Below, in pieces: positions 1-64,000 of a stretch of DNA of 64,000 nucleotides. This stretch comes from Chitinophagales bacterium. GTDB taxonomy: Bacteria > Bacteroidota > Bacteroidia > Chitinophagales > JADJOU01. A program made the translations under genes and the position numbers. Under the pieces are notes generated by a model. It searched no databases and was not told where the DNA came from. It was given only the letters and a program-made list of their open reading frames with translations. The first letter of the stretch is position 1. Every line of letters begins with the position of its first letter. Location of the stretch: positions 1-64,000 of the forward strand of contig JAEUUY010000021.1 of assembly GCA_016787225.1 (NCBI GenBank), read 5' to 3'.

Positions 1-1
1 T

Positions 2-736
2 ACAGGCGGTATAGCAGCAGTAGAGAATATCGTAGCCAATATAGGCTCGCTGGGTAGTAGAATGCTACGTGGTGTAAAGCGTGTAGGAGAGATGGGAGAA
101 GAGGCACTAGAAAAATTTATCACCTTTCTGCGCACAGCCTACAGAAATATTACTAAAAACGCGAAACAGTTCTTTGAAGATTTTAAGCAGTGGTTGGATG
201 AGTTGATTGTAGCCGTGAAGAAGAAGCTGGGGTTGGTGGATGAGGTGTTAAAAATCAGCGATGAATCCTTACACTTTTTAAAGACGATGGCAGACGATGC
301 CTTGAAATTGCCAACCAAAGAAAGACCTAAAGCCTGTGGAGTATTAGAGGGTATCGAAACGGTATTTAATTATAGTTATAAGAAAAAACTACCTGCTGGA
401 GTATTTCCTGATGATTTGCATCCTTTGGTAGATAAGTGGGTTAGAGAGATGTGGGAGCTTCATATCAAAGGGAAGTTAAGACTTCCCGAACATCATGGAA
501 AATGTGCGGAAGTCATGAATATTTCTCAATATCTCAAAAAGATAGATCCGAAAGGAAAAATGACGATAGAAGAAGCTAGAAAAGCCCTAGAAGGATTTGT
601 AAGTCATGCGAAGCAGATTACAGATGATATTAGAAAGGGGGAAATTGTATTAAAACATGGAGAATATAAAAAGGCTTGTAATAGTTGTAATCCTCAGCTG
701 AAACATTTTAACATAAAAGAATTTAAAGTTAATTAA
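2..736 (+). CDS. C-terminal part of a polymorphic toxin, YwqJ-like deaminase domain (5' truncated)
   Basis: The reading frame is open from the first bases of the window, so this is the 3' end of a longer gene. The visible N-terminal part is a lysine-rich helical stretch. The last ~120 residues carry a Cys-Ala-Glu motif (codons near 503-511, preceded by His-Gly-Lys) and a Cys-x-x-Cys pair (677-679 and 686-688). That is the zinc-ligand layout of the deaminase fold, and of YwqJ-type toxin tips in particular. Such domains sit at the C-terminus of large secreted toxins and are thought to deaminate nucleic acid or nucleotides in a rival cell. A likely immunity gene starts 3 bases after the stop, which supports the toxin reading. 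The carrier and secretion domain lie outside the window. The family name is an inference from motif spacing. Confidence 0.6.
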   Translation, partial: TGGIAAVENIVANIGSLGSRMLRGVKRVGEMGEEALEKFITFLRTAYRNITKNAKQFFEDFKQWLDELIVAVKKKLGLVDEVLKISDESLHFLKTMADDALKLPTKERPKACGVLEGIETVFNYSYKKKLPAGVFPDDLHPLVDKWVREMWELHIKGKLRLPEHHGKCAEVMNISQYLKKIDPKGKMTIEEARKALEGFVSHAKQITDDIRKGEIVLKHGEYKKACNSCNPQLKHFNIKEFKVN

Positions 737-738
737 AC

Positions 739-1230
739 ATGGAATTTAATAAGGACGTAACTGAATTGCTTAAAAAAGCTGGTTGGAAAGAAGGTAGGAA
801 GGTATCTCTAAAAGAATTAGAACTGCCACTAGATAATTACCCAAACTTTATAATTGAATTCTTACAAGAATATGGAAATCTAAAGATTGATTGCGAGAAA
901 CAAGACTATTCAGATGTAGCGAATGAATTATATCTTGATGCTAGTATTCCAAAGGAAAAATTAGAGGGAGATCATTATATCCCATACTATCAATCAATCA
1001 TTAAGAGAACTTTTTTTCCTATTGGGCTGTATCTGCCTGACAGCTATGATATCTGCTGCGATGTAGACGGCAGAGTGTATAAGATAGGAGAGTATTGCTT
1101 TTATGTAGGTAAGAACTTATACGAAGGAATTGAGAACATATTATTAATGAATACCCTTCAATCTTTACAGTTGGATGAAGATACAGGAAAGTGGTGGAAT
1201 ATGAAAGGAGAGTATGTCCCACTTCCATAA
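739..1230 (+). CDS. SUKH-3-like immunity protein
   Basis: A 163-residue acidic cytoplasmic protein starting 3 bases after the upstream toxin stop. The pattern resembles SUKH-superfamily (SUKH-3-like) immunity proteins: an N-terminal helix with a Trp-Lys-Glu-Gly-Arg segment, a central Pro-Asn-Phe helix, then strands around Phe-Pro-Ile-Gly and a Val-Asp-Gly-Arg-Val-Tyr hairpin. These bind and neutralise a cognate toxin domain made by the same cell. The tight spacing implies co-expression with the deaminase-like toxin. No signal peptide is seen, as expected for protection in the cytoplasm. The SUKH assignment comes from pattern recognition, not a profile search. Confidence 0.6.
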   Translation: MEFNKDVTELLKKAGWKEGRKVSLKELELPLDNYPNFIIEFLQEYGNLKIDCEKQDYSDVANELYLDASIPKEKLEGDHYIPYYQSIIKRTFFPIGLYLPDSYDICCDVDGRVYKIGEYCFYVGKNLYEGIENILLMNTLQSLQLDEDTGKWWNMKGEYVPLP

Positions 1231-1248
1231 GTGATTTTTCTAATTAAA

Positions 1249-1272
1249 ATGCCGAGTATTTTTGCTCGGCAT
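1249..1272 (+). terminator. Hairpin terminator after toxin-immunity pair
   Basis: Perfect 8-bp inverted repeat ATGCCGAG / CTCGGCAT with an 8-base T-rich loop, 18 bases after the immunity stop codon. There is no strong T-run behind it, so it may be an imperfect terminator or a 3' stabilising hairpin. Confidence 0.5.
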
Positions 1273-1276
1273 CCAT

Positions 1277-1361
1277 CCCTTTGTTGGTGTTAGAGCGCAG
1301 CGTCACCAACAAACACGATAGAATTTTCTGCTGATTGTTGGTGAATAACACCAACAAAGGG
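1277..1361. repeat. Nested palindromic element with four TTGTTGGTG-type units
   Basis: A 16-bp perfect inverted repeat (1277-1292 and 1346-1361, CCCTTTGTTGGTGTTA and its complement) encloses two more copies of its core in alternating orientation (CACCAACAA at 1304-1312 and TTGTTGGTG at about 1335-1343). The whole can fold as one long hairpin or two short ones. It lies between the immunity gene and the mpl promoter. No coding function is seen. Confidence 0.7.
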
Positions 1362-1429
1362 GGAATAGAGTAAATAGATATGAAATACATGAGCGTTTTT
1401 CGGCAATCCCTAAATAAATATTTTTCCCT

Positions 1430-1437
1430 TACCTTTG
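1430..1437 (+). promoter_or_regulatory. Bacteroidota -7 element for mpl
   Basis: TAccTTTG, matching the TAnnTTTG consensus of the Bacteroidota primary sigma factor, 15 bases before the mpl ATG. No clear TTG was found at the ideal -33 distance. Confidence 0.5.
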
Positions 1438-1452
1438 CCTTAAAACAACTTC

Positions 1453-2802
1453 ATGCGCATACATCTCATAGCTATAGGCGGTGCTATTATGCATCAGATA
1501 GCCATTACATCGGTTCGGAAAGGTCATCAGGTGTCAGGTTCGGATGATGTCATTCAAGAACCATCGAGATCTAGACTTTTAGAAGCTGGTATTTTGCCAG
1601 AAAAGGAAGGTTTTTTTGCAGAGAATATCACCCCAGATATTGATATGGTCATTCTGGGAATGCATGCGAAGTATGACAATCCAGAATTGGCGAGAGCTAT
1701 CGAGCTGGGTATTAAGGTGCTTTCTTTTCCTGAGTATATTTACGAAAATAGCAAGGATAAAAAACGTGCTGTGATAGCTGGTAGTCATGGCAAGACGAGT
1801 ATCACCTCTATGGTTATGCATTGTCTGAAACACCAGAATATGGACTTCGATTATCTAGTCGGCAGCTCGGTGGCTGGTTTTGATTATAGTGTCCGATTGA
1901 GCGATGCTCCTATCATAGTCATAGAAGGGGATGAATATCTGGCTAGTCCTATCAATAAGGAACCTAAATTTATTTATTACCATGCTCATATAGCCACTAT
2001 CAGCGGTATAGAGTGGGATCATATCAATGTATTCAAGACAGAAGAAATCTACAATGCGCAGTTTGCTAAATTGGTGCAAAGCATGGGGACCAGCTCTAAA
2101 CTATTCTTCTATGAAGACGAAAAGATAAGGAAAATAATCACTGGATTGAGAGATGATATAGCCTTAACGTCTTACGAAGCGATCGATTATGAAGTCATCG
2201 ATGAAGTATTTTATGCGAAAGTTTCAGGAATAAATATCCCTCTCAATGTGATAGGTCGTCATAATATGGAAAATATCCAAGCAGCGAAGCACGTCTGCAT
2301 AGAGCTAGGAATGACAGAGGGAAACTTCTGGAAAGCTATATCTAGCTTCGGTGGCGCTGGTAGGAGATTGGAGAAAATCGTAGAAGAAAAAAAGCGAATT
2401 GTATTCAAAGATTTTGCCCATTCGCCTAGTAAACTGCGAGCGACCATAAAAGGTGTCAAAGAGAATTATCCTACCAAGAATTTGGTCGCTTGCTTTGAAA
2501 TGCATACCTTTAGTACCTTGACAGAGGAGTTTCTGCCTCAGTATAAGGATAGTATGAATGAGGCGGACACAGCAGTGGTATTTATCGATAAAAAGGTATT
2601 AGAAAAGAAAGGCAATCTGCTATTCACAGAAGAAATGATTAGAGGGCATTTTAATAGAGATGATATTCACTTCTTTACGGAACAGGTAGAATTGGAAAAA
2701 TTTTTGAAAACAATAGGTGATGGGGAATCTGTTTATCTGATGATGAGCAGCGGTACCTTTGGAGGATTGGAGTTGAAAAATATAGGTCTCTCACAATTAT
2801 AG
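1453..2802 (+). CDS. mpl: Murein tripeptide ligase Mpl (UDP-MurNAc : tripeptide)
   Basis: A 449-residue Mur-ligase-family enzyme that joins recycled L-Ala-gamma-D-Glu-meso-DAP tripeptide to UDP-MurNAc in the cytoplasm (peptidoglycan recycling). The N-terminus has a Rossmann-like glycine motif (Ile-Ala-Ile-Gly-Gly-Ala) and a Ser-Gly-Ser-Asp element typical of MurC/Mpl. The ATP-binding loop Gly-Ser-His-Gly-Lys-Thr-Ser sits near residues 112-118. The central domain has Glu-Gly-Asp-Glu-Tyr, then Trp-Asp-His, and the C-terminal domain has Asp-Phe-Ala-His-Ser-Pro. Length matches the family (about 450-460). MurC is the nearest alternative, but the Met-His-Gln-Ile-Ala start and the Asp-Phe-Ala-His-Ser-Pro motif favour Mpl. 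It is monocistronic with its own promoter. Confidence 0.88.
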   Translation: MRIHLIAIGGAIMHQIAITSVRKGHQVSGSDDVIQEPSRSRLLEAGILPEKEGFFAENITPDIDMVILGMHAKYDNPELARAIELGIKVLSFPEYIYENSKDKKRAVIAGSHGKTSITSMVMHCLKHQNMDFDYLVGSSVAGFDYSVRLSDAPIIVIEGDEYLASPINKEPKFIYYHAHIATISGIEWDHINVFKTEEIYNAQFAKLVQSMGTSSKLFFYEDEKIRKIITGLRDDIALTSYEAIDYEVIDEVFYAKVSGINIPLNVIGRHNMENIQAAKHVCIELGMTEGNFWKAISSFGGAGRRLEKIVEEKKRIVFKDFAHSPSKLRATIKGVKENYPTKNLVACFEMHTFSTLTEEFLPQYKDSMNEADTAVVFIDKKVLEKKGNLLFTEEMIRGHFNRDDIHFFTEQVELEKFLKTIGDGESVYLMMSSGTFGGLELKNIGLSQL

Positions 2803-2901
2803 TTGTCTTTTTAGCCTAATCTAATAAATATATTTAGCAAATTCCTAGTTTAGCAACTTGGTGTCTTTGTGGCTAATTACTTTCTATAAGACTTTGAATA
2901 T

Positions 2902-3282
2902 TTATTTCCCGAAATCAGGTTCGAACCACATAGGGACTTGGCTATTGGGGTCATTGTTATAATTAATAGTAATTTCTTCTCCTGGTTTTATATCCTTATA
3001 AGCTATGATATGAATTTCTTCTTCTTCGTAATAGCTTTCATAGTCAGCATTCGCTGAGCGACTATGGTTGTATAGTGAACCATAGCCCAGTGCCAGAGCA
3101 CTTTGCTTATGCTTATCTCCCCATAAAAAGTAGTAGTTAAAAATCTTTGTTTGGTCTATGTATTTTCTATCCTTGGCAGGAAGAACGATCATAGGGCAGA
3201 CCTCTATTAGAGTACCTTTCTTTATCAATTCATCGGTGAATACTCCTCTTCCTTTGCCTTTGACGTCTTTTATGTATAACAT
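2902..3282 (-). CDS. Small SET-domain protein (putative lysine methyltransferase)
   Basis: A 126-residue protein consisting only of a SET domain. It has the N-terminal Gly-Lys-Gly-Arg-Gly-Val-Phe segment, a central Tyr-Asn-His-Ser motif (cofactor-binding Asn-His-Ser) and a C-terminal Gly-Glu-Glu-Ile-Thr-Ile-Asn-Tyr motif with the catalytic-type tyrosine. SET proteins transfer a methyl group from S-adenosylmethionine to lysine side chains. The bacterial target is unknown. There is no pre- or post-SET zinc region. The gene stands alone, between mpl and rodA. Confidence 0.75.
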   Translation of the reverse strand: MLYIKDVKGKGRGVFTDELIKKGTLIEVCPMIVLPAKDRKYIDQTKIFNYYFLWGDKHKQSALALGYGSLYNHSRSANADYESYYEEEEIHIIAYKDIKPGEEITINYNNDPNSQVPMWFEPDFGK

Positions 3283-3380
3283 TTTATTATAAGTTGAAAG
3301 TTTTAAGTTTAATATTATGATTCTTTTTTTAAGTAAATTGACTATTCAAAATTCAAAACTAAAAATTTAAAATTAAAATA

Positions 3381-4637
3381 TTAAGCGGTATAGATCCATC
3401 GCTCACTATCCATACGGATAAAGGCAAATATCATCACTGAAAATGAAAGCAGGGAAGACCCTCCATAGCTCAGGGCTGGCAGAGGAATACCAATAACAGG
3501 CACCAATCCTAATGTCATACCTATATTAATAATAAAGTGAAGCATAAATACGCATACGATAGCATAGCCATAAACCTTCGAGAATTTAGAGCTATGTTTT
3601 TCGCTTAAGTATAATATTCTAAGCATTAAAAAAACATAAAGCCCTATGACGAGACCGCAACCCAAAAATCCCCATTCTTCACCTATTGTACAAAAAATAA
3701 AATCTGTTTCTTTAGCAGGAAGGAAATTCATCTTTGACTGAGTGCCTTTTAGAAATCCCTTTCCTGTAAATTGTCCTGCACCTAATGCTATTTTACTTTG
3801 TCGCACATTCCAGTCATTTCCACCCTTGCCCACCAATACATTGATCCGATCTCTCTGGTGTTTGTCTAGTTTGCTCATAACTAGATCTATAGAAATACTA
3901 TAGATAGCCACAAATGCCGTAATGGTTACTCCAGCTATGATATACTTATTTAAATCTTTACTTTTACGATTAAAAAAAGCTACGATTATGACTAAAATAA
4001 TCATGCTCAATATGAGATAAATAGGCGACATGAGCAGGGAAAGTATCGAGATAATAACGATAAAAAAACCCGTGAAGATTATGTAGCTGGACATGCCAAA
4101 TCGATTGAGCAAGAAAGCAAAAGATAAAAACACCAAAGCTGATCCCATATCATGCTGCGCTAAAATGAGAACGAAGGGGACGATGATTATCGCTAGTGCT
4201 ATCAATAATTTTTTAGTATAGGCGAGGTTGGTTTCTAATTCACTGATGTAATATGCCAATGCTAAGCAAGTTGTAAATTTGGCAAATTCTGAAGGCTGTA
4301 GTCGAAAAAAACCTAAGTCTATCCATGCTTTCGCTCCGCCTACTTCTTTTGCAATAAAGAGAACTAGAATAAGCAACAGAAGAATCAGTGCATAATATCC
4401 GTAGGCAAAAACACTAAACACCTTGGAACTCATATTGATGATAATAAAACCCAATAGAAGACAAGTTGTAATCCAGATCAACTGTTTTCCATACGTTTGA
4501 GATAGGTCATAGATATTAGGATGCTCAGGATTATATCCAGCGGCATATACTGTTATAAGCCCTATGAACATCAACATAAGGTAAGTAAATACTAAGGGCC
4601 AATCCAATTTATTAAAAATAGAAGTACTTTTAGCCAT
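3381..4637 (-). CDS. rodA: Rod-shape glycan polymerase RodA (SEDS family)
   Basis: A 418-residue multi-pass inner-membrane protein of the SEDS family, which polymerises lipid II into glycan strands in the elongasome together with PBP2. It has about ten hydrophobic segments. Family marks are the cytoplasmic Leu-Gln-Pro-Ser-Glu-Phe-Ala-Lys motif, a Gly-Ser-Ala-Leu-Val-Phe segment, the Phe-Leu-Pro-Ala-Lys-Glu-Thr-Asp-Phe loop and the C-terminal Gly-Ile-Pro-Leu-Pro-Ala-Leu-Ser-Tyr-Gly-Gly-Ser motif. It starts 2 bases after the mrdA stop, so the cognate transpeptidase and polymerase are one operon. The mreBCD genes usually found upstream in this phylum are not in the window. Confidence 0.95.
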   Translation of the reverse strand: MAKSTSIFNKLDWPLVFTYLMLMFIGLITVYAAGYNPEHPNIYDLSQTYGKQLIWITTCLLLGFIIINMSSKVFSVFAYGYYALILLLLILVLFIAKEVGGAKAWIDLGFFRLQPSEFAKFTTCLALAYYISELETNLAYTKKLLIALAIIIVPFVLILAQHDMGSALVFLSFAFLLNRFGMSSYIIFTGFFIVIISILSLLMSPIYLILSMIILVIIVAFFNRKSKDLNKYIIAGVTITAFVAIYSISIDLVMSKLDKHQRDRINVLVGKGGNDWNVRQSKIALGAGQFTGKGFLKGTQSKMNFLPAKETDFIFCTIGEEWGFLGCGLVIGLYVFLMLRILYLSEKHSSKFSKVYGYAIVCVFMLHFIINIGMTLGLVPVIGIPLPALSYGGSSLLSFSVMIFAFIRMDSERWIYTA

Positions 4638-4639
4638 AA

Positions 4640-6490
4640 TTATTCGTCTAACTGGAAATTGATAAGATGCCTATTTTTGATACTTGAAAATTTATTTTGA
4701 CTTGCAGGCGGGAGACTGTCTTTTATATACCGCTCTGCCATAAGAGAGACAATGGGTGCCGCTAGTCCACCACCGCCACCGCCATTTTCTACTATACATG
4801 CTATTACTATTTTAGGATTTACCTTTGGAGCAAAGCCGACAAAGATGGAATGGTCCTCACCATGAGGATTTTGTGCTGTTCCCGTTTTACCGCATAGAGC
4901 TATACCATTTATTTTGGAGGATCTCGCTGTTCCCCTTTCTACGACCATTTCTAGGCCATCGGTTACTCTGTCGAAATAGTATTTGTCTATAGGTACTGTC
5001 ACTTTTATTTTTTTATCTTTGTTTGGCACAAATTTCCCTTTTACCTCTATACCTTTAATAACATGTGGTGTAATATAATAACCTTTATTCGCTATGACAC
5101 AATAGGAGTTAGCCATTTGTAGTGGAGTAGCTAAGATTTCTCCCTGACCAATGCCTAGTGAAATGACTGTGGTCGCTTTCCATGAACTTCTATACATCCT
5201 GTTATAATATCCAGTATCGGGAACATTGCCTCTCTTTTCATTTTTTAAATCGATACCTAATTTGCGTCTGAATCCAAATCGACAAATATTAGTATACCAG
5301 CGATGGTAATCGTTTTGGAAGTTTTTAGAATTTGTAACCTCGACAGCTTCTCTGAATACTTGACAAAAGTATGGATTACAAGATTGCGTTAATCCTTCTT
5401 CAATATTTCTGCATGGGGCGTGTCTATGAGAGCACTTGAGACTTTTGGCGCCTATTGGATAATAGCCAGGGCAATAATATGCAAAATTAGGATTGATAGC
5501 CCTCATTTGCAAGGATACTAAGGCTGAAGGAGCTTTGAAAGTAGATCCTGGAGGGTATAAACCCTGAATAGCTCTATTGTATAGTGGTTTATGCTTGTTG
5601 AGCAGAAGTTTTGGATAGTATTTATTTCTGCTACCTCCAGTTAATAGATTAGGGTCATAGGTTGGTCCGTTACAAAGGGCTAGTATTTCTCCAGAACTAG
5701 GCTCTATGGCTACTATACTTCCTTTTTTATTCGTAAGTAATTCCTCTCCAAATTTTTGTAATTCGATGTCAATAGAGGCTTGTAGGTTCGTACCTGCTTC
5801 AGGATCCTTGTCTTGCGAACCATCAGCGTAGCTACCTTTTACTCTATTGAGTGCGTCAACTACTACCGTGCGAATACCTCTTTGACCTCTCAAAATATCT
5901 TCATAATAGACTTCTATTCCATTTTTACCGATATAATCTCCACTAAGATAGGTGTATTTTTCAGCATATTCCTTTATCTGAGAAGAGTCTATTTCTCCTA
6001 CATCTCCGAAAAGCAAGGCTCCATTTGCATACGGATATTCTCGTACAAATCGAGTTTGACCGAAAAATCCTTTATATTTAAATATATGTTCTTGAAATCT
6101 CTGATACTGCGAGTCTTCTACATACTTTAGAAAAACATAGGGTCTAAATTGGGAATTTTTTTTAGCCTTTTTCATAGTCTCTAGAAAGTATTCCTTTGTT
6201 AAATTGAGATCTTTACATAGTAGATTAGTATCTAATCCTGCATCTACCTCAGCATAGGTTACCATGATTTCAAACTGATTCGTATTATGAACTATAAGCA
6301 CATTATTTCGGTCATAAATCAATCCTCTGGAAGGGTAGTCTATGAGCTCCTTAATAGCATTATCCTTAGCTTTAAATTGATATTTATTATCAATGACTTG
6401 TATATAAAACAAATTGATAAGGAAGAGAAATGAAAAGAATATTATCACTCCTTGAATCATTTTAATTCGCTGAGGAAATATATCTTGCAT
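4640..6490 (-). CDS. mrdA: Penicillin-binding protein 2 (elongasome D,D-transpeptidase)
   Basis: A 616-residue class B PBP that cross-links new peptidoglycan during lateral growth in the periplasm. One N-terminal transmembrane helix (about residues 12-32) is followed by the PBP dimerisation region with a Ser-Arg-Gly-Leu-Ile-Tyr-Asp motif. The transpeptidase domain has the nucleophile Ser316 in Ser-Thr-Phe-Lys, Ser-Cys-Asn (the SxN motif) and Lys535-Thr-Gly-Thr. A run of six glycines lies in the C-terminal Glu-Asn-Gly loop. Pairing with rodA by a 2-base gap fits the RodA-PBP2 complex. It reads away from the tRNA cluster, and no promoter was pinned down. Confidence 0.95.
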   Translation of the reverse strand: MQDIFPQRIKMIQGVIIFFSFLFLINLFYIQVIDNKYQFKAKDNAIKELIDYPSRGLIYDRNNVLIVHNTNQFEIMVTYAEVDAGLDTNLLCKDLNLTKEYFLETMKKAKKNSQFRPYVFLKYVEDSQYQRFQEHIFKYKGFFGQTRFVREYPYANGALLFGDVGEIDSSQIKEYAEKYTYLSGDYIGKNGIEVYYEDILRGQRGIRTVVVDALNRVKGSYADGSQDKDPEAGTNLQASIDIELQKFGEELLTNKKGSIVAIEPSSGEILALCNGPTYDPNLLTGGSRNKYYPKLLLNKHKPLYNRAIQGLYPPGSTFKAPSALVSLQMRAINPNFAYYCPGYYPIGAKSLKCSHRHAPCRNIEEGLTQSCNPYFCQVFREAVEVTNSKNFQNDYHRWYTNICRFGFRRKLGIDLKNEKRGNVPDTGYYNRMYRSSWKATTVISLGIGQGEILATPLQMANSYCVIANKGYYITPHVIKGIEVKGKFVPNKDKKIKVTVPIDKYYFDRVTDGLEMVVERGTARSSKINGIALCGKTGTAQNPHGEDHSIFVGFAPKVNPKIVIACIVENGGGGGGLAAPIVSLMAERYIKDSLPPASQNKFSSIKNRHLINFQLDE

Positions 6491-6570
6491 AAATTCTTTG
6501 GGCTAAATTGCTATTATAATTTGAAAGGGAAGCAAAAGTAAAAAAACAAATCTGAATTATCCAAAAGTTT

Positions 6571-6578
6571 TATATTTG
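6571..6578 (+). promoter_or_regulatory. -7 element for tRNA-Cys
   Basis: TAtaTTTG followed by CA, 38 bases before the mature tRNA-Cys 5' end. It matches the Bacteroidota -7 consensus. No TTG at exactly 19 bases upstream. Confidence 0.5.
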
Positions 6579-6616
6579 CATTCCCGTTTTTAAAACGGTA
6601 GTGTTCTTTTAGGTAT

Positions 6617-6687
6617 GGTCGGGTGGCCGAGCGGCTAGGCAGAGGTCTGCAAAACCTCGTACAGCGGTTCGAATCCGCTCTCGACCT
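6617..6687 (+). tRNA. tRNA-Cys (GCA)
   Basis: Complete cloverleaf of 71 bases. The acceptor stem GGTCGGG pairs with CTCGACC, the anticodon stem GAGGT/ACCTC holds loop CTGCAAA with anticodon GCA, and the T arm AGCGG-TTCGAAT-CCGCT is perfect. Discriminator U, no encoded CCA. Confidence 0.95.
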
Positions 6688-6700
6688 CTTTTTTTAGGTC

Positions 6701-6730
6701 TTGCATTTATAGAAATTGTTTTTATATTTG
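6701..6730 (+). promoter_or_regulatory. TTG-N19-TAtaTTTG promoter for tRNA-Gly and tRNA-Leu
   Basis: TTG at 6701-6703 and TAtaTTTG at 6723-6730, separated by exactly 19 bases, the canonical Bacteroidota -33/-7 arrangement. It begins 14 bases after tRNA-Cys and drives tRNA-Gly, probably with tRNA-Leu. Confidence 0.8.
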
Positions 6731-6760
6731 CAATCCATTTTTATCAGTAAATCGATAAAT

Positions 6761-6833
6761 GCGAAAGTAGCTCAGTTGGTAGAGCACAACCTTGCCAAGG
6801 TTGGGGTCGCGAGTTCGAGTCTCGTCTTTCGCT
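6761..6833 (+). tRNA. tRNA-Gly (GCC)
   Basis: Full 73-base cloverleaf. Acceptor GCGAAAG/CTTTCGC, D stem GCTC/GAGC, anticodon arm CAACC-TTGCCAA-GGTTG with anticodon GCC. Discriminator U. Confidence 0.96.
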
Positions 6834-6854
6834 CTCTTTCCAATTTTAGAACAT

Positions 6855-6940
6855 ACCTTGGTGGTGGAATTGGTAGACACGCAGGACTTAAAATCCTGTG
6901 GGCAGTAATGTCCGTGCGGGTTCAAGTCCCGCCCGAGGTA
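6855..6940 (+). tRNA. tRNA-Leu (TAA)
   Basis: 86-base type II tRNA with a long variable arm. Acceptor ACCTTGG/CCGAGGT, anticodon arm CAGGA-CTTAAAA-TCCTG with anticodon TAA, T arm GCGGG-TTCAAGT-CCCGC, discriminator A. Confidence 0.96.
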
Positions 6941-6978
6941 CTCAATTTGGGCATAAGCATCTAAGGTTTGTGCCCAGA

Positions 6979-9222
6979 TTATTCTTCAATTCTTTTAATT
7001 TCTATAACCCCTTCTAGTGCTTTTAGGTTTTTAATAAGCGTCTCTAATTGCTCTATGTCATTGACATACAGCTTTACCGTACCTTCAAATATACCTTCTT
7101 CACTTTCTATAGATATAGATCGGATGTTGACGTTATAATCCTCTGATATGATCTTAGTCATTTTATTAATTAACCCCAGTCCGTCGATACCATTTAATTT
7201 AAATCCAGTTAGAAAGGCTATTTCTTTAGATTGACTCCACTTCGTTTTTACGATACGATAATTGTATTTGCTCATCAGCTGCACTGCATTAGGACAGTTG
7301 ACCCGATGTATTTTTACCCCTTCATTGATAGTAATGAATCCAAAGACATCGTCTCCAGGTATAGGATTGCAGCAGGGGGCATAGCTATACTGAATTTTTG
7401 AACCATCTTCTCCCATAATGAGAAGATCGGAATTTTGTTTTAGCGTCTCCTTAACTTTTTGAATGACCTCTTGGTCCGATATCTTGGAGTTATCTTCTTT
7501 AAGTTTCTTTGGTTTATCTAGTTTTATATTACCCCCTACAACTTTGAATTTTTTTAAGTCTTGCAGATTGACCTTATCATTTTTAATATCGCAAAGAAGA
7601 CTTAAGTGATTGACATGCTTGTAATGATTTACTAAGATCTGAAGATTTTCTTGATTATAATCTGCATGAATAGCAGATAGCTTTCGCTGAAGAATTTCCT
7701 TACCAAATGCCGCTTCTGACCTTATCTCTGATTTAAGGGAATTTTTTATCGCTGATTTGGCTTTAGATGTAGTTACTATATTGAGCCAATCCTCGTTAGG
7801 TTTTTGTTTAGAACTCGTCAATATTTCTATCTGTGTACCGTTTTCAATCTTGTGCGAAATGGGCACCAGTTTATGGTTGACTTTTGCTCCGATACATTTT
7901 CTGCCTACGCCAGAATGTATCTCAAAAGCAAAGTCTAGTATAGTACTTCCTTGAGGCATCATCTTTAAATCACCCTTAGGCGTGAATACATAGATTTCTT
8001 CATTATACAAATCCAGCTTGAAATCATCGACTAAATCGAGGGCATTATCATTGGAGGCTCTGAGTTTTTCAGACATTTTTTTCAACCACTCATCTACCGG
8101 ATTTTTTTCACTTCCTGTTCTTCCTTCTTTATAGAATAAATGAGCCGCTACTCCCTTTTCTGCTATTTCATCCATACGGGATGTTCTAATCTGAACTTCT
8201 ATAAATTTACCATTCGGCCCCATCACCGTTGTATGCAAGGCTTCATATCCATTTGATTTTGGTTTCGAAATCCAATCGCGCAATCTTTCCGAGGATGGGA
8301 TATAGTTTTCTGTAATTATAGAATAAACATTCCAGCATTCTTGTTTTTCTTTTTCGAATGGTACATCTAATATGATTCTGATAGCTAATAAGTCAAACAC
8401 TTCTTCAAAAGGCACTCCTTTCTTATGAATTTTGTTCCAAATGGAATATATTGATTTTGGCCTTCCATAGATTTTAAACTTATACCCCATTTTATTCAAC
8501 CGTTCTTCTATTGGTTGAATAAATTCATTAATTTGTTTAGTTCGTTGTCGCTTAGTCTCCTTAAGTTTGAGTGCAATTTCTCGAAACTCTTTTGGCTCTA
8601 AGTATTTTAATGATAAATCTTCCAATTCCGTTTTAATAGCATGCAATCCTATTCTATTAGCTAGTGGTGCATAGAGGAATAAGGTTTCGGAAGCTATTTT
8701 TTTCTGCTTATCAGGTGCCATAGCATCCATAGTTCGCATATTGTGCAGTCTATCTGCTATTTTTATCAGTATGACTCGTACATCCTCTGCTAGAGTTATG
8801 ATTAATTTTTTATAATTCTCAACCTGCAGAGAAGAGCTGGTATCTATCATGTGCGAAATCTTCGTAAGCCCCTCTATAATTTTTGCTACTTCATTTCCCA
8901 ATGAGATCTGAATTTCTTCTAAGGTCAAATCGGTATCTTCTACGGTATCGTGAAGCAAAGCGCAAATTGCGGAGGTTACACCCAAACCAATTTCTTCCGC
9001 GACAATCTGTGCTACAGCTATCGGGTGGAATATGTATAATTCACCAGACTTTCGTCTAGTTTTACTATGCGCATCTACAGCCATTTCGAATGCATGGCGA
9101 AGACTTTTCTTAGAGCTTGGATTTAGTCTATTTTTAAGGGTGCGCAAAAGCTTTCTATACTCTTTGGAGATAAGTTTTTTCTCATTTTCAATATCGTAAA
9201 GCTCAAAATTGATGCGCTCCAT
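6979..9222 (-). CDS. spoT: Bifunctional (p)ppGpp synthetase/hydrolase (RelA/SpoT)
   Basis: A 747-residue long RSH enzyme that makes and degrades the alarmone (p)ppGpp in the cytoplasm. The HD hydrolase domain (about 40-190) has the catalytic His91-Asp92 followed by Thr-Val-Glu-Asp-Thr-Asp, so hydrolysis is predicted to be intact. The synthetase domain (about 240-350) has Arg-Pro-Lys-Ser-Ile-Tyr-Ser-Ile-Trp and the ribose/ATP-binding Arg-Ile-Ile motif. A TGS domain (about 405-465) and a C-terminal ACT domain (about 670-745) follow, with a conserved Cys-Cys-Asn-Pro-Ile-Pro-Gly zinc-finger-like element between them. It converges on the tRNA-Leu gene with no room for other genes. Confidence 0.95.
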   Translation of the reverse strand: MERINFELYDIENEKKLISKEYRKLLRTLKNRLNPSSKKSLRHAFEMAVDAHSKTRRKSGELYIFHPIAVAQIVAEEIGLGVTSAICALLHDTVEDTDLTLEEIQISLGNEVAKIIEGLTKISHMIDTSSSLQVENYKKLIITLAEDVRVILIKIADRLHNMRTMDAMAPDKQKKIASETLFLYAPLANRIGLHAIKTELEDLSLKYLEPKEFREIALKLKETKRQRTKQINEFIQPIEERLNKMGYKFKIYGRPKSIYSIWNKIHKKGVPFEEVFDLLAIRIILDVPFEKEKQECWNVYSIITENYIPSSERLRDWISKPKSNGYEALHTTVMGPNGKFIEVQIRTSRMDEIAEKGVAAHLFYKEGRTGSEKNPVDEWLKKMSEKLRASNDNALDLVDDFKLDLYNEEIYVFTPKGDLKMMPQGSTILDFAFEIHSGVGRKCIGAKVNHKLVPISHKIENGTQIEILTSSKQKPNEDWLNIVTTSKAKSAIKNSLKSEIRSEAAFGKEILQRKLSAIHADYNQENLQILVNHYKHVNHLSLLCDIKNDKVNLQDLKKFKVVGGNIKLDKPKKLKEDNSKISDQEVIQKVKETLKQNSDLLIMGEDGSKIQYSYAPCCNPIPGDDVFGFITINEGVKIHRVNCPNAVQLMSKYNYRIVKTKWSQSKEIAFLTGFKLNGIDGLGLINKMTKIISEDYNVNIRSISIESEEGIFEGTVKLYVNDIEQLETLIKNLKALEGVIEIKRIEE

Positions 9223-9391
9223 TAAATTAAGTAAAATTAGTGGTCAGTTTTTTGACTTATGTTTTTATTCTACGTAGGAATTATAAGTTATGAGTGAATT
9301 GACTAAGAAAAAATTCTAATACAATTTACCTAATTATAATGCAAATATCTAAATTCTTATAATCTTTTAGACATATCTACTCATCTACAAA

Positions 9392-10564
9392 TCAATCTAT
9401 AACACCACTTCCTATTAATTCCTCTCCATGATACCAAGCTGCAAACTGACCAGCTGCAATACTTGACATCCATTCCTCAAATATAATAAAAAGTCCGGAA
9501 TCCTTCATAATTAAATTAGCTTTTGCTAATTTCTGACGATAGCGAATACGAACGTGAAATTCTTCCATTTCGCCAATCGATAAGGCCATATCTTCTCGTA
9601 TCCAATGGAGATCTTTGTTAGGTATAAATAAACCTTTTCTCAATAGTCCAGCATGACTATCCCCTTTCCCTACATAAATGATATTATTTGTCGAATCTTT
9701 GGCGATAACAAAAATCGGTAGCTCTGTGCCACCTATACCTAGTCCTTTTCTTTGCCCCACGGTATAAAATTGCACGCCTTGATGCCTACCTATTACTTTC
9801 CCATAACTTGCTATGAGTTGGTATGGGCGGCAAATCGTTTCTATTTCTTGGTCGGGATAATTGAAACAATGATGTTGAGTGTCAATTTCTATAACATCGC
9901 CAAGTTTTGGCTTTAGCTGTTCTTGCAGAAAAACAGGGAGTTTTACCTTTCCTATAAAGCAAAGACCTTGGGAATCCTTTTTTTCAGCTGTGATAAGGTC
10001 GTATTTTTTTGCCAGTTCTCGTACCTCATGTTTTTGCAGATGTCCAATGGGGAAGAGGGCTTTTGATAGCTGGTATTGATTGATTTGACATAGAAAATAA
10101 CTTTGGTCTTTATTCAAATCTACTCCTGCTAGCAGTCTATGTATCGTCCTTCCATTTTTATCTATAGATTCTTTTCTGCAGTAATGGCCTGTGGCTACAT
10201 ATTGTGCACCTAGTTTTAATGCGGCATCGAGAAATACATCAAATTTAATTTCTCTATTGCATAGTACATCTGGATTTGGCGTTCTTCCTCTTTCGTACTC
10301 TGCGTGCATATAATCAACGATACGTTTTTTATATATTTCTGACAGGTCAAGAACTTGAAAGGGTATCCCTAGTTTGTTTGCTACTAAGAGAGCATCGTTG
10401 CTATCGTCTATCCATGGACATTCATTATTGATGACTACTGAATTATCATTCCAGTTTCTCATAAAGACACCTATGACATCATAGCCTTGCTCTACGAGAA
10501 TTGCTGCGGTTACGCTACTGTCTACGCCACCAGAAAGACCCACTACTACTCGTACTTTTGTCAT
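9392..10564 (-). CDS. mnmA: tRNA-specific 2-thiouridylase MnmA
   Basis: A 390-residue cytoplasmic enzyme that adds sulfur at position 2 of the wobble uridine in tRNA-Lys, -Glu and -Gln. The PP-loop Ser-Gly-Gly-Val-Asp-Ser-Ser spans residues 11-17. The catalytic cysteines are Cys102 (Asn-Pro-Asp-Val-Leu-Cys-Asn) and Cys202 (Gly-Leu-Cys-Phe-Ile-Gly-Lys). The Gly-Gln-Arg-Lys-Gly-Leu-Gly motif of the central domain is present. It lies 3 bases downstream of a membrane-protein gene and is probably transcribed with it. Its usual substrates include the Lys(TTT), Glu(TTC) and Gln(TTG) tRNAs of the array near 29.5 kb. Confidence 0.95.
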   Translation of the reverse strand: MTKVRVVVGLSGGVDSSVTAAILVEQGYDVIGVFMRNWNDNSVVINNECPWIDDSNDALLVANKLGIPFQVLDLSEIYKKRIVDYMHAEYERGRTPNPDVLCNREIKFDVFLDAALKLGAQYVATGHYCRKESIDKNGRTIHRLLAGVDLNKDQSYFLCQINQYQLSKALFPIGHLQKHEVRELAKKYDLITAEKKDSQGLCFIGKVKLPVFLQEQLKPKLGDVIEIDTQHHCFNYPDQEIETICRPYQLIASYGKVIGRHQGVQFYTVGQRKGLGIGGTELPIFVIAKDSTNNIIYVGKGDSHAGLLRKGLFIPNKDLHWIREDMALSIGEMEEFHVRIRYRQKLAKANLIMKDSGLFIIFEEWMSSIAAGQFAAWYHGEELIGSGVID

Positions 10565-10567
10565 GGT

Positions 10568-11887
10568 TTATGCTATTAAATTATGTCTTGATTTGTATTT
10601 TTCCCACGTAAAAATTAAAGCTAGTACATAAGTACTAAGACATGGTATCTTATATCGATCTAAAGCTCCGAAATTATAACTCGTAAATCCTACAACCATT
10701 CCATAGAATAAACTAAATCCCATAAGCGCTATGGCTTGTGGTGAACTAAAAAACGCCGTAAAGAAATAAATAATTCGCATTTTAAAAATAGAATAGACCG
10801 TAATTAATAAAAAGAACAAGCTCTGCAAAGCACTTAGAAAAACTATTGGCTTACCAGCCTCCCACAAAAATGGTCGAAAAAAAGTAACAGCTATGGACAC
10901 TGGAATTTTATCGACAAGACCAGAGGTCGTATAGTCTATGTCTCCTAGTGAATAGGCACTACCCTGCAAAGTTGCATGCCAGCTTTGAAATCCTTTAGAG
11001 GTATCCATCAATTTTTCAACAGATAATTCTTGAAAGAATTGAGTCAAGTACTGCAAACTAGCAGTTATCGAAATAGCGGCTATAGCTATGAAAAAAGGTG
11101 CTATAAGAATACGAATGGAAAGTGAAGGGATGCTATTGAACCTCAAATTAATAATCCAAAGTAATATAAATGGGAATGAAGCCATTAGAAAGAAACTGCG
11201 TATAGAGAATAATAGATAAGAGCCTATAAGAAGGTAAACCAGATAACCTATTTTATATTTACCATGACCAAAAAAATTGACTAGACCTATAATGAATAAA
11301 TAAAGTCCACCTAAGGTAAAAGTGTCTTTGAATAATCCTGAGCCCCAAAAAATGACAGAAGGCATAAAGAAAATGGCATAACCTACTTTTTTTTTGCTTA
11401 TACTGGAATTGTCTACAAAAAAACGATAGAACTTCCAAGAGCAAAAAAATGAAAAGAAACTACATATAATAGACGTAAGGTAGAATGAGTTAAGTGTAAA
11501 GGTATTTAAAAGAAGCGCAATCTTAGTCATAGTGAAGGTAGCTTTTGAATACCAATATTCATGCTGGATATTATATTGAATAAAGCTCAATTCATTATAT
11601 TTTCTTAAATTTTCCTGAACTAAGATACTGGGTAATTGATCAATATTACCTAACACATAATCCAGAAGTAATGCCCCACTGCGACAATACTCCGTAGTAT
11701 CTCCACCTCCGTAATAAAACTCATATATGACTACAGCGCAGGTAGCCCCAAACAATTTTAGTAAAAACCCTGAGCTAAAAAAGAATTTATCGTCTGCATC
11801 TGTTATTCTGTATGTTCTATAATATAATACGAAAAAAAGTGGCAGACCAATGTAGATTATACCCAAAAGAATGTGTAAAATAAACAC
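10568..11887 (-). CDS. Multi-pass membrane protein of unknown function
   Basis: A 439-residue protein with about ten or more hydrophobic segments and short hydrophilic loops, so an integral inner-membrane protein. A loop after the second helix holds Tyr-Tyr-Gly-Gly-Gly-Asp-Thr-Thr-Glu-Tyr, an acidic loop of the kind seen in EpsG/Wzy-like polysaccharide polymerases and membrane glycosyltransferases. That resemblance is weak and only suggestive. It ends 3 bases before mnmA and begins 20 bases after the arcA stop, so it is probably the middle gene of a ctlX-arcA-orf-mnmA run. I do not recognise the family. Confidence 0.7.
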   Translation of the reverse strand: MFILHILLGIIYIGLPLFFVLYYRTYRITDADDKFFFSSGFLLKLFGATCAVVIYEFYYGGGDTTEYCRSGALLLDYVLGNIDQLPSILVQENLRKYNELSFIQYNIQHEYWYSKATFTMTKIALLLNTFTLNSFYLTSIICSFFSFFCSWKFYRFFVDNSSISKKKVGYAIFFMPSVIFWGSGLFKDTFTLGGLYLFIIGLVNFFGHGKYKIGYLVYLLIGSYLLFSIRSFFLMASFPFILLWIINLRFNSIPSLSIRILIAPFFIAIAAISITASLQYLTQFFQELSVEKLMDTSKGFQSWHATLQGSAYSLGDIDYTTSGLVDKIPVSIAVTFFRPFLWEAGKPIVFLSALQSLFFLLITVYSIFKMRIIYFFTAFFSSPQAIALMGFSLFYGMVVGFTSYNFGALDRYKIPCLSTYVLALIFTWEKYKSRHNLIA

Positions 11888-11907
11888 CGTATAGTATTAA
11901 TGAAATC

Positions 11908-13143
11908 TTATCCTCTCAAAATGGGAAACGTCATACAATGCGGTCCACCTCTGGCTCTGGAAAGCTCTGTTGATGGAATAGTGATTATGGTCTTCTCATA
12001 TTTATCAGGGTTGAAATCACCATAATTCCATTGTTTAGCAATGTCTCTTCCACTTACGATTTCGTAGCCCTGCTCATAAAGAGCTTCCGCAGTTTTTACA
12101 TTTCTATCGTAGGCAATAGCCACTCCATCTCTGATGGCAACTAAATTGCAGCCATCTGTCCATTGTTCTCGCTCGTCATAAGGGTATTTACCATTGCCAC
12201 AAAGAATAAATTTCATATTAGGATTGGCCGATAGAAAGAAGGATTCCAGCGTAGAAAACTCTTTGTTGCTTCCATCTTTATTGAATTGAGTAACTTTAAT
12301 TAAATTAGATTTCAATGTGTTTTCATAAATTACAAATTCTTCCTTGCTAATTTGAGTAAATAAAGTGTCAATATGCATGCAAGCCCTGTCTTTAGGAATT
12401 ACTATTCTTACAACATGATCAATTACTCCTTTTTGAAATAAGAAATTTTTTAAATATTCAATAGCCTCTGGTGTAGTTCGCTCACTGCAACCTACTAAGA
12501 GATAATTATCCTGAAAGACCATGACGTCTCCTCCTTCAATGGTGCAATCTTCCCCGGCTTCAGTCATATCGATTATTTTAGCATCGTTATTTTCTTGACA
12601 AGATTTAAATAATGGATGAAAATAACATATCACACGGGTGAGAACTCCTTCTCTGTTTCGAGCCTTTTTGGATGGATTACAAATGAGTAAATGATCCTTT
12701 ACCATAACTGCTATATCTCTCGTAAATACATAATTAGGTAATGGGGTTAATAATGATTCATCGGTTTCCTCTAATAATCCTGTGAAGAGGGTATAGACTA
12801 GATCTTTATTCGATAGCGATTTAATTTTTTCTCTTACCTCATCTGTCAATCTCTCCTGAGCAAAAAGGTATTTAAAGAATTTTTCTCGATTTTTTTCATC
12901 AATAGTTTCAAAAACTTCTAGAAGCAGATCTTCCGTATCTAGTACATTTTCCTCACCTATAAATGCAGAGAGTATATCGATGAATTTTTGGTGCTCTTCT
13001 CTCATAGTTTGCAGATGTACGATATCATCATAGAGATATTCTAAGGCGTTACTTGGGGTAACTACCTCTATACCATCATCTGGGTAATGCACAATTACCT
13101 TTTTCAGCGTATCAACTTCGCTTTTACAAAATACCGTATCCAT
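11908..13143 (-). CDS. arcA: Arginine deiminase
   Basis: A 411-residue enzyme that hydrolyses arginine to citrulline and ammonia in the cytoplasm. It has the guanidine-hydrolase fold. Visible marks are Phe-Thr-Arg-Asp, Glu-Gly-Gly-Asp (substrate-binding Asp), the catalytic His in His-Ile-Asp-Thr-Leu-Phe-Thr, and the nucleophile Cys403 in Gly-Gly-Pro-His-Cys-Met-Thr. Length fits the family (about 400-420). The gene starts 5 bases after ctlX, another member of the same fold. No carbamoyltransferase or carbamate kinase is in the window, so the complete ADI energy pathway is not shown here. Confidence 0.92.
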   Translation of the reverse strand: MDTVFCKSEVDTLKKVIVHYPDDGIEVVTPSNALEYLYDDIVHLQTMREEHQKFIDILSAFIGEENVLDTEDLLLEVFETIDEKNREKFFKYLFAQERLTDEVREKIKSLSNKDLVYTLFTGLLEETDESLLTPLPNYVFTRDIAVMVKDHLLICNPSKKARNREGVLTRVICYFHPLFKSCQENNDAKIIDMTEAGEDCTIEGGDVMVFQDNYLLVGCSERTTPEAIEYLKNFLFQKGVIDHVVRIVIPKDRACMHIDTLFTQISKEEFVIYENTLKSNLIKVTQFNKDGSNKEFSTLESFFLSANPNMKFILCGNGKYPYDEREQWTDGCNLVAIRDGVAIAYDRNVKTAEALYEQGYEIVSGRDIAKQWNYGDFNPDKYEKTIITIPSTELSRARGGPHCMTFPILRG

Positions 13144-13148
13144 ATTGT

Positions 13149-14075
13149 TTATTTTTTTTCTAGGAAAATTTCTGCCATCATGCAGCGTGCGCTGCCACCG
13201 CCTATTGTCTCTATGAGGTCAATAGATACCGGTAAAATGGCTGCATATTTTTCGATCTGCATTTTTTGAGATTCTGTCAGAGCCCTAAAAGCCCTGCGAC
13301 TCATGACGAGAAATAATTCGCCGTCTTTATTCTCTACTTGTAGCATATTACCTGCAAAACTTTCGAGTAATTGTTCATTAGAAAGATACACAACTTCTAA
13401 ATTCGTAGATTTAAATTTGGCCTCGAGCATTGCTCTTTCAGCTTCATTTGTTACGGTATCTAAACCTATAACTACATAGCCACTTCCAATACACATAACT
13501 ACATTGGTATGATAAATAAGTGTACCACTATTATCGAATGAATGAAAACTTACAGCCTCATAGTTTATTTGACGACAATAGTCTTGATATAAAGCTAGTT
13601 CTGTTCGAGGAGATAGGCAAGCATAAGCTACCCGATTGGTATGGTCAAAGACTATGCTACCCGTACCTTCTAGCGCTATATCTTTCTGCTCATTTTCACT
13701 AAGGTCTAATACTCTGGTCACATGATATTTAGCTTGGATGGTATCGATTATGTCTTGCCTTTTTTCAAGCTGTCTATTATAATTCTTCATAGGAAAGATG
13801 GTTACAGTTCCATCTTGAGACATGCTGATCCAGTTATTGGGAAAAATAGCGTCTGGTTTTTCAGGTTGAGGGGTATCTTCGATAACATGAACATTTATTT
13901 TTTCAGCGGTCAGTTCGGTGACCATTTTATCAAACTCCTGCTGAGCAGTCCTGAGAATTTCCTCTTTGCCTAAATCTTCAATATTGGTTTGAAACTCATT
14001 CGATTGAGCTGTTTCATAGTTAAATTGAAACGAGGCTGGTCTAATCATCAGAATATTCGATGTGGACTGCTTCAT
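13149..14075 (-). CDS. ctlX: CtlX-like citrulline-utilisation hydrolase (amidinotransferase fold)
   Basis: A 308-residue guanidine-modifying-superfamily protein. It carries Asn-Asn-Trp-Ile-Ser near the N-terminal third, Glu-Gly-Thr-Gly-Ser in the middle, a His within Ile-Tyr-His-Thr-Asn-Val-Val-Met, and Cys298 in Gly-Gly-Gly-Ser-Ala-Arg-Cys-Met, the position of the catalytic cysteine. These fit the CtlX branch (a citrulline-utilisation hydrolase), although dimethylarginine hydrolases share the fold. It is immediately upstream of arcA, so arginine is probably converted to citrulline by ArcA and processed by this enzyme. The exact reaction is inferred from the family. Confidence 0.8.
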   Translation of the reverse strand: MKQSTSNILMIRPASFQFNYETAQSNEFQTNIEDLGKEEILRTAQQEFDKMVTELTAEKINVHVIEDTPQPEKPDAIFPNNWISMSQDGTVTIFPMKNYNRQLEKRQDIIDTIQAKYHVTRVLDLSENEQKDIALEGTGSIVFDHTNRVAYACLSPRTELALYQDYCRQINYEAVSFHSFDNSGTLIYHTNVVMCIGSGYVVIGLDTVTNEAERAMLEAKFKSTNLEVVYLSNEQLLESFAGNMLQVENKDGELFLVMSRRAFRALTESQKMQIEKYAAILPVSIDLIETIGGGSARCMMAEIFLEKK

Positions 14076-14110
14076 GATATCACGGTCAAAATTTTCTAAG
14101 AGATAGCAAT

Positions 14111-14899
14111 CTAGAATCCTGTAAGCGAAACACCTATAGAATATTGTCTTAAATCTAAATTGTTATAATTTCTATTGTCTTTTATGAGTTGATTCATGCC
14201 GTAGTAGCCAAAGAGATTGATAGCTCCATAACCGACTCTAAAGGTAGCTCCATAACGAAATGATGCTAATTCATCAAAAGGCCCCACCTTCATAGTTTGC
14301 TCCCTTTGAATAATTTTATCGTAATAGCTTACTTTCGAATTTGTAGTCAAGTTTAACCCAGCTCTGATGCCTGCGGCTACCTTTATTCGGCTTCTACCAT
14401 TGATAGGCTTAGAGCGATATCTGATTTCAAAAGGTACTTCTAGCCAAGATGAATAAAAACTAGAGCCGTCATAGTTAAAATTAGATCCTGGTGCGAAGCT
14501 AGGGTCTTTTTGTGCACTGATAAATGTAGTTCCTTGTGCATTTTGAGTCAAAACAGAACCATCTAAATTAACTTTACTAAATGTAAATCCAATACCTGGT
14601 GCTACACTAAAGCCAGTTTTATCGATAGGTAGATCGTAGAGAAAATAGAATCCTAGGTTAGGATTGAATACATTGGATTTATAAAATGAATCTGGACTAC
14701 CATTGATGACATTGTCAAAGGTAATATTAAACATAAAGTGGTCATGTCCTTCGTCTGAAAGTTTGATTTTTTTGGATTCAGGTGCTTTCATGGCGGTGTG
14801 TGACGAGCTAGAGGCTGAGCTAGATGGAGTAGGAGTGGTCTGAGCCTTCGCTACTAAACTTAGAATTAATAAGCTCGCTAATAGATTAGATTTTATCAT
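14111..14899 (-). CDS. Outer-membrane beta-barrel protein (PorT-like)
   Basis: A 262-residue exported protein. An N-terminal signal peptide ends at Ala-Lys-Ala-Gln (about residue 20), followed by a Ser/Thr/Pro-rich linker and then repeated amphipathic strands with Gly-Phe-Tyr-Phe, Ala-Pro-Gly-Ile-Gly-Phe and Phe-Arg-Val-Gly-Tyr patterns. It ends in a hydrophobic Phe, typical of barrels inserted in the outer membrane. It matches the PorT/OMP_b-brl style common in Bacteroidota, but the function is unknown. It is 36 bases upstream of ctlX on the same strand. Confidence 0.7.
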   Translation of the reverse strand: MIKSNLLASLLILSLVAKAQTTPTPSSSASSSSHTAMKAPESKKIKLSDEGHDHFMFNITFDNVINGSPDSFYKSNVFNPNLGFYFLYDLPIDKTGFSVAPGIGFTFSKVNLDGSVLTQNAQGTTFISAQKDPSFAPGSNFNYDGSSFYSSWLEVPFEIRYRSKPINGRSRIKVAAGIRAGLNLTTNSKVSYYDKIIQREQTMKVGPFDELASFRYGATFRVGYGAINLFGYYGMNQLIKDNRNYNNLDLRQYSIGVSLTGF

Positions 14900-15173
14900 G
14901 TAAATGTCAATTTTGAGAATGGCAAATGTACACTAAAAATTTCATTTAGAGACTATGACTAGGTTTTTAATAGGAATATTCATACATTTTTTAACGCTTC
15001 TATCATTGAGTGCTGGATTACTTAAGACCATATACTTTATTAGGTTTCAGAGTTTTTCAGTAAGCTTTATTTAATTAAAAACTTTAAATTAATTACCAAG
15101 ACTATTGAGTTAACCAGTATCTAAGTACACTCCTAGTGGAATTTTTAATTTATCTCTATTTCATAGCTCTTTA

Positions 15174-15181
15174 TACCTTTG
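15174..15181 (+). promoter_or_regulatory. -7 element deciding the yhhQ start
   Basis: TAccTTTG followed by C, 18 bases before the ATG at 15199. Because it lies inside a longer in-frame extension that would begin with GTG at 15136, it argues for the shorter protein. Confidence 0.6.
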
Positions 15182-15198
15182 CCTTTAATCAATATCCT

Positions 15199-15963
15199 AT
15201 GCGCAAAGAAGTCAAAGTTTTTATCCTACTCGGTTGTGTTTTTGTCGCCAACGTCATTCTGGCTGAGTTTATAGGTGTTAAGATATTTTCATTGACGGCC
15301 AGTATGGGATTACCAGATTGGAATTATACTCTATTCGGTCAGCCCATGTCGCTGCAATACACGGCTGGGGTCTTGATTTGGCCAGTGGTTTTCGTCTTGA
15401 CGGATATTATCAATGACTATTATGGTAGGAAAGGGGTTCGCTTTCTTACCTTTCTTGCAGTGGGTATTTCGCTCTACGCATTCTTTGTAGTCAATCTAGC
15501 CATAAATTTAGAACCCGCTATGTGGTGGAAGATGGTCAATCAAGATCAGGGTATACCTGACTTAAACTTAGCTTACAAACAGATTTTTGGGCAGGGGAAT
15601 AATATTATTATTGGTTCGCTCATGGCATTCGTTTTAGGTCAGTTTATCGATGTCATGGTGTTTCAAAAACTAAAACAAACCCAAAAAGGAAGTCAGCTAT
15701 GGGTGCGGGCTACTGTGTCTACCTTGGTGTCGCAGTTTATCGATAGTTTTGTCGTGATATTTATTGCCTTTTATCTAGGGCAGGGATGGCCTTTGAGTCA
15801 GGTTTTATCTGTATCTACCAATAACTATATTTATAAAGGATTGGTGGCCATTCTCATGATTCCGGTCTTACATTTTATACATTTAGCTATAGAGAAATAT
15901 CTCGGAAATTCACTGGCAGAGCATATGCGAGCGAGTGCATTGAAAAATAAACTGGAATTTTAG
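15199..15963 (+). CDS. yhhQ: Queuosine precursor transporter (YhhQ/VUT family)
   Basis: A 254-residue inner-membrane protein with about six or seven helices, predicted to import a queuosine precursor (preQ0/preQ1 or queuine). The family marks are an N-terminal Ala-Glu-Phe-Ile-Gly-Val-Lys segment, Thr-Asp-Ile-Ile-Asn-Asp-Tyr-Tyr-Gly-Arg after the third helix, and a later Gln-Phe-Ile-Asp-Ser-Phe motif. I chose the ATG at 15199 because a good -7 element is 18 bases upstream; a GTG start at 15136 is open in frame but would place the promoter within the gene. The next gene is phhA 50 bases on. Confidence 0.88.
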   Translation: MRKEVKVFILLGCVFVANVILAEFIGVKIFSLTASMGLPDWNYTLFGQPMSLQYTAGVLIWPVVFVLTDIINDYYGRKGVRFLTFLAVGISLYAFFVVNLAINLEPAMWWKMVNQDQGIPDLNLAYKQIFGQGNNIIIGSLMAFVLGQFIDVMVFQKLKQTQKGSQLWVRATVSTLVSQFIDSFVVIFIAFYLGQGWPLSQVLSVSTNNYIYKGLVAILMIPVLHFIHLAIEKYLGNSLAEHMRASALKNKLEF

Positions 15964-16013
15964 AAATTATGCTTATTTTTGGTCGTTAAATTTGAGTTAA
16001 ACTTTAGTTTACG

Positions 16014-16745
16014 ATGATTCAAGAGTATGATAAATATGTAGACGAAGACCACGAAGTGTGGTCTATTTTATATAGCAGAATGATGGAAATATTGCCTCGA
16101 TATTCTTCGCAGGCATATTTAGAGGGTATTCAGGATGTAGGACTAGAAGGCGATCGCATTCCCAATTTTGACGAGTGTAATGTGAAATTATCGAAGAAAA
16201 CCGGCTGGAAAATATATGTAGTACCAGGTTTGATAGATAATAAACCGTTTTTTGAGCATTTGAGCAATCGGGAATTTCCATCGAGCACTTGGTTGAGAAA
16301 AAAATCACAACTTGAATATCTCGAGGAACCAGATATGTTTCATGATATCTTCGGTCATGTACCGCTATTGGCTAATTTACATTTTGCCAATTTCCTATCA
16401 GAGTTAGCAGGAATAGCGTTAGAACATATCGAGAATGAATGGGCTGTGGAGATATTGTCTAGATTGTATTGGTACACGGTCGAATTTGGATTAATTAAGG
16501 AAGGTAATGGTCTGAAGGTTTATGGCGCAGGTATACTATCATCAAGCGGTGAGACTCAGTATTCCATTGATTCGGATATTCCACAACGCATGCCTTATGA
16601 TGTGAAAAAAATATTTCAAACCCCTTATATCAAGGATAAATTTCAGGAGCAATATTTCGTTATTGACTCATATGAGCAACTTTACAAAAGTATTCCTGAA
16701 ATCAAATCCGTATTAGCACAAGAACTAAAATCCGCTGCCATTTGA
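16014..16745 (+). CDS. phhA: Phenylalanine-4-hydroxylase
   Basis: A 243-residue non-haem iron, tetrahydropterin-dependent monooxygenase converting phenylalanine to tyrosine. The iron ligands are visible as His110 and His115 (Phe-His-Asp-Ile-Phe-Gly-His-Val-Pro) and Glu157 (Tyr-Thr-Val-Glu-Phe-Gly). The Gly-Ala-Gly-Ile-Leu-Ser-Ser-Ser-Gly-Glu segment after it is also family-typical. It lacks the regulatory ACT domain and oligomerisation tail of animal enzymes, as usual for bacterial forms. The pterin-recycling gene phhB is not nearby. Confidence 0.93.
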   Translation: MIQEYDKYVDEDHEVWSILYSRMMEILPRYSSQAYLEGIQDVGLEGDRIPNFDECNVKLSKKTGWKIYVVPGLIDNKPFFEHLSNREFPSSTWLRKKSQLEYLEEPDMFHDIFGHVPLLANLHFANFLSELAGIALEHIENEWAVEILSRLYWYTVEFGLIKEGNGLKVYGAGILSSSGETQYSIDSDIPQRMPYDVKKIFQTPYIKDKFQEQYFVIDSYEQLYKSIPEIKSVLAQELKSAAI

Positions 16746-16779
16746 TCGAATTCTACCCCACCAAATTTGATTAATTAAT

Positions 16780-17379
16780 TTGCTTGCATATTTAAAAGGT
16801 AAGATCATATCTACCACCCCTACCTCTGTTATTATGGAGGTAGGTAGTGGTATGGGTTTTGAAGTTCAAATAACCCTTACTACATATAATTTTCTGAAGG
16901 AAAAGTCTGATGCACTTCTTTATACCTATTTGCATATCAAGAAGGATGGTCAGACATTTTCTGGCTATGATATCTTTGGATTTAGTGAATACGAGGACAA
17001 AAATTTATTTGTCTTACTGCTTGATGTATCGGGTATAGGTGCCAATACTGCTCGCCTTATGCTCAATGCTTTATCACACAGCGAAATTAAAAGAGCTATT
17101 ATCTCTGAAGATGAGCGAACACTTTCTGGAATCAAAGGTATAGGTCCCAAGACTGCTAAAAGATTGATTTTAGAACTAAAAGATAAAGTGTTAAAAGTGA
17201 CCGATGCAGATGTACCTATGCTCAAGGCAGAAAATAAAATCAAGGATGATGCGTTAATAGCTTTAGTAACCCTTGGTTATCAAAGAAATAATGTGATGAA
17301 GGTACTCAATACTATAGAATCAAAAGCTGATGCTAAATCAGTAGAAGACTTTATTAAATTGGCACTGAAGTCTTTGTAA
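16780..17379 (+). CDS. ruvA: Holliday junction DNA helicase subunit RuvA
   Basis: A 199-residue protein that binds four-way DNA junctions and loads RuvB for branch migration. The N-terminal OB fold begins with Leu-Ala-Tyr-Leu-Lys-Gly-Lys, followed by paired helix-hairpin-helix motifs (Val-Ser-Gly-Ile-Gly-Ala-Asn-Thr-Ala and Ile-Lys-Gly-Ile-Gly-Pro-Lys-Thr-Ala). The flexible C-terminal domain III ends in Leu-Ala-Leu-Lys-Ser-Leu. The only start that gives the usual N-terminus is TTG at 16780. It sits 19 bases upstream of sprA, an arrangement I recall from other Bacteroidota. Confidence 0.94.
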   Translation: MLAYLKGKIISTTPTSVIMEVGSGMGFEVQITLTTYNFLKEKSDALLYTYLHIKKDGQTFSGYDIFGFSEYEDKNLFVLLLDVSGIGANTARLMLNALSHSEIKRAIISEDERTLSGIKGIGPKTAKRLILELKDKVLKVTDADVPMLKAENKIKDDALIALVTLGYQRNNVMKVLNTIESKADAKSVEDFIKLALKSL

Positions 17380-17398
17380 ATTTAGTTTAAGAATAGCT

Positions 17399-20300
17399 GT
17401 GAAAGGTTTCAAGTATTTAAGCTTTTTATTGGTAGTATTCCTATGGTGGAATACCGAAGCTTCCTCCCATTTGCTGGGTATGTGGAAGAAAGCTTATATA
17501 GAAATTCCTACTCCTCCTGGAGATTCTAGTAAGCCTAAGAAGAAAGAAGGAAACGAATCACATGTTCAAAAAGAAGAGACTGAGCGACAAACGGAGATTT
17601 TACCAACTCCAAAGAACATCAAACGAGAAGTAACCTATGACTATAAGACTAATCTATATATGGTCACCGAAAAGGTGAATGGTGTGAATATAAAGCCACC
17701 TATGTATATGACCTATGAAGAATATCTAGCCTCTACAGAAAAAAAAGAGTTTGCAGATTTTGTAGAAAGTAAAAATGCAAATCAAAAACCAGAGGATATT
17801 GCCAAGAAAAAAAATCCACTTGGACTTAATTTTCCATTACCAGCCAATGGTGTCTTTGGCGAAGGTGGAGTAGAAATAAAGCCCCAAGGAAACCTAGATA
17901 TCCTTATGGGTTATCAAAGTAATACGATAAGAAATCCGGCCTTGACTCCTATTCAACAGACGCAAAGTCTCATTGATTTCGATATGGGTATCAATGTCAG
18001 TGTTATGGGTAAAATCGGAGATAAGTTTCAAAACACACTTCGATACAATAATCAGAATGCTTTCGGTTTTGAAGGTCAGCGAATCAGATTAGCATATAAT
18101 GGAAAAGAGGATGAAATTATTCGAAACTTGGAAGCTGGAGATATTTCATTTGAGGTTCCTACCCAGTTAATTAAAAGTGCTAATTCTCTATGGGGCGTCA
18201 AATCAGAATTACAATTCGGTAAGTTGAATATAAAAACCGCTTTGTCTCAGCAGCGCTCTACCCCGCAATCAAGAACAATAGAAAATGGAAAAGAAATTCA
18301 GAATTTTGAAATTACAGTAGACCAGTACGATCAGTTTAGACATTTCTTTTTATGTCATATGTTTAGAGATCACTATGAAAAGTCATTAGAAAATTATCCT
18401 ATGATAACCTCACCATTTCAAGTGACGAATGTGGAAGTATGGGTTTCGAATAGGAGCAATCTGACTCAAAGTGTACGCGATGTAGCCACTTTTCAGGATT
18501 TAGGTGAACCAAAGCCTTTTTCTTCTCAAATAATTGGCACTGGAACTACCATAGCTAGTAATGATGCCAATGATTTATATGGTAAGATGAAAAGAGACCC
18601 CAATGCTAGGAATGTTAATACGGCTTTACAAACTCTTATTAGTTCGCCATACAATTTAGTTGCTTATAGAGATTTTGAAAAAGGGTTTCTTAGAAAGTTG
18701 AATCCAAATGAATTTACTCTAAACACCCAATTGGGTTATATTTCCTTGAATTCCTCACTTCAGCCCAATGATATTCTAGCGGTATCTTTCCAATATGTTT
18801 ATAAAGGGCAATTGTATCAGGTGGGAGATTTGACGAGGGATGTAACCTTGCCAGACACTAGTAGTCCTGACCCATCTCGATTGTTGTTTTTGAAAACATT
18901 AAAAGGAACCAATATCAACCCTAGTTTTCCAATGTGGCATTTGATGATGAAAAACGTATATTCTCTCAATGCCTTTCAAATCAGTCCAGAGAATTTTAGA
19001 TTGGATATTTTCTACAATGATCCTGGTGCTGGAGTCAAACGTTATTTACCTAAAGGGAGCCTACAAAATGAACCCTTGATTAGAACTTTAAATGTAGATA
19101 GATTAAATCTAAACAATGAACCCTATCCCGATGGGGTTTATGATTTTGTGCCTAATATAACCATACTCCCTGCTAATGGGAAAATTTATTTTCCGGTATT
19201 AGAACCATTTGGGTCACATCTCAAAAAAAGATTGGAGAATTCAGGCAATGGCAGCTTGGTAAGGGAATATGTATATCAGTACCTTTATGATTCCACACAA
19301 TTTATCGCTCAACAATACCCCGAGTTGAATAGATTTCTTATTAAAGGTACATTTCAATCATCGACAAATAAACGTATCCCTCTGGGTCTAAATACGCCCA
19401 AGGGCTCCGTATATGTGACTATGAATGGTCAGCGTTTAACAGAAGGAGTTGACTATATCATAGAAGACGGTAGCTTAGGCTATGTAGAATTGATGGATCA
19501 TGTAATGAATTCTGGTGGACAAATTCGTATAGAGTATGAAAACAATATGGCCTTTGGGTTGCAAGTCAGGAATTTTTTAGGTGCACGGGCAGAATATCGA
19601 TTTAATGATCGTTTTAAAATAGGAACGACTTACGAAAAACTTTCCGAACGACCATTTAATAATAAAATTAGTTATGGGGATGATCCTATTAGCAATCAAA
19701 TTATAGGTGGAGACATTTCTTATGCAGGTAATTTGCCATTTCTTACTAGACTATTAGATAAATTGCCGTTCTATAAAACCAGTGAAATGAGTACGGTAAA
19801 TGCCTATGCGGAATATGCGCGCCTTATCCCAGGACATTATTCTTCTATTGGTGAAGAAGGAACCATATTTATAGATGATTTCGAAGCTGCGAGTATCAAT
19901 TATGGATTCGGGAATCCGGCAATAGTATGGAGACTAGCTAGCACACCAAAAGGAGCCAAAGATGCCTCTGGTAGAACATTATTTCCTGAGTCTGCCATGA
20001 TAGACTCTTTACCTTATGGGTTTAATAGGGCAAAGCTGTCTTGGTACAATATAGCTAATACTTTCTTTTTTAATTCAGGGGTAGGCTGGGATCCACCAGA
20101 AAGTGTTAAGAAAGATTTATACAATAGAAATTATGAAATTCAGGACGTGTATCCAGGGCGATTTACTCAAGGAATTAATAATCAAATTCAAACCTTGGAT
20201 CTTAGTTTTTATCCAGAAAAACGTGGTCCATATAATTATGAATTTAGCAATAGTCCTACTCCTGGAATATCTTCTGGTATCAATAGCGATGGTACTTTGA

Positions 20301-23300
20301 AAGATCCGAAATCTAGATGGGCTGGAATACAGAGGTCAATCGAAAATACAAATTTCGAAGTGAATAACATTGAATTTATACAGTTTTGGATGTTAGACCC
20401 ATTTATTTATGATAGAAATAATCGTGGGGATATGTACTTCAATCTAGGGTTTGTCTCAGAAGACGTCTTGAAGGATTCACGTTTGGCCTTTGAACAAGGT
20501 TTGGTAGATAGAAATGGTCCAAGTTCTAGTCTTATATCGGATTCTAGATGGAGTTGGGTACCTAAGACTCAACCGTTAATAAATGGATTTAGCAATGAAC
20601 CAAACACGCGTCAATACCAAGATGTAGGATTAGATGGGGTGTCAAATGAAAACGAAAGAATAAAGTTTGCAGATTATTTGCAGAAAGTCAGAAATAGTTT
20701 GACACCAGCTGCATATAGTGAGGTAGAAAATGATCCTTCGTCGGACGACTTTAAACATTATTTAAACTCATCATTACCTACCATTGATATCGTAGGATTA
20801 TATGAGTTTTTCGGCGGTGTGGAGAACAATACACCTGTTATAACTACATCTGGTGTTCCGCAGAGTAATTATGCCACTCCAGATAACGAAGATATCAATA
20901 GAGATAATACTCTTAATGAAAATGAGGCTTATTTTCAGTATAGATTAAATTTATATCCTGGAATGGATGTGGGTAATCACCCATATATTGTTTCTAAAAC
21001 AGTTTCCAATGCTATCGATATTAATGGAATACCAGCAGTGTGGTATCAAATGAGAATCCCTATAAAGGAATATAGCCATAGAGAAGGGGAGATTGGAGAT
21101 TTTAGAAATATCCAGTTCGTCAGAATGTTTTTAACTAATTTTGAAGATAAGGTAACAATCAGAATGGTTGATTTATCTTTTGTGAGAAATCAATGGAGAA
21201 AATACACGGGTTCTATACAGACTCCTACAGACTTTATCCCGAGAGATAATGGTGAGACCGAATTTTTCGACCTAGGTGCAGTAAGTTTGGAAGAAAATTC
21301 TAGAAAGACACCTGTGAGCTATGTCACGCCTCCTGGCATGGTACGAGAGGTAGGATTAAATGCGTCCTCCAACCCTATTCAGCTCAATGAACAATCTTTG
21401 AGATTGAGTTTTTGTAATTTGAAAGATGGCGATGCTAAGGCTTGTTTTAAGAATATCAATTTTGATTTCAGACAGTATAAGAAAATCAGAATGTTCGCGC
21501 ATGCAGAGAATAATGATGCCTTAGCTCTGAACGATATGAAAGATGGAGAAGTATCATATTTCGTCCGTTTAGGAAATGATTTTAAAGATAACTACTATGA
21601 ATATGAAATACCATTAAAAGTGACCCCGCCAGGAAATTATAATGATAACAATGAATCTGATAAGAAAATAGTATGGCCAGACTCCAATGAAATGGTTATG
21701 CAAATTGCGGATATGGTCAAAGCTAAGTTGGAAAGAAACAAACAAAAATTTCCAACGAATGTTCCGTTCGTATTTAAAACGCCTGATAATAAAAATATCA
21801 CTATTCTAGGTAATCCTGATTTAGGCATGGTAAAAGTAGCTATGGTGGGAGTGAGGAATAGAGCGGTTAACGATCCTTTTAATTTTATCAAGAATGATGA
21901 TGGATTATCGAAATGCGGTGAAGTATGGGTGAATGAGCTACGATTAGAAGGACTCAATGAGCAAGGTGGATCTGCTGCCATAGGCAATTTAGATGTCAAA
22001 TTGGCTGATTTAGGTACAGCCCAGTTTTCTTCCTCATTCCATACTGCTGGATATGGTCAGATATATGAGCGTGTCAATGAAAGAAAACGAGATGATTATT
22101 TTCAATATAATTTTACAACTTCTCTACAATTAGGAAGATTGCTGCCAAAGTTTATTGGTCTGCAATTGCCATTTTATTTGCAAACAGGCAGGGGAACTAG
22201 TCAGCCACAGTTTGACCCATATTCTACTGATGTTTTATCCGAACAAGGGGTAGATGCTATAAGAGCAGCATATGGTAGCGATAGTGCAGCTAAATATCAA
22301 GAAGCTATACAGACTATCGACAGACGTTTTGGTTTTAATTTTACGAATGTGCGTTATATGCCTGCTAAGCCAAGTAACAGTGCATTTCCATTGGCATTGC
22401 GCTTTTTCTCTGCATCGTATTCCTTCAATTCTATTCGACGATCCAGTCCTTTCGTTAAAGATGATTGGATGAGAAATTATATGGGAAATCTAAGTTATAA
22501 TTATGCGGCACAGCCCAAGTACATCGAGCCATTTAAAAAACTGATTAAAAGTAAAAAAAGAGCGTGGGACTGGGTAAAAGCAGTCAATTTTAATCTTATA
22601 CCCAATAGCATTAGTTTTACAAATCAAATTGATCGAAGTTTCGGTGTTTTCCAGCAACGCCAGTTGCCAGGAGAAGCATTTAATATGCCAGAGCAGTTTA
22701 TAAAGAATTTTACTTGGAATAGAAATTATGGCTTTGACTACAATCCATTCAGACCATTAAATATAAATTTCACTGCTGCAAATCAGGCGAGAATAGATGA
22801 ACCTCAAGGTAGAATTGATACCAAAGCTAAAGAAGATTCTTTGTGGAGAAGTATTCGACAGTTCGGAAGGACGACAGCCTATAATCATACTTTAAATGCA
22901 AAATATAATTTACCACTGAATAAAGTTCCAGCTTTAGAATTTATGACCGCAAGTATCAATTATGGTTCAGGATTTCAATGGACAACAGGACCTCAGATAT
23001 TCAATATGCAAGGAGAACTCATACAGAGTCCACAAGGTAATATTATAACGAATAATCAAAGTATAGGTACGAATGTAAATATAAAGATGGCTAAAATTTA
23101 CAATAAAATACCTGTATTTAAAAATGCAGATATTGATAAATCTGCTAGCACAGCCAATATGTCCAAAGAACAAAAAGAGGCTCGCAATGATGCGATTCGA
23201 ACGGAGCGAGATAATTTGGAAAAACAATATGATAAAATTAAAGAGGATATAGATAAACTGAAAAAAGAGCGGAAGAATATTAAAATGGATGATAGCTTGA

Positions 23301-24868
23301 CACGAGAAGCTAAAAAACCATTGCTAAAAAATGTGAGAAAGCGTATTAAGGAGATGCGAAAGCAGAAAAGGGAACTAAGTAAAAAACTTTCCAATACTAT
23401 GGTCACCCCTTCCGTTTTTAAAGCCATAGCGCAGCCATTGATGGCCGTGAGAGATATTGATGCTTCTTATAATATTGAAAATACGACAAGCATCGCAGGA
23501 TATACTCAAAAACCTCGTTATTTTGGTATTGATTTCAGTGAATCAGAGCATTTAGATCCTGCTTTTGTCCTAGGTATGCAACCGGGTATACCACTTTTTT
23601 CTCCTCCTGATAAATATTCGCGATGGAGATGGTTAGATGATTTTGCAGATAGAGGCTTTATGACCAAGGATACAACTTTTAATCAGCCATTTACACAAAC
23701 GAATACTAAGCGATTTAAAGCTAGAGTAAGTTTAGAGCCATGGAGAGATATTCGTATTAGCTTGAATTGGGAATCTGATTACTCTCAAAATTTTACAGAG
23801 TTTTTTATCTATAACCCTCAAATAGATCAGTTTGAACATAGAAATCCTTTAGAATCCGGTTCCTACACTTATTCAGACATTAATTTGTTTTCATCATTCA
23901 AAAGAATTCAGAATGATGGTCGCAGTCAGAATATCACAGAGCTAGATAGAAATAGACAAGTGTATGCTCAGATTTTTCAACAGAATAATCCGAATAGAAT
24001 CAATCAACAATATATCGATCCAATGACAGGGCAGATAAATCAAGACTTTTGGATAGGTTATGGACCTCTGCAACAAGATGTGCTCGTCAATTCATTTTTA
24101 ACAACCTATCGTGGAGAGCGAGCCTCTGGAGGAGAACGCAATCTAAGTCCATTTTCTAGACTTCCACTGCCTAATTGGAATATTCAGTACAATGGCTTGA
24201 CCAAATTCCCAGTATTCAAAAAAATGTTCGAAGCATTTACTATTAAACACGGTTATAGTTCGAGAACTACTATTGCAAATTTCAACTCTGATTTTAGATA
24301 TGAAGGTGGAGGTGAAATTAAAAATCCAATAAAAATTGACAGTTTAAGTAATAATTTCATTCCATTGTATGTCATGCCAAATATTGGATTTAATGAAAAC
24401 TTTAGTCCATTGCTTGGTATTGATTTTACCTTGAAAAATAAAATGAATTTTCGTTTCGAATTTAAACGTAGTCGCATGGTATCAATGAGTTTGATTGATT
24501 ATCAGCTAACGGAAAACGTAAGTTCTGGATTTACCTTTGGCTATGGTTTTCAAACAAAACCAATTACATTGCCTTTTTCAAATTTTGAAGGTAAAAATGT
24601 GGTCTTAAAGAATGGAGCTCGAATATCTTGTGATGTTAGTTATACAGATAATTTTATTGTGAATCATAGAGTAGGTCAAGATATTAGGGTTCCTGTAGGA
24701 GGAGCTATACGATTGATGATTAATCCAAAGGTAGATGTACAGGTCAATGAGAAGTTTAATATGCAATTATTTTATAACTATGTTTATAATGAGCCACGCA
24801 TATCTAATTCATTTCCTATGAGCAATGGGGCAGTGGGTATGCGGATGTCTTTTTCATTGGCACCATAA
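17399..24868 (+). CDS. sprA: Type IX secretion outer-membrane translocon SprA (Sov)
   Basis: A 2489-residue giant outer-membrane barrel that forms the protein-conducting channel of the type IX secretion system and is needed for gliding in gliding species. It has a signal peptide (residues about 2-22), a Lys/Glu-rich linker, then a very long strand-rich region. Recognisable SprA stretches include Pro-Leu-Gly-Leu-Asn-Phe-Pro-Leu-Pro-Ala-Asn-Gly-Val-Phe-Gly-Glu-Gly-Gly, an Asp-Asp-Phe-Glu-Ala motif, Glu-Val-Trp-Val-Asn-Glu-Leu-Arg-Leu, and a lysine-rich coiled-coil insert near residues 1920-2000. Start is GTG at 17399, 19 bases after ruvA. With porX at 47-48.7 kb it shows that a T9SS operates in this organism; the porK-N and gldKLMN core is elsewhere. 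Confidence 0.95.
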   Translation: MKGFKYLSFLLVVFLWWNTEASSHLLGMWKKAYIEIPTPPGDSSKPKKKEGNESHVQKEETERQTEILPTPKNIKREVTYDYKTNLYMVTEKVNGVNIKPPMYMTYEEYLASTEKKEFADFVESKNANQKPEDIAKKKNPLGLNFPLPANGVFGEGGVEIKPQGNLDILMGYQSNTIRNPALTPIQQTQSLIDFDMGINVSVMGKIGDKFQNTLRYNNQNAFGFEGQRIRLAYNGKEDEIIRNLEAGDISFEVPTQLIKSANSLWGVKSELQFGKLNIKTALSQQRSTPQSRTIENGKEIQNFEITVDQYDQFRHFFLCHMFRDHYEKSLENYPMITSPFQVTNVEVWVSNRSNLTQSVRDVATFQDLGEPKPFSSQIIGTGTTIASNDANDLYGKMKRDPNARNVNTALQTLISSPYNLVAYRDFEKGFLRKLNPNEFTLNTQLGYISLNSSLQPNDILAVSFQYVYKGQLYQVGDLTRDVTLPDTSSPDPSRLLFLKTLKGTNINPSFPMWHLMMKNVYSLNAFQISPENFRLDIFYNDPGAGVKRYLPKGSLQNEPLIRTLNVDRLNLNNEPYPDGVYDFVPNITILPANGKIYFPVLEPFGSHLKKRLENSGNGSLVREYVYQYLYDSTQFIAQQYPELNRFLIKGTFQSSTNKRIPLGLNTPKGSVYVTMNGQRLTEGVDYIIEDGSLGYVELMDHVMNSGGQIRIEYENNMAFGLQVRNFLGARAEYRFNDRFKIGTTYEKLSERPFNNKISYGDDPISNQIIGGDISYAGNLPFLTRLLDKLPFYKTSEMSTVNAYAEYARLIPGHYSSIGEEGTIFIDDFEAASINYGFGNPAIVWRLASTPKGAKDASGRTLFPESAMIDSLPYGFNRAKLSWYNIANTFFFNSGVGWDPPESVKKDLYNRNYEIQDVYPGRFTQGINNQIQTLDLSFYPEKRGPYNYEFSNSPTPGISSGINSDGTLKDPKSRWAGIQRSIENTNFEVNNIEFIQFWMLDPFIYDRNNRGDMYFNLGFVSEDVLKDSRLAFEQGLVDRNGPSSSLISDSRWSWVPKTQPLINGFSNEPNTRQYQDVGLDGVSNENERIKFADYLQKVRNSLTPAAYSEVENDPSSDDFKHYLNSSLPTIDIVGLYEFFGGVENNTPVITTSGVPQSNYATPDNEDINRDNTLNENEAYFQYRLNLYPGMDVGNHPYIVSKTVSNAIDINGIPAVWYQMRIPIKEYSHREGEIGDFRNIQFVRMFLTNFEDKVTIRMVDLSFVRNQWRKYTGSIQTPTDFIPRDNGETEFFDLGAVSLEENSRKTPVSYVTPPGMVREVGLNASSNPIQLNEQSLRLSFCNLKDGDAKACFKNINFDFRQYKKIRMFAHAENNDALALNDMKDGEVSYFVRLGNDFKDNYYEYEIPLKVTPPGNYNDNNESDKKIVWPDSNEMVMQIADMVKAKLERNKQKFPTNVPFVFKTPDNKNITILGNPDLGMVKVAMVGVRNRAVNDPFNFIKNDDGLSKCGEVWVNELRLEGLNEQGGSAAIGNLDVKLADLGTAQFSSSFHTAGYGQIYERVNERKRDDYFQYNFTTSLQLGRLLPKFIGLQLPFYLQTGRGTSQPQFDPYSTDVLSEQGVDAIRAAYGSDSAAKYQEAIQTIDRRFGFNFTNVRYMPAKPSNSAFPLALRFFSASYSFNSIRRSSPFVKDDWMRNYMGNLSYNYAAQPKYIEPFKKLIKSKKRAWDWVKAVNFNLIPNSISFTNQIDRSFGVFQQRQLPGEAFNMPEQFIKNFTWNRNYGFDYNPFRPLNINFTAANQARIDEPQGRIDTKAKEDSLWRSIRQFGRTTAYNHTLNAKYNLPLNKVPALEFMTASINYGSGFQWTTGPQIFNMQGELIQSPQGNIITNNQSIGTNVNIKMAKIYNKIPVFKNADIDKSASTANMSKEQKEARNDAIRTERDNLEKQYDKIKEDIDKLKKERKNIKMDDSLTREAKKPLLKNVRKRIKEMRKQKRELSKKLSNTMVTPSVFKAIAQPLMAVRDIDASYNIENTTSIAGYTQKPRYFGIDFSESEHLDPAFVLGMQPGIPLFSPPDKYSRWRWLDDFADRGFMTKDTTFNQPFTQTNTKRFKARVSLEPWRDIRISLNWESDYSQNFTEFFIYNPQIDQFEHRNPLESGSYTYSDINLFSSFKRIQNDGRSQNITELDRNRQVYAQIFQQNNPNRINQQYIDPMTGQINQDFWIGYGPLQQDVLVNSFLTTYRGERASGGERNLSPFSRLPLPNWNIQYNGLTKFPVFKKMFEAFTIKHGYSSRTTIANFNSDFRYEGGGEIKNPIKIDSLSNNFIPLYVMPNIGFNENFSPLLGIDFTLKNKMNFRFEFKRSRMVSMSLIDYQLTENVSSGFTFGYGFQTKPITLPFSNFEGKNVVLKNGARISCDVSYTDNFIVNHRVGQDIRVPVGGAIRLMINPKVDVQVNEKFNMQLFYNYVYNEPRISNSFPMSNGAVGMRMSFSLAP

Positions 24869-24875
24869 AAATTTT

Positions 24876-25389
24876 ATGTTTTTTAAAAGTTCTATTGCTG
24901 CTTTTGATTCCAATGCATTGATGTATGAGCATCATATTCCTATTCCAGATGGGGGTATTTGCAGCTCTAGTAAAAATAGCTCCTGACAAGCGAGTCAAAT
25001 GTACATTTACAAATGGTTTTGTGCATTATGCGGCCATGTCTCCTAGTAAAAACTCCTATCATTATATCTTATTGAATAAGGACATAGTGAAAAAAATGAA
25101 CTGGAATTTAGGAGATAGCATTGAAGTTCAAATAGAAAAAGCGGACTTAAAATATGGTATACCGATTTGCGAAGAATTGCAGGCAGTGCTAGATGAGGAT
25201 GCTGAAGGTTCTGATTATTTTCATAAACTCACCATAGGTGCTCAACGTAGCTTGATTCATGTCATCAATAAATATAAAAACCCACAACTCCGTCTCGATC
25301 GCAGTATCATTCTTATGCGTCATCTCTGTCTTCGAGGTGGAAATTTAGATTTTAAAATCCTCCAAATAAATTTTAAAGAAGGGATGTAG
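24876..25389 (+). pseudogene. DUF1905/YdeI-like protein gene, frameshifted in a G run
   Basis: The protein looks like the Bacteroidota fusion of a DUF1905 strand domain and a YdeI/OmpD-associated helical tail (Asp-Tyr-Phe-His-Lys-Leu-Thr-Ile-Gly-Ala-Gln-Arg). The true start is probably ATG at 24876, 8 bases after sprA. That frame gives His-His-Ile-Pro-Ile-Pro-Asp-Gly, then runs to a stop. The downstream frame resumes at Gly-Val-Phe-Ala-Ala-Leu-Val-Lys and continues to 25389. Removing one G from the five Gs at 24951-24955 joins the two frames into a continuous 170-residue protein with the expected family pattern. So the gene is broken by a +1 indel, or the base call is wrong, or slippage restores it. 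Role unknown; YdeI proteins have been linked to stress and peptide tolerance. Confidence 0.7.
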
Positions 25390-25443
25390 TGTTAAATTTT
25401 ATACTAGAATTCAAAATTCAAAGTTCTAATAAAAATTAGAATT

Positions 25444-25797
25444 ATGAATTGGTTAAAATTATTTCTCTGTACAGCCATTATTATTGGTTTGGAATCTTTT
25501 GAGTGCTCTACCCGAATGACTAAGTCAGAGCTATTAGCTAAGCAAGGCGTATACGCAGTGATGCCTCCAGACTTTGATTTTGATTTTAAATATAAAGTGA
25601 TAAGCTATGACTGGATATACAAGGGTAGAGGTGATGCCTATTTAGGTACTTCTCAAGGCTCAAAATATCCAGATGCTCTGGTGCAGCATATCAAAGAAGG
25701 AAATCCAAAAGACATCCTCATTATAGAAAATGTAAAGGTCATAGGTGATGACAATTCTGTAAGAAAGATTGGTGGATTGACGATTATATTAAAGTAG
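25444..25797 (+). CDS. Small exported protein resembling the C-terminal domain of GldM
   Basis: A 117-residue protein with a hydrophobic N-terminus (residues 4-19) that looks like a signal or anchor. The rest has the order Tyr-Lys-Val-Ile-Ser-Tyr, Gly-Arg-Gly-Asp, then Ile-Ile-Glu-Asn-Val-Lys-Val-Ile-Gly-Asp-Asp and a final Arg-Lys-Ile-Gly-Gly-Leu strand. This resembles the last periplasmic domain of the T9SS motor protein GldM/PorM, here as a free-standing module. It lies close behind sprA, which fits a secretion link, but the similarity is by eye. It could also be an unrelated beta-sandwich protein. Confidence 0.55.
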   Translation: MNWLKLFLCTAIIIGLESFECSTRMTKSELLAKQGVYAVMPPDFDFDFKYKVISYDWIYKGRGDAYLGTSQGSKYPDALVQHIKEGNPKDILIIENVKVIGDDNSVRKIGGLTIILK

Positions 25798-25811
25798 AAA
25801 GAGGACTATCT

Positions 25812-27227
25812 CTAGTCCTCCCTACTGCCATCTTCTGCCATACGAACCATTTTTGGAGTGAATTTTGCTACGATATCTACAAGTTCTTCTTGTGCTTTCA
25901 TCACCTGAAAAATATCTTTATAAGCCATTGGAGCTTCGTCCAATCCTCCTCCTATCAATATGATGTCATGTTTACCTAAAACCTGTTTCATGTCTTTTTT
26001 TGTAAATGCTTGTTTAGCTTTAGTACGACTCATTTGTCTACCTGCTCCGTGCGAGGCTGAGTTGATGGAGTTTGTTTCACCTTTCCCTCTCACTAAAAAG
26101 CCAGGTGCAGTCATAGATCCAGGAATAATTCCAAGAGTACCTTTACCTGCAGGAGTAGCTCCTTTTCTGTGAACTATCACTTTTTCGCTATTCCAGATTT
26201 CTTTCCATGCAAAATTATGATGATTTTCAACCATTGCTAAAACATTTGCGCCTATCGCTTTGGCTATTTTTTCATGAATCACTTCATGACAGGCAGAAGC
26301 ATAGTCTCCAGCAAAATTCATCGCTAGCCAATATTCTTTTCCTAAATCTGAATCCAAATCAAAATAGGCAAGATGTTTCGCTTCATCAGGGAGCTTACAA
26401 ACTTCTCGAGCTAGTTTAGTATAATGATTTGCAATCATAGCACCTGTTCCTCTGGAACCCGAGTGCGTTAATAGAGCTAAATATTTTCCTTTATGAATAT
26501 CTAAATCATCGTGTTCAAATTCTATAATACCAAATTCCACAAAATGGTTGCCTCCTCCAGAACTACCTAATTGAGACCATGCCTTATCTTTTAAACTTTT
26601 CACAAAATCTAACTCTTCAAAGATTTTTGAATCAAGTATTTTATGTTCAGATCTAAATTTTGAAACAAAACCAGCACCAGCACCAAATTGAGTATTTGCT
26701 ATTAGTTCTCTTTTGAATTGAGATAAATTGCTTTGAAAAAATCCTTCTGATATGTCATAAATGGAAAGTGCCATTCTGCAACCAATATCTACACCTACAC
26801 CATAAGGAATGATAGCATTTCTCGTGGCTAATACACCTCCTATGGGTAGTCCATAACCCTGATGTGCATCAGGCATTAATGCTCCACCTACTGCAATCGG
26901 AAGTCGCATAGCAATATCCATCTGCTTTAGAGCACCGTCTTCGATATAATTTGCACCATAGACTGGATAGCTTTTGGAAATTTCATTCAGAGCGATACAA
27001 TTCGGATTATTTTCTTTTTCCTGAGAAAGCAATGCCTGCGCAAGTGGATTCCAAATCTCATCTTTCATGAAATTAATGGGCTTGTTCAAAATTCTTTTCA
27101 ATATGACGATTAGCGTTTTAGATTTGATATCTAAAAAATTTGACTCGATAATCGCCAAGGCTATACCAATCTCTTTTCCTTCTTTAAATCCAAGATCAAT
27201 TAAGTCTTGACCTGTTAATTTTTTCAT
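25812..27227 (-). CDS. rtcB: RNA-splicing ligase RtcB
   Basis: A 471-residue GTP-dependent RNA ligase that joins 2',3'-cyclic-phosphate (or 3'-phosphate) ends to 5'-OH ends, the reaction that heals tRNAs cut by ribotoxins. Family motifs in order: Met-Pro-Asp-Ala-His-Gln-Gly-Tyr-Gly-Leu-Pro-Ile-Gly-Gly, Gly-Val-Asp-Ile-Gly-Cys-Arg-Met (metal-binding Cys), Gly-Gly-Gly-Asn-His-Phe-Val-Glu, His-Ser-Gly-Ser-Arg-Gly, and Ser-His-Gly-Ala-Gly-Arg-Gln-Met-Ser-Arg, which holds the His guanylylated by GTP. I place the start at ATG 27227 (Met-Lys-Lys-Leu-Thr-Gly-Gln-Asp-Leu); an upstream in-frame extension covers a hairpin and looks non-coding. It is downstream of a slipin gene and a tRNA array on the same strand, with no archease or RtcA nearby. 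Confidence 0.95.
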   Translation of the reverse strand: MKKLTGQDLIDLGFKEGKEIGIALAIIESNFLDIKSKTLIVILKRILNKPINFMKDEIWNPLAQALLSQEKENNPNCIALNEISKSYPVYGANYIEDGALKQMDIAMRLPIAVGGALMPDAHQGYGLPIGGVLATRNAIIPYGVGVDIGCRMALSIYDISEGFFQSNLSQFKRELIANTQFGAGAGFVSKFRSEHKILDSKIFEELDFVKSLKDKAWSQLGSSGGGNHFVEFGIIEFEHDDLDIHKGKYLALLTHSGSRGTGAMIANHYTKLAREVCKLPDEAKHLAYFDLDSDLGKEYWLAMNFAGDYASACHEVIHEKIAKAIGANVLAMVENHHNFAWKEIWNSEKVIVHRKGATPAGKGTLGIIPGSMTAPGFLVRGKGETNSINSASHGAGRQMSRTKAKQAFTKKDMKQVLGKHDIILIGGGLDEAPMAYKDIFQVMKAQEELVDIVAKFTPKMVRMAEDGSRED

Positions 27228-27254
27228 GTGTGTAATATCTAAAAATAAATAAAA

Positions 27255-27293
27255 CTGACTAGATACCATGATTATTTTTTGGCATCTAGTCAG
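27255..27293 (-). terminator. Hairpin with T-run in the rtcB 5' leader
   Basis: On the minus strand CTGACTAGATGCC pairs with GGTATCTAGTCAG (13 pairs, one G-T) across a 13-base loop and is followed directly by TTTTATTTATTTTT. It has the form of an intrinsic terminator and ends 28 bases before the rtcB ATG. It can therefore end slipin transcription or act as an attenuator controlling rtcB. Confidence 0.6.
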
Positions 27294-27315
27294 CACGTGT
27301 TCTGTAGACATTGTT

Positions 27316-27441
27316 ATACCAATAGCGGTTTTAAAATGGTCCAATCCATTTTAAAACCTTGCTATGGTAAATGCCGTAGCTGTATTTGTTTAGTGCAATG
27401 AGCCATGCGACATTGGACTATTACTAATACGCTTATGGTAT
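27316..27441. repeat. Structured interspersed repeat, copy A
   Basis: 126-bp element with terminal ATACC...GGTAT inverted ends, a perfect 13-bp hairpin (27327-27339 with 27346-27358) and a second stem TAGTGCAATG/CATTGGACTA. It resembles copy B at 48760-48888 along its whole length. It overlaps the slipin stop codon by one base, so it lies exactly at the 3' end of that gene. Confidence 0.8.
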
Positions 27442-28544
27442 TACTTTACAAATATTTCGCGCAATTGATTTAAGACATTATCCTTACCAGAGATGGTAAT
27501 TTCTCCTACTTTGTCTGCAATTTTTTCGACATATTCCATCTCTTTCAATTTCCATAAGGTAGGATTTTCTTCCATCAACTTAGCGGTATTCAACATACTT
27601 CGTACTGAAGCGGTTTCTTCTCTTCGCATGATGATGTTGGCTTGAGCCTTTTTCTCAGCTATCAAAACCTGGTTCATAATTTCACGCATCTCACCAGGTA
27701 AGATGACGTCACGAATAGCAGCTTCACTAAACTCAATGGAGAATTTTTCGGTACGAGTTTGTAATTCAGATAAAATATCGTTTCCTATGGTAGTTTTTTG
27801 AACCATTAATTCATCTATTGTCAAATTACTAATAGCTTCCCGCAAAACAATTTGAGCAGTAGCATAAATTTGCTTCTCAAATTCTTTCGAATTGGATACT
27901 GCTTTAACAGGATCATTCACCCTGTATCGTGCATAAAAGTTGATTCTCAAGGTAGCCTTATCTTTAGATAAGACTTCCTGTCCTACGATATCTAATGGTA
28001 TAAATCTGGTATCGATAGATTTGACTTCAATAGATGTAGGATTCATAAACCAGTAATAGGTTCCAGATTCTAAATTAGTCGTCAATTTGCCATCAACATA
28101 TAATAGTCCTATTTGATAATTTTCGATTGTTTTTTTTCTGATGAAATAATTCAATTGAGGATTTTCCAAGGTGGCTCTATCTAATAACTTAATCGGATTA
28201 GTATCAGAAGTGTTTAAAATGATAAATTCTGCTTTATTATTGATTTTCCAGAAAGCATAGATACCAGTTTTATAAACCTTAAAAATATTCCCATTGATTT
28301 TCACCACCATGATTTCATTTTCTTTGACTTCAAAAATGTTTAATAAACTTTTTAAGCTCAAATTTTCTATCATAATTAAAATCGGTAAGGTGGGAGTAAA
28401 TGCAAAATCTAAGGTGTTGTAAATGTATGTCTCCATATTGAATCCGAAATTCCAATATTTACCTTCTGTCAATACATTGACTAATCGGTTGTTTTTAAAT
28501 TGTAAGGCTACTTCATAAGCCTTAACTTGTGTAAAGTGTAACAT
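27441..28544 (-). CDS. Slipin (SPFH/band 7 family, stomatin-like)
   Basis: A 367-residue SPFH-domain protein. The N-terminal ~150 residues are strand-rich. The SPFH core has Asp-Thr-Arg-Phe-Ile-Pro-Leu-Asp, Leu-Arg-Ile-Asn-Phe-Tyr-Ala-Arg-Tyr-Arg-Val and Ile-Val-Leu-Arg-Glu-Ala-Ile-Ser. Then comes the signature Arg-Asp-Val-Ile-Leu-Pro-Gly-Glu-Met-Arg with a coiled-coil tail (Ala-Glu-Lys-Lys-Ala-Gln-Ala). SPFH proteins form ring- or cage-like membrane assemblies. Unlike ordinary stomatins no clear N-terminal membrane hairpin is present, so it may be soluble or peripheral. The ATG at 28544 is preferred over an upstream in-frame one at 28583. It sits between the tRNA array and rtcB on one strand, which suggests a shared RNA-repair role. 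Confidence 0.85.
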   Translation of the reverse strand: MLHFTQVKAYEVALQFKNNRLVNVLTEGKYWNFGFNMETYIYNTLDFAFTPTLPILIMIENLSLKSLLNIFEVKENEIMVVKINGNIFKVYKTGIYAFWKINNKAEFIILNTSDTNPIKLLDRATLENPQLNYFIRKKTIENYQIGLLYVDGKLTTNLESGTYYWFMNPTSIEVKSIDTRFIPLDIVGQEVLSKDKATLRINFYARYRVNDPVKAVSNSKEFEKQIYATAQIVLREAISNLTIDELMVQKTTIGNDILSELQTRTEKFSIEFSEAAIRDVILPGEMREIMNQVLIAEKKAQANIIMRREETASVRSMLNTAKLMEENPTLWKLKEMEYVEKIADKVGEITISGKDNVLNQLREIFVK

Positions 28545-28658
28545 ATAATTAAATTTAATGAGTGAAAAAAAAAGGGAATTCAATGAAGTTTTATCATCAT
28601 GATGGGTGGAAAAATAGTAGTGGTAATCTTGAATTTGAATTAGAAATTGTAAAATAAT

Positions 28659-28848
28659 CGCTTACTCAAATGTGGACTACTTAAGCTAATTTTGCTAAAC
28701 CAATTCACGATTGTCAATAAAGCGAATGAAATGTAGTAGCATTTACAAGTCAGTTAAACTAACTATTAAGTCACTACAATTCATCCACACTATAGACTGA
28801 CAAAACCCATTGAATGCCCAAGAAGGTGCTTGATTTATAGAGTAAGCG
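28659..28848 (-). ncRNA. Candidate structured RNA between tRNA array and slipin
   Basis: About 190 bases closed by a perfect 9-bp stem (28659-28667 with 28840-28848). Inside are a 6-bp stem (28671-28676 with 28784-28789) and a 12-position stem with one mismatch (28726-28737 with 28773-28784) that shares one base with it. There is no open reading frame of note and no T-loop signature, so it is not simply another tRNA. It would be co-transcribed with the tRNAs and slipin. It may be a Y-RNA-like or regulatory leader RNA. The structure was paired by eye. Confidence 0.5.
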
Positions 28849-28859
28849 GCTCTTCCTTT

Positions 28860-28924
28860 AGGTTTTTTGAACCTGATTTTACTACGTTAAGAGCGTAGCG
28901 TTCTACCACTGAACTACAACTTCC
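28860..28924 (-). tRNA. Degenerate tRNA-Lys-like (CTT), abnormal 3' part
   Basis: On the minus strand GGAAGTTG leads into a normal D arm (GTTC-AGTGGTA-GAAC) and a good anticodon arm CTACG-CTCTTAA-CGTAG reading CTT. The T arm is odd (AGG stem, 9-base A-rich loop) and no 3' acceptor strand complementary to GGAAGTT follows. The missing complement, CAATTTCC, is found just upstream at 28931-28938. Probably a relic or a rearranged tRNA. Confidence 0.45.
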
Positions 28925-28930
28925 TAATAA

Positions 28931-28997
28931 GGAAATTGACGGGATTCGAACCCGCGACATTTGATGCTATTGTTCTTACCTACTGAACTACTAAGCG
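28931..28997 (-). tRNA. Degenerate tRNA-like gene, anticodon arm shortened
   Basis: The T arm GCGGG-TTCGAAT-CCCGT and D arm GTTC-AGTAGGTAA-GAAC are clear, but the anticodon arm is reduced (GCAT-CAA-ATGT) and the 5' acceptor (about CGCTTAG) does not pair with the 3' CAATTTCC. That 3' strand pairs instead with the 5' end of the next unit, leaving a 6-base loop TTATTA. Confidence 0.45.
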
Positions 28998-28999
28998 CA

Positions 29000-29095
29000 A
29001 GACCTAGATGGGATTCGAACCCATGACTCACAGCGTGGTATCTTTGTTTTGGGACAAAGACGAACCCTTCAAATCAAGTTGAATAGTCTTAGATC
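29000..29095 (-). tRNA. Type II tRNA-like gene, anticodon unclear (CAA or CCC)
   Basis: 96 bases with acceptor GATCTAA/CTAGGTC (6 of 7 pairs), a perfect T arm ATGGG-TTCGAAT-CCCAT and a long variable arm with a CAC/GTG stem, as in Leu or Ser tRNAs. The anticodon arm can form a 7-bp stem TCTTTGT/ACAAAGA with only six loop bases (CCCAAA), or a 5-bp stem with eight. The D region is unusually long. Identity cannot be fixed. Confidence 0.45.
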
Positions 29096-29202
29096 ATACA
29101 TCTCTGCAAAATGACTACAATAGTGATATAGAAATCACCCAACAAGACTTGTTTGATATCTTGAGTGTTTTTTGTAAAATAACTATGCCAAAGAACACTT
29201 TG
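29096..29202 (-). other. tRNA-like remnant segment within the array
   Basis: Several short hairpins in tRNA order, including an anticodon-like arm GTGAT-TTCTAT-ATCAC and a hairpin AGTGTT...AACACT near the upstream edge. No consensus T loop is visible. It occupies the space of one or two tRNAs between the Phe-like unit and the type II unit, and is best read as decayed tRNA sequence. Confidence 0.35.
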
Positions 29203-29274
29203 TGGAATAGAAAAGAGTTGAACTTTTACCTCTAGCTTTTCAAACTAGCATGCACACCCGTACACTACTATTCC
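29203..29274 (-). tRNA. tRNA-Phe-like (GAA)
   Basis: Acceptor GGAATAG/CTATTCC perfect, anticodon arm CTAGT-TTGAAAA-GCTAG with anticodon GAA, T arm AAAAG-TTCAACT-CTTTT perfect. The D arm is non-standard (TGTAC-GGGT-GTGCA). Discriminator A. Confidence 0.75.
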
Positions 29275-29282
29275 TTTTCATG

Positions 29283-29353
29283 GGTGAAGCAGAGATTCGA
29301 ACTCTATCTTCCAGATTCACTGTCTGGTGCTTTTCCTTTTAAGCTAGCTTCAC
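29283..29353 (-). tRNA. tRNA-His-like (GTG)
   Basis: Acceptor GTGAAGC/GCTTCAC, D stem GCTT/AAGC, anticodon arm CCAGA-CAGTGAA-TCTGG with GTG, discriminator C as for His. The T stem is one base short or shares a base with the acceptor. The base before position 1 is U, so the usual G-1 is not encoded. Confidence 0.75.
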
Positions 29354-29355
29354 AG

Positions 29356-29429
29356 TGGAAATGGATGGATTCGAACCATCACCAAACAATTTAGAAGATT
29401 GTTATTCTATCCAATTGAACTACATTTCC
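29356..29429 (-). tRNA. tRNA-Arg (TCT)
   Basis: Full 74-base cloverleaf: acceptor GGAAATG/CATTTCC, anticodon arm ACAAT-CTTCTAA-ATTGT with TCT, T arm GATGG-TTCGAAT-CCATC, discriminator A. Confidence 0.88.
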
Positions 29430-29434
29430 TTTTG

Positions 29435-29505
29435 CACTTCGTAAGGGACTCGAACCCTTTTCTTTCGGTAGAAAACCGAATGAACTACCTATATTCTAAC
29501 GAGGC
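29435..29505 (-). tRNA. tRNA-Glu-like (TTC)
   Basis: Anticodon arm TTCGG-TTTTCTA-CCGAA with TTC, T arm AAGGG-TTCGAGT-CCCTT perfect. The acceptor GCCTCGT/ACGAAGT has one C-A mismatch and one G-U. Discriminator G. Confidence 0.75.
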
Positions 29506-29509
29506 ATGG

Positions 29510-29581
29510 CGGTCTATGACGGATTCGAACCGACGACACCTGATAGACAGTCAGATAGGATAACCTCTTCCCCAATAGACC
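29510..29581 (-). tRNA. tRNA-Asp (GTC)
   Basis: Acceptor GGTCTAT/ATAGACC perfect, anticodon loop CTGTCTA with GTC on a 6-pair stem, T loop TTCGAAT on a stem with one mismatch, discriminator G. Confidence 0.8.
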
Positions 29582-29586
29582 ATTTG

Positions 29587-29659
29587 TTATCTTGACTGGA
29601 TTCGAACCAATATTTCTAGAGTCAAAATCTAGTATGCTAACCAATTGCATTACAAGACA
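29587..29659 (-). tRNA. tRNA-Gln (TTG)
   Basis: 73 bases: acceptor TGTCTTG/CAAGATA (one G-U), D stem ATGC/GCAT, anticodon arm CTAGA-TTTTGAC-TCTAG with TTG, T arm ATTGG-TTCGAAT-CCAGT. It begins with U, which pairs with A72. Confidence 0.85.
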
Positions 29660-29711
29660 AGATCAAATTTCTATACATTTTTCTTCCCTGATTTCAGTCA
29701 GATCTATTTGG

Positions 29712-29783
29712 CGGAAACAGATGGACTCGAACCACCGACCAATAGATTAACAATCTATCGCTCTTCCTCTGAGCTATATTTCC
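29712..29783 (-). tRNA. tRNA-Asn (GTT)
   Basis: 72-base cloverleaf: acceptor GGAAATA/TGTTTCC, D stem GCTC/GAGC, anticodon arm ATAGA-TTGTTAA-TCTAT with GTT, T arm GGTGG-TTCGAGT-CCATC, discriminator G. A 52-base spacer separates it from tRNA-Gln, the longest gap in the intact part of the array. Confidence 0.9.
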
Positions 29784-29788
29784 ATTTG

Positions 29789-29859
29789 CAGGTAAAGATG
29801 GATTTGAACAATCATTTTTGGTTTTGGAGACCAATGGATTCTCATTATTCTATTTACCT
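29789..29859 (-). tRNA. tRNA-Trp-like (CCA), poor D arm
   Basis: Acceptor AGGTAAA/TTTACCT perfect, anticodon arm TTGGT-CTCCAAA-ACCAA with CCA, discriminator G. The T stem has one mismatch and the D arm (GAATAATGAGAATC) cannot form a normal stem. Confidence 0.7.
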
Positions 29860-29864
29860 ATATG

Positions 29865-29936
29865 TCCAGAAAGCAGGATTCGAACCTGCGACCTTATGCT
29901 CCCAAAGCATCTAAACAACCTCCGTTATCTTTCTGG
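29865..29936 (-). tRNA. tRNA-Pro (TGG)
   Basis: Acceptor CCAGAAA/TTTCTGG starting with C as in Pro tRNAs, anticodon loop TTTGGGA with TGG (first stem pair mismatched), T arm GCAGG-TTCGAAT-CCTGC, discriminator A. The D stem is weak. Confidence 0.78.
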
Positions 29937-29944
29937 GCTTCATG

Positions 29945-30030
29945 CGGAAGATGTAGGATTCGAACCTACGGAGCTTTTTGAACTCACATCGTTAGCAGTG
30001 ATGCACAATAATCCTCTCTGTCAATCTTCC
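29945..30030 (-). tRNA. tRNA-Ser (GCT)
   Basis: 86-base type II tRNA: acceptor GGAAGAT/ATCTTCC, anticodon loop CTGCTAA with GCT, long variable arm with a GAG/CTC stem, T arm GTAGG-TTCGAAT-CCTAC, discriminator G as in Ser. Confidence 0.85.
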
Positions 30031-30039
30031 TTCCTTTTG

Positions 30040-30112
30040 TTCTTCTAGATGGGTTTGAACCATCAACCTTCCCATTAAAAGTGGGATGCTCTACCTTTTA
30101 AGCTATAGAAGA
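30040..30112 (-). tRNA. tRNA-Lys (TTT), first gene of the array
   Basis: 73 bases: acceptor TCTTCTA/TAGAAGA perfect, D stem GCTT/GAGC, anticodon arm TCCCA-CTTTTAA-TGGGA with TTT, T arm GATGG-TTCAAAC-CCATC, discriminator A. It starts with U rather than the usual G. tRNA-Lys(UUU) is a classic target of anticodon nucleases. Confidence 0.85.
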
Positions 30113-30121
30113 TTTTATAAA

Positions 30122-30145
30122 GAGAGGAGTCGGATTACTCCTCTC
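30122..30145 (-). other. 9-bp hairpin just upstream of the tRNA array
   Basis: GAGAGGAGT pairs perfectly with ACTCCTCTC, six-base loop, 10 bases before the mature 5' end of tRNA-Lys on the minus strand. It is followed only by TTTAT, so it is more likely a processing or attenuation hairpin than a strong terminator. Confidence 0.5.
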
Positions 30146-30200
30146 CGCAGCGAGTTTTGTTTTCGTTTTGACTTTGCTATTATTTGATATTGGACAAAAA

Positions 30201-30226
30201 AAAGACACCTTATCGGAGGTGTCTTT
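30201..30226. terminator. Bidirectional terminator
   Basis: AAAGACACC (30201-30209) pairs with GGTGTCTTT (30218-30226), with A-runs before it and T-rich sequence after it on both strands. On the minus strand it lies between the promoter at 30436-30465 and the tRNA array, so it could attenuate the array. Confidence 0.7.
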
Positions 30227-30435
30227 CTTTATATAATTTACTTTCTTCAAGAAGTAAGTTTTAGTCCAAAAGACATCGTGCGGTTTTCCTCTACTCATAT
30301 TTCTAGCCCATAGCACATCCTGCTCTAAGCGATAGCTCATATGAGAGTTAGTACTAGGGTTAAATATTAGATTCATGACTTGGATTATTTTATTGGTGTT
30401 TATTTTATCTTTTTACTTTTTAAAAAATTCGAGTG

Positions 30436-30465
30436 CAAATATGAAACTATTTTTTGAATTGTCAA
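30436..30465 (-). promoter_or_regulatory. Probable promoter of the tRNA array / slipin / rtcB unit
   Basis: On the minus strand TTG (30465-30463) is separated by exactly 19 bases from CATATTTG (30443-30436), one mismatch from the TAnnTTTG consensus. It points at the tRNA array about 320 bases downstream, with the terminator at 30201-30226 and the hairpin at 30122-30145 in between. Confidence 0.6.
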
Positions 30466-30685
30466 GAGAAAAAATTTTATAAATAGAAGAAAATCAATTA
30501 ATTGTGATAAAAATATGGCATAGACTCATCCATTCTATTCGCGGAATAGTTCTGCATTTTAGATAACAGATTGAAAAACGCTAGTTTAACTTTCAATCTT
30601 ATTTTTTTGTTTCAAGGTTATTATCCATTTATTTTTGGTTTTGCATTTTAATTTTTAACATTTATTTTAATTATTGGCAATAAAA

Positions 30686-30710
30686 AAGCGTCCGATTTTG
30701 GTGGACGCTT
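30686..30710. terminator. Hairpin terminator
   Basis: AAGCGTCC (30686-30693) pairs with GGACGCTT (30703-30710), nine-base loop. An A-run precedes it, so it works best for minus-strand transcripts such as the NrfD-like gene ending at 30906. Confidence 0.65.
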
Positions 30711-30905
30711 ATCTATTTGTATTATGAAATTGAGTTTGAAATTACACCTTTATTCTAACTCTAAATAGAAATAGATATCCGTCCTTATGCGAAGCTATGC
30801 TTTCACTTTGGCGATTTGTGGGGAATCTAAAACTTTTATTCAGAGTCACGAGGTCTTTATTTATTGAAAAGCAAAGATATAGTAATTTGAATTAAGCATG
30901 GAATT

Positions 30906-31547
30906 TCAATGCAGATTTTTTTTGTTTAACCTAAATTTCTGATTAACATAATTAATAAATATTGCAATCAGTAGAAGGTTCATTGTAAAAATTATGGCTT
31001 TAAATATCCAGATTAATTCAAGTTCAAAATGATTATAAGTCCAATTAGACTGAAGAAAATCCCTGTGAAAAGAAGTCAGTATTATTATAGAACGTTCCAT
31101 AAATATTCCAAATTTGAAAAAGAATAAAAAAGCAAAAACCCAAAAATATCTTTTCCCAAAATAGTTTATTAAAAGTAGGAGAGGAAAAATGGTATTGCCA
31201 ATCTGCATAATCCAATAGAGATACCAGTATTCCCCTAAGGCACGATTGTAAAATGCGACTTGCTCGTCATAAAGAGCATACTGATCTATACCATTGAACC
31301 AATAGTGTGCAAATTCTTTCAACCAAAAAATTAGATTAATACTGGCGATTACAATCAATGCCCATCTTATAAATTGAAGACTTAAAAAACTAGCTTTATA
31401 AAATTTATTCCATTTTGAAAGCACAAAATAAATGGGTATTGCAAAAAAGGCAAAGTCTAAAAGTGATGATAAGCTATTGATTGTGTTAATAATGATATCT
31501 AAATTCACATGATAAAAATAATTTTTTTCAAAAAAAACTCTTGACAA
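30906..31547 (-). CDS. Short NrfD/ActC-like membrane protein
   Basis: A 213-residue protein with six or so membrane helices. The stretch Ala-Phe-Tyr-Asn-Arg, Tyr-Trp-Ile-Met-Gln-Ile-Gly-Asn-Thr, then Phe-Met-Glu-Arg-Ser-Ile-Ile-Ile and Ser-Phe-His-Arg-Asp-Phe-Leu recalls the C-terminal half of NrfD-family quinone-interacting subunits such as ActC of alternative complex III. Those proteins are about twice as long, and no partner cytochrome or iron-sulfur subunit is next to it. It may be an orphan half-length paralogue or a gene remnant. There is no ATG near the start; TTG at 31547 (or GTG at 31508) must serve, which lowers confidence in the 5' end. Confidence 0.55.
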   Translation of the reverse strand: MSRVFFEKNYFYHVNLDIIINTINSLSSLLDFAFFAIPIYFVLSKWNKFYKASFLSLQFIRWALIVIASINLIFWLKEFAHYWFNGIDQYALYDEQVAFYNRALGEYWYLYWIMQIGNTIFPLLLLINYFGKRYFWVFAFLFFFKFGIFMERSIIILTSFHRDFLQSNWTYNHFELELIWIFKAIIFTMNLLLIAIFINYVNQKFRLNKKNLH

Positions 31548-31570
31548 TTAAAAATAATACATTAACTTTG
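31541..31570 (+). promoter_or_regulatory. TTG-N19-TAacTTTG promoter
   Basis: TTG at 31541-31543 and TAacTTTG at 31563-31570 with exactly 19 bases between, a perfect Bacteroidota -33/-7 promoter, 30 bases before the ATG at 31601. It overlaps the presumed start of the divergent NrfD-like gene. Confidence 0.85.
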
Positions 31571-31600
31571 CATTGCAAAGCACTTTAAAAAATTAAAAAT

Positions 31601-32230
31601 ATGACACAGAATGAGCATTTGAAACAATTGACCGATATACGAGATATCATGGAAAAGTCTTCGAGATTTATATCGCTAAGTGGATTATCAGGAGTATTTG
31701 CAGGTTTTTTTGCTTTGACTGGGGCTGGAGTGTTTTACTACTATTGTCTCAATGAATTGGGCGTTGATATTTTGACTTCGAATCATACTCGACTGATAAT
31801 TCTAGATTGGAACACGGTCATATATGGTATATTAATAGCTGGCACTATTTTAATACTCTCTATAGGATGTGGAATATTTTTTACTACACGCAAGGCTAAA
31901 CGAAAAGGGTTACAAGTATGGCATCACACTACTTGGAGATTATTGGTAAATTTAGCTATTCCATTAGCTACAGGCGGTTTGTTTTGTTTACTATTACTGA
32001 AATATGGACTTTTCGCCTTAATAGGTCCGTGTACTTTGATCTTTTATGGTCTGGCCTTATTGAATGGTTCTAAATATACATTGGAAGAAGTTCGCTACCT
32101 AGGAATTTCTGAAATCATTCTTGGCTTGATATCGATGTATTTTATCGGATATGGAATTATATTTTGGGTGATTGGATTTGGAATATTGCATATTGTCTAT
32201 GGATGGTATATGTATAAGAAACATGGATAA
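31601..32230 (+). CDS. Membrane protein of a regulator-linked pair, unknown function
   Basis: A 209-residue protein with a short amphipathic N-terminus (Glu-His-Leu-Lys-Gln-Leu-Thr-Asp-Ile-Arg-Asp-Ile-Met-Glu-Lys-Ser-Ser-Arg-Phe) followed by six hydrophobic helices. The N-terminal pattern is common in Bacteroidota membrane proteins encoded next to small winged-helix regulators, and one follows here at 32334. A strong promoter is directly upstream. No catalytic motif was recognised. Confidence 0.8.
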   Translation: MTQNEHLKQLTDIRDIMEKSSRFISLSGLSGVFAGFFALTGAGVFYYYCLNELGVDILTSNHTRLIILDWNTVIYGILIAGTILILSIGCGIFFTTRKAKRKGLQVWHHTTWRLLVNLAIPLATGGLFCLLLLKYGLFALIGPCTLIFYGLALLNGSKYTLEEVRYLGISEIILGLISMYFIGYGIIFWVIGFGILHIVYGWYMYKKHG

Positions 32231-32333
32231 CATTAATTAGTAATTAAGAATTTTAAATTTTGAATAATAAGAGGATAATAAACAGATCAGACCAACTATT
32301 TAAAATTAAGAATTAAAAATTCAACATTAAAAA

Positions 32334-32627
32334 GTGAAGAATCCCATAGAAAATTTGAATAAGAACTTTGAGAATCGAATCCGCTTAGGAATCATGTCGA
32401 GTCTTATGGTCAATGATAGTATGGATTTTTTGACCTTGAAAGATATTCTAGAAGTGACTGATGGCAATCTTGCCAGTCATGCTGCGGCATTGGAGAAGAT
32501 AGGTTATATCGAGGTGACGAAAGAGTTTGTAGGCAAAAAGACGAAAACAACCTACAAGGCGACTAAAACAGGTACTAAAGAGTTTTTATTTCACTTGAAA
32601 GCGCTGGAGGATTTGATAAAAGGTTGA
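32334..32627 (+). CDS. Winged-helix transcriptional regulator (HTH_34/ArsR-like)
   Basis: A 97-residue DNA-binding protein. Helices around Asn-Arg-Ile-Arg-Leu-Gly-Ile-Met-Ser and Leu-Thr-Leu-Lys-Asp-Ile-Leu, then the recognition helix Thr-Asp-Gly-Asn-Leu-Ala-Ser-His-Ala-Ala-Ala-Leu-Glu and a wing with Lys-Thr-Lys-Thr-Thr-Tyr-Lys-Ala-Thr. This fits the transcriptional-regulator family whose genes neighbour small membrane proteins in Bacteroidota. Start is GTG at 32334. It probably controls its upstream partner and perhaps the membrane cluster that follows. Confidence 0.82.
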   Translation: MKNPIENLNKNFENRIRLGIMSSLMVNDSMDFLTLKDILEVTDGNLASHAAALEKIGYIEVTKEFVGKKTKTTYKATKTGTKEFLFHLKALEDLIKG

Positions 32628-32829
32628 TGTGAAAATGTGAAGATGAATCAATTTGAAAATGCAACAATTTGAAAATTTGAAAATGATTGTAAAGTAATAA
32701 ATGATAATATTTTGGAGAGAGATAAAGAGACAAAGTTTAAGTATAAAAATATTTTATTTAGCCTACTCTGCAACTCTCTGATGATAATGTATATAGAGAT
32801 TTAGATAAAATTCGTGAATTCGTGGCAAC

Positions 32830-32851
32830 AACCCTTCGGGGTTTTATTTTT
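32830..32851 (+). terminator. UUCG-tetraloop terminator
   Basis: AACCC-TTCG-GGGTT followed by TTATTTTT, 200 bases after the regulator stop. The 280-base gap around it is otherwise AT-rich filler with short TTTGAAAATG repeats and no gene. Confidence 0.75.
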
Positions 32852-32906
32852 GAAAATAAACTTTGAAATACAAAGTACTTTATATTAAAAATTTAAAATT
32901 AAAACA

Positions 32907-33419
32907 ATGAAAAAAGAAAAAAAACAATCGTTCACAAATAGGTTTGAAATTAAAGCATTGATAGCAGTATATGTCATAGCTTTAATCATTAGTGGAGCTA
33001 CGGCAATGATAGTACCTGAGGGCATCGCATGGTTAAATGAGGTAGTGCCATTATCTTGGCACACCATTCATGGTTGGATTCATCATGTACATTTACAAAT
33101 TAAAGCTTCACCCCAATTTCTCCTATATGGATATGACTGGCTTGCCTTTGCTCATTATGTCATAGCCCTCAGCTTCTATGGTGTGTGGGTAGATCCTGTG
33201 AAGAATATATGGGTTATCGAATGGGCGATGCTTGTGAGTTTATTAATTTTTCCTTTAGCCTTCACTATGGGTGCCATACGCGGTATTCCTTTTTGGTGGC
33301 AATTGATAGATTGTAGTTTCGGCGTAGTGAGCATGATACCGCTTATCATGATTCACCGCAGAATTGTCTTGCTAGAACAAGAAGAGCAAGAAGAAGCAAG
33401 AATTCTCAAATTTTTCTAA
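32907..33419 (+). CDS. Membrane protein of unknown function
   Basis: A 170-residue protein with about four membrane helices and a lysine-rich start. A loop after helix one has Trp-His-Thr-Ile-His-Gly-Trp-Ile-His-His, rich in His and Trp, and a later segment reads Ile-Arg-Gly-Ile-Pro-Phe-Trp-Trp-Gln-Leu. The acidic tail is Glu-Gln-Glu-Glu-Gln-Glu-Glu. It resembles small membrane proteins widespread in Bacteroidota, but I cannot name the family. It is followed 19 bases later by the large membrane protein gene. Confidence 0.75.
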   Translation: MKKEKKQSFTNRFEIKALIAVYVIALIISGATAMIVPEGIAWLNEVVPLSWHTIHGWIHHVHLQIKASPQFLLYGYDWLAFAHYVIALSFYGVWVDPVKNIWVIEWAMLVSLLIFPLAFTMGAIRGIPFWWQLIDCSFGVVSMIPLIMIHRRIVLLEQEEQEEARILKFF

Positions 33420-33438
33420 CCCAATAAATTTATAAACA

Positions 33439-34977
33439 ATGTACAACACTATTTCTATGCCAGAAGAAGAAAACAATGTAAAACAGAATTATGCAGATGA
33501 TATCATCGTAGTATCATTAGCTATTATTTACTCTTATTTATTTTACCATCAAGACTATGGCATAAATTATTTTATATTTAGTCTAGTCGTGATAGGAATA
33601 TTTCTATTCAGAGATAAGTCATTAACCAGGAATTTGAAATTTGCTACCGTTGCTCTAGGCACTGTCATTACAGGATTTACAAGTTTCTATTATGGATCAT
33701 GGTATCATGTAATGATGAATAAAGTTTCAATTATCATATTGATAAGCTTGGCAGCTTCAATCAAATCATCCTTGCTCATTGCATTCTTGAATGGTATTTA
33801 CTCCTATCTAGTTTTGCCTTTGAAAATGTTTATTTATGTAATTACATTTCAATTTTTCTCATTGAGTGGCTATGGTAAAGTTGTAAAATATATTCTACTT
33901 ACAATAATTCCAATCATTATAGCTGCTATATTTTTCGGTATATACTCTATGTCTAATCCTATCCTAGCTGATTACGTATCTCATTTTAATTTAAATTTTG
34001 TATCCGTTGGATTTGCACTTTTTCTTATGTATTCATTTTTCATAAGTATGGGTATCATAAAGCCACGTGCTATCGACAAGTTGATAATGATGGATGAAAC
34101 TATATCCGATAATCTTACAAAATCTGAAAACTATAGTCATTCATCATTTTTTGGTTTCCTTAGTATAAGGAGTGAAATCTATGTAGCTGTTGCAGTATTC
34201 CTACTTCTAAATGTAGTCATAGGTCTCAATAATAGCATTGATATTCGCTATCTATTTATAGAGCAAATACTTCCAAAAGGGCTTAGCTACACTAGCTTTT
34301 TGCATCAAAGTGTCAATGCACTTGTATTTTCTATCTTTTTAGCTATAGCGCTGATTATGTATTTTTTTAGTTCTCGCTTAAATTTTGTAGAGAATGCGAA
34401 GTACATAAAAATTGTGGCTTATATGTGGGTGGTACAAAACTTTGTACTAGCTATGTTATGTCTTTACAAAAGTATTCAATATGTCGATCAATTCGGGCTT
34501 ACCTATAAGCGGCTAGGTGTTTTTACATTTCTATTCTTAGCTGCGCTAGGTCTATGTTTAACATTCTATAAAATACATATGAACAAGACAAACTTTTTTC
34601 TTTTTCGCGAAAATACATGGATTGCTTATGTAGTTTTAGTTTTGTTAGGTTGTATTGACTGGGATTATATTATTACAGATAACAATTTGAGATATAATAA
34701 AGATAATCATATTGATTATGCTTATTTATTATCTCTAGATCATACTGGATTGCCACTATTGCAGAAACATTTCTTTAAAGATAAATTAGAGTATAATAAT
34801 TATTTAGATAGCACGCATGACGAACGAACGAGTGCTATCTATAGCTATGATTTTCATAATACCCCTAGAGAATTATTTATAAATAAAGTGAAGAAATTTG
34901 ATGGAGATATGTGGAACCAAGAGTGGCAATCTTTTTGCATAACCAAATCCAAAGTAAATAATAACTTAATGAAATAA
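33439..34977 (+). CDS. Large multi-pass membrane protein (DUF4153/DUF4173-like)
   Basis: A 512-residue protein with about a dozen hydrophobic helices and a hydrophilic C-terminal tail of about 110 residues holding Asp-Trp-Asp-Tyr-Ile-Ile-Thr-Asp-Asn-Asn-Leu. The segment Gly-Leu-Thr-Tyr-Lys-Arg-Leu-Gly-Val-Phe-Thr after a late helix matches the DUF4153/DUF4173 pattern by eye. Function is unknown. It is part of a run of membrane-protein genes on the plus strand. Confidence 0.7.
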   Translation: MYNTISMPEEENNVKQNYADDIIVVSLAIIYSYLFYHQDYGINYFIFSLVVIGIFLFRDKSLTRNLKFATVALGTVITGFTSFYYGSWYHVMMNKVSIIILISLAASIKSSLLIAFLNGIYSYLVLPLKMFIYVITFQFFSLSGYGKVVKYILLTIIPIIIAAIFFGIYSMSNPILADYVSHFNLNFVSVGFALFLMYSFFISMGIIKPRAIDKLIMMDETISDNLTKSENYSHSSFFGFLSIRSEIYVAVAVFLLLNVVIGLNNSIDIRYLFIEQILPKGLSYTSFLHQSVNALVFSIFLAIALIMYFFSSRLNFVENAKYIKIVAYMWVVQNFVLAMLCLYKSIQYVDQFGLTYKRLGVFTFLFLAALGLCLTFYKIHMNKTNFFLFRENTWIAYVVLVLLGCIDWDYIITDNNLRYNKDNHIDYAYLLSLDHTGLPLLQKHFFKDKLEYNNYLDSTHDERTSAIYSYDFHNTPRELFINKVKKFDGDMWNQEWQSFCITKSKVNNNLMK

Positions 34978-34983
34978 CTCATT

Positions 34984-35298
34984 ATGAAATATTCAATAAA
35001 TAAGTGGTATTTATATTTAGCCACGCTTTGCTTACCCTTGACTATGATCGGATTTATAATATTCAGAATTAGTATGGCTGGAAATGATTATATGCAACTT
35101 ATGTCGATACTTCTTTTAGGTTTTTCTATCATGGGTATTCTAGCACATTGTACTATTCTTTATAGTTTCCTCAAAACAAGAAATGAAAACTGTGTGCATG
35201 AGATCTTATATGCTATATTCTCTTTTATATGTATGATCCCTTTATATTTCATATCAGGATTTCTCTTTGCTGAATGCTTTCACATTCATTTAGTATGA
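34984..35298 (+). CDS. Small four-helix membrane protein, unknown
   Basis: A 104-residue protein made almost wholly of three or four hydrophobic helices with few charged residues. It starts 7 bases after the preceding gene and is probably translated with it. No family recognised. Confidence 0.65.
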   Translation: MKYSINKWYLYLATLCLPLTMIGFIIFRISMAGNDYMQLMSILLLGFSIMGILAHCTILYSFLKTRNENCVHEILYAIFSFICMIPLYFISGFLFAECFHIHLV

Positions 35299-35348
35299 AA
35301 TCAATTTAAGCATCAAGTAATTTTTTAAACTAGTAAAAATAATAACAT

Positions 35349-35975
35349 ATGAAGAATAAACTCAATCTCCTCGCCCTCTTTTGTATTTCACTCGTTCTAG
35401 CTCGTATGCTCTATGCGCAAAACATTAAACTCATATTCCTAATATGGAATCTTTTCTTGGCTTGGATTCCCTATATTACTTCTAGTAAATTGACTAGGGT
35501 CAATATTCAAGATAAATTAAAGTTTTATGGTCTAATGGCAATTTGTGTCTTATTTCTACCAAATGCTATTTACCTTGTGACAGACTTAATACACCTCAAG
35601 CCTCGCGCAATAGTGCCTTTTTGGTTTGATGTCGTCATACTATTTAGTTATAGCGTCATGGGACTCATCTATTCTACCATGAGTTTAATTCAGTTAGAGA
35701 AGATTTTATCCAAACTAGTTTCCAGTCGCTGGATACTTCCAAGCTTCATATTCCTTGCCTTCGTTTCTGGGTTTGGAGTATATATGGGACGGGAATTGCG
35801 CTGGAATAGCTGGGATGCCATTATCCATCCTATGGCTGTCATTCTAGATTGTGGACATAAACTTATCCATCCTATGAATTATCCCGCAGCTTACGGTTTT
35901 ACCTTAATCTATGGGGCTATACAGTTTTTGTTTTGGTATGTGTTTAGAAATATTTCACTACAAAAAAATAGCTAA
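35349..35975 (+). CDS. DUF1361 membrane protein
   Basis: A 208-residue protein with six or seven helices. The DUF1361 signature is clear: Phe-Leu-Pro-Asn-Ala-Ile-Tyr-Leu-Val-Thr-Asp-Leu-Ile-His-Leu, then Phe-Trp-Phe-Asp, and a later Gly-Arg-Glu-Leu-Arg-Trp-Asn-Ser-Trp-Asp. The function of the family is unknown. It ends 3 bases before a radical SAM gene and the two are probably co-translated. Confidence 0.85.
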   Translation: MKNKLNLLALFCISLVLARMLYAQNIKLIFLIWNLFLAWIPYITSSKLTRVNIQDKLKFYGLMAICVLFLPNAIYLVTDLIHLKPRAIVPFWFDVVILFSYSVMGLIYSTMSLIQLEKILSKLVSSRWILPSFIFLAFVSGFGVYMGRELRWNSWDAIIHPMAVILDCGHKLIHPMNYPAAYGFTLIYGAIQFLFWYVFRNISLQKNS

Positions 35976-35977
35976 AA

Positions 35978-37405
35978 ATGAAGGTAAAAATGATATTACC
36001 CGCTTTAGCGGAAGCAGAAAGTCCCTTTTGGAGACCAATTAAGTACTCACTTTTTCCTCCTCTTGGTTTAGCTACTTTAGCTGCTTATCTAAGTCCTGAT
36101 GATGAGGTTGAAATTCAAGATCAGCATGTTGAAGTATTAAATCTAAATGATCAACCAGATCTGGTCGTCATACAAGTCTATATTACCAATGCTTATCGTG
36201 CTTATAAAATAGCGGATGATTATAGAGCTAAAGGGTCTTATGTAATACTAGGCGGGCTTCATGTAACATCCCTTCCTGATGAAGCATCGCCGCATGCAGA
36301 TTCTATTTTCATAGGACCAGGGGAAGAAACCTTTCCGGAGTTTCTTCGAGATTTTAAAAACGGATGTCCTAAAAAATTATATCAATCTAAAAAAAGAACT
36401 TTAGAACATGCACCACCTATTCGTCGTGATTTAATAAAAAGAAATTTATATTTAGTCCCTAATTCTATTGTAGTGACACGGGGGTGCCCGCATCATTGCG
36501 ATTTTTGCTATAAAGATGCTTTTTTTGAAGGAGGAAAATCTTTCTATACACTACAGGTAGATAAGGCACTTGCCGAAATTGACAGATTGCCTGGTAAGCA
36601 TCTTTACTTTTTGGATGATCATTTGCTGGGAAATGGAAAATTTGCAACAGAGCTTTTTGAAGGCATGAAAGGAATGAATAGGGTATTTCAAGCTGCGGCT
36701 ACTATTGATTCTATTTTACATGGCAATTTAATAGAAAAGGCTGCCAATTCTGGGTTGCGAAGTTTGTTTGTCGGTTTTGAAACTTTTTCTCCGCAGAATT
36801 TAAAGCAAAGTAATAAAAAACAAAATATGGAAAAAGACTATGTAAAAGCTGTTAATAGGCTACATTCTCTCGGAGTGATGATTAACGGCAGCTTTGTTTT
36901 TGGTATGGATGATGATGATAAGGATGTATTTAAGCGCACGGTGGACTGGGGTGTAAAAAATGCTATTACCACATCTACCTACCATATACAAACTCCATAT
37001 CCTGGCACTAGACTATTTAAGAAAATGGAAGTGGAAAGTCGCATTCTAACTAGGAATTGGGATTTATATGATACGCGTCATGTAGTATATAAGACAAATT
37101 TCTTAACAGCAGAGGAATTAAAAAATGGGTATGATTGGGCATATAACGAATTTTATTCTTGGGAGAATATTTTGAAGGCTAGTTTGCATCATGATTCTGT
37201 CAAGCATAAATTGAAACATTTATTTTATAGTGGAGGTTGGAAAAAGTTTGAGCCATTATGGAATATAATTATCAAGACTCAAAGCTTAAATAATATGCTA
37301 CCATTACTTGAATCTATCTTGTCTAAAGTGAAAACGCAAAGTAAGTATCAAGAAAACGCGGACACTAATGAAATACTAAATAACCCATCAATCCAATTAT
37401 CATGA
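35978..37405 (+). CDS. B12-binding-domain radical SAM protein
   Basis: A 475-residue enzyme. The N-terminal ~135 residues form a cobalamin-binding-like Rossmann domain (Pro-Pro-Leu-Gly-Leu-Ala-Thr-Leu-Ala-Ala, Gly-Gly-Leu-His-Val-Thr, Gly-Pro-Gly-Glu-Glu-Thr-Phe). The radical SAM core has the [4Fe-4S] cysteines in Gly-Cys-Pro-His-His-Cys-Asp-Phe-Cys. The C-terminal ~100 residues are less conserved. Members modify lipids, cofactors or antibiotics, often by methylation. The substrate is unknown, but all its neighbours encode membrane proteins, which suggests lipid or membrane-pigment chemistry. It overlaps the next gene by 4 bases. Confidence 0.88.
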   Translation: MKVKMILPALAEAESPFWRPIKYSLFPPLGLATLAAYLSPDDEVEIQDQHVEVLNLNDQPDLVVIQVYITNAYRAYKIADDYRAKGSYVILGGLHVTSLPDEASPHADSIFIGPGEETFPEFLRDFKNGCPKKLYQSKKRTLEHAPPIRRDLIKRNLYLVPNSIVVTRGCPHHCDFCYKDAFFEGGKSFYTLQVDKALAEIDRLPGKHLYFLDDHLLGNGKFATELFEGMKGMNRVFQAAATIDSILHGNLIEKAANSGLRSLFVGFETFSPQNLKQSNKKQNMEKDYVKAVNRLHSLGVMINGSFVFGMDDDDKDVFKRTVDWGVKNAITTSTYHIQTPYPGTRLFKKMEVESRILTRNWDLYDTRHVVYKTNFLTAEELKNGYDWAYNEFYSWENILKASLHHDSVKHKLKHLFYSGGWKKFEPLWNIIIKTQSLNNMLPLLESILSKVKTQSKYQENADTNEILNNPSIQLS

Positions 37406-38088
37406 AAAAATCCCTTCACCTCATCGTTTTCTTTATCTCTATGGCTATGCTCGAATCAGCTGTTGTTATTTATCTTCGAGAGCTATTATACCCTGATGGC
37501 TTTCATTTTCCATTAGTAGGTATGAAGCCTATTGTCATTGCTACAGAGCTAGCTAGAGAAGCCGCTACTATTATTATGCTATGGACGGTAGGTTATATCG
37601 CAGGGCGTAATTTTTCTACACGCTTTGCATGGTTTCTTATTGGCTTTGGTATCTGGGATATCTTCTATTATATATTTCTTTATGTCTTTATCCAATGGCC
37701 GGCCAGTTTATTTGAATGGGATATTCTCTTTCTTATTCCATTACCATGGTATGGCCCAGTCATAGCGCCTTGTATTATTTCGATATTAATGATTATACTT
37801 GGTTGGTTTCTTTTATATCGAGATGATAGCAATGAAATTATTCAAGGTAAGTTAGTTTCTAGTATTCTGATGGGACTAGGCTGCGTGGTTGTCTTATGGA
37901 CATTCATGGGAGACTTTGTGAGGATGCTTCCTCGAAGTAGTAACAAACCATTTGACATTCTAGTTATCGAGCATTCGCAAGACTTTATCCCTTTGGATTA
38001 TTCCTATATGGACTTTGCTATAGGGGTTGTTTTGATAATTTGCGGAATGGTGTTTATGTTAGGCAATAGGAGGTTTTACAAAGATTAG
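37402..38088 (+). CDS. Membrane protein downstream of radical SAM gene
   Basis: A 228-residue protein with about six helices. It has Thr-Glu-Leu-Ala-Arg-Glu-Ala-Ala-Thr in an early loop, Phe-Gly-Ile-Trp-Asp-Ile-Phe-Tyr-Tyr, and Leu-Pro-Trp-Tyr-Gly-Pro-Val. The start codon overlaps the radical SAM stop by 4 bases, so the two are translationally coupled. Function not recognised. Confidence 0.8.
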   Translation: MKKSLHLIVFFISMAMLESAVVIYLRELLYPDGFHFPLVGMKPIVIATELAREAATIIMLWTVGYIAGRNFSTRFAWFLIGFGIWDIFYYIFLYVFIQWPASLFEWDILFLIPLPWYGPVIAPCIISILMIILGWFLLYRDDSNEIIQGKLVSSILMGLGCVVVLWTFMGDFVRMLPRSSNKPFDILVIEHSQDFIPLDYSYMDFAIGVVLIICGMVFMLGNRRFYKD

Positions 38089-38137
38089 ACTTTAAGATTC
38101 GTTAAATTTCTTCCTTAACGTGTATAATATAGCAAAG

Positions 38138-38716
38138 TTAATCCAAAATTACTCCTAACTCCCCCCACACTCTACTAGTTGGCAACCCCATGACATTATA
38201 ATAGCAGCCAACTATTTTTTCAATACCTATCATGCCTATAAATTCTTGTATGCCATAAGAGCCTGCCTTATCAAGAGGTTGGTAGTTTTCGAGATAGAAA
38301 TCAATATCTCCTTCATTCAACTTTCCAAAATGGACATCTGTTTTTTCTTCTATTTCCCTACATTCATTGTTATCATAGATAGCGATACCTGTATGCACTT
38401 GGTGAACTTTCCCTGAGAGAAATTGTAGCATTAATTTAGCTTCCATTATATCATGCGGTTTCCCTAGCACCTTGCCTTCACATAGAACTATGGTATCGGC
38501 TGTGATGAGAATATGTTCCTTGAGATTTACTTTAGATTTTAAATCATCGCCTTTTAATTTCGCAAGATAAATAGGGATTTTCTCCAGAGCAATATCGTTT
38601 GGATATATCTCTTCAATATCCGATTTGATTACTTCTATTTCTCCATGCCATATAGCAGCCAATAGTTCTTTTCTGCGAGGAGACCCCGAACCTAATATGA
38701 TTTTCTTATGTCTCAA
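38138..38716 (-). CDS. maf: Maf-family nucleoside triphosphate pyrophosphatase
   Basis: A 192-residue cytoplasmic enzyme that hydrolyses non-canonical or modified nucleoside triphosphates, or dTTP/UTP, to the monophosphate. It begins with the family Leu-Gly-Ser-Gly-Ser-Pro-Arg-Arg-Lys-Glu-Leu, and has Thr-Ala-Asp-Thr-Ile-Val and Lys-Pro-His-Asp before a final Lys-Ala-Gly-Ser-Tyr-Gly-Ile-Gln-Glu. It lies 12 bases downstream of pyrC on the same strand. Confidence 0.93.
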   Translation of the reverse strand: MRHKKIILGSGSPRRKELLAAIWHGEIEVIKSDIEEIYPNDIALEKIPIYLAKLKGDDLKSKVNLKEHILITADTIVLCEGKVLGKPHDIMEAKLMLQFLSGKVHQVHTGIAIYDNNECREIEEKTDVHFGKLNEGDIDFYLENYQPLDKAGSYGIQEFIGMIGIEKIVGCYYNVMGLPTSRVWGELGVILD

Positions 38717-38728
38717 TTCAATAATTAA

Positions 38729-40048
38729 TTATCTGTTAAATTCCAACCGCTTTCCTCTTATGTCATTTTGTATTTCTCCAAATTTTTGCATCAAGATGCC
38801 ATTCACAAACGTATAATCAATACTATTTGAAAAACTATAACCTTCGAAGGGACTCCAGCCACATTTATAAGCAATATTATCCTTAGTTACGGTATAGTTC
38901 TTGTTTGGGTTCACCAATACTAAATCCGCAAAATAGCCTTCTCGAATATAACCTCTATCCTTTATGTCAAAGAGTTCAGCTACTTTATGACTCATCTTAT
39001 CTACCATCATTTCGATACTCATTTTACCATGACCTACTTGTTCTAGCATCATGAGGAGAGTATGCTGAATGAGAGGAACACCCGATGGACAGTTGGGATA
39101 GACTCCAGATTTCTCTTCCCACGTGTGAGGTGCATGATCAGTTGCTATGACATCGATATTGCCATTAATCAATCCATTCCAGACTTCTTCTCGGTCTTCG
39201 GCTGATTTGATAGCAGGATTGCACACGATTTGATTCCCATATTTTTCATAATCACTATCCGAAAACCATAAATGATGTACACAAGCCTCAGCGGTTATCC
39301 TTTTGTCCTTCATTGGTATTTTTTCAAAAAGCTCCACCTCTTCCTTGGTGGAAATATGCAGAATATGTAATCTGGAATTATACCTTTTCGCAAGTTCTAT
39401 CGCCTTTTTAGAAGAGGCTATACATGCCTCTCTATCCCGAATTATGGGATGAAAAGCTGCATGATGCTCGTTCTTATATTTTTCTTTATTAGCTACCACC
39501 ATGGCTTCATCTTCACAATGTGTGGCAATAATAGTCGGCGAAAATTCAAAAATATCAGAGAGTGCTTTTTCATCATCTACGAGCATGTTGCCTGTAGAGC
39601 TACCCATAAAAATCTTGACTCCGCAGGCATCCAATGGATTCAATCGCTTTATATCTTCAATATTATCATTACTTGCTCCGAAGAAGAAGGAATGATTCGC
39701 ATAAGAGGTTTTAGAAGCTATAGCGAATTTTTCTTCTAATTTTTCCTTAGTCAAGGTAGCAGGATTAGTATTGGGCATTTCCATATAAGAGGTTACACCA
39801 CCTAGCACTGCTGCTCTCGATTCTGTTTCTATATTAGCCTTATGCGTCAATCCTGGTTCACGGAAATGCACTTGATCATCTATAACACCGGGCAATAATA
39901 ATAATCCTTCGGCATTGACTTCTGTTGCGGTATAGGGTATAGTTATATGGCTATCAATTTTTTCAATACGTCCGTTTTTGATAACTATATCGCCTTGTGT
40001 TTTTTTGTATTCATTTACTAGAGTTACATTTCTGAGAATATAGTTCAT
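38729..40048 (-). CDS. pyrC: Dihydroorotase (Bacteroidota type)
   Basis: A 439-residue amidohydrolase of pyrimidine synthesis (carbamoyl-aspartate to dihydroorotate). Motifs: Asp-Asp-Gln-Val-His-Phe-Arg-Glu-Pro-Gly-Leu-Thr-His-Lys, Glu-Met-Pro-Asn-Thr-Asn-Pro, His-Cys-Glu-Asp-Glu, His-Ile-Ser-Thr, and the catalytic Asp in Ala-Thr-Asp-His-Ala-Pro-His. The first position of the usual metal-binding His-x-His is Gln here. I recall this Asp-Asp-Gln-Val-His form as normal in Bacteroidota dihydroorotases, so I do not read it as loss of function. Confidence 0.92.
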   Translation of the reverse strand: MNYILRNVTLVNEYKKTQGDIVIKNGRIEKIDSHITIPYTATEVNAEGLLLLPGVIDDQVHFREPGLTHKANIETESRAAVLGGVTSYMEMPNTNPATLTKEKLEEKFAIASKTSYANHSFFFGASNDNIEDIKRLNPLDACGVKIFMGSSTGNMLVDDEKALSDIFEFSPTIIATHCEDEAMVVANKEKYKNEHHAAFHPIIRDREACIASSKKAIELAKRYNSRLHILHISTKEEVELFEKIPMKDKRITAEACVHHLWFSDSDYEKYGNQIVCNPAIKSAEDREEVWNGLINGNIDVIATDHAPHTWEEKSGVYPNCPSGVPLIQHTLLMMLEQVGHGKMSIEMMVDKMSHKVAELFDIKDRGYIREGYFADLVLVNPNKNYTVTKDNIAYKCGWSPFEGYSFSNSIDYTFVNGILMQKFGEIQNDIRGKRLEFNR

Positions 40049-40130
40049 AAAGTGATTATTTTCTTTTTTGTAAAAATATAGAAATTTCTTGCAACAAAAT
40101 TGGATACTTTTTAAAAAGTGTTTTCCGTTA

Positions 40131-40138
40131 TAAGTTTG
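40131..40138 (+). promoter_or_regulatory. -7 element for tonB
   Basis: TAagTTTG, 18 bases before the ATG at 40157. It falls inside a longer in-frame extension beginning with GTG at 40118 and so supports the later start. Confidence 0.55.
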
Positions 40139-40156
40139 AATTTAAATCCATATAAT

Positions 40157-40972
40157 ATGACCACAACCATGCAAATTGCGCAATACGGGAGTCTAGATGA
40201 TCTCCTATTCAGAGGTAAAAATAAAAATTATGGAGCTTATGAGCTTCGTCAAGCTTATGAGCATAGACTAAGGAGGGCATTGATTTTGTTTTTTGGTTCG
40301 GTGTTAAGTATTATAATAATAGCACAGTCCTATGAAAGATGGATAGGCAATTATATTATAGTAAATACGGATCCGCCAATCGATGGTAGAATTTATGATC
40401 CTACCGAAATGACAAACGTAGTGATAGATAAACCCAAAATAGACCTACCTCAAGCCCAGCAAGATATTTCTACGATTATGAATGTAGCTCCTACCATAGT
40501 CGATAATCCTCCAGCAACGGATGATAAAACAATGAAAGATATAATAGATAGCGACTTACAGTCTGATGTTACTGATCATACTGGAAGTGTTATAGGACAA
40601 CCCAGCCCTGACCCTGTCGTAGCAGGTTCTAATCTTGGAACAAGTGACTTTGATCCAAATACGATTTATGATATTGTAACTGATGATCCAGAATTTCCAG
40701 GAGATTTAGGTAAATATATGGGTAGCCGCTGCGAATTCCCTGCATTTGAGAAAGACTTAGGTATCACTTCTGGCAAGGTTGTAGTAGGATTTGTGGTGAA
40801 CGAAGATGGGAGCATATCAAATATTCATTTGAAAGTTAAGGATAGAGAATCTTTTAATCAACAAGTCTTGAAGGCTATCAATGCAATGCCTAGATGGAAA
40901 GCAGGTAGCAATAATGGGCATAAAGTAAAAGTGAATGTAGAACTCCCTGTGAATTTTACCATCCCAGATTAA
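40157..40972 (+). CDS. tonB: Energy transducer TonB-family protein
   Basis: A 271-residue inner-membrane protein that passes proton-motive energy to outer-membrane receptors. The N-terminus is the Bacteroidota form (Leu-Phe-Arg-Gly-Lys-Asn-Lys-Asn-Tyr-Gly-Ala-Tyr-Glu-Leu-Arg), then one helix (about residues 39-56), a periplasmic linker rich in Asp, Pro and Thr, and a C-terminal TonB domain with Gly-Lys-Val-Val-Val-Gly-Phe-Val-Val-Asn-Glu-Asp-Gly-Ser and Pro-Arg-Trp-Lys-Ala-Gly. I use ATG 40157 because of the -7 element upstream. ExbB/ExbD genes are not adjacent. Confidence 0.9.
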   Translation: MTTTMQIAQYGSLDDLLFRGKNKNYGAYELRQAYEHRLRRALILFFGSVLSIIIIAQSYERWIGNYIIVNTDPPIDGRIYDPTEMTNVVIDKPKIDLPQAQQDISTIMNVAPTIVDNPPATDDKTMKDIIDSDLQSDVTDHTGSVIGQPSPDPVVAGSNLGTSDFDPNTIYDIVTDDPEFPGDLGKYMGSRCEFPAFEKDLGITSGKVVVGFVVNEDGSISNIHLKVKDRESFNQQVLKAINAMPRWKAGSNNGHKVKVNVELPVNFTIPD

Positions 40973-41000
40973 TTTTTTCTAGGTTTTATGTTTTAGGTTG

Positions 41001-41034
41001 TGGGAAGGAGTTGAAAGGCTTCTTCCCATTTTTT
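41001..41034 (+). terminator. Terminator of tonB
   Basis: TGGGAAG (41001-41007) pairs with CTTCCCA (41022-41028) and six T follow, 29 bases after the tonB stop. Confidence 0.75.
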
Positions 41035-41055
41035 ACTTATAAAAAAATAGACCTA

Positions 41056-41085
41056 CTTGGTAATAGTCATAACCTTTTTACCGAG
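41056..41085 (-). terminator. Terminator of holA (possibly bidirectional)
   Basis: CTTGGTAA (41056-41063) and TTACCGAG (41078-41085) form an 8-bp stem with one G-U. On the minus strand a T-rich tract (41041-41047) lies 8 bases beyond it, fitting termination of holA and upstream genes. Confidence 0.6.
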
Positions 41086-41132
41086 TTTTAACCTGTGATT
41101 GTGTTTTATAAACCAATTGGGAATAAAAACAA

Positions 41133-42149
41133 CTAACTAATTATCTTCAGCACCATTTCAAATAAAATTTCCCTGTAAGTCAAGGTAGATCCAGTCATAC
41201 CCTTTCTGCGCATATCATATTCCGCAAGGGTAGTCAATGCATTTTCAAGCTGAGCTATAGTATATTTACCTGCAAATTTTTGTTGCTTATCTAATTGCCA
41301 TATTGCATTCGAAGATATACCAATTTCTGCTGCCAAATCCTGCACACTCATTTTTACTCGCTGGCTAAGTTTGATCTGATATAGTGTTTTGAAAAATGGA
41401 AAAAGAATTCCAACGAGCAGTTCAAAAGGCCATGTCTTTTCATTCTTGACATAATAGTCTAATATCTTGAAAACATTTTTAGCATTTTTTTCGCCAACAG
41501 CGGTGGTGAAATCATAAATGGCATAGTCTTTCATAATGCCAAAACTCTGCTGAATATCCTGGGATGTTATTGGTTTTTCAGGATTATGGGAGATGATAAG
41601 TTTCTGAACTTCATTATGAATACGTTCGAGATTAGTACCAGAGTATTCTATTATAGTCTGCACAGCATCTGCCTGAATAGTATAACCAGCAGCTTTAAAT
41701 TCGCTCTGTATCCACTTAGGCATATCTTTTTCTTTCAACAGCTCCGATTTGAAAACCGTGGCTTGTTTGGTAGGCATTTTTTTGTCAAGCGTTTTCGTAT
41801 TTTTAAATACTAAAACTAGTATGGTCGATTCGATGGGTTTTTCTAGATATTTATATAATATATCCATTTTCTTAGCACAATCTTGTGCCTCGCGCACCAC
41901 CACGAGCTGTCGTGGATTGGCTGTAAATGACATGGGAGTGGTCATGCAGAGGTCTCGCAATGAACCCATCTGCACATCGCGACCATAGAAAATGTTTTGG
42001 CAAAAGCTCCGCTCACTTTCTTCAAGCGCATTTTCAATGAGTAATTCAGCTAAGTAATCGATAAAAAAAGGCTCTTCCCCATAAAATATATAGGTGCCTT
42101 TAATTTCTTTTTTCTTAAAACTTTTAACTAAATCTTCGAGTGCTGCCAT
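41133..42149 (-). CDS. holA: DNA polymerase III subunit delta
   Basis: A 338-residue clamp-loader subunit that opens the beta clamp. N-terminus Lys-Gly-Thr-Tyr-Ile-Phe-Tyr-Gly-Glu-Glu-Pro-Phe is the family signature, followed by Leu-Val-Val-Val-Arg-Glu-Ala-Gln, an AAA-like domain without a P-loop, and a C-terminal helical collar with Thr-Tyr-Arg-Glu-Ile-Leu-Phe. Length matches delta subunits of the phylum. It stands alone with a 67-base gap to aroK. Confidence 0.92.
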   Translation of the reverse strand: MAALEDLVKSFKKKEIKGTYIFYGEEPFFIDYLAELLIENALEESERSFCQNIFYGRDVQMGSLRDLCMTTPMSFTANPRQLVVVREAQDCAKKMDILYKYLEKPIESTILVLVFKNTKTLDKKMPTKQATVFKSELLKEKDMPKWIQSEFKAAGYTIQADAVQTIIEYSGTNLERIHNEVQKLIISHNPEKPITSQDIQQSFGIMKDYAIYDFTTAVGEKNAKNVFKILDYYVKNEKTWPFELLVGILFPFFKTLYQIKLSQRVKMSVQDLAAEIGISSNAIWQLDKQQKFAGKYTIAQLENALTTLAEYDMRRKGMTGSTLTYREILFEMVLKIIS

Positions 42150-42216
42150 TGATGAAGCAAATTTAGGATGAAAGAATGTTTTGTTGTTAAAACAATTTTA
42201 TGAGTTATTGAAAACA

Positions 42217-42681
42217 CTAAATCAGATCTTCAAGTGAATAAATAATTCTATCAGACATGCTATAGTATAGTTTTTCTCTTCGTTTTTTTAACTCAATAAT
42301 GTCATCTACACTTTTATCAATTAATAATGGTCTAGAATTATCCATTTTTACCCTATTAATTAACTCCTCATTCGATACATTAAGGTAAATTACCTCCCCA
42401 ATACGCTTCATTTTCAAAATGTTGTCATGAAAACATGGCATGCCACCACCGCAACTAATTACAGCGGGAACTTTATCTATTGTTTCTAGCCAGTTTTTTT
42501 CTAGATTTCTAAAATAACTTTCGCCATAGGTATGAAAAATATCTTGAATTGAAATTCCTTCATTCCTTGCAATTTCCTCATCACTATCCCTATGGTCTAC
42601 CTTGTATATTTTCGCCAATTCTTTAGCTAGTGTAGTCTTGCCAGCACCCATAAACCCTATGATGAAAATTGGTCTATTCAT
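42217..42681 (-). CDS. aroK: Shikimate kinase
   Basis: A 154-residue enzyme phosphorylating shikimate at the 3-OH in aromatic amino acid synthesis. It has the P-loop Gly-Phe-Met-Gly-Ala-Gly-Lys-Thr-Thr, the shikimate-binding Asp-Ser-Asp-Glu, Arg near Tyr-Phe-Arg-Asn-Leu-Glu and Gly-Gly-Gly after residue 75, plus the lid Arg-Pro-Leu-Leu. The start overlaps the end of the preceding acyl-CoA reductase-like gene by 8 bases. Slightly short against 160-175 for the family. Confidence 0.93.
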   Translation of the reverse strand: MNRPIFIIGFMGAGKTTLAKELAKIYKVDHRDSDEEIARNEGISIQDIFHTYGESYFRNLEKNWLETIDKVPAVISCGGGMPCFHDNILKMKRIGEVIYLNVSNEELINRVKMDNSRPLLIDKSVDDIIELKKRREKLYYSMSDRIIYSLEDLI

Positions 42682-43657
42682 TGCTTAGGAGGAAATTCAT
42701 AGTATCGACGCCATCAGCATAGTCTGATAATGCAGGTTGCTGAGTCTGGCCGAATGGGACAAAATCACGTCCGACTATGCACTGAATATCTTGCTGATTA
42801 GCTGCTAATAAAGACTTTACTTCTTTTATATCTTCGAAGCTTTCATAATTCAATACCGAAATAGGTGAGAAGAGGCTCTTATCCTCTTTGAGCATTAGAA
42901 AATTATTGCTTAAATGCGGCACCTTGTTGAGCAATAGTAGGGTACGCTGATAATCATAGTTATTCATGTATTTTACATGATTAAAAAAGCTATTATAGCG
43001 CTCGCTCGCCTCAAAAATTCTGGATAATTCAAAACCTTTTTCAATCCACAACTTGGATACATTTCTACATCCAAGACCGAAATAAATGAAAATATCATCA
43101 ATTAAAAAATTGAGTTCTTCATTTGATATATCCTTAGGCACAATAGCTACCGAAGTACGATTTCTACGGAGTATATTTTTATATTTACCGAAATATTGTT
43201 CGAAATAGTTGTAGGCAGAATTTGAGCCTGTAGCTATTATTTTTTCGCAACTACCTAACCGATCTACTATAGATAATCGTTCTTTCCAGAGAGGGTCTAT
43301 ATCTGTCCATAACTTTAAAATGTGAGGGGTAAGTTTTAAGTCTTTAGATGATAATTTGATTTCTATTTTTTCCGAACAAAAATAACTACAGAGTATATCG
43401 TGAAATCCTACAATAGGTATATTACCCGCAAGAATAATACCCAACGAACCTTTTTCTTTAACCGCATAATGCCCTAGCCAAGCATCCAGTTTATCTGTTT
43501 GTAGAAAATTATTGGTGATACTCTCTAAACTCAATTTCGTGAAGTCCGGAATAAACCAAGGGTTTTGAGATTCTACACTCCATAGAAAATCTTGGTCAAT
43601 CGATAATTTCTTCAATTCGGTGCCGAGTGCCACCAGATGTTGAATTTTGGTATTCAT
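42674..43657 (-). CDS. Acyl-CoA reductase-like (LuxC-related) protein
   Basis: A 327-residue protein of the type annotated as acyl-CoA reductase or acyl transferase in Bacteroidota. It has an Ile-Leu-Ala-Gly-Asn-Ile-Pro-Ile-Val-Gly-Phe-His-Asp motif, a Lys-Leu-Ser-Ser-Lys-Asp region, Ala-Thr-Gly-Ser-Asn-Ser-Ala-Tyr (nucleotide-binding-like), a Gly-Leu-Gly-Cys-Arg-Asn-Val-Ser-Lys motif where the cysteine would be the thioester-forming residue, and a C-terminal Phe-Val-Pro-Phe-Gly-Gln-Thr-Gln. Its substrate is unknown. It overlaps terC by 4 bases and aroK by 8, so the three are one operon. Confidence 0.8.
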   Translation of the reverse strand: MNTKIQHLVALGTELKKLSIDQDFLWSVESQNPWFIPDFTKLSLESITNNFLQTDKLDAWLGHYAVKEKGSLGIILAGNIPIVGFHDILCSYFCSEKIEIKLSSKDLKLTPHILKLWTDIDPLWKERLSIVDRLGSCEKIIATGSNSAYNYFEQYFGKYKNILRRNRTSVAIVPKDISNEELNFLIDDIFIYFGLGCRNVSKLWIEKGFELSRIFEASERYNSFFNHVKYMNNYDYQRTLLLLNKVPHLSNNFLMLKEDKSLFSPISVLNYESFEDIKEVKSLLAANQQDIQCIVGRDFVPFGQTQQPALSDYADGVDTMNFLLSNE

Positions 43658-44418
43658 TTACCTCGCATCGGAAAATTAAACAATTTGGAAGTAATAATAG
43701 GCACCACGAAGATTAAAACCGTAAGTAAAGATAATACGGTCTCGGCAGTATGACTTGTCATAGCTTTCGTGAGTGCGCTGTCCTTATAAAAATGTTCGTA
43801 AATAGAAAACGTGAGTTTAAGACCTAAAATAAAAATAACAATAAAAGCAGAGGTCTCTAGAAATGGGAAATGGTTTATCATTTTATTGAAATACTGAGCG
43901 ACAAAACGCATAGATAATATACCTATGAATACTCCAACTATGACCAAAAGAATATTGGGTGTAAATGCTACCGCAGCAAATACATTATCGATAGAAAAGG
44001 CGATGTCCATGAGTTCTACCATAAGCACGGTCGTCCAGAAAACGCCTAGATATTTCTCCAAAAAATGATGAAATGCGCTTTTCTCAACCTCGTGCACTTC
44101 ATCTTCATATTTATCTTGTTTCCCTTTCCACCAATCGAAAACCATATATAAAAGATAAAGACCACCTAGAGGCTTTAGCCACCATATTTTAATGATAAAG
44201 GATGCAAAAACTAAGGCCAAGCCTCTAAATACATAAGCTCCAATAATTCCATATTTAAGAGCCTTATCTCGTTGGTCCTCGCGAAGAGGTCTTACCATGA
44301 TTGCTAATACGGTAGCATTATCTAGAGATAAGAGGCTTTCTATAACGATGAGATTTAATACCACCATCAATGCTGGTATAGGTTGTGCTAATATTTGATT
44401 GAACTCGTCTACGAACAT
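43654..44418 (-). CDS. TerC-family integral membrane protein
   Basis: A 254-residue inner-membrane protein with seven or eight helices. The TerC signature residues appear as Glu-Ser-Leu-Leu-Ser-Leu-Asp-Asn-Ala-Thr-Val-Leu-Ala and Glu-Leu-Met-Asp-Ile-Ala-Phe-Ser-Ile-Asp-Asn-Val-Phe-Ala, two pseudo-repeats with membrane Asp/Asn that bind metal. TerC proteins have been linked to manganese export during protein secretion and to tellurite resistance. No ter operon partners are present, so a housekeeping metal role is more likely. Confidence 0.9.
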   Translation of the reverse strand: MFVDEFNQILAQPIPALMVVLNLIVIESLLSLDNATVLAIMVRPLREDQRDKALKYGIIGAYVFRGLALVFASFIIKIWWLKPLGGLYLLYMVFDWWKGKQDKYEDEVHEVEKSAFHHFLEKYLGVFWTTVLMVELMDIAFSIDNVFAAVAFTPNILLVIVGVFIGILSMRFVAQYFNKMINHFPFLETSAFIVIFILGLKLTFSIYEHFYKDSALTKAMTSHTAETVLSLLTVLIFVVPIITSKLFNFPMRGK

Positions 44419-44457
44419 AGTTGATTCTCTGTGAGACTATAAAATGATTTAATTAGA

Positions 44458-45216
44458 TTACGCTTCAGCAATAGCTGCACCAGCATAAATACGATTCATA
44501 CGAGCTATATTGCTAAGTGATATGCCTTTGGGACATTCTGCTTCACATGCGCCTGTATTGGTACAATTTCCAAAGCCTTCGGCATCCATTTGGGCTATCA
44601 TTTTGAGCGCTCGCTCGCCTGATTCTACCTTACCCTGCGGCAATAAATCTAGTTGCGATATTTTAGCAGAAGTAAATAACATAGCAGAGGCATTCTTACA
44701 TGCCGCTACACATGCTCCACAACCTATGCACATAGCCGCTTCAAAAGAAAGATCAGCATCTTTCTTAGGGATAGGAATAGCATTCGCATCTATAGTTCTA
44801 CCACTAGTATTGACATTCACGTATCCACCAGCTTGAATAATTCTATCAAATGCACTTCTATCTACCACGAGGTCTTTTACTACAGGAAAAGCTTTGGCTC
44901 TCCATGGTTCGATGTATATAGTATCACCGTCTTTAAACTTTCTCATATGAAGCTGACAGGTGGTAACTCTATCATCCGGACCATGAGGGCGACCATTGAT
45001 ATGCAAGCTGCACATACCACAAATTCCCTCTCTACAGTCGTGGTCAAATGCCACTGGCTCATGTCCTTCATTGATTAATTTTTCATTGAGAACATCCATC
45101 ATTTCAAGAAAAGACATATCGGGCTCTATTCCAGATATTGAGTAATCTTTCATTTCGCCTTTAGCATTCTTATCTGCTTGTCTCCAAATTTTCAATTTTA
45201 GGTTCATTCCTGACAT
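44458..45216 (-). CDS. sdhB: Succinate dehydrogenase / fumarate reductase iron-sulfur subunit
   Basis: A 252-residue electron-transfer subunit of complex II, bound to the cytoplasmic face of the inner membrane. The [2Fe-2S] site is Cys-Arg-Glu-Gly-Ile-Cys-Gly-Met-Cys with a later Cys in Thr-Thr-Cys-Gln. The [4Fe-4S]/[3Fe-4S] part has Cys-Ile-Gly-Cys-Gly-Ala-Cys and Cys-Glu-Ala-Glu-Cys-Pro-Lys-Gly. Start at ATG 45216 is chosen because a TACATTTG element lies 23 bases upstream; an earlier in-frame ATG would include that promoter. The expected sdhC and sdhA genes are not adjacent, so this copy is separated from its operon. Confidence 0.93.
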
Positions 45217-45238
45217 GAGTGGATATTTGAATTTTGTA

Positions 45239-45246
45239 CAAATGTA
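45239..45246 (-). promoter_or_regulatory. -7 element for sdhB
   Basis: TACATTTG on the minus strand, 23 bases before the sdhB ATG at 45216. It matches TAnnTTTG and fixes the start. Confidence 0.55.
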
Positions 45247-45360
45247 CAAGAAATTTCCTATCATTGTAATCATAAATACTCTTAATTTTTATCTAATTTT
45301 GCTTTAGTAAATGTGGAAAAGTAGAAGGTTTTCTTAGCATTTTTTTGCTACTTTTACATA

Positions 45361-45660
45361 ATGAATTTTTCGACAGGAAATTTAAAAAAGCTAGAATTAC
45401 TTATAAAAGAGGCTGGATATACACTCCGTTATGAAAAGGGAAATTTCAATTCAGGTTATTGTCTCTTAAAGGATAAAAAGATAGTTATTATCAATAAATA
45501 CTTTACAGAAGATGTCAAGTTTCAAAAACTACTGGATATAATGCAAACTATCGACTTTCATGGAGGCCAAGGCTTAACAGAGGCTTCTTACAAGATTTGG
45601 GAGAAATTATTTCCTGTAAAAATGGAAGAAAATCTGATTCCTTTTCTCGATGGAGAATAA
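45361..45660 (+). CDS. Small conserved protein of unknown function
   Basis: A 99-residue soluble protein with Lys-Lys-Leu-Glu-Leu-Leu-Ile-Lys-Glu at the start, a strand Ser-Gly-Tyr-Cys-Leu-Leu-Lys-Asp-Lys-Lys-Ile-Val-Ile-Ile-Asn-Lys and a helical C-terminus. It resembles short conserved Bacteroidota proteins without known role. It overlaps the next gene by 11 bases, so translation is coupled to the MBL hydrolase. Confidence 0.75.
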   Translation: MNFSTGNLKKLELLIKEAGYTLRYEKGNFNSGYCLLKDKKIVIINKYFTEDVKFQKLLDIMQTIDFHGGQGLTEASYKIWEKLFPVKMEENLIPFLDGE

Positions 45661-46417
45661 AATTCTTTTTTTAGGAACAGGTACCTCCGTCGGAATTCCT
45701 ATGGTCGGATGTCCATGTGAGGTTTGTCATAGTGAGAATTTCAAGGATAAACGTTTACGAACTAGTGCTTTAATTCATTATCAAAACTTCAATTTTCTCA
45801 TCGATATTGGTCCAGACTTTCGTACCCAAATGCTCATGAATCATGTTTCCAAGATTGATGCCATATTGCTGACTCATCCTCATCGCGACCATATTGCGGG
45901 TTTTGATGAGATAAGAGCACTGAATTTTCTTTATGAAACGAAGGTGGACTTGTATGCTAATTCTTTTACCTGGGATAGTTTGAAAAAGCAGTTTTACTAT
46001 GCCTTTATGGAGACCGATTATACCTCAATCCCTAAAGTTGACTATACTGAAATAGATAATGCTCTATTTCAATATCAAGATATCCTTATACAACCAATTA
46101 AGGTAATGCACGGTAGCATGCCTTGCCTAGGTTATCGCATAGGAAATTTAGCCTATATTACTGATGCCAATGCTATAGAAGATACGGAGCTGGATAAACT
46201 AAAAAATTTAGATGTTTTAGTTCTCAATTCATTGAGAAAATATCATCATCCAAGTCATTTTACATTGGAAGAATCCTTAGAAATTGTTTCAATTTTGAAA
46301 CCTAAGCAGACCTATTTTATTCACCTCAGTCACCATATGGGTAAACATGATGAAGTTGAATTGGAATTACCAGAGAATGTATTTTTAGCCTATGATGGTT
46401 TACAGGTAATATTTTAG
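45650..46417 (+). CDS. MBL-fold metallohydrolase (PhnP-like)
   Basis: A 255-residue metallo-beta-lactamase-fold enzyme. It begins Phe-Leu-Gly-Thr-Gly-Thr-Ser-Val-Gly-Ile-Pro-Met-Val-Gly-Cys, has a Cys-x-Cys-x-x-Cys zinc-like site as in PhnP, and the metal motif Thr-His-Pro-His-Arg-Asp-His-Ile-Ala-Gly. Later ligands are Asp (Tyr-Ile-Thr-Asp-Ala) and His (His-Leu-Ser-His-His). PhnP is a cyclic-ribose phosphodiesterase, and this branch is widespread with unclear substrates. The 3' end overlaps a convergent gene by 4 bases. Confidence 0.88.
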   Translation: MENKILFLGTGTSVGIPMVGCPCEVCHSENFKDKRLRTSALIHYQNFNFLIDIGPDFRTQMLMNHVSKIDAILLTHPHRDHIAGFDEIRALNFLYETKVDLYANSFTWDSLKKQFYYAFMETDYTSIPKVDYTEIDNALFQYQDILIQPIKVMHGSMPCLGYRIGNLAYITDANAIEDTELDKLKNLDVLVLNSLRKYHHPSHFTLEESLEIVSILKPKQTYFIHLSHHMGKHDEVELELPENVFLAYDGLQVIF

Positions 46418-46749
46418 ACAAAAAATCGCCATGCCCAAAATTTTCTTTTCAATAAGTATTCGAAATTAGATTCTTCATAATAGGCTTCTTTTTCAAAAGG
46501 AATATTCATATAGGATGTAAAATGATTGAATCCTTTGAGGCGATAATAGAAATAGAAACCTAGATAAGCAATATAGAATGGCAGAACCAACATTTCAATT
46601 TGTTGTCGAATATGAATTTTTTCATGATGAATCGTCACTTTGCTTTCCTTTGTTTCTATATTTTTCACTAATATAAAAGGCCAAAGTGCCATAGCACTCA
46701 CATATTTACCAGCGAAAAATTTTAAGAAACGAGGGGTGATTAGAATCAT
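46414..46749 (-). CDS. Small membrane protein with HExxH motif
   Basis: A 111-residue protein with an inner hydrophobic helix (about residues 54-70). It carries His-His-Glu-Lys-Ile-His, the zinc-binding HExxH signature of metallopeptidases, placed just before the helix as in small membrane-bound peptidases. No third ligand is certain. The gene starts 4 bases inside the end of the upstream gene (46746) and converges on the MBL hydrolase. Widely conserved in the phylum as far as I can tell, with unknown role. Confidence 0.7.
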   Translation of the reverse strand: MILITPRFLKFFAGKYVSAMALWPFILVKNIETKESKVTIHHEKIHIRQQIEMLVLPFYIAYLGFYFYYRLKGFNHFTSYMNIPFEKEAYYEESNFEYLLKRKFWAWRFFV

Positions 46750-47111
46750 AGTTTAAACATAGAAAGAAAACCCTTTAAATGACTATAATCTAAGACTGCT
46801 AATAGACCATCTAAATCTTTATTTAGTCCTTGACTATCAAGCTTAATTCGAATTTGATTTTTAATATCTTGTAAAAATAAATCCTGTTCGTGAATCATCG
46901 TTAAATGCTGGCAAAAAACGGCATGAATATTATTAGAATTGGGATTAGGATTATCAAATATATAGTCCTTTAGCTCATTGATTTTACCATCAAAAAATAG
47001 CTTCTTAGCGATATTTTTTATTTCTTTGATTACTATATCTATCTCCTCCGATTCAATTCTTTCGGGGCTATTCAGATTGCGGAAACTCTGTGCTATGATA
47101 TCTTTTAACAC
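46746..47111 (-). CDS. Hypothetical helical protein in the porX operon
   Basis: A 121-residue, largely helical, charged protein without signal peptide or membrane segment. It lies 6 bases after the porX stop and overlaps the HExxH gene by 4 bases, so it is probably co-expressed with porX. No family recognised. Confidence 0.65.
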   Translation of the reverse strand: MLKDIIAQSFRNLNSPERIESEEIDIVIKEIKNIAKKLFFDGKINELKDYIFDNPNPNSNNIHAVFCQHLTMIHEQDLFLQDIKNQIRIKLDSQGLNKDLDGLLAVLDYSHLKGFLSMFKL

Positions 47112-47117
47112 TGCAGC

Positions 47118-48683
47118 TTAACGTTTTTTGTTTGTATATGCTGTTATTGGTATTATCATTTCTTCAAGTGAAATACCGCCATGCTGAAAGCTGTCTTTGA
47201 AGAAATTGACAAACTGATTGTAATTGTTTTGATATATAAGATATACGTCTTCCTTAGCAAAAATATAAGATGTGCTCATATTGGCTTGAGGTAGCCCAAT
47301 TTCTTCTGGTTTACGCACTGCATAGACATCTTTCTCTACAAATTGCAGATTCTTGCCTGCTTTATATCGAATATTCGAGCTAGTCAATCGATCACCAATG
47401 CACTTAGAGGGTTTCATAACCTGAGTCGTGCCATGATCCGTAGTGACAATAATATTGATATCTTTTGTCTGTAATTTTTTTATGAGGGATAGTAAACTGG
47501 AGTGTTCGAACCAAGATAGAGTCAAGGAACGGAAAGCTTTTTCATCTTTGGCTAATTCTTTCATCACATCCATTTCGGTACGTGAATGTGATAACATATC
47601 TACAAAATTAAACACAATTGCATTGAATTGATTGTGCATGAGATTATTAAAATCTTTGACCAATTGATTGCCATCTTCCATATGTATCACCTTGGAATAG
47701 CTATGCTTCACAGGATTTTTAAAGTTCTTAGAAAGTTGATGCGCTAGCAAATCTTTTTCAAATAAATTTTTGCCCCCTTCTTCATCATCGTTTTTCCAAT
47801 ATTGTGGGAGTTGTTTGGATATTTCCAATGGTGTCATTCCTGAAAAAATAGCATTTCGGCTATATTGCGTAGCTGTAGGTAGAATACTAAAAAATGCATC
47901 TTCATCTACTCTATCAAACAACTCATCAAAATAAGGTTGAATCATTTTCCACTGATCATAGCGCAGATTATCTATAAGAATAAAAAAAGTGGGCTTTTCG
48001 GACTGAATGAATGGATAGACTTTTTTTCGAAACAAGGTATGAGATAGGGTAGGGGTATCAGCACTCATTGGCGCACTCATCCATTGTGCATAGTGTTTTA
48101 TTACAAATTTATTGAACTCTACATTGGCTTCTTTCTTTTGCATTTCCATGATATGGAACATTTCATCAGATTTGGCATTGTCTAGCTCAAGTTCCCAATA
48201 CACGAGGTTTTTATATAATTCTACCCATTCATGATAATCAGAAACAGATTGTATGGTCATAAAAAGCTTCTGAAACTCCTGCTGATATGCTTGCGAGGTT
48301 TTTTGAGTTACCAGTCGTTTATTGTCAATGAGTTTCTTTAGAGTTAGGATTATTTGCTGAGGTTTTACGGGTTTTATCAGGTAATCCGCTATCTGCGAGC
48401 CTATCGCTTCTTCCATTAGGTCTTCCTCTTCATTTTTAGTAATTAGTACAATTGGAATATGATTTTTAATTTTCTTAATTTCTTGTAAGGTTTCAAGACC
48501 GGAAAGGCCTGGCATAGACTCATCTAAAAATACTACATCATAATTTTCTTCTAATACTTGGTCCAAGGCATCTTGACCATTGGACACAGCATGCACCTGA
48601 TACCCTCTATCCTCCAGATAGGTAATATGAGACTTTAGAAAATCTATTTCATCATCGGCCCATAAAATTTTGATTCTATCCAT
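47118..48683 (-). CDS. porX: PorX, T9SS response regulator with PglZ domain
   Basis: A 521-residue two-domain regulator. The receiver domain (1-120) has Asp-Asp near residues 10-11, the phospho-acceptor Asp in Val-Phe-Leu-Asp-Glu-Ser, Thr in Val-Leu-Ile-Thr-Lys and Lys in Ile-Lys-Pro-Val. The C-terminal domain is PglZ/alkaline-phosphatase-like, with Asp-Asn-Leu-Arg-Tyr-Asp-Gln, Phe-Val-Asp-Met-Leu-Ser-His-Ser and Thr-Thr-Asp-His-Gly-Thr metal ligands. PorX, paired with the histidine kinase PorY, regulates T9SS and acts as a nucleotide phosphodiesterase in studied species. PorY is not here. Together with sprA it confirms a functional T9SS. Confidence 0.93.
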   Translation of the reverse strand: MDRIKILWADDEIDFLKSHITYLEDRGYQVHAVSNGQDALDQVLEENYDVVFLDESMPGLSGLETLQEIKKIKNHIPIVLITKNEEEDLMEEAIGSQIADYLIKPVKPQQIILTLKKLIDNKRLVTQKTSQAYQQEFQKLFMTIQSVSDYHEWVELYKNLVYWELELDNAKSDEMFHIMEMQKKEANVEFNKFVIKHYAQWMSAPMSADTPTLSHTLFRKKVYPFIQSEKPTFFILIDNLRYDQWKMIQPYFDELFDRVDEDAFFSILPTATQYSRNAIFSGMTPLEISKQLPQYWKNDDEEGGKNLFEKDLLAHQLSKNFKNPVKHSYSKVIHMEDGNQLVKDFNNLMHNQFNAIVFNFVDMLSHSRTEMDVMKELAKDEKAFRSLTLSWFEHSSLLSLIKKLQTKDINIIVTTDHGTTQVMKPSKCIGDRLTSSNIRYKAGKNLQFVEKDVYAVRKPEEIGLPQANMSTSYIFAKEDVYLIYQNNYNQFVNFFKDSFQHGGISLEEMIIPITAYTNKKR

Positions 48684-48759
48684 TATTTAGAGATTTACAT
48701 AAAAAATATCCTGCGAAGATAATGAAATATCAACGCAGGATATACGATTCTAGTATGTA

Positions 48760-48888
48760 ATACCAATCTTACTTATAAAAAAGTCCAATGAATTTTATAA
48801 GTTTAGAGTGGTATATGCCTTAGTGAATTGTGTTTAGTCCAATGGAGCGTAGCGTAAAATTGGACTATTAAAGAATTCCAAACGGTAT
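48760..48888. repeat. Structured interspersed repeat, copy B
   Basis: 129-bp element sharing layout and many bases with copy A at 27316-27441: terminal ATACC/GGTAT, a 10-bp hairpin ACTTATAAAA/TTTTATAAGT, and a TAGTCCAAT/ATTGGACTA stem. It sits 8 bases beyond the stop of the lipoprotein gene, as copy A sits at the end of the slipin gene. Confidence 0.8.
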
Positions 48889-48896
48889 AAAATAAA

Positions 48897-49442
48897 TTAT
48901 AGCCCCGCTTCTACGGTATAATTCGCTTTTACCTTTATTTGTAACGCTTTTGTAGTAGCTCGTCTTAGTGTTCCATTAACAACATAATAAAAATTAGTAG
49001 GTTTATCGTCCGCTAAAATCTTTTTCACATCTACCGTTTGATTTACAGGTACATTTAATGTTGTAGCATAGGAGTCAGTATTCGTAATAGTTCCTATCAA
49101 TTGAGGGCTTGTAGTTTTATCAGTCAACAAATTAAAATTGAGAGTTGAAAAATTTGCAAAGTTATTTGTTGAATCTGGATTCAATAAGGTAAGATCTATG
49201 CTATTTAATGTAAACTTTTTTATATTACTGCTATTCAAATCAGCACTTTGAGCATTAATTAAACTATCGAGATTTAATTTAAAAGCATCTTGGGTTGCAA
49301 AAGATAATGTAGACCCACTTGATGGAAGTGTAATTATTACGTTATCTATATCAAATTTGAAATTTGCTTTAGCGAGCTCCTTCAATTTATCACAACTAAT
49401 AATAAGTGCTAATAAGCTAAGAATGTAAATAGATTTTTTCAT
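48897..49442 (-). CDS. Putative lipoprotein
   Basis: A 181-residue exported protein. The N-terminus Met-Lys-Lys-Ser-Ile-Tyr-Ile-Leu-Ser-Leu-Leu-Ala-Leu-Ile-Ile-Ser-Cys is a lipoprotein signal with the lipobox cysteine at residue 17. The mature part is strand-rich with Asn, Ser and Thr. I prefer ATG 49442 to an earlier in-frame ATG at 49514, because the extension would hide the signal peptide. Function unknown. Confidence 0.75.
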   Translation of the reverse strand: MKKSIYILSLLALIISCDKLKELAKANFKFDIDNVIITLPSSGSTLSFATQDAFKLNLDSLINAQSADLNSSNIKKFTLNSIDLTLLNPDSTNNFANFSTLNFNLLTDKTTSPQLIGTITNTDSYATTLNVPVNQTVDVKKILADDKPTNFYYVVNGTLRRATTKALQIKVKANYTVEAGL

Positions 49443-49567
49443 ACAATTTTTTTTAAGATTTAGGTAGCTAAGATAAATATTTTTTAACTTAATTAAGATA
49501 AAAAATATTCTCAAGCAAAAAAAAGTCTCTAAATATAGAGACTTTTTTATATTAAAAAGAAAATCAA

Positions 49568-50401
49568 TTACTTACTTCCAAGCTCAGATCTGAAGAAGCC
49601 AAGAACTTTTACATCTTTGTCTGTTTCTTTGATTACTTGCTCAATCGTTTTCTTGCTATCTTTGATATACTCCTGTTTTAATAGCGTAAATTCTTTATAA
49701 AACTTATTAAGAGCACCTTCTGCTATTTTATCTAAAATATTTTCTGGTTTACCTTCTTCAATTGCTTTTTCTCTAGCAATTGCTTTTTCTCTATCTTTTT
49801 GTTCTTCTGTAACAGAAGACTCGTCTACAGCTACCGGTTTCATAGCTGTGATTTGCATAGCTAAAGATTTACCTAAATCTGCAATTTCAGGACTGGCTTT
49901 ACTCATGGCAATAATAGCTCCTGAGCGGTTATTGTGATTATAGAAGCAAACTTGTGGACCTTCGATAGCAGCAAAATTCTGTATAGATATATTTTCTCCT
50001 ATAACTCCTACTTTTTCAGCTATTCTTTCTTGTACAGACACCCCACCTAAGTCTGCCGCTAATAGTGCATCTGTTGTGGTTATCTTTCCGCTGATAGCGA
50101 CATCTACGACTGAATTGGTAAATTCTATGAATCCATCATTCTTTGAAACGAAGTCAGTTTCACAGCCCATTTGAAGCATAACTCCGAAGCTATTGTCTGC
50201 GGTCGTTTTTATAATAATACAACCCTCGTTAGCATCTCTACCTGCTCTGAGTTCAGCTACTTTAGCTCCTTTTTTTCGAAGATAATCGATAGCCGCATCC
50301 ATATTGCCACCTGCTTCTTCTAAAGCCTTTTTGCAGTCCATCATTCCGGCTCCAGTAACGTCTCTTAGTTTTTTTACATCAGCTGCGCTTATTGCACTCA
50401 T
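49568..50401 (-). CDS. tsf: Elongation factor Ts
   Basis: A 277-residue nucleotide exchange factor for EF-Tu. It begins with a UBA-like domain (Val-Lys-Lys-Leu-Arg-Asp-Val-Thr-Gly-Ala-Gly-Met-Met-Asp-Cys-Lys-Lys-Ala-Leu) and has Gly-Cys-Glu-Thr-Asp-Phe-Val, typical of EF-Ts core contacts. It follows rpsB by about 100 bases, the usual order. Confidence 0.97.
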   Translation of the reverse strand: MSAISAADVKKLRDVTGAGMMDCKKALEEAGGNMDAAIDYLRKKGAKVAELRAGRDANEGCIIIKTTADNSFGVMLQMGCETDFVSKNDGFIEFTNSVVDVAISGKITTTDALLAADLGGVSVQERIAEKVGVIGENISIQNFAAIEGPQVCFYNHNNRSGAIIAMSKASPEIADLGKSLAMQITAMKPVAVDESSVTEEQKDREKAIAREKAIEEGKPENILDKIAEGALNKFYKEFTLLKQEYIKDSKKTIEQVIKETDKDVKVLGFFRSELGSK

Positions 50402-50505
50402 ATTTATTTGTTTTTTATTGTTTAATATTTAATCTTATTTGAATACAAAAAAGAGACATGGCAGCTATTATACAACCATATCTCTTATATTATAATTTCT
50501 ACATT

Positions 50506-51288
50506 TTAATCTTCTGATGAAGTATCTTCTGTTGCAGTTTCAGTAGAGACCTGAATCTCTTCCGCTGGAGTATCCTCAGAGGTATTATCTTCCTTGGAGG
50601 TTGCTTTTTCTTTCTTGCCTTCATTGATACAAGCAGCTAAATAAGTAGCTACATACTCTATGGATTTTGAGCTATCATCATTCGACGGTATAGCAAAATT
50701 CACTTTGTTTGGATCTGAATTAGTGTCTACCATACCTAGTGTGGTAATACCTAGCTTTTTGCACTCAGTAATCGCAATATCTTCGTGAAGAATATCTACA
50801 ACAAACACTGCATGAGGAATTCTATTCAAATTAGCTATACCTCCAAGTACTTTCTCCAATTTGTCTTTTTGACGAGAAAGCATCAATCTTTCTTTCTTAG
50901 TGATATTTTTTACGGTACCATCCTTGAACATTTTATCGATGCTCTGCATTTTTCTTACAGATTTACGTATGGTTGTAAAGTTTGTAAGCATACCGCCTAA
51001 CCATCTTTCAGTTACAAAAGGCATTTCACAGCTCATAGCCGCTTTTTTCACTATGTCTTTTGCTTGCTTTTTTGTAGCTACGAATAAAACAATTTTATCA
51101 TTCTTAGCCATATTTCTCAGAACGTTGCCTGCCTCTTCTAGTTTTGAGGCCGTTTTGTTGAGGTCTATTACATGAATTCCTTTCTTTTCAGCGAAAATAT
51201 AAGGAAGCATTTTTGGATTCCACTTTTTTCTTAGGTGTCCGAAATGAACGCCCGCTTCTAACATTGCTTTTTGATCTATTGATGCCAT
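50506..51288 (-). CDS. rpsB: 30S ribosomal protein S2
   Basis: A 260-residue ribosomal protein with Gly-Val-His-Phe-Gly-His near the start and Trp-Leu-Gly-Gly-Met-Leu-Thr-Asn, Asp-Thr-Asn-Ser-Asp-Pro and Ile-Pro-Ser-Asn-Asp-Asp motifs. The last 40 residues are a Glu/Thr/Ser-rich acidic tail beyond the usual end. Part of the rplM-rpsI-rpsB-tsf operon. Confidence 0.97.
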   Translation of the reverse strand: MASIDQKAMLEAGVHFGHLRKKWNPKMLPYIFAEKKGIHVIDLNKTASKLEEAGNVLRNMAKNDKIVLFVATKKQAKDIVKKAAMSCEMPFVTERWLGGMLTNFTTIRKSVRKMQSIDKMFKDGTVKNITKKERLMLSRQKDKLEKVLGGIANLNRIPHAVFVVDILHEDIAITECKKLGITTLGMVDTNSDPNKVNFAIPSNDDSSKSIEYVATYLAACINEGKKEKATSKEDNTSEDTPAEEIQVSTETATEDTSSED

Positions 51289-51341
51289 CTATATCTTTTT
51301 ACTTTATTTGATAAATATTATTCAATTATTCTAGCTTGGGA

Positions 51342-51737
51342 TTAACGCTTGCTGTACTGCTCTCTCTTACGAGCTTTTCTGAGACCTGTTTTCTTGCGCT
51401 CCACTACTCTTGCATCTCTGGTCATTAATCTTTCCGCACGCAATGCTGGTTTGTTTTCTGCATTATCCTGAACGAGGGCTCTAGCTATACCTAAGGTAAT
51501 AGCATCTGTTTGACCTTTGATACCACCACCACTTACATTGACCTTCACATCAAATGCTTCTGAAATCTCTAGCACTCTTAGAGGTTTCAAAAGAGCATCT
51601 TGCATAAACTGAAGTGGAAAATACTCTTTCAAATCTTTACCATTGATGGTGATTTTTCCTGTACCTTTCGTGATAAAAACGCGAGCAATAGAAGACTTTC
51701 TTCTACCTACCGTTATTGTATTTTTCTTTGTTGCCAT
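51342..51737 (-). CDS. rpsI: 30S ribosomal protein S9
   Basis: A 131-residue protein with Gly-Arg-Arg-Lys-Ser-Ser-Ile-Ala-Arg-Val, Gly-Gly-Gly-Ile-Lys-Gly-Gln-Thr and the C-terminal Arg-Lys-Ala-Arg-Lys-Arg-Glu-Gln-Tyr-Ser-Lys-Arg tail that reaches the P-site tRNA. Second gene of the operon. Confidence 0.97.
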   Translation of the reverse strand: MATKKNTITVGRRKSSIARVFITKGTGKITINGKDLKEYFPLQFMQDALLKPLRVLEISEAFDVKVNVSGGGIKGQTDAITLGIARALVQDNAENKPALRAERLMTRDARVVERKKTGLRKARKREQYSKR

Positions 51738-51779
51738 TCTTTATATTATATATAATAATTTTATGAAATAAGGTTGAGA

Positions 51780-52220
51780 CTATTTTAACTCTATTGGTTT
51801 CTGAGCAGCATGCGGATGGTCTGTTCCTTCAAATAAATGTAGTTTGCCAAACATTTGTTTTCCTAGTGGGCTTTTTGGAAGCATACCTTTTACAGCTGTC
51901 TCAATCATTGACTTAGGATTTTTTACGTTTAGATCCTTCGCAATGATAGACTTTTGGCCACCTGGATATCCAGAATATCTTAAATATTCTTTTTGACTCC
52001 ACTTACTACCTGTCAAATGAATTTTACCACAGTTCAATACGATAACATTATCGCCTGCATCATCATTTGGAGTGAAAGAAGGCTTATGTTTACCTCTTAA
52101 TATACTAGCTATTTTTGTACAAAGTCTTCCTAATGTCTGACCTTGGGCATCAATAACATACCAGCTCTTTTGGTGCTCTTTTTTGCTTACAAATCTTGTC
52201 TTATAACTTAAATGATCCAC
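51780..52220 (-). CDS. rplM: 50S ribosomal protein L13
   Basis: A 146-residue early-assembly 50S protein with Trp-Tyr-Val-Ile-Asp-Ala-Gln-Gly-Gln-Thr-Leu-Gly-Arg-Leu, Arg-Gly-Lys-His-Lys-Pro and Gly-Met-Leu-Pro-Lys-Ser-Pro-Leu-Gly. First gene of rplM-rpsI-rpsB-tsf. The promoter is just upstream at 52258-52265. Confidence 0.97.
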   Translation of the reverse strand: MDHLSYKTRFVSKKEHQKSWYVIDAQGQTLGRLCTKIASILRGKHKPSFTPNDDAGDNVIVLNCGKIHLTGSKWSQKEYLRYSGYPGGQKSIIAKDLNVKNPKSMIETAVKGMLPKSPLGKQMFGKLHLFEGTDHPHAAQKPIELK

Positions 52221-52257
52221 TTTACTATAATTTTTTAGTGTTATTTTTTTGGGAGTG

Positions 52258-52265
52258 CAAATATA
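52258..52265 (-). promoter_or_regulatory. -7 element for the rplM operon
   Basis: TATATTTG followed by CAC on the minus strand, 38 bases before the rplM ATG. Matches the consensus; no ideal TTG upstream. Confidence 0.55.
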
Positions 52266-52402
52266 GAATTATTTTTTTTAAATAATTGCATATTTTTTTT
52301 AATGGGTTCATTTATGTATTGATTTTCAATGTATAAATGGCATTATTTTTTGTTGTGGTTAAAAATGTAATAAAGAAAAACTTCATAATTAAAAAAATGT
52401 TG

Positions 52403-52491
52403 TATATTTGCTGTAAGGTTTTCCCGATGAAAGTCGGGATTAGTTTTGTTTTCATAGTATTTTGGAGCTTGGTTTACCAAGCTCCTTTTTT
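52403..52491 (+). ncRNA. Short terminated leader or small RNA upstream of TonB-dependent receptor
   Basis: A -7 element TAtaTTTG (52403-52410) is followed by a hairpin TCCCGA/TCGGGA (52422-52439) and then a strong intrinsic terminator (GGAGCTTGG 52464-52472 with CCAAGCTCC 52477-52485, then six T). This would yield a transcript of about 75 bases ending before the receptor gene at 52544. It may be a free small RNA or an attenuating leader. Confidence 0.55.
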
Positions 52492-52543
52492 GTGTCTTTT
52501 TAAAGCTCAAGAAAACTTATATAGTCTTAATTTCGCACGCTAC

Positions 52544-54928
52544 ATGAGATTTTTTATTTTCTTTTTATTTACTACTTCAGCTATTAAGGCACAGGATTTG
52601 CATACCATCACAGGCAAGGTAACGGACTCTAGATCTAGTCCTATATTTATGTCTAGCATAAAAGCATATCAAAATGAAAAACTAATTACGGGTGCTAAAA
52701 CGGATAAAAATGGTCAATTTTCAATCAAACTTCCTTCGGGTAGTTATAAGTTAGAGTTTGGATTTATTGGTTATAAAGTTTTATCAAGAGAAATAAAGGT
52801 ATCTAATAGTGATATACAACTTGGTTCGATCGTGCTATTAGAAAACTCAACCGTACTTTCAGAAATCTTAGTAACAGGCAACAAGACAAGCAAATCATCC
52901 GCTATTGATAAAAAGGAGTATAGTCCGTCTCAACTGTTAAATTCGCAAAATGCTTCTGCAGCGGAGCTTGTAAACGCTTTGCCATCTGTCAATATGGGGA
53001 ATGATGGAGGAAATGTTTCATTTAGAGGAGATGAAAATGTAGCAGTAATGATTAATGGAAAAATGTCTTCTCTAACTGGGGAGAACCTTAGTCAAATACC
53101 TGCTACTTCCATAGAAAAAATAGAGATTATTTCCGTTCCTAATTCAAAATATAATAGCGAAGGCTCGGCTGGTATAATTAATATAGTTTTAAAAAATGCA
53201 AATGCAAGTTATAACGGAGGTTATGTGATTGGAAGCATTGGTAATAATAATAAATACAATGGACAGATTGGATATAATTTCTCACTTGGCAAATTGGCCA
53301 TTGCTAGTTCATATAATTACACTTATAATGAGTTTCTAAATTGTGGCTGGTCTCGCAGAGAATATTTATTAAACCCTGAATTACATAGTTATCGTCATAT
53401 AAGCGATGGGGAGAGTTATAAGCGATTGCATGCGTTCAGATTAGGGCTAGACTACGAATTTAGCAAAAGAAGCACTATTTCCTTGATGACAAATATTAGT
53501 AGGGACTGGGGTTCTAGTTTTTCCGACGACTATGACACATTTAGAACCAAGACTCAAGCTTTATATTCAATATGGAAACTCGAAAATAGAAACAGAAACT
53601 TGAATACACTTTATGATATTAATTTATCATTTCAGCATTTTATGCCAAATATGAAAGATAAATGGACAATAGAAGTTTCACGATCGGATAATATGAATGA
53701 TCAATCGAATAGTTTTAATAGAAATTTTGCATACGATATAGGTATACCCAAAAACTATCAGACGAATTATTCTGTAGACAATATTCAGCGCCGACCTATC
53801 ACCGCTATCCAGACAGATTATACAATGAATTTAAGTTCCAATCAACAATTTGAAACAGGATTGCGCGCCGCGAATAGAGATTTTAGGTTTACTAATAGTT
53901 ATAAAGAATCAGGAATAGAGGTTGCTCGCTGGTCTAATGATTTTAATTTTAATGAAAATGTATTCAGTGCATATGGACTATGGAGTTCGCAATGGTCAGA
54001 AGCTATTCAAACCAAATTAGGAGTGCGATTAGAACAGACAAATACAGAGAGTTTTAATTATGATACTTCACTTTACGCGTACAATTATTTCAATGCCTTT
54101 CCATCTGGTATGATTCGCTATAATTTGCCGAATAAGCAATTTTTGAGTGCAACCTATAGTATGCGAATCAATAGACCTGGACCTGGAATGCTCAATCCAT
54201 TGCAGGATGTTTCAGATCCTATCAGTAAAAGACTTGGGAACCCTCAACTTAAACCAGAAATTATTAACTCTTATGAATTAGGATACGGAAATGACAGATT
54301 GAAAAATTTATCGTTTTCTTCTAGCTTGTATTTCAAAGTTTCAAATAATGCCATTACACGATATCTTACTACAAATCCTGACGGCACTATCTTCGTGACA
54401 ATAGATAATATAGGTAAAGCTACTTTTTCAGGCTGGGAATTGATCGGTACATATAAATTAAGCAAGACTTTAAGCCTTAATTTCAACTCTAATTTATCCT
54501 ATAATACTTTGAATTATACAAACCAAAATCAAGTTTATGAAAGGGATTATTTAAATTGGCAGGCTAGAGGGATATTGAACATTAAGCTACCATGGAATAT
54601 GGAAGGGCAGGTTATAGGTTTTTACAAATCTCCATTCGAATCACCACAAGGTACTATTCATTTTATGAGTAATGTTGATATATCATTGAGAAAAAAATTA
54701 TTCAATCAAAAGGCGAATATAATTCTAACTGTCTTTGATATTTTTAATGATACTAAATTTAGATTGAATAATTCAGATTTTGACTTTTTAAACGAATTTG
54801 AACGTAAACGAGAGACACGATATTTTACCTTGAGTTTCCGTTATAATTTTGGATCCGACAATTCTAGTAAAAAATCTAAAATAGAAAAACCTGAACCTAG
54901 AGAGGGTGGAGGAGAAATGGGAATGTGA
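52544..54928 (+). CDS. TonB-dependent receptor-like outer-membrane protein
   Basis: A 794-residue outer-membrane protein. A signal peptide (Met-Arg-Phe-Phe-Ile-Phe-Phe... to Ile-Lys-Ala-Gln, residues 1-17) precedes a carboxypeptidase-regulatory-like domain (Thr-Gly-Lys-Val-Thr-Asp, Asp-Lys-Asn-Gly-Gln-Phe) near residues 23-105. A plug domain follows, with Leu-Pro-Ser-Val-Asn-Met and Ser-Phe-Arg-Gly-Asp-Glu-Asn-Val and Ile-Glu-Ile-Ile-Ser-Val-Pro-Asn. The rest is a long barrel ending Phe-Thr-Leu-Ser-Phe-Arg-Tyr-Asn-Phe-Gly, then a short charged tail. This is the outer_membrane_beta-barrel branch common in the phylum. The substrate is unknown. ATG 52544 is chosen because upstream in-frame starts lie before the terminator at 52464-52491. 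Confidence 0.85.
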   Translation: MRFFIFFLFTTSAIKAQDLHTITGKVTDSRSSPIFMSSIKAYQNEKLITGAKTDKNGQFSIKLPSGSYKLEFGFIGYKVLSREIKVSNSDIQLGSIVLLENSTVLSEILVTGNKTSKSSAIDKKEYSPSQLLNSQNASAAELVNALPSVNMGNDGGNVSFRGDENVAVMINGKMSSLTGENLSQIPATSIEKIEIISVPNSKYNSEGSAGIINIVLKNANASYNGGYVIGSIGNNNKYNGQIGYNFSLGKLAIASSYNYTYNEFLNCGWSRREYLLNPELHSYRHISDGESYKRLHAFRLGLDYEFSKRSTISLMTNISRDWGSSFSDDYDTFRTKTQALYSIWKLENRNRNLNTLYDINLSFQHFMPNMKDKWTIEVSRSDNMNDQSNSFNRNFAYDIGIPKNYQTNYSVDNIQRRPITAIQTDYTMNLSSNQQFETGLRAANRDFRFTNSYKESGIEVARWSNDFNFNENVFSAYGLWSSQWSEAIQTKLGVRLEQTNTESFNYDTSLYAYNYFNAFPSGMIRYNLPNKQFLSATYSMRINRPGPGMLNPLQDVSDPISKRLGNPQLKPEIINSYELGYGNDRLKNLSFSSSLYFKVSNNAITRYLTTNPDGTIFVTIDNIGKATFSGWELIGTYKLSKTLSLNFNSNLSYNTLNYTNQNQVYERDYLNWQARGILNIKLPWNMEGQVIGFYKSPFESPQGTIHFMSNVDISLRKKLFNQKANIILTVFDIFNDTKFRLNNSDFDFLNEFERKRETRYFTLSFRYNFGSDNSSKKSKIEKPEPREGGGEMGM

Positions 54929-54973
54929 TAATAGAGCTAAGTTATCAGTAGTCTGAAGTCAGTTTTTTTAGTA

Positions 54974-55519
54974 TTAGTCCAGCCATAATTTTCTATGTTT
55001 TAAAAAGTCTTTATAACGAAAGCAATCAGGACTATGTGACCCTTCGATGCGACCTATAGACATCAAAAATTCGTTTACTATTTCACCACCTACAAATTTA
55101 AACTCTTTTCTAAAAAGCTTTACCCATGTAGCTAAATCAGCAGCTTTTTGTATTTTTATCCATTGGAAAAATGACCCATATTCCTTTTGCATTTCTAGAA
55201 TACGCTGAGCATTGACTATAGCTGCGTTTATTTTTAGTTTATTGCGAATGATTCCACTATCCTGTATCAGACGTTCCCGATCTTTTTCTGTATAATTGGC
55301 AATCATCTGAATATTAAAATTGGAATACCCTATTCTGAAATTAGATTCTTTCTTGAGTATGGTATCCCAGCTTAATCCCGCTTGATTTATTTCCAAGATT
55401 AATCGACCGAATAACTCATTGTCATCTGAAAATGCCAGTCCATATATGGTGTCATGATGAATGCGATGTATATTATCTAATTTTAAATTTCGACAATATT
55501 TACAATAAGAGTAAGTCAT
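54974..55519 (-). CDS. tag: DNA-3-methyladenine glycosylase I
   Basis: A 181-residue base-excision repair enzyme removing 3-methyladenine. It has the N-terminal Cys (Tyr-Cys-Lys-Tyr-Cys), His-His-Asp-Thr-Ile-Tyr-Gly, Leu-Phe-Gly-Arg-Leu-Ile-Leu-Glu-Ile-Asn-Gln-Ala-Gly-Leu-Ser-Trp, and the C-terminal His-Ser-Pro-Asp-Cys-Phe zinc pair. The ATG at 55519 overlaps the upstream stop by one base (TAATG), so the two are translationally coupled. Length fits (about 185). Confidence 0.92.
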   Translation of the reverse strand: MTYSYCKYCRNLKLDNIHRIHHDTIYGLAFSDDNELFGRLILEINQAGLSWDTILKKESNFRIGYSNFNIQMIANYTEKDRERLIQDSGIIRNKLKINAAIVNAQRILEMQKEYGSFFQWIKIQKAADLATWVKLFRKEFKFVGGEIVNEFLMSIGRIEGSHSPDCFRYKDFLKHRKLWLD

Positions 55520-56340
55520 TATTTTAGTTTTTTCCAATAAACTCCTGACCAATCAATAGGTATAATTTCCTCAAGTATTCCGTTCTCTTCTCTAAAATCT
55601 AATACTGCTTGCTTACATGCATTCACAGCTCCCCAATCATCAATTATAACATATCCACCAATTGATAATTTGGAGTATAGATTGTTTAGTGCATCTATTG
55701 TAGATTCATACATATCACCATCGAGTCTTAATAAGCATAATTTTTTAATTGGTGCACAGGGCAGAGTATCTTTGAACCAGCCTACAAGAAACTTAACATT
55801 TTTATCTAATAGTCCATACTTTTCAAAATTCTTTTTAACAACTTCTACTGACACAGAAAGTTCATTATATTGGTGGTGTTTATCACCTTTATCATATTTA
55901 TATTTATTTGAGTTCGGTTTAGGAAGTCCACAAAAGGAATCAGCTACCCAAATGACTTTATTTTTATCTCCATAAGCTTTTAAGAGTCCTTTCATCCATA
56001 TAGCCGCTCCTCCTCTCCAAACGCCAGTTTCAATTAAATCACCATCAATATTATTTTTTAAAATATCTTCTATGCAATATTGAATATTTTCCATTCGTTT
56101 TAAACCAATCATCGTCTCTGCATTCGCAGGCCAATCCTTACCTAATATTCTATTATCTTCGCAGAATGGCACTATCTTAACGATTGTATAGCCGAACTTT
56201 AGCAAAAATTTATCAATAAAAGACAGTATCTTAAGCTTCCATGATTTAGGATTATCTTGTATTCTTTTTAATTCTCCAGTATCAGCACGGTGAATATCTA
56301 AAAGAGTGTTCTTTAATAGCTCAAGATATTGATATTGCAT
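55519..56340 (-). CDS. TylF/MycF-family O-methyltransferase-like protein
   Basis: A 273-residue SAM-dependent methyltransferase resembling macrocin O-methyltransferases. It has the SAM loop Leu-Ile-Glu-Thr-Gly-Val-Trp-Arg-Gly-Gly-Ala, Val-Ala-Asp-Ser-Phe-Cys-Gly-Leu-Pro, a metal-type Asp-Gly-Asp-Met-Tyr-Glu-Ser-Thr and Val-Ile-Ile-Asp-Asp-Trp. In this family the target is usually a sugar hydroxyl on a macrolide or surface glycan. No glycan or antibiotic cluster is adjacent, so the real substrate is unknown. Confidence 0.85.
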   Translation of the reverse strand: MQYQYLELLKNTLLDIHRADTGELKRIQDNPKSWKLKILSFIDKFLLKFGYTIVKIVPFCEDNRILGKDWPANAETMIGLKRMENIQYCIEDILKNNIDGDLIETGVWRGGAAIWMKGLLKAYGDKNKVIWVADSFCGLPKPNSNKYKYDKGDKHHQYNELSVSVEVVKKNFEKYGLLDKNVKFLVGWFKDTLPCAPIKKLCLLRLDGDMYESTIDALNNLYSKLSIGGYVIIDDWGAVNACKQAVLDFREENGILEEIIPIDWSGVYWKKLK

Positions 56341-56395
56341 ATAGTCGCAATATAATACTTTAACTTTAAATCTTTAGAAATTTTAATTATATAAA

Positions 56396-56422
56396 AAAAG
56401 GACTTCAAAATGAAGTCCTTTT
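56396..56422 (-). terminator. Terminator, copy 2 (duplicated tRNA 3' flank)
   Basis: AAAAGGACTTC/GAAGTCCTTTT with loop AAAAT, nearly identical to the one at 56805-56831 including flanking bases (TATAAAAAAA before, AGTGGTCC after). It lies next to a tRNA-Met-like fragment. Confidence 0.75.
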
Positions 56423-56424
56423 AG

Positions 56425-56513
56425 TGGTCCTCCCGATAGTAATCGGGATAAATGCGGCTCAAACCATCGACCACCTGTCCCGATAACGATCGGGAGAGTC
56501 AGGTGCTAATATA
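56425..56513 (-). repeat. tRNA-Met-like fragment carrying two palindromes
   Basis: A partial copy of the tRNA-Met sequence in which 18-bp palindromes (TCCCGATAGTAATCGGGA at about 56431-56448; TCCCGATAACGATCGGGA at about 56478-56495) replace the T-arm side and the anticodon loop. The flanking tRNA pieces AGTGGTCC, GACCACCTG and GAGTCAGGTGCT are preserved. Confidence 0.75.
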
Positions 56514-56792
56514 TTTTAATACTAAATTAATCGAGATATTCGGGTATTTAATCAAATCTTCAATATATTTTCTAGATTTCATTCTTTTAATATGTCTTTC
56601 AATATTAATAGCTTGAGCATATGAGCTCCATTCTATGTAATGGAATAATGTCCAGTCGCTAGCTTGGGACGTGTATTTGTTGCCATAATCACTTGCATTA
56701 TGTTTAGCTATTCTAGAATTTAAATCATCTTGAGTAACTCCAATTTAATATTTATCAATTACTTGACTATAAAATATTTTACAAGCTATCAT
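56499..56792 (-). pseudogene. GIY-YIG nuclease gene broken by an in-frame stop
   Basis: Reading from ATG 56792 the protein begins Met-Ile-Ala-Cys-Lys-Ile-Phe-Tyr-Ser and reaches Asp-Lys-Tyr, where TAA (56745-56747) takes the place of the second Tyr of the expected Lys-Tyr-Tyr-Ile-Gly motif. The frame then continues Ile-Gly-Val-Thr-Gln-Asp-Asp-Leu-Asn-Ser-Arg-Ile-Ala-Lys-His-Asn, Lys-Tyr-Thr-Ser and Lys-Arg-Met-Lys-Ser-Arg-Lys-Tyr-Ile-Glu, the pattern of small GIY-YIG proteins (about 95 residues). One base change (TAA from TAT/TAC) explains the break. The final stop lies within the tRNA-like fragment. GIY-YIG nucleases cut DNA and include homing enzymes. Confidence 0.75.
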
Positions 56793-56804
56793 AAGTTGTA
56801 TAAA

Positions 56805-56831
56805 AAAAGGACTTCAAAATGAAGTCCTTTT
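56805..56831 (-). terminator. Terminator of tRNA-Met
   Basis: AAAAGGACTTC (56805-56815) pairs with GAAGTCCTTTT (56821-56831). On the minus strand it follows the tRNA 3' end by 2 bases and ends in a run of T. Confidence 0.85.
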
Positions 56832-56833
56832 AG

Positions 56834-56907
56834 TGGTCCCTGCTGGGCTCGAACCAGCGACCACCTGATTATGAGTCAGGTGCTCTAACCAACTGAGCTA
56901 AGAGACC
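56834..56907 (-). tRNA. tRNA-Met (CAT)
   Basis: Complete 74-base cloverleaf: acceptor GGTCTCT/AGGGACC, D arm GCTC-AGTTGGTTA-GAGC, anticodon arm CCTGA-CTCATAA-TCAGG with CAT, T arm GCTGG-TTCGAGC-CCAGC, discriminator A. It lacks the initiator features (C1-A72 mismatch, three G-C pairs in the anticodon stem), so it is the elongator Met tRNA, or possibly Ile(CAT) after lysidine modification. Confidence 0.9.
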
Positions 56908-56933
56908 GTTGGTTTTAATTTTTTTTCTCTTCC

Positions 56934-57208
56934 AGCCACCTGTCCCGATAGCTATCGGGAGAGTCAGGTGCTCTAACCAATCCCGATGGCAATCGGGACT
57001 AAGAGACCGTTGGTTTTAATTTTTTTCTCATCCGACCACCTGTCCCGATAGCTATCGGGAGATTCAGGCACTCCAACCAATCCCGTTGTCTATCGGGACT
57101 AAGAGACCGTTGGTTTTAAATTTTTTCCCTTCCGACCACCTATCTCGATAGCTATCGGGAGAGTCAGGCGCTCCAACCAATCCCGTTGACTATCGGGACT
57201 AAGAGACC
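56934..57208 (-). repeat. Three 100-bp tandem tRNA-Met 5'-half copies with inserted palindromes
   Basis: Copies at 56934-57008, 57034-57108 and 57134-57208 repeat with a period of exactly 100 bases. Each keeps the tRNA-Met 5' acceptor, D-arm and anticodon-arm flanks but replaces five D-loop bases and five anticodon-loop bases with 18-bp palindromes (TCCCGATAGCTATCGGGA and variants). The intervening GTTGGTTTTAATTTTTTT spacer equals the 5' flank of the real tRNA. T arm and 3' acceptor are absent. Confidence 0.9.
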
Positions 57209-57230
57209 TTGATTTTCTAAAATCGGAGTG

Positions 57231-57238
57231 CAAATATA
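57231..57238 (-). promoter_or_regulatory. -7 element for the tRNA-Met repeat transcript
   Basis: TATATTTG followed by CACTCC on the minus strand, 23 bases before the first tandem copy. It would transcribe the three copies and then the intact tRNA-Met. Confidence 0.5.
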
Positions 57239-57268
57239 ATATTATTTTCAAAATCTTTATTTTTATTT

Positions 57269-57276
57269 TAACTTTG
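57269..57276 (+). promoter_or_regulatory. -7 element for the barrel gene at 57281
   Basis: TAacTTTG only 4 bases before the ATG at 57281, implying a very short or leaderless mRNA, or a later start. Confidence 0.45.
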
Positions 57277-57280
57277 TGCA

Positions 57281-57886
57281 ATGCGAAAATTTTCAATATT
57301 AATAGTTATTTTATTCAATGTGGTTTCTGCTTTCTCACAAGAAAAAGGAACATTTCGAGGTTATATAAGTACTGGTTTTACTATTAACCAAATTTCAGGG
57401 GATAGTGTTGGGGGCTTTAATTATTGGGGCTATACTGGTGGATTGGGAACTTATTTTATGATTTCCAATAAGATTTCTGCAAATATGGAAATCAACTACT
57501 CCATGCGAGGGGGTTCTGGAGAACAGTTTAATGAGTTTAATCAATTTGTAGTTCACAGAACGATTCATACAAATTATATCGAAGTACCAATTATGATAAA
57601 CTATCATGATCATAAAATTGCGAGATTTGGAGCTGGATTGGTTGTATCAAATTTAATAAGCACCACACAATGGTACAATCTTAAGCAGGTAAGAAATGAA
57701 CGAACAGAGAATTATTACAGACCAATTGATCTGGGCTTTATAGCATCAGTTGCTTTTGATATCAAAAAACATTTTGGATTCAATATCCGAATGATCCATT
57801 CCATTATTCCTACTAATAGATATCATACTGGAGATGAAGATCAATATCATATCACACTTTCAGCAAGAGGGATATATTATTTTTAA
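57281..57886 (+). CDS. Outer-membrane beta-barrel protein (PorT-like)
   Basis: A 201-residue exported protein: signal peptide to Ala-Phe-Ser-Gln (residues 1-20), then alternating amphipathic strands typical of 8-stranded outer-membrane barrels (Tyr-Ile-Glu-Val-Pro-Ile-Met-Ile-Asn-Tyr), ending Gly-Ile-Tyr-Tyr-Phe. This is the OMP_b-brl/PorT-like style common in Bacteroidota. Function unknown. Confidence 0.8.
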   Translation: MRKFSILIVILFNVVSAFSQEKGTFRGYISTGFTINQISGDSVGGFNYWGYTGGLGTYFMISNKISANMEINYSMRGGSGEQFNEFNQFVVHRTIHTNYIEVPIMINYHDHKIARFGAGLVVSNLISTTQWYNLKQVRNERTENYYRPIDLGFIASVAFDIKKHFGFNIRMIHSIIPTNRYHTGDEDQYHITLSARGIYYF

Positions 57887-57937
57887 ATATTGTTTTCGTT
57901 TCAGTGTAATTTTCTGATAAGAAGTAGCCTTGTTTAT

Positions 57938-57945
57938 TATCTTTG
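57938..57945 (+). promoter_or_regulatory. -7 element for trpS
   Basis: TAtcTTTG followed by C, 7 bases before ATG 57952. A TTG start at 57943 would fall inside this element, so ATG 57952 is preferred. Confidence 0.55.
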
Positions 57946-57951
57946 CTGCTT

Positions 57952-59004
57952 ATGACTGCTATCAGTAAAAAGATTGAAAATAAGGATATAATAGTTTCTG
58001 GTGTTCAGAGTACAGGAATTTTACATATAGGAAATTATTTCGGTGCGGTTAAGAGTTATGTAAACTTAGCGCAAGAAATAAATAATCCAATGTATTTCTT
58101 TATCGCAGATTTACACTCATTGACTTCGCACCCGGATCCTAAAGAGCTCATGAATAGTCGATATATTACACTGGCTACTTATCTAGGCTGTGGTATTGAC
58201 CCTGAGCGTGCTACTTTGTATTTTCAGTCCGATGTGTTCTATACGCACGAGTTATATTTATATCTCAATATGTTTGCCTACCTTGGTGAACTAGAGCGCA
58301 CAGCTACTTTCAAGGAAAAAGTACAAAAACAATCAGATAATGTCAATGCCGGATTACTCACCTATCCAGTGCTTATGGCAGCCGATATATTAATACACAA
58401 AGGTACAAAAGTCCCAGTAGGCAAAGACCAAGCGCAGCATTTAGAAATGGCAAGAACCTTTGGAAATAGATTTAATCACTATTATAAAAAAGAAGTTTTT
58501 CCTGAGCCATTGGCTTTTACATTTACAGAAAATTTAGTCAATATTCCATCGCTTTCGGGTAAAGGTAAAATGAGTAAATCAGATGATAAATCAACAGCTA
58601 TTTATCTCATAGACACAGATGCAGAGATAGAAAAGAAGATTAAACGAGCTGTAACCGATACAGGACCTAAAGAACCAAATTCATCCTTAACTGAGGAAAT
58701 GAAAAACTTATTTGACATTATGCGCTTGTTTTCAAAGGAAGAAATTGTGAATGAATATTTAAAGGCTTATGCTGACTGCACTATACGCTATGGTGATATG
58801 AAAAAGCAAATAGCTATTGATGCTATAAACGCATTAGCCCCTATTCGTGAGAGTATCATGAAATATATGGATGATAAGAAACTTTTGCAAGATATTGCAA
58901 ATACAGGAGCTGAGAAGGCAAATAAAAATGCTAAAATTACATTAGAAGAGGTGCGAGATATTATGGGACTTACTACTAAGAATATAAGTTTACTACATTC
59001 TTAA
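57952..59004 (+). CDS. trpS: Tryptophan-tRNA ligase
   Basis: A 350-residue class I synthetase charging tRNA-Trp. It has Gly-Ile-Leu-His-Ile-Gly-Asn-Tyr (HIGH-type motif), Met-Ser-Lys-Ser (KMSKS motif), Pro-Val-Gly-Lys-Asp-Gln and Gly-Pro-Lys-Glu-Pro-Asn. Length and motifs match bacterial TrpRS. Start ATG 57952 is set by the -7 element just upstream. A Trp-like tRNA occurs in the array near 29.8 kb. Confidence 0.95.
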   Translation: MTAISKKIENKDIIVSGVQSTGILHIGNYFGAVKSYVNLAQEINNPMYFFIADLHSLTSHPDPKELMNSRYITLATYLGCGIDPERATLYFQSDVFYTHELYLYLNMFAYLGELERTATFKEKVQKQSDNVNAGLLTYPVLMAADILIHKGTKVPVGKDQAQHLEMARTFGNRFNHYYKKEVFPEPLAFTFTENLVNIPSLSGKGKMSKSDDKSTAIYLIDTDAEIEKKIKRAVTDTGPKEPNSSLTEEMKNLFDIMRLFSKEEIVNEYLKAYADCTIRYGDMKKQIAIDAINALAPIRESIMKYMDDKKLLQDIANTGAEKANKNAKITLEEVRDIMGLTTKNISLLHS

Positions 59005-59032
59005 ATTGATTTTATCTTCAAAAGTTTGATTT

Positions 59033-59665
59033 ATGGCCAAGACAAAAATAAAGCATATAGCAGTAGCAGGCAATATAGGAGCAGGCAAGAGCAGCCTGAC
59101 TGAACTATTAGCTAAGCATTATAAATGGAAACCACATTTTGAGGATGTAGAGGAAAACCCTTACCTGAGCGATTTTTATGATGATATGACTCGTTGGAGT
59201 TTTAATTTGCAGATATATTTTCTGAATAGTCGTATTCAGCAGTTGGTCAAAATACAAGAAGGTAAAGACACCGTGATACAAGACAGAACGATTTATGAAG
59301 ACGCCTTCATATTTGCACCGAATCTGCATGCTATGAATTTGATGTCCACGAGAGATTTTGATAATTATCAGAGCCTATTTAAGACAATAAGCTCCAAGGT
59401 ATCGCCTCCTGATTTATTGATTTATTTACAGGCTGGTATCCCTACCTTGGTCAACAATATTCAGAATCGTGCACGAGATTATGAAGAAAATATTCGTATC
59501 GATTATTTGAAAAAATTAAATGCCTACTATGAGAGCTGGATAGAAACATATAAGAATGGCAGATTACTAGTAATCAATGTAGATGACCTCGATTTCTTAA
59601 ATAAAAAAGAAGATCTAGCTTTGATAATAGAGAAGGTAGATAAAGAGGTGAATGGACTTTTTTAG
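59033..59665 (+). CDS. Deoxynucleoside kinase
   Basis: A 210-residue salvage enzyme phosphorylating deoxynucleosides. The P-loop is Gly-Asn-Ile-Gly-Ala-Gly-Lys-Ser-Ser near residues 13-21, then Glu-Asn-Pro-Tyr-Leu, the Asp-Arg-Thr-Ile-Tyr-Glu-Asp motif (DRS-type) and a lid with Arg-Ala-Arg-Asp-Tyr-Glu. The substrate (dA/dG or pyrimidine) cannot be told. It follows trpS closely. Confidence 0.9.
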   Translation: MAKTKIKHIAVAGNIGAGKSSLTELLAKHYKWKPHFEDVEENPYLSDFYDDMTRWSFNLQIYFLNSRIQQLVKIQEGKDTVIQDRTIYEDAFIFAPNLHAMNLMSTRDFDNYQSLFKTISSKVSPPDLLIYLQAGIPTLVNNIQNRARDYEENIRIDYLKKLNAYYESWIETYKNGRLLVINVDDLDFLNKKEDLALIIEKVDKEVNGLF

Positions 59666-59683
59666 AAGTGAAATTAAACTATA

Positions 59684-59929
59684 ATGGATAGCGATAATAT
59701 TTCAATTGAAAAAATAAAGGATTTATACCCTGATGAATGGGTGTTACTTGCAAATCCTGAAATGTCAGATACAAAGGTACTCAGTGGTATTATACTATTT
59801 CACAGCAAAGATAAAAAGGAAGTTTGCTACATTGGTAGAGATAAGGCCACTGGATTTGATAAATTTACTATTATATATACTGGAGAATTACACCAAAATC
59901 GAAAGGTAGGAATTTTTAGACGATTGTAA
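59684..59929 (+). CDS. Small acidic protein, unknown
   Basis: An 81-residue protein with Ile-Lys-Asp-Leu-Tyr-Pro-Asp-Glu-Trp-Val-Leu-Leu near the start and a strand-rich C-terminus (Ser-Gly-Ile-Ile-Leu-Phe-His-Ser). It ends 2 bases before the retropepsin-like gene, with which it probably forms a functional pair. No family recognised. Confidence 0.7.
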   Translation: MDSDNISIEKIKDLYPDEWVLLANPEMSDTKVLSGIILFHSKDKKEVCYIGRDKATGFDKFTIIYTGELHQNRKVGIFRRL

Positions 59930-59931
59930 TA

Positions 59932-60327
59932 ATGGTATTTCGATTTGATTTAGCTACAGAAGAAGATGTGATATTAGTCAATTCTAGTATAGGAGGGAAG
60001 TTTGAATTTAGACTGGCATTAGATACTGCGGCTACTCACACTACAATTGATAGTAGCGTACTTTACTTTTCTGGATACGAACTAAGGAATAGCAAGGGTG
60101 AAAAAGACGTAGAAACTTCAAATGGTATTGTAATGGTTGAATTATATGAAATTGAAGACTTTACCTGTTTAGGAATATCTAAAGATAAGTTTGAAGTTCA
60201 GGTCTATGATTTTTTAGCACATGGAATAGTATCAGATTATGACGGAGTCGTAGGATTAGATTTTTTGAGGGAACATAAATTGTGTATTGATATGCGTAAA
60301 GGTGAAATAGAAGTAGATAAATTATAA
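59932..60327 (+). CDS. Retropepsin-like aspartyl protease fold protein
   Basis: A 131-residue protein with a single Leu-Asp-Thr-Ala-Ala-Thr-His-Thr motif (Asp-Thr-Ala/Gly-Ala catalytic site) and a later Val-Val-Gly-Leu-Asp-Phe-Leu segment, as in clan AA proteases that dimerise to form the active site. Bacterial members cut short peptides or have unknown roles. No signal peptide, so it is cytoplasmic. It overlaps none of its neighbours, but its 2-4 base gaps imply one operon. Confidence 0.8.
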   Translation: MVFRFDLATEEDVILVNSSIGGKFEFRLALDTAATHTTIDSSVLYFSGYELRNSKGEKDVETSNGIVMVELYEIEDFTCLGISKDKFEVQVYDFLAHGIVSDYDGVVGLDFLREHKLCIDMRKGEIEVDKL

Positions 60328-60330
60328 GAA

Positions 60331-60747
60331 ATGAAAAAGTTTATCATTTTATTTTTTGTTGTTTTTTGTTTTCAGATTATGAAGGCAGATTTTGCAGATG
60401 GATTAGGTGAAGCAATAGAGACTTTAGTGTATTTAATTATTGGTTTTATTGGAATTGTTGTTTCTGTAGTTATTAACTTTTTTATTTATAAATCTAGAAA
60501 AAGACAAGTAATGTTAACAAATTTAATGCATTCATTATTTGCTATATTTCTTCCATTATTTCTGCTAATAATATTCCCTTATTTATACTTTGACTATTAC
60601 TGTGATAGACTTTCGAAAGAAATAAATATTTATTTAATCATAATATTTTTAGCCAATTTTATTGCAATAGTATATACAGGTAGAAGATTAGTAATAAAAC
60701 ATAAAGAAAAAATTATTTATTATTTTAAAAGAATCGTATTCCCATGA
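60331..60747 (+). CDS. Small membrane protein, unknown
   Basis: A 138-residue protein with an N-terminal signal-like helix ending near Met-Lys-Ala-Asp and three further helices. It overlaps the deoxyhypusine synthase-like gene by 4 bases, so the two are co-translated. No family recognised. Confidence 0.65.
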   Translation: MKKFIILFFVVFCFQIMKADFADGLGEAIETLVYLIIGFIGIVVSVVINFFIYKSRKRQVMLTNLMHSLFAIFLPLFLLIIFPYLYFDYYCDRLSKEINIYLIIIFLANFIAIVYTGRRLVIKHKEKIIYYFKRIVFP

Positions 60748-61715
60748 AAGGTCCAATTTCTCAATTCATCCTCCACAACTATCGTCACTTTAACGCTGCT
60801 GCCCTTGTTGATGCTGCCAAAGGTTATGAGACACATCTTCTAGAAGGAGGTAAAATGCTTGTATCCTTAGCGGGTGCTATGAGCACTGCAGAACTTGGAA
60901 TATCGCTAGCTGAGATGATTCGACAAGATAAGATAGCTATTATCTCTTGCACAGGTGCAAACCTCGAAGAAGATATGATGAATCTCGTAGCACATTCGCA
61001 TTATGAGCGCGTACCGAATTATCGCGATTTGACTCCACAGCAAGAATGGGATTTACTAGAACGTGGACTGAATCGTGTGACAGATACTTGTATTCCAGAA
61101 GAAGAAGCCTTTCGAAGATTGCAAAAACATATCTATGAGTTATGGAAAAAGGCAGATACCAATGGGGAGCGTTATTTCCCGCATGAGTATATGTATCAGA
61201 TGATAAAAAGTGGTGTACTCGAGCAATATTATGAGATAGACCCAAATAATTCATGGATGGTAGCCGCAGCAGAAAAGAATATTCCAATTATCGTTCCAGG
61301 TTGGGAAGATAGCACTATGGGAAATATTTTTGCATCGTATATTATCAAAAATGATATCAAAGCCTCAACTATGAAGTCAGGTATTGAGTATATGGTATGG
61401 CTAGCGGACTGGTATCGAAAAAACAGTGAGGGCAAAGGTGTGGGCTTTTTCCAGATAGGTGGCGGTATAGCAGGTGATTTTCCTATATGTGTTGTCCCTA
61501 TGATGTATCAGGATTTAGAATGGCATGATGTTCCCTTTTGGTCTTATTTCTGTCAGATATCGGATAGCACTACATCTTACGGTTCATATTCTGGGGCTGT
61601 GCCTAATGAGAAGATAACTTGGGGCAAATTGGATATTAATACCCCTAAATTTATTGTAGAATCAGATGCTACTATTGTAGCTCCACTTATATTTGCTTAT
61701 ATTCTAGGGCAGTAA
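60744..61715 (+). CDS. Deoxyhypusine synthase-like protein
   Basis: A 323-residue NAD-dependent spermidine-using enzyme fold. It has Leu-Ala-Gly-Ala-Met-Ser-Thr-Ala-Glu-Leu-Gly, Cys-Thr-Gly-Ala-Asn-Leu-Glu-Glu-Asp, Pro-Gly-Trp-Glu-Asp-Ser-Thr and the catalytic-type Lys in Trp-Gly-Lys-Leu near the C-terminus. In eukaryotes and archaea this family modifies eIF5A. Bacteria lack eIF5A, and members here may make homospermidine or another polyamine. It is the last gene of the small operon starting near 59.0 kb. Confidence 0.85.
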   Translation: MKGPISQFILHNYRHFNAAALVDAAKGYETHLLEGGKMLVSLAGAMSTAELGISLAEMIRQDKIAIISCTGANLEEDMMNLVAHSHYERVPNYRDLTPQQEWDLLERGLNRVTDTCIPEEEAFRRLQKHIYELWKKADTNGERYFPHEYMYQMIKSGVLEQYYEIDPNNSWMVAAAEKNIPIIVPGWEDSTMGNIFASYIIKNDIKASTMKSGIEYMVWLADWYRKNSEGKGVGFFQIGGGIAGDFPICVVPMMYQDLEWHDVPFWSYFCQISDSTTSYGSYSGAVPNEKITWGKLDINTPKFIVESDATIVAPLIFAYILGQ

Positions 61716-61729
61716 ATTCATAAAATTCC

Positions 61730-63406
61730 GTGCAAAAACTTGAACATCCTTTACCCTATGTCAATCCGGATTATGAAAATTGGGGGATATACAAATTAGA
61801 TAAAGATAAAGATGCTTTTCTAATTGAGGTAGTAGATAGAGTTATAGAAAAATCACGGAAAAATTATCCTACTACTCGCGCTTTGTTTGATGAATTAGCA
61901 TCGACCCTCTATCAAGAGCGTATTCGTGTGACTACTTCACGATGGAAATCAGACCCTGATGATGAGAAAGATTTTTGGAATAATGTCAAAGGACAGATTA
62001 TTAAATTTCAAAAAGCACAAAGTTGGGAAGAGACTGATAGAGCAGTATTGGAGACGCTTTTGAAAAAGATACTCTTTCGCTATGCATATGAGATTGTGGC
62101 TAACTTTAAACCCAGAATTTTCGAGCTAGCTCAAAAATTTCTCCCTCGTATCTTATTTCTATTTCTCAATTCTAAACTAAATTCACCATTTAAATTTCTT
62201 TTTAGAAAGATAAATAGCTTCTATAAAAAATTTATAATCACTGGTGATTTTGAGTTGATAAGAAATCTCTCTAAACTAGGTACGATTGTAGTTGTTCCAA
62301 CTCATTTTTCCAATACAGATTCACCACTTGTTGGTTGGGCTTTGAATTCAATTGGTTTAGAACCTGTGACTTATGGTGCGGGTATCAATCTAGTAGGTAC
62401 ACAGCCACTATCGTTTATGTTGAATAATTTGGGAGCTTATAAATTGGATAGACGTAGAAAGAATGCCTTATATCTCGAATTATTAAAAGCCTATTCACAG
62501 ATGGCAATCGAACGCGATACGCCTAGTTTGTTTTTCCCTGGTGGCACACGTTCACGATCAGGTGCACTAGAGTCTAAATTGAAGCTAGGACTATTAAGTA
62601 CCGCAGTAGAGGCACAACAAGAGAATTTTATCAATGGTCGAAAGAAGATATTTATCTTACCTCTTGTCATTAATTATCAATACAATATTGAGTGCTCATC
62701 GCTAGTAAATCAACATCTCGTAGAAATAGGAAAAGAGAAATATGTAGCCGACAGTTTTGAATACTCTACTACTTATAAAATTATTCGATTTTTAAAGCAT
62801 TTATTTAATGCGGATACCGAGATTGTAGTTTCATTTGGCAAGCCTCTAGATGTTATAGGCAATGAAGTGAACGCGCAAGGCGAGAGTGTCGCACCTAATG
62901 GTGTTCCTTTTGATATTAAAGGCTATTTTGAACTAGAGAATAACATAGTACGAGACGAACAGCGTAATTATGAATATACGAAAATTTTAGGCAGCAAAAT
63001 AGTGAAAAGCTATTTTAAGTATAATACTGTAATGACAGCACCTTTGGTAGCATTTATCTATTTCACTTTGTTGAAAAAAAGGCACAAGCACTTGTCTCTC
63101 TTTGAGCTTATGCTGCTGCCTAGAGAGGATAGAATTATACGAAGAGAGCGGGTTTTAGAATCCTTAGTCATTTTAATAGCCAAGCTCCTTGAATTGAAAT
63201 CAAATAATAAACTAAATGTAAATGAAAAAATCATAGAAAATTCAGATAATCAAATATTAAATGATGGTATAGAGGCTATAAGTTTGTTTAATTCCAAAAA
63301 AGTGATTTATGCTGATTCTGATGGCAATTTAAATTCAGAAGATGTGCGTCTGGCATACTTTTATCATAATCGATTAACAGGATATAACCTTGAGCAATAC
63401 ATATAA
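61730..63406 (+). CDS. Glycerolipid acyltransferase (PlsB/PlsC-like)
   Basis: A 558-residue acyltransferase. The catalytic motif is His-Phe-Ser-Asn-Thr-Asp (HxxxxD), followed by Pro-Gly-Gly-Thr-Arg-Ser-Arg-Ser-Gly (glycerol-phosphate-binding). The long N-terminal region (about 180 residues) resembles glycerol-3-phosphate acyltransferases more than short PlsC enzymes. It probably acylates glycerol 3-phosphate or lysophosphatidate at the inner membrane. Start is GTG 61730. The adjacent gpsA makes glycerol 3-phosphate, supporting a phospholipid role. Confidence 0.82.
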   Translation: MQKLEHPLPYVNPDYENWGIYKLDKDKDAFLIEVVDRVIEKSRKNYPTTRALFDELASTLYQERIRVTTSRWKSDPDDEKDFWNNVKGQIIKFQKAQSWEETDRAVLETLLKKILFRYAYEIVANFKPRIFELAQKFLPRILFLFLNSKLNSPFKFLFRKINSFYKKFIITGDFELIRNLSKLGTIVVVPTHFSNTDSPLVGWALNSIGLEPVTYGAGINLVGTQPLSFMLNNLGAYKLDRRRKNALYLELLKAYSQMAIERDTPSLFFPGGTRSRSGALESKLKLGLLSTAVEAQQENFINGRKKIFILPLVINYQYNIECSSLVNQHLVEIGKEKYVADSFEYSTTYKIIRFLKHLFNADTEIVVSFGKPLDVIGNEVNAQGESVAPNGVPFDIKGYFELENNIVRDEQRNYEYTKILGSKIVKSYFKYNTVMTAPLVAFIYFTLLKKRHKHLSLFELMLLPREDRIIRRERVLESLVILIAKLLELKSNNKLNVNEKIIENSDNQILNDGIEAISLFNSKKVIYADSDGNLNSEDVRLAYFYHNRLTGYNLEQYI

Positions 63407-64000
63407 TATTTCAAAACCAATAGGGATATTGGGTATAGGTAGTTTCGGTACGGTACTTGCAAATCTAATAGCTGAGCGGCATCACGTCATTATGTATGCG
63501 CGCAAACAAGCTACTGTTGATAATATAAATATTCATAAAAAGCATAGAGAGATAGAGATTCTCTCTCATGTGCAGGCTACAACTGATTTAAATCTGTTAG
63601 CAAGTAAATGCGATGTCATTTTTCCAGTTTTACCTTCTTATGCATTCCGAAATGTGATTAGAGAATTAGCAAGTCATTTAACCTCCAATCATATTTTGAT
63701 ACATGGTGCTAAAGGATTTGATGTCAAGGTTGATTTCACGAAAAGTCCTATAGCCATTCAACCCAATGAAATATGCACTATGAGTGAGGTGATTATTGAA
63801 GAGACACCAGTGCATAGAGTAGGTTGTATATCAGGACCAAACTTAGCTAAAGAAATAGCGCAAAAGCAGCCCGCAGGAACTGTTCTAGCTTCAAAATTTA
63901 AAGAGGTAATCGGTATCGGGACTGAGATATTGCAATGTGACCGATTTCAAATTTACGGAAGCCATGATATCAAGGGGATAGAGCTAGCTGGCGTATTTAA
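63390..64000 (+). CDS. gpsA: Glycerol-3-phosphate dehydrogenase [NAD(P)+], 3' truncated
   Basis: About 203 residues are visible before the window ends. It has the Rossmann motif Gly-Ile-Gly-Ser-Phe-Gly-Thr-Val, His-Gly-Ala-Lys-Gly-Phe-Asp, Gly-Pro-Asn-Leu-Ala-Lys-Glu-Ile and Glu-Leu-Ala-Gly near the edge, all typical of GpsA, which reduces dihydroxyacetone phosphate to glycerol 3-phosphate for phospholipids. The start TTG 63390 overlaps the acyltransferase end by 17 bases. The catalytic Lys region is partly outside. Confidence 0.88.
   Translation, partial: MSNTYNISKPIGILGIGSFGTVLANLIAERHHVIMYARKQATVDNINIHKKHREIEILSHVQATTDLNLLASKCDVIFPVLPSYAFRNVIRELASHLTSNHILIHGAKGFDVKVDFTKSPIAIQPNEICTMSEVIIEETPVHRVGCISGPNLAKEIAQKQPAGTVLASKFKEVIGIGTEILQCDRFQIYGSHDIKGIELAGVF

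Follow-up and report, generated by a model that had tools for sequence, protein, structure and literature searches.

What are the broken tRNA copies beside an intact tRNA-Met gene in this Chitinophagales bacterium, and why are they interrupted by palindromes? The window, i.e. the whole 64,000-nucleotide stretch of DNA that was analysed, carries a tRNA-Met (CAT) on its minus strand at 56833-56907, which was called by ARAGORN and matched Rfam RF00005 with 72.5 bits. Upstream of this gene, to its right in the window, three direct repeats of 100 bp, the copies that the first-pass annotation had reported, occupy 56914-57213, with start-to-start spacings of 100 and 100 and 83-88% identity to the first repeat. 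Each 100-bp unit contains the first ~50 bases of the neighbouring tRNA-Met and two palindromes. The three 5' remnants, also on the minus strand, lie at 56936-57008 (tRNA bases 1 to ~50, with palindromes at 56943-56960 in the anticodon arm and 56981-56998 in the D arm), 57033-57108 (palindromes at 57043-57060 and 57081-57098) and 57133-57208 (palindromes at 57143-57160 and 57181-57198, each with one mismatch to the pattern).

The palindromes in the 5' copies are of the type TCCCGATAGCTATCGGGA (TCCCGA..TCGGGA). With up to three mismatches, TCCCGATNNNNATCGGGA was found 11 times in the window compared to 1.2 expected, and none of 100 shuffles contained as many. In the D arm of each copy CTCAG (tRNA 11-15) is replaced by an 18-bp palindrome, and in the anticodon arm an 18-bp palindrome takes the place of ATAAT (bases 36-40 of the 75-mer, Sprinzl 35-39). 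The first-pass annotation had described these as exchanges of five loop bases in each arm, with the stems kept and both arms drawn out as long hairpins. The exchange of five bases for 18 bp in each arm was confirmed, but it is not confined to the loops, and the stems are not all kept: C11-C13 of the 5' stem strand are gone from the D arm, and the anticodon arm lacks two bases of the anticodon as well as the stem base that comes first on the 3' side. Long hairpins are one possible fold, but pairing between the two palindromes of a copy is possible as well. The palindrome that had been noted at 52422-52439, TCCCGATGAAAGTCGGGA, does exist and is found letter for letter in the sister genome G001 (C77:12132), but it is isolated and intergenic, outside any tRNA copy.

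The first-pass annotation missed the other half of the locus. Downstream of the intact tRNA, all on the minus strand, come a terminator-like hairpin with a T run (56805-56831, an inverted repeat), a GIY-YIG nuclease reading frame (56511-56792; PF01541, alignment model and translation) with one in-frame TAA (KY*IGVT), a palindrome-broken 3' tRNA remnant (56424-56507) and a second copy of the terminator (56391-56423). The 3' remnant covers tRNA bases 24-75 and has palindromes at 56478-56495 in the anticodon arm and at 56431-56448 in the T arm/acceptor. The stretch 56391-56430 is 100% identical to 56800-56839. Judging by its sequence, the GIY-YIG copy in the window is likely inactive; an intact orthologue is present in G001 (L046). 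The other Rfam matches to the locus (HPnc0260, Plastid-ycf2 and mir-5736) were weak, stayed below gathering scores and were judged to be chance. A group I intron with a homing endonuclease was rejected, with no Rfam intron match at gathering, none up to E 5 in the window stretch and an intact tRNA beside the gene.

The window's genome (G000) was searched by pattern and by family, and the tRNA-Met locus was compared among its sisters. In G001 the layout is the same, the nuclease gene is intact and there are two 5' remnants; G003 has a single 5' remnant and G002 a bare tRNA-Met, so that the number of 5' copies runs from three in the window to zero. Both occupied (G000 and G001) and empty (G002) alleles therefore exist among the sisters; the G002 site falls at two overlapping contig ends, and its emptiness rests on both flanks. 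The tRNA-Met genes of G002 (empty) and G000 (occupied) are identical over 75 bases. In the more distant G005 there are two tandem nuclease-gene stretches, each ending in a palindrome-bearing tRNA-Met half. The copies are not an artefact of one assembly, because sisters carry the locus with two (G001) or one (G003) of them and equivalent loci lie inside isolate contigs of ~1 Mb. At another locus in G001 (L055, C59:370-760), a tRNA-Ile is followed by two 3' remnants in which TCCCGAT palindromes replace exactly ATAAT, as in the window's tRNA-Met; this locus also has a T-loop piece with a CCTGTC palindrome and no nuclease gene between the remnants.

The association of GIY-YIG genes with tRNAs was found well beyond this locus. 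G000 contains 12 PF01541 matches, six of which lie 35-90 bp beyond a tRNA (Met, Val, Asn, Lys, Phe and fMet), and a seventh is followed by the apparent end of a tRNA-Ser. Wherever the end of a G000 locus was readable, a palindrome-broken partial tRNA lay 3' of the nuclease gene, with TCCCGCACGTGCGGGA in the Asn remnant, CCCCGAAGCTTCGGGG in Phe, TCCGCCAAAGGCGGA in fMet and larger hairpins in Val and Lys. The alignment model detected the nuclease family in 45 of 60 genomes of the order. Fetched loci of 103 unique related domains showed an intact same-strand tRNA, of many isotypes, within 170 bp in 62 cases (upstream in 48, downstream in 14). The set with a downstream tRNA has a mirror layout, in which a 5' remnant with a palindrome is followed by the nuclease and then by the intact tRNA. 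The other 41 domains had no adjoining tRNA; some of these are at contig ends, and others are other GIY-YIG genes. One GIY-YIG gene of G000 without an adjoining tRNA (L066, C11:274697-274918) is flanked by dispersed repeats of the GTCATTTCGACCGCAGGGAGAAATC type.

A wider DNA pattern scan, which covered GTDB genomes and used only the fMet remnant, returned 43 stretches in records of Bacteroidota, Balneolaceae, KSB1 and Marinimicrobia. The same pattern was absent from viral contigs, and no phage carrier was seen. Similar loci are present in isolates (Longitalea, Halpernia and Niastella) as well as in MAGs of Balneolaceae, KSB1 and Marinimicrobia. The isolate Longitalea luteola has a 5' remnant, a tRNA-fMet and then three nuclease-plus-remnant units, and the isolate Halpernia humi has two units. 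Tandem units of this kind have ~0.4-0.5 kb between tRNA and remnant, which the GIY-YIG gene fills. No description of the element was found in the open literature searched, where the relevant papers were those on SegB and on REPs.

The nuclease is a protein of ~95 aa, in which the catalytic-type residues Y5, Y16, G18, R27, H31 and E65 were invariant in 33 rows of the alignment. The dN/dS values of two pairs (~0.12 and 0.18) indicate purifying selection. An AlphaFold2 model had a pLDDT of 92.5, and its nearest structures were HIGLE, UPF0213 and Slx1, none of them below E 0.001. PDB sequence matches were weak, with UPF0213 at 0.019. At the level of sequence, the locus thus has the features of a GIY-YIG homing element, namely the residues, a gene beside its target and occupied and empty alleles.

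We propose, with a probability of about 0.68, that the locus is the footprint of a small selfish homing-endonuclease element that enters tRNA genes. The proposal draws on the anatomy of the locus, its recurrence at many isotypes, the occupied and empty states, the conserved residues, purifying selection and the agreement between palindrome family and nuclease clade described below; the cleavage step and the role of the palindrome are inferred. Each element would have a single gene, that of the ~95-aa nuclease. Its standard anatomy would be one or more palindromed 5' remnants, the intact tRNA, a terminator, the GIY-YIG gene, a palindromed 3' remnant and a terminator copy, and the mirror form would be 5' remnant, GIY-YIG gene and intact tRNA. 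The nuclease would cleave an empty tRNA gene at a position specific to its clade, at or beside the point where the remnants have the palindrome, and donor-templated repair would copy the cassette in and regenerate an intact tRNA. A single crossover between the element-borne tRNA segment and the chromosomal tRNA would leave tRNA bases 1-60 and 20-75 on the two sides. The palindrome may be the element's own site, either as a mark that makes dead copies uncuttable or as a cognate recognition hairpin. Later recombination could have produced tandem remnants that lack a nuclease gene, such as those to the right of the window's tRNA. Some observations count against the homing reading. The intact carrier tRNA is identical to that of the empty relative, and its escape from cutting is therefore not accounted for; about half of G000's TCCCGAT palindromes lie outside tRNA copies; and 41 of the 103 domains have no adjoining tRNA.

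A palindromic insert was present in 69 of 103 unique remnants from protein-found loci, which is probably a lower bound since part of the remaining inserts result from chaining errors in the script. A perfect stem of at least 6 was seen in 68 of 103 inserts of 12-45 nt (66%), compared to 4.3% of random segments of equal length. The 5' remnants usually cover tRNA bases 1-60 and the 3' remnants bases 20-75; truncation differs from locus to locus, and within one locus the 5' and 3' remnants for the most part agree in the tRNA position at which the palindrome sits. The arm affected was the anticodon arm in 29 remnants, the T arm in 11, the D arm in 7 and the variable arm in 5. The suggestion of a palindromic element aimed at tRNA loops thus holds insofar as the copies broken by palindromes come from tRNAs of many isotypes and are hit in the anticodon, T or D arm. 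A rule of loops only is weak, with 47 of 52 insert junctions overlapping a loop compared to 41.5 expected, so that what is preferred are positions that go with the nuclease clade, and not loops in themselves.

Two further loci carry hairpins in structured RNA genes or their copies. L114 (G060:C31) is a tRNA-Val-like copy of full length in which the palindrome TCCCGATTTACAATCGGGA makes up the anticodon arm; ARAGORN gave it the anticodon TAC, and it could function as a tRNA, with an anticodon arm derived from a palindrome. At L054 (G000:C17:1-700), the 3' part of a 5S rRNA is repeated behind it in three tandem copies of ~200 bp, all of them with a hairpin insert (TGCTGACGAAGCGAAGCATGTCAGCA...CGTCAGTA, and TCCCGATAGTTATCGGGA in the last copy), which is a footprint of the same kind at an rRNA gene. 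The contig starts at this locus, and no GIY-YIG gene was seen in its first 1600 bases.

Palindrome family changed only 4 times on a tree of 44 nuclease domains, and again 4 times on a tree of 34 domains that were found without use of the palindrome (minimum 3). On the latter tree, shuffled labels gave a mean of 13.8 changes and none of 200 shuffles was as low as 4. Other traits changed more often: tRNA arm 6 times, isotype 16 times and host family 22 times. Going by the sequence trees, palindrome family follows nuclease clade better than it follows isotype, arm or host family. Pattern rules supplied the labels, of which one for family and one for arm were corrected by hand, and the tree is built on 78 columns, so that deep forks are weak and single forks unsure. 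The CCTGCC clade illustrates the pattern, as it spans three Arg anticodons and tRNAs for Ser, Leu, Phe and Glu (5 amino-acid isotypes), 3 arms and both layouts. The palindromes of this clade are pure insertions, and most of them interrupt a T loop at GTTC|RA or a D loop at GGATA|GA.

This agreement also lends weight to a rather doubtful alternative, in which the nuclease binds and cuts its own palindrome as a hairpin or cruciform, and the two form a REP-like mobile pair that settles in hairpin-rich tRNA genes. The two readings differ in what is cut. Palindromes of the same family are scattered through genomes with the nuclease and nearly absent from those without it, and the nearest folds to the model include HIGLE and Slx1, a branched-DNA nuclease; these fold matches have E above 0.001, however. 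Cutting the occupied allele would also favour the loss of that allele, and we know of no GIY-YIG enzyme with strand-transfer activity. For the role of the palindrome, the clade match favours recognition, and the lack of a known joining activity among GIY-YIG enzymes favours the simpler homing reading. As a tentative extension, there may be a class of mobile systems made up of a nuclease and a palindrome, with the GIY-YIG enzyme recognising its own clade-specific palindrome and spreading it, and with structured RNA genes (tRNAs and perhaps 5S rRNA) as landing sites. Such systems would be REP-like with a non-RAYT enzyme, and a candidate source of the enzyme-less palindromes of Bacteroidota.

Across 60 genomes, the number of palindromes (the remnants themselves included) rose with the number of nuclease matches (Spearman 0.62, p 1.6e-7). 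The 15 genomes without a nuclease match had 0-3 palindromes, and genomes with the nuclease had up to 42. The location outside tRNA copies of about half of G000's TCCCGAT palindromes goes part of the way towards the earlier caveat that insertion might show no tRNA preference. Dense groups also occur: G025 (C2:1200428-1232703) has seven exact CCTGCCTGCCGGCAGGCAGG and several TCCGCC palindromes in 33 kb, and this genome has three GIY-YIG matches. L002, L003 and L006 share a dispersed repeat in which GGAATTCTGTAATAGTCC stands beside TCCCGATAGCTATCGGGA and TGGACTAAACACAATTCACAT, and which looks like a separate miniature element around the same palindrome.

An unlikely reading takes the palindromes as scars only. 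Extra tRNA copies would be harmful or cuttable, any palindrome that happened to land in them would be kept, and the palindromes would be unrelated repeats of the host. TCCCG and other families are indeed host-wide repeats as well, one interruption suffices per remnant, and intact tRNAs never bear palindromes. However, any mutation would do for this purpose, yet most remnants have palindromes, and their family goes with the nuclease clade and not with the host family (4 compared to 22 changes).

It is very improbable that the remnants are functional RNAs, such as decoys or processing signals made from tRNA arms. They would be co-transcribed with the tRNA or the nuclease, and their folds are stable (z -3.0 to -5.6), but the palindromes alone account for the folding, the copy number varies from 0 to 3 among sister species, and truncation varies per locus; nothing was found in support of the decoy or processing substrate suggested earlier. 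Least credible of all is the chance landing of REP/RAYT elements in tRNA loops, since despite short dispersed palindromes near tRNA copies and Y1 transposase domains in G000, G001, G013 and others, G002 and G003 have palindromes and no PF01797 match for the REP-associated transposase that the first-pass annotation suggested looking for, the gene beside the remnants is a GIY-YIG and not a Y1 gene, and the palindromes have no GTAG foot and are flanked directly by tRNA bases, e.g. CTC|TCCCGAT..ATCGGGA|CAG.

Among known systems, SegB of phages T4 and T6 appears closest in action to the proposed homing element, by analogy. The segB gene reportedly lies beside the tRNA cluster of these phages (Brok-Volchanskaya 2008), and a GIY-YIG gene beside tRNA genes is also what is seen here. 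SegB is a free-standing homing endonuclease of the GIY-YIG type; it cuts inside tRNA genes, has the reported motif RAWTSGAAC and promotes the spread or amplification of tRNA segments, and cutting of donor alleles by enzymes of this kind is said to be inefficient (PMC13096335). In our comparison, the T-loop consensus GTTCGAATC is complementary to RAWTSGAAC, and this motif matches the GTTC|RA junctions of the CCTGCC clade. SegB is a phage gene and is not known to come with palindromes or half-tRNA remnants, whereas the element here is chromosomal, encodes ~95 aa and has an intact tRNA between palindrome-broken halves.

Mobile endonuclease genes of mitochondria duplicate part of their host gene, and Allomyces has double-hairpin elements. 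These resemble the element in that an endonuclease gene sits by a regenerated host gene with a leftover fragment, and in having palindromic hairpins in RNA genes. They differ in belonging to fungal mitochondria and mostly to protein genes, and we know of no hairpin family paired with a nuclease clade among them. Tyrosine-recombinase genomic islands also use tRNA genes, restore an intact tRNA and leave a partial copy; the element here is ~0.4-0.5 kb, a length that its GIY-YIG gene fills, and leaves palindromed remnants, 5' ones included. REP-RAYT systems likewise pair short palindromes with a cognate nuclease-type enzyme, in lineage-specific families and as singles and arrays (PMC3733652). RAYTs are Y1 (HUH) transposases and REPs have a GTAG foot, in contrast to the GIY-YIG enzyme, the lack of GTAG and the palindromes inside tRNA copies found here. 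CGTC repeats, which also occur in Bacteroidetes, have no dedicated transposase (PMC3733652), and a link between them and the GIY-YIG element is only a lead.

Small GIY-YIG proteins are frequent in these genomes and have had no assigned role. Many of them can now be placed at tRNA genes and given a likely life style, that of homing while the tRNA is restored, and a candidate partner in the form of a clade-specific palindrome. For annotators, half-tRNAs beside real tRNAs in these genomes are a warning, as they are footprints of an element and not simple tRNA decay. The finding also bears on which enzyme spreads palindromes in bacteria where they lack a dedicated transposase, as with the CGTC repeats (PMC3733652), and it would join two fields that have so far been separate, homing endonucleases and palindromic repeats.
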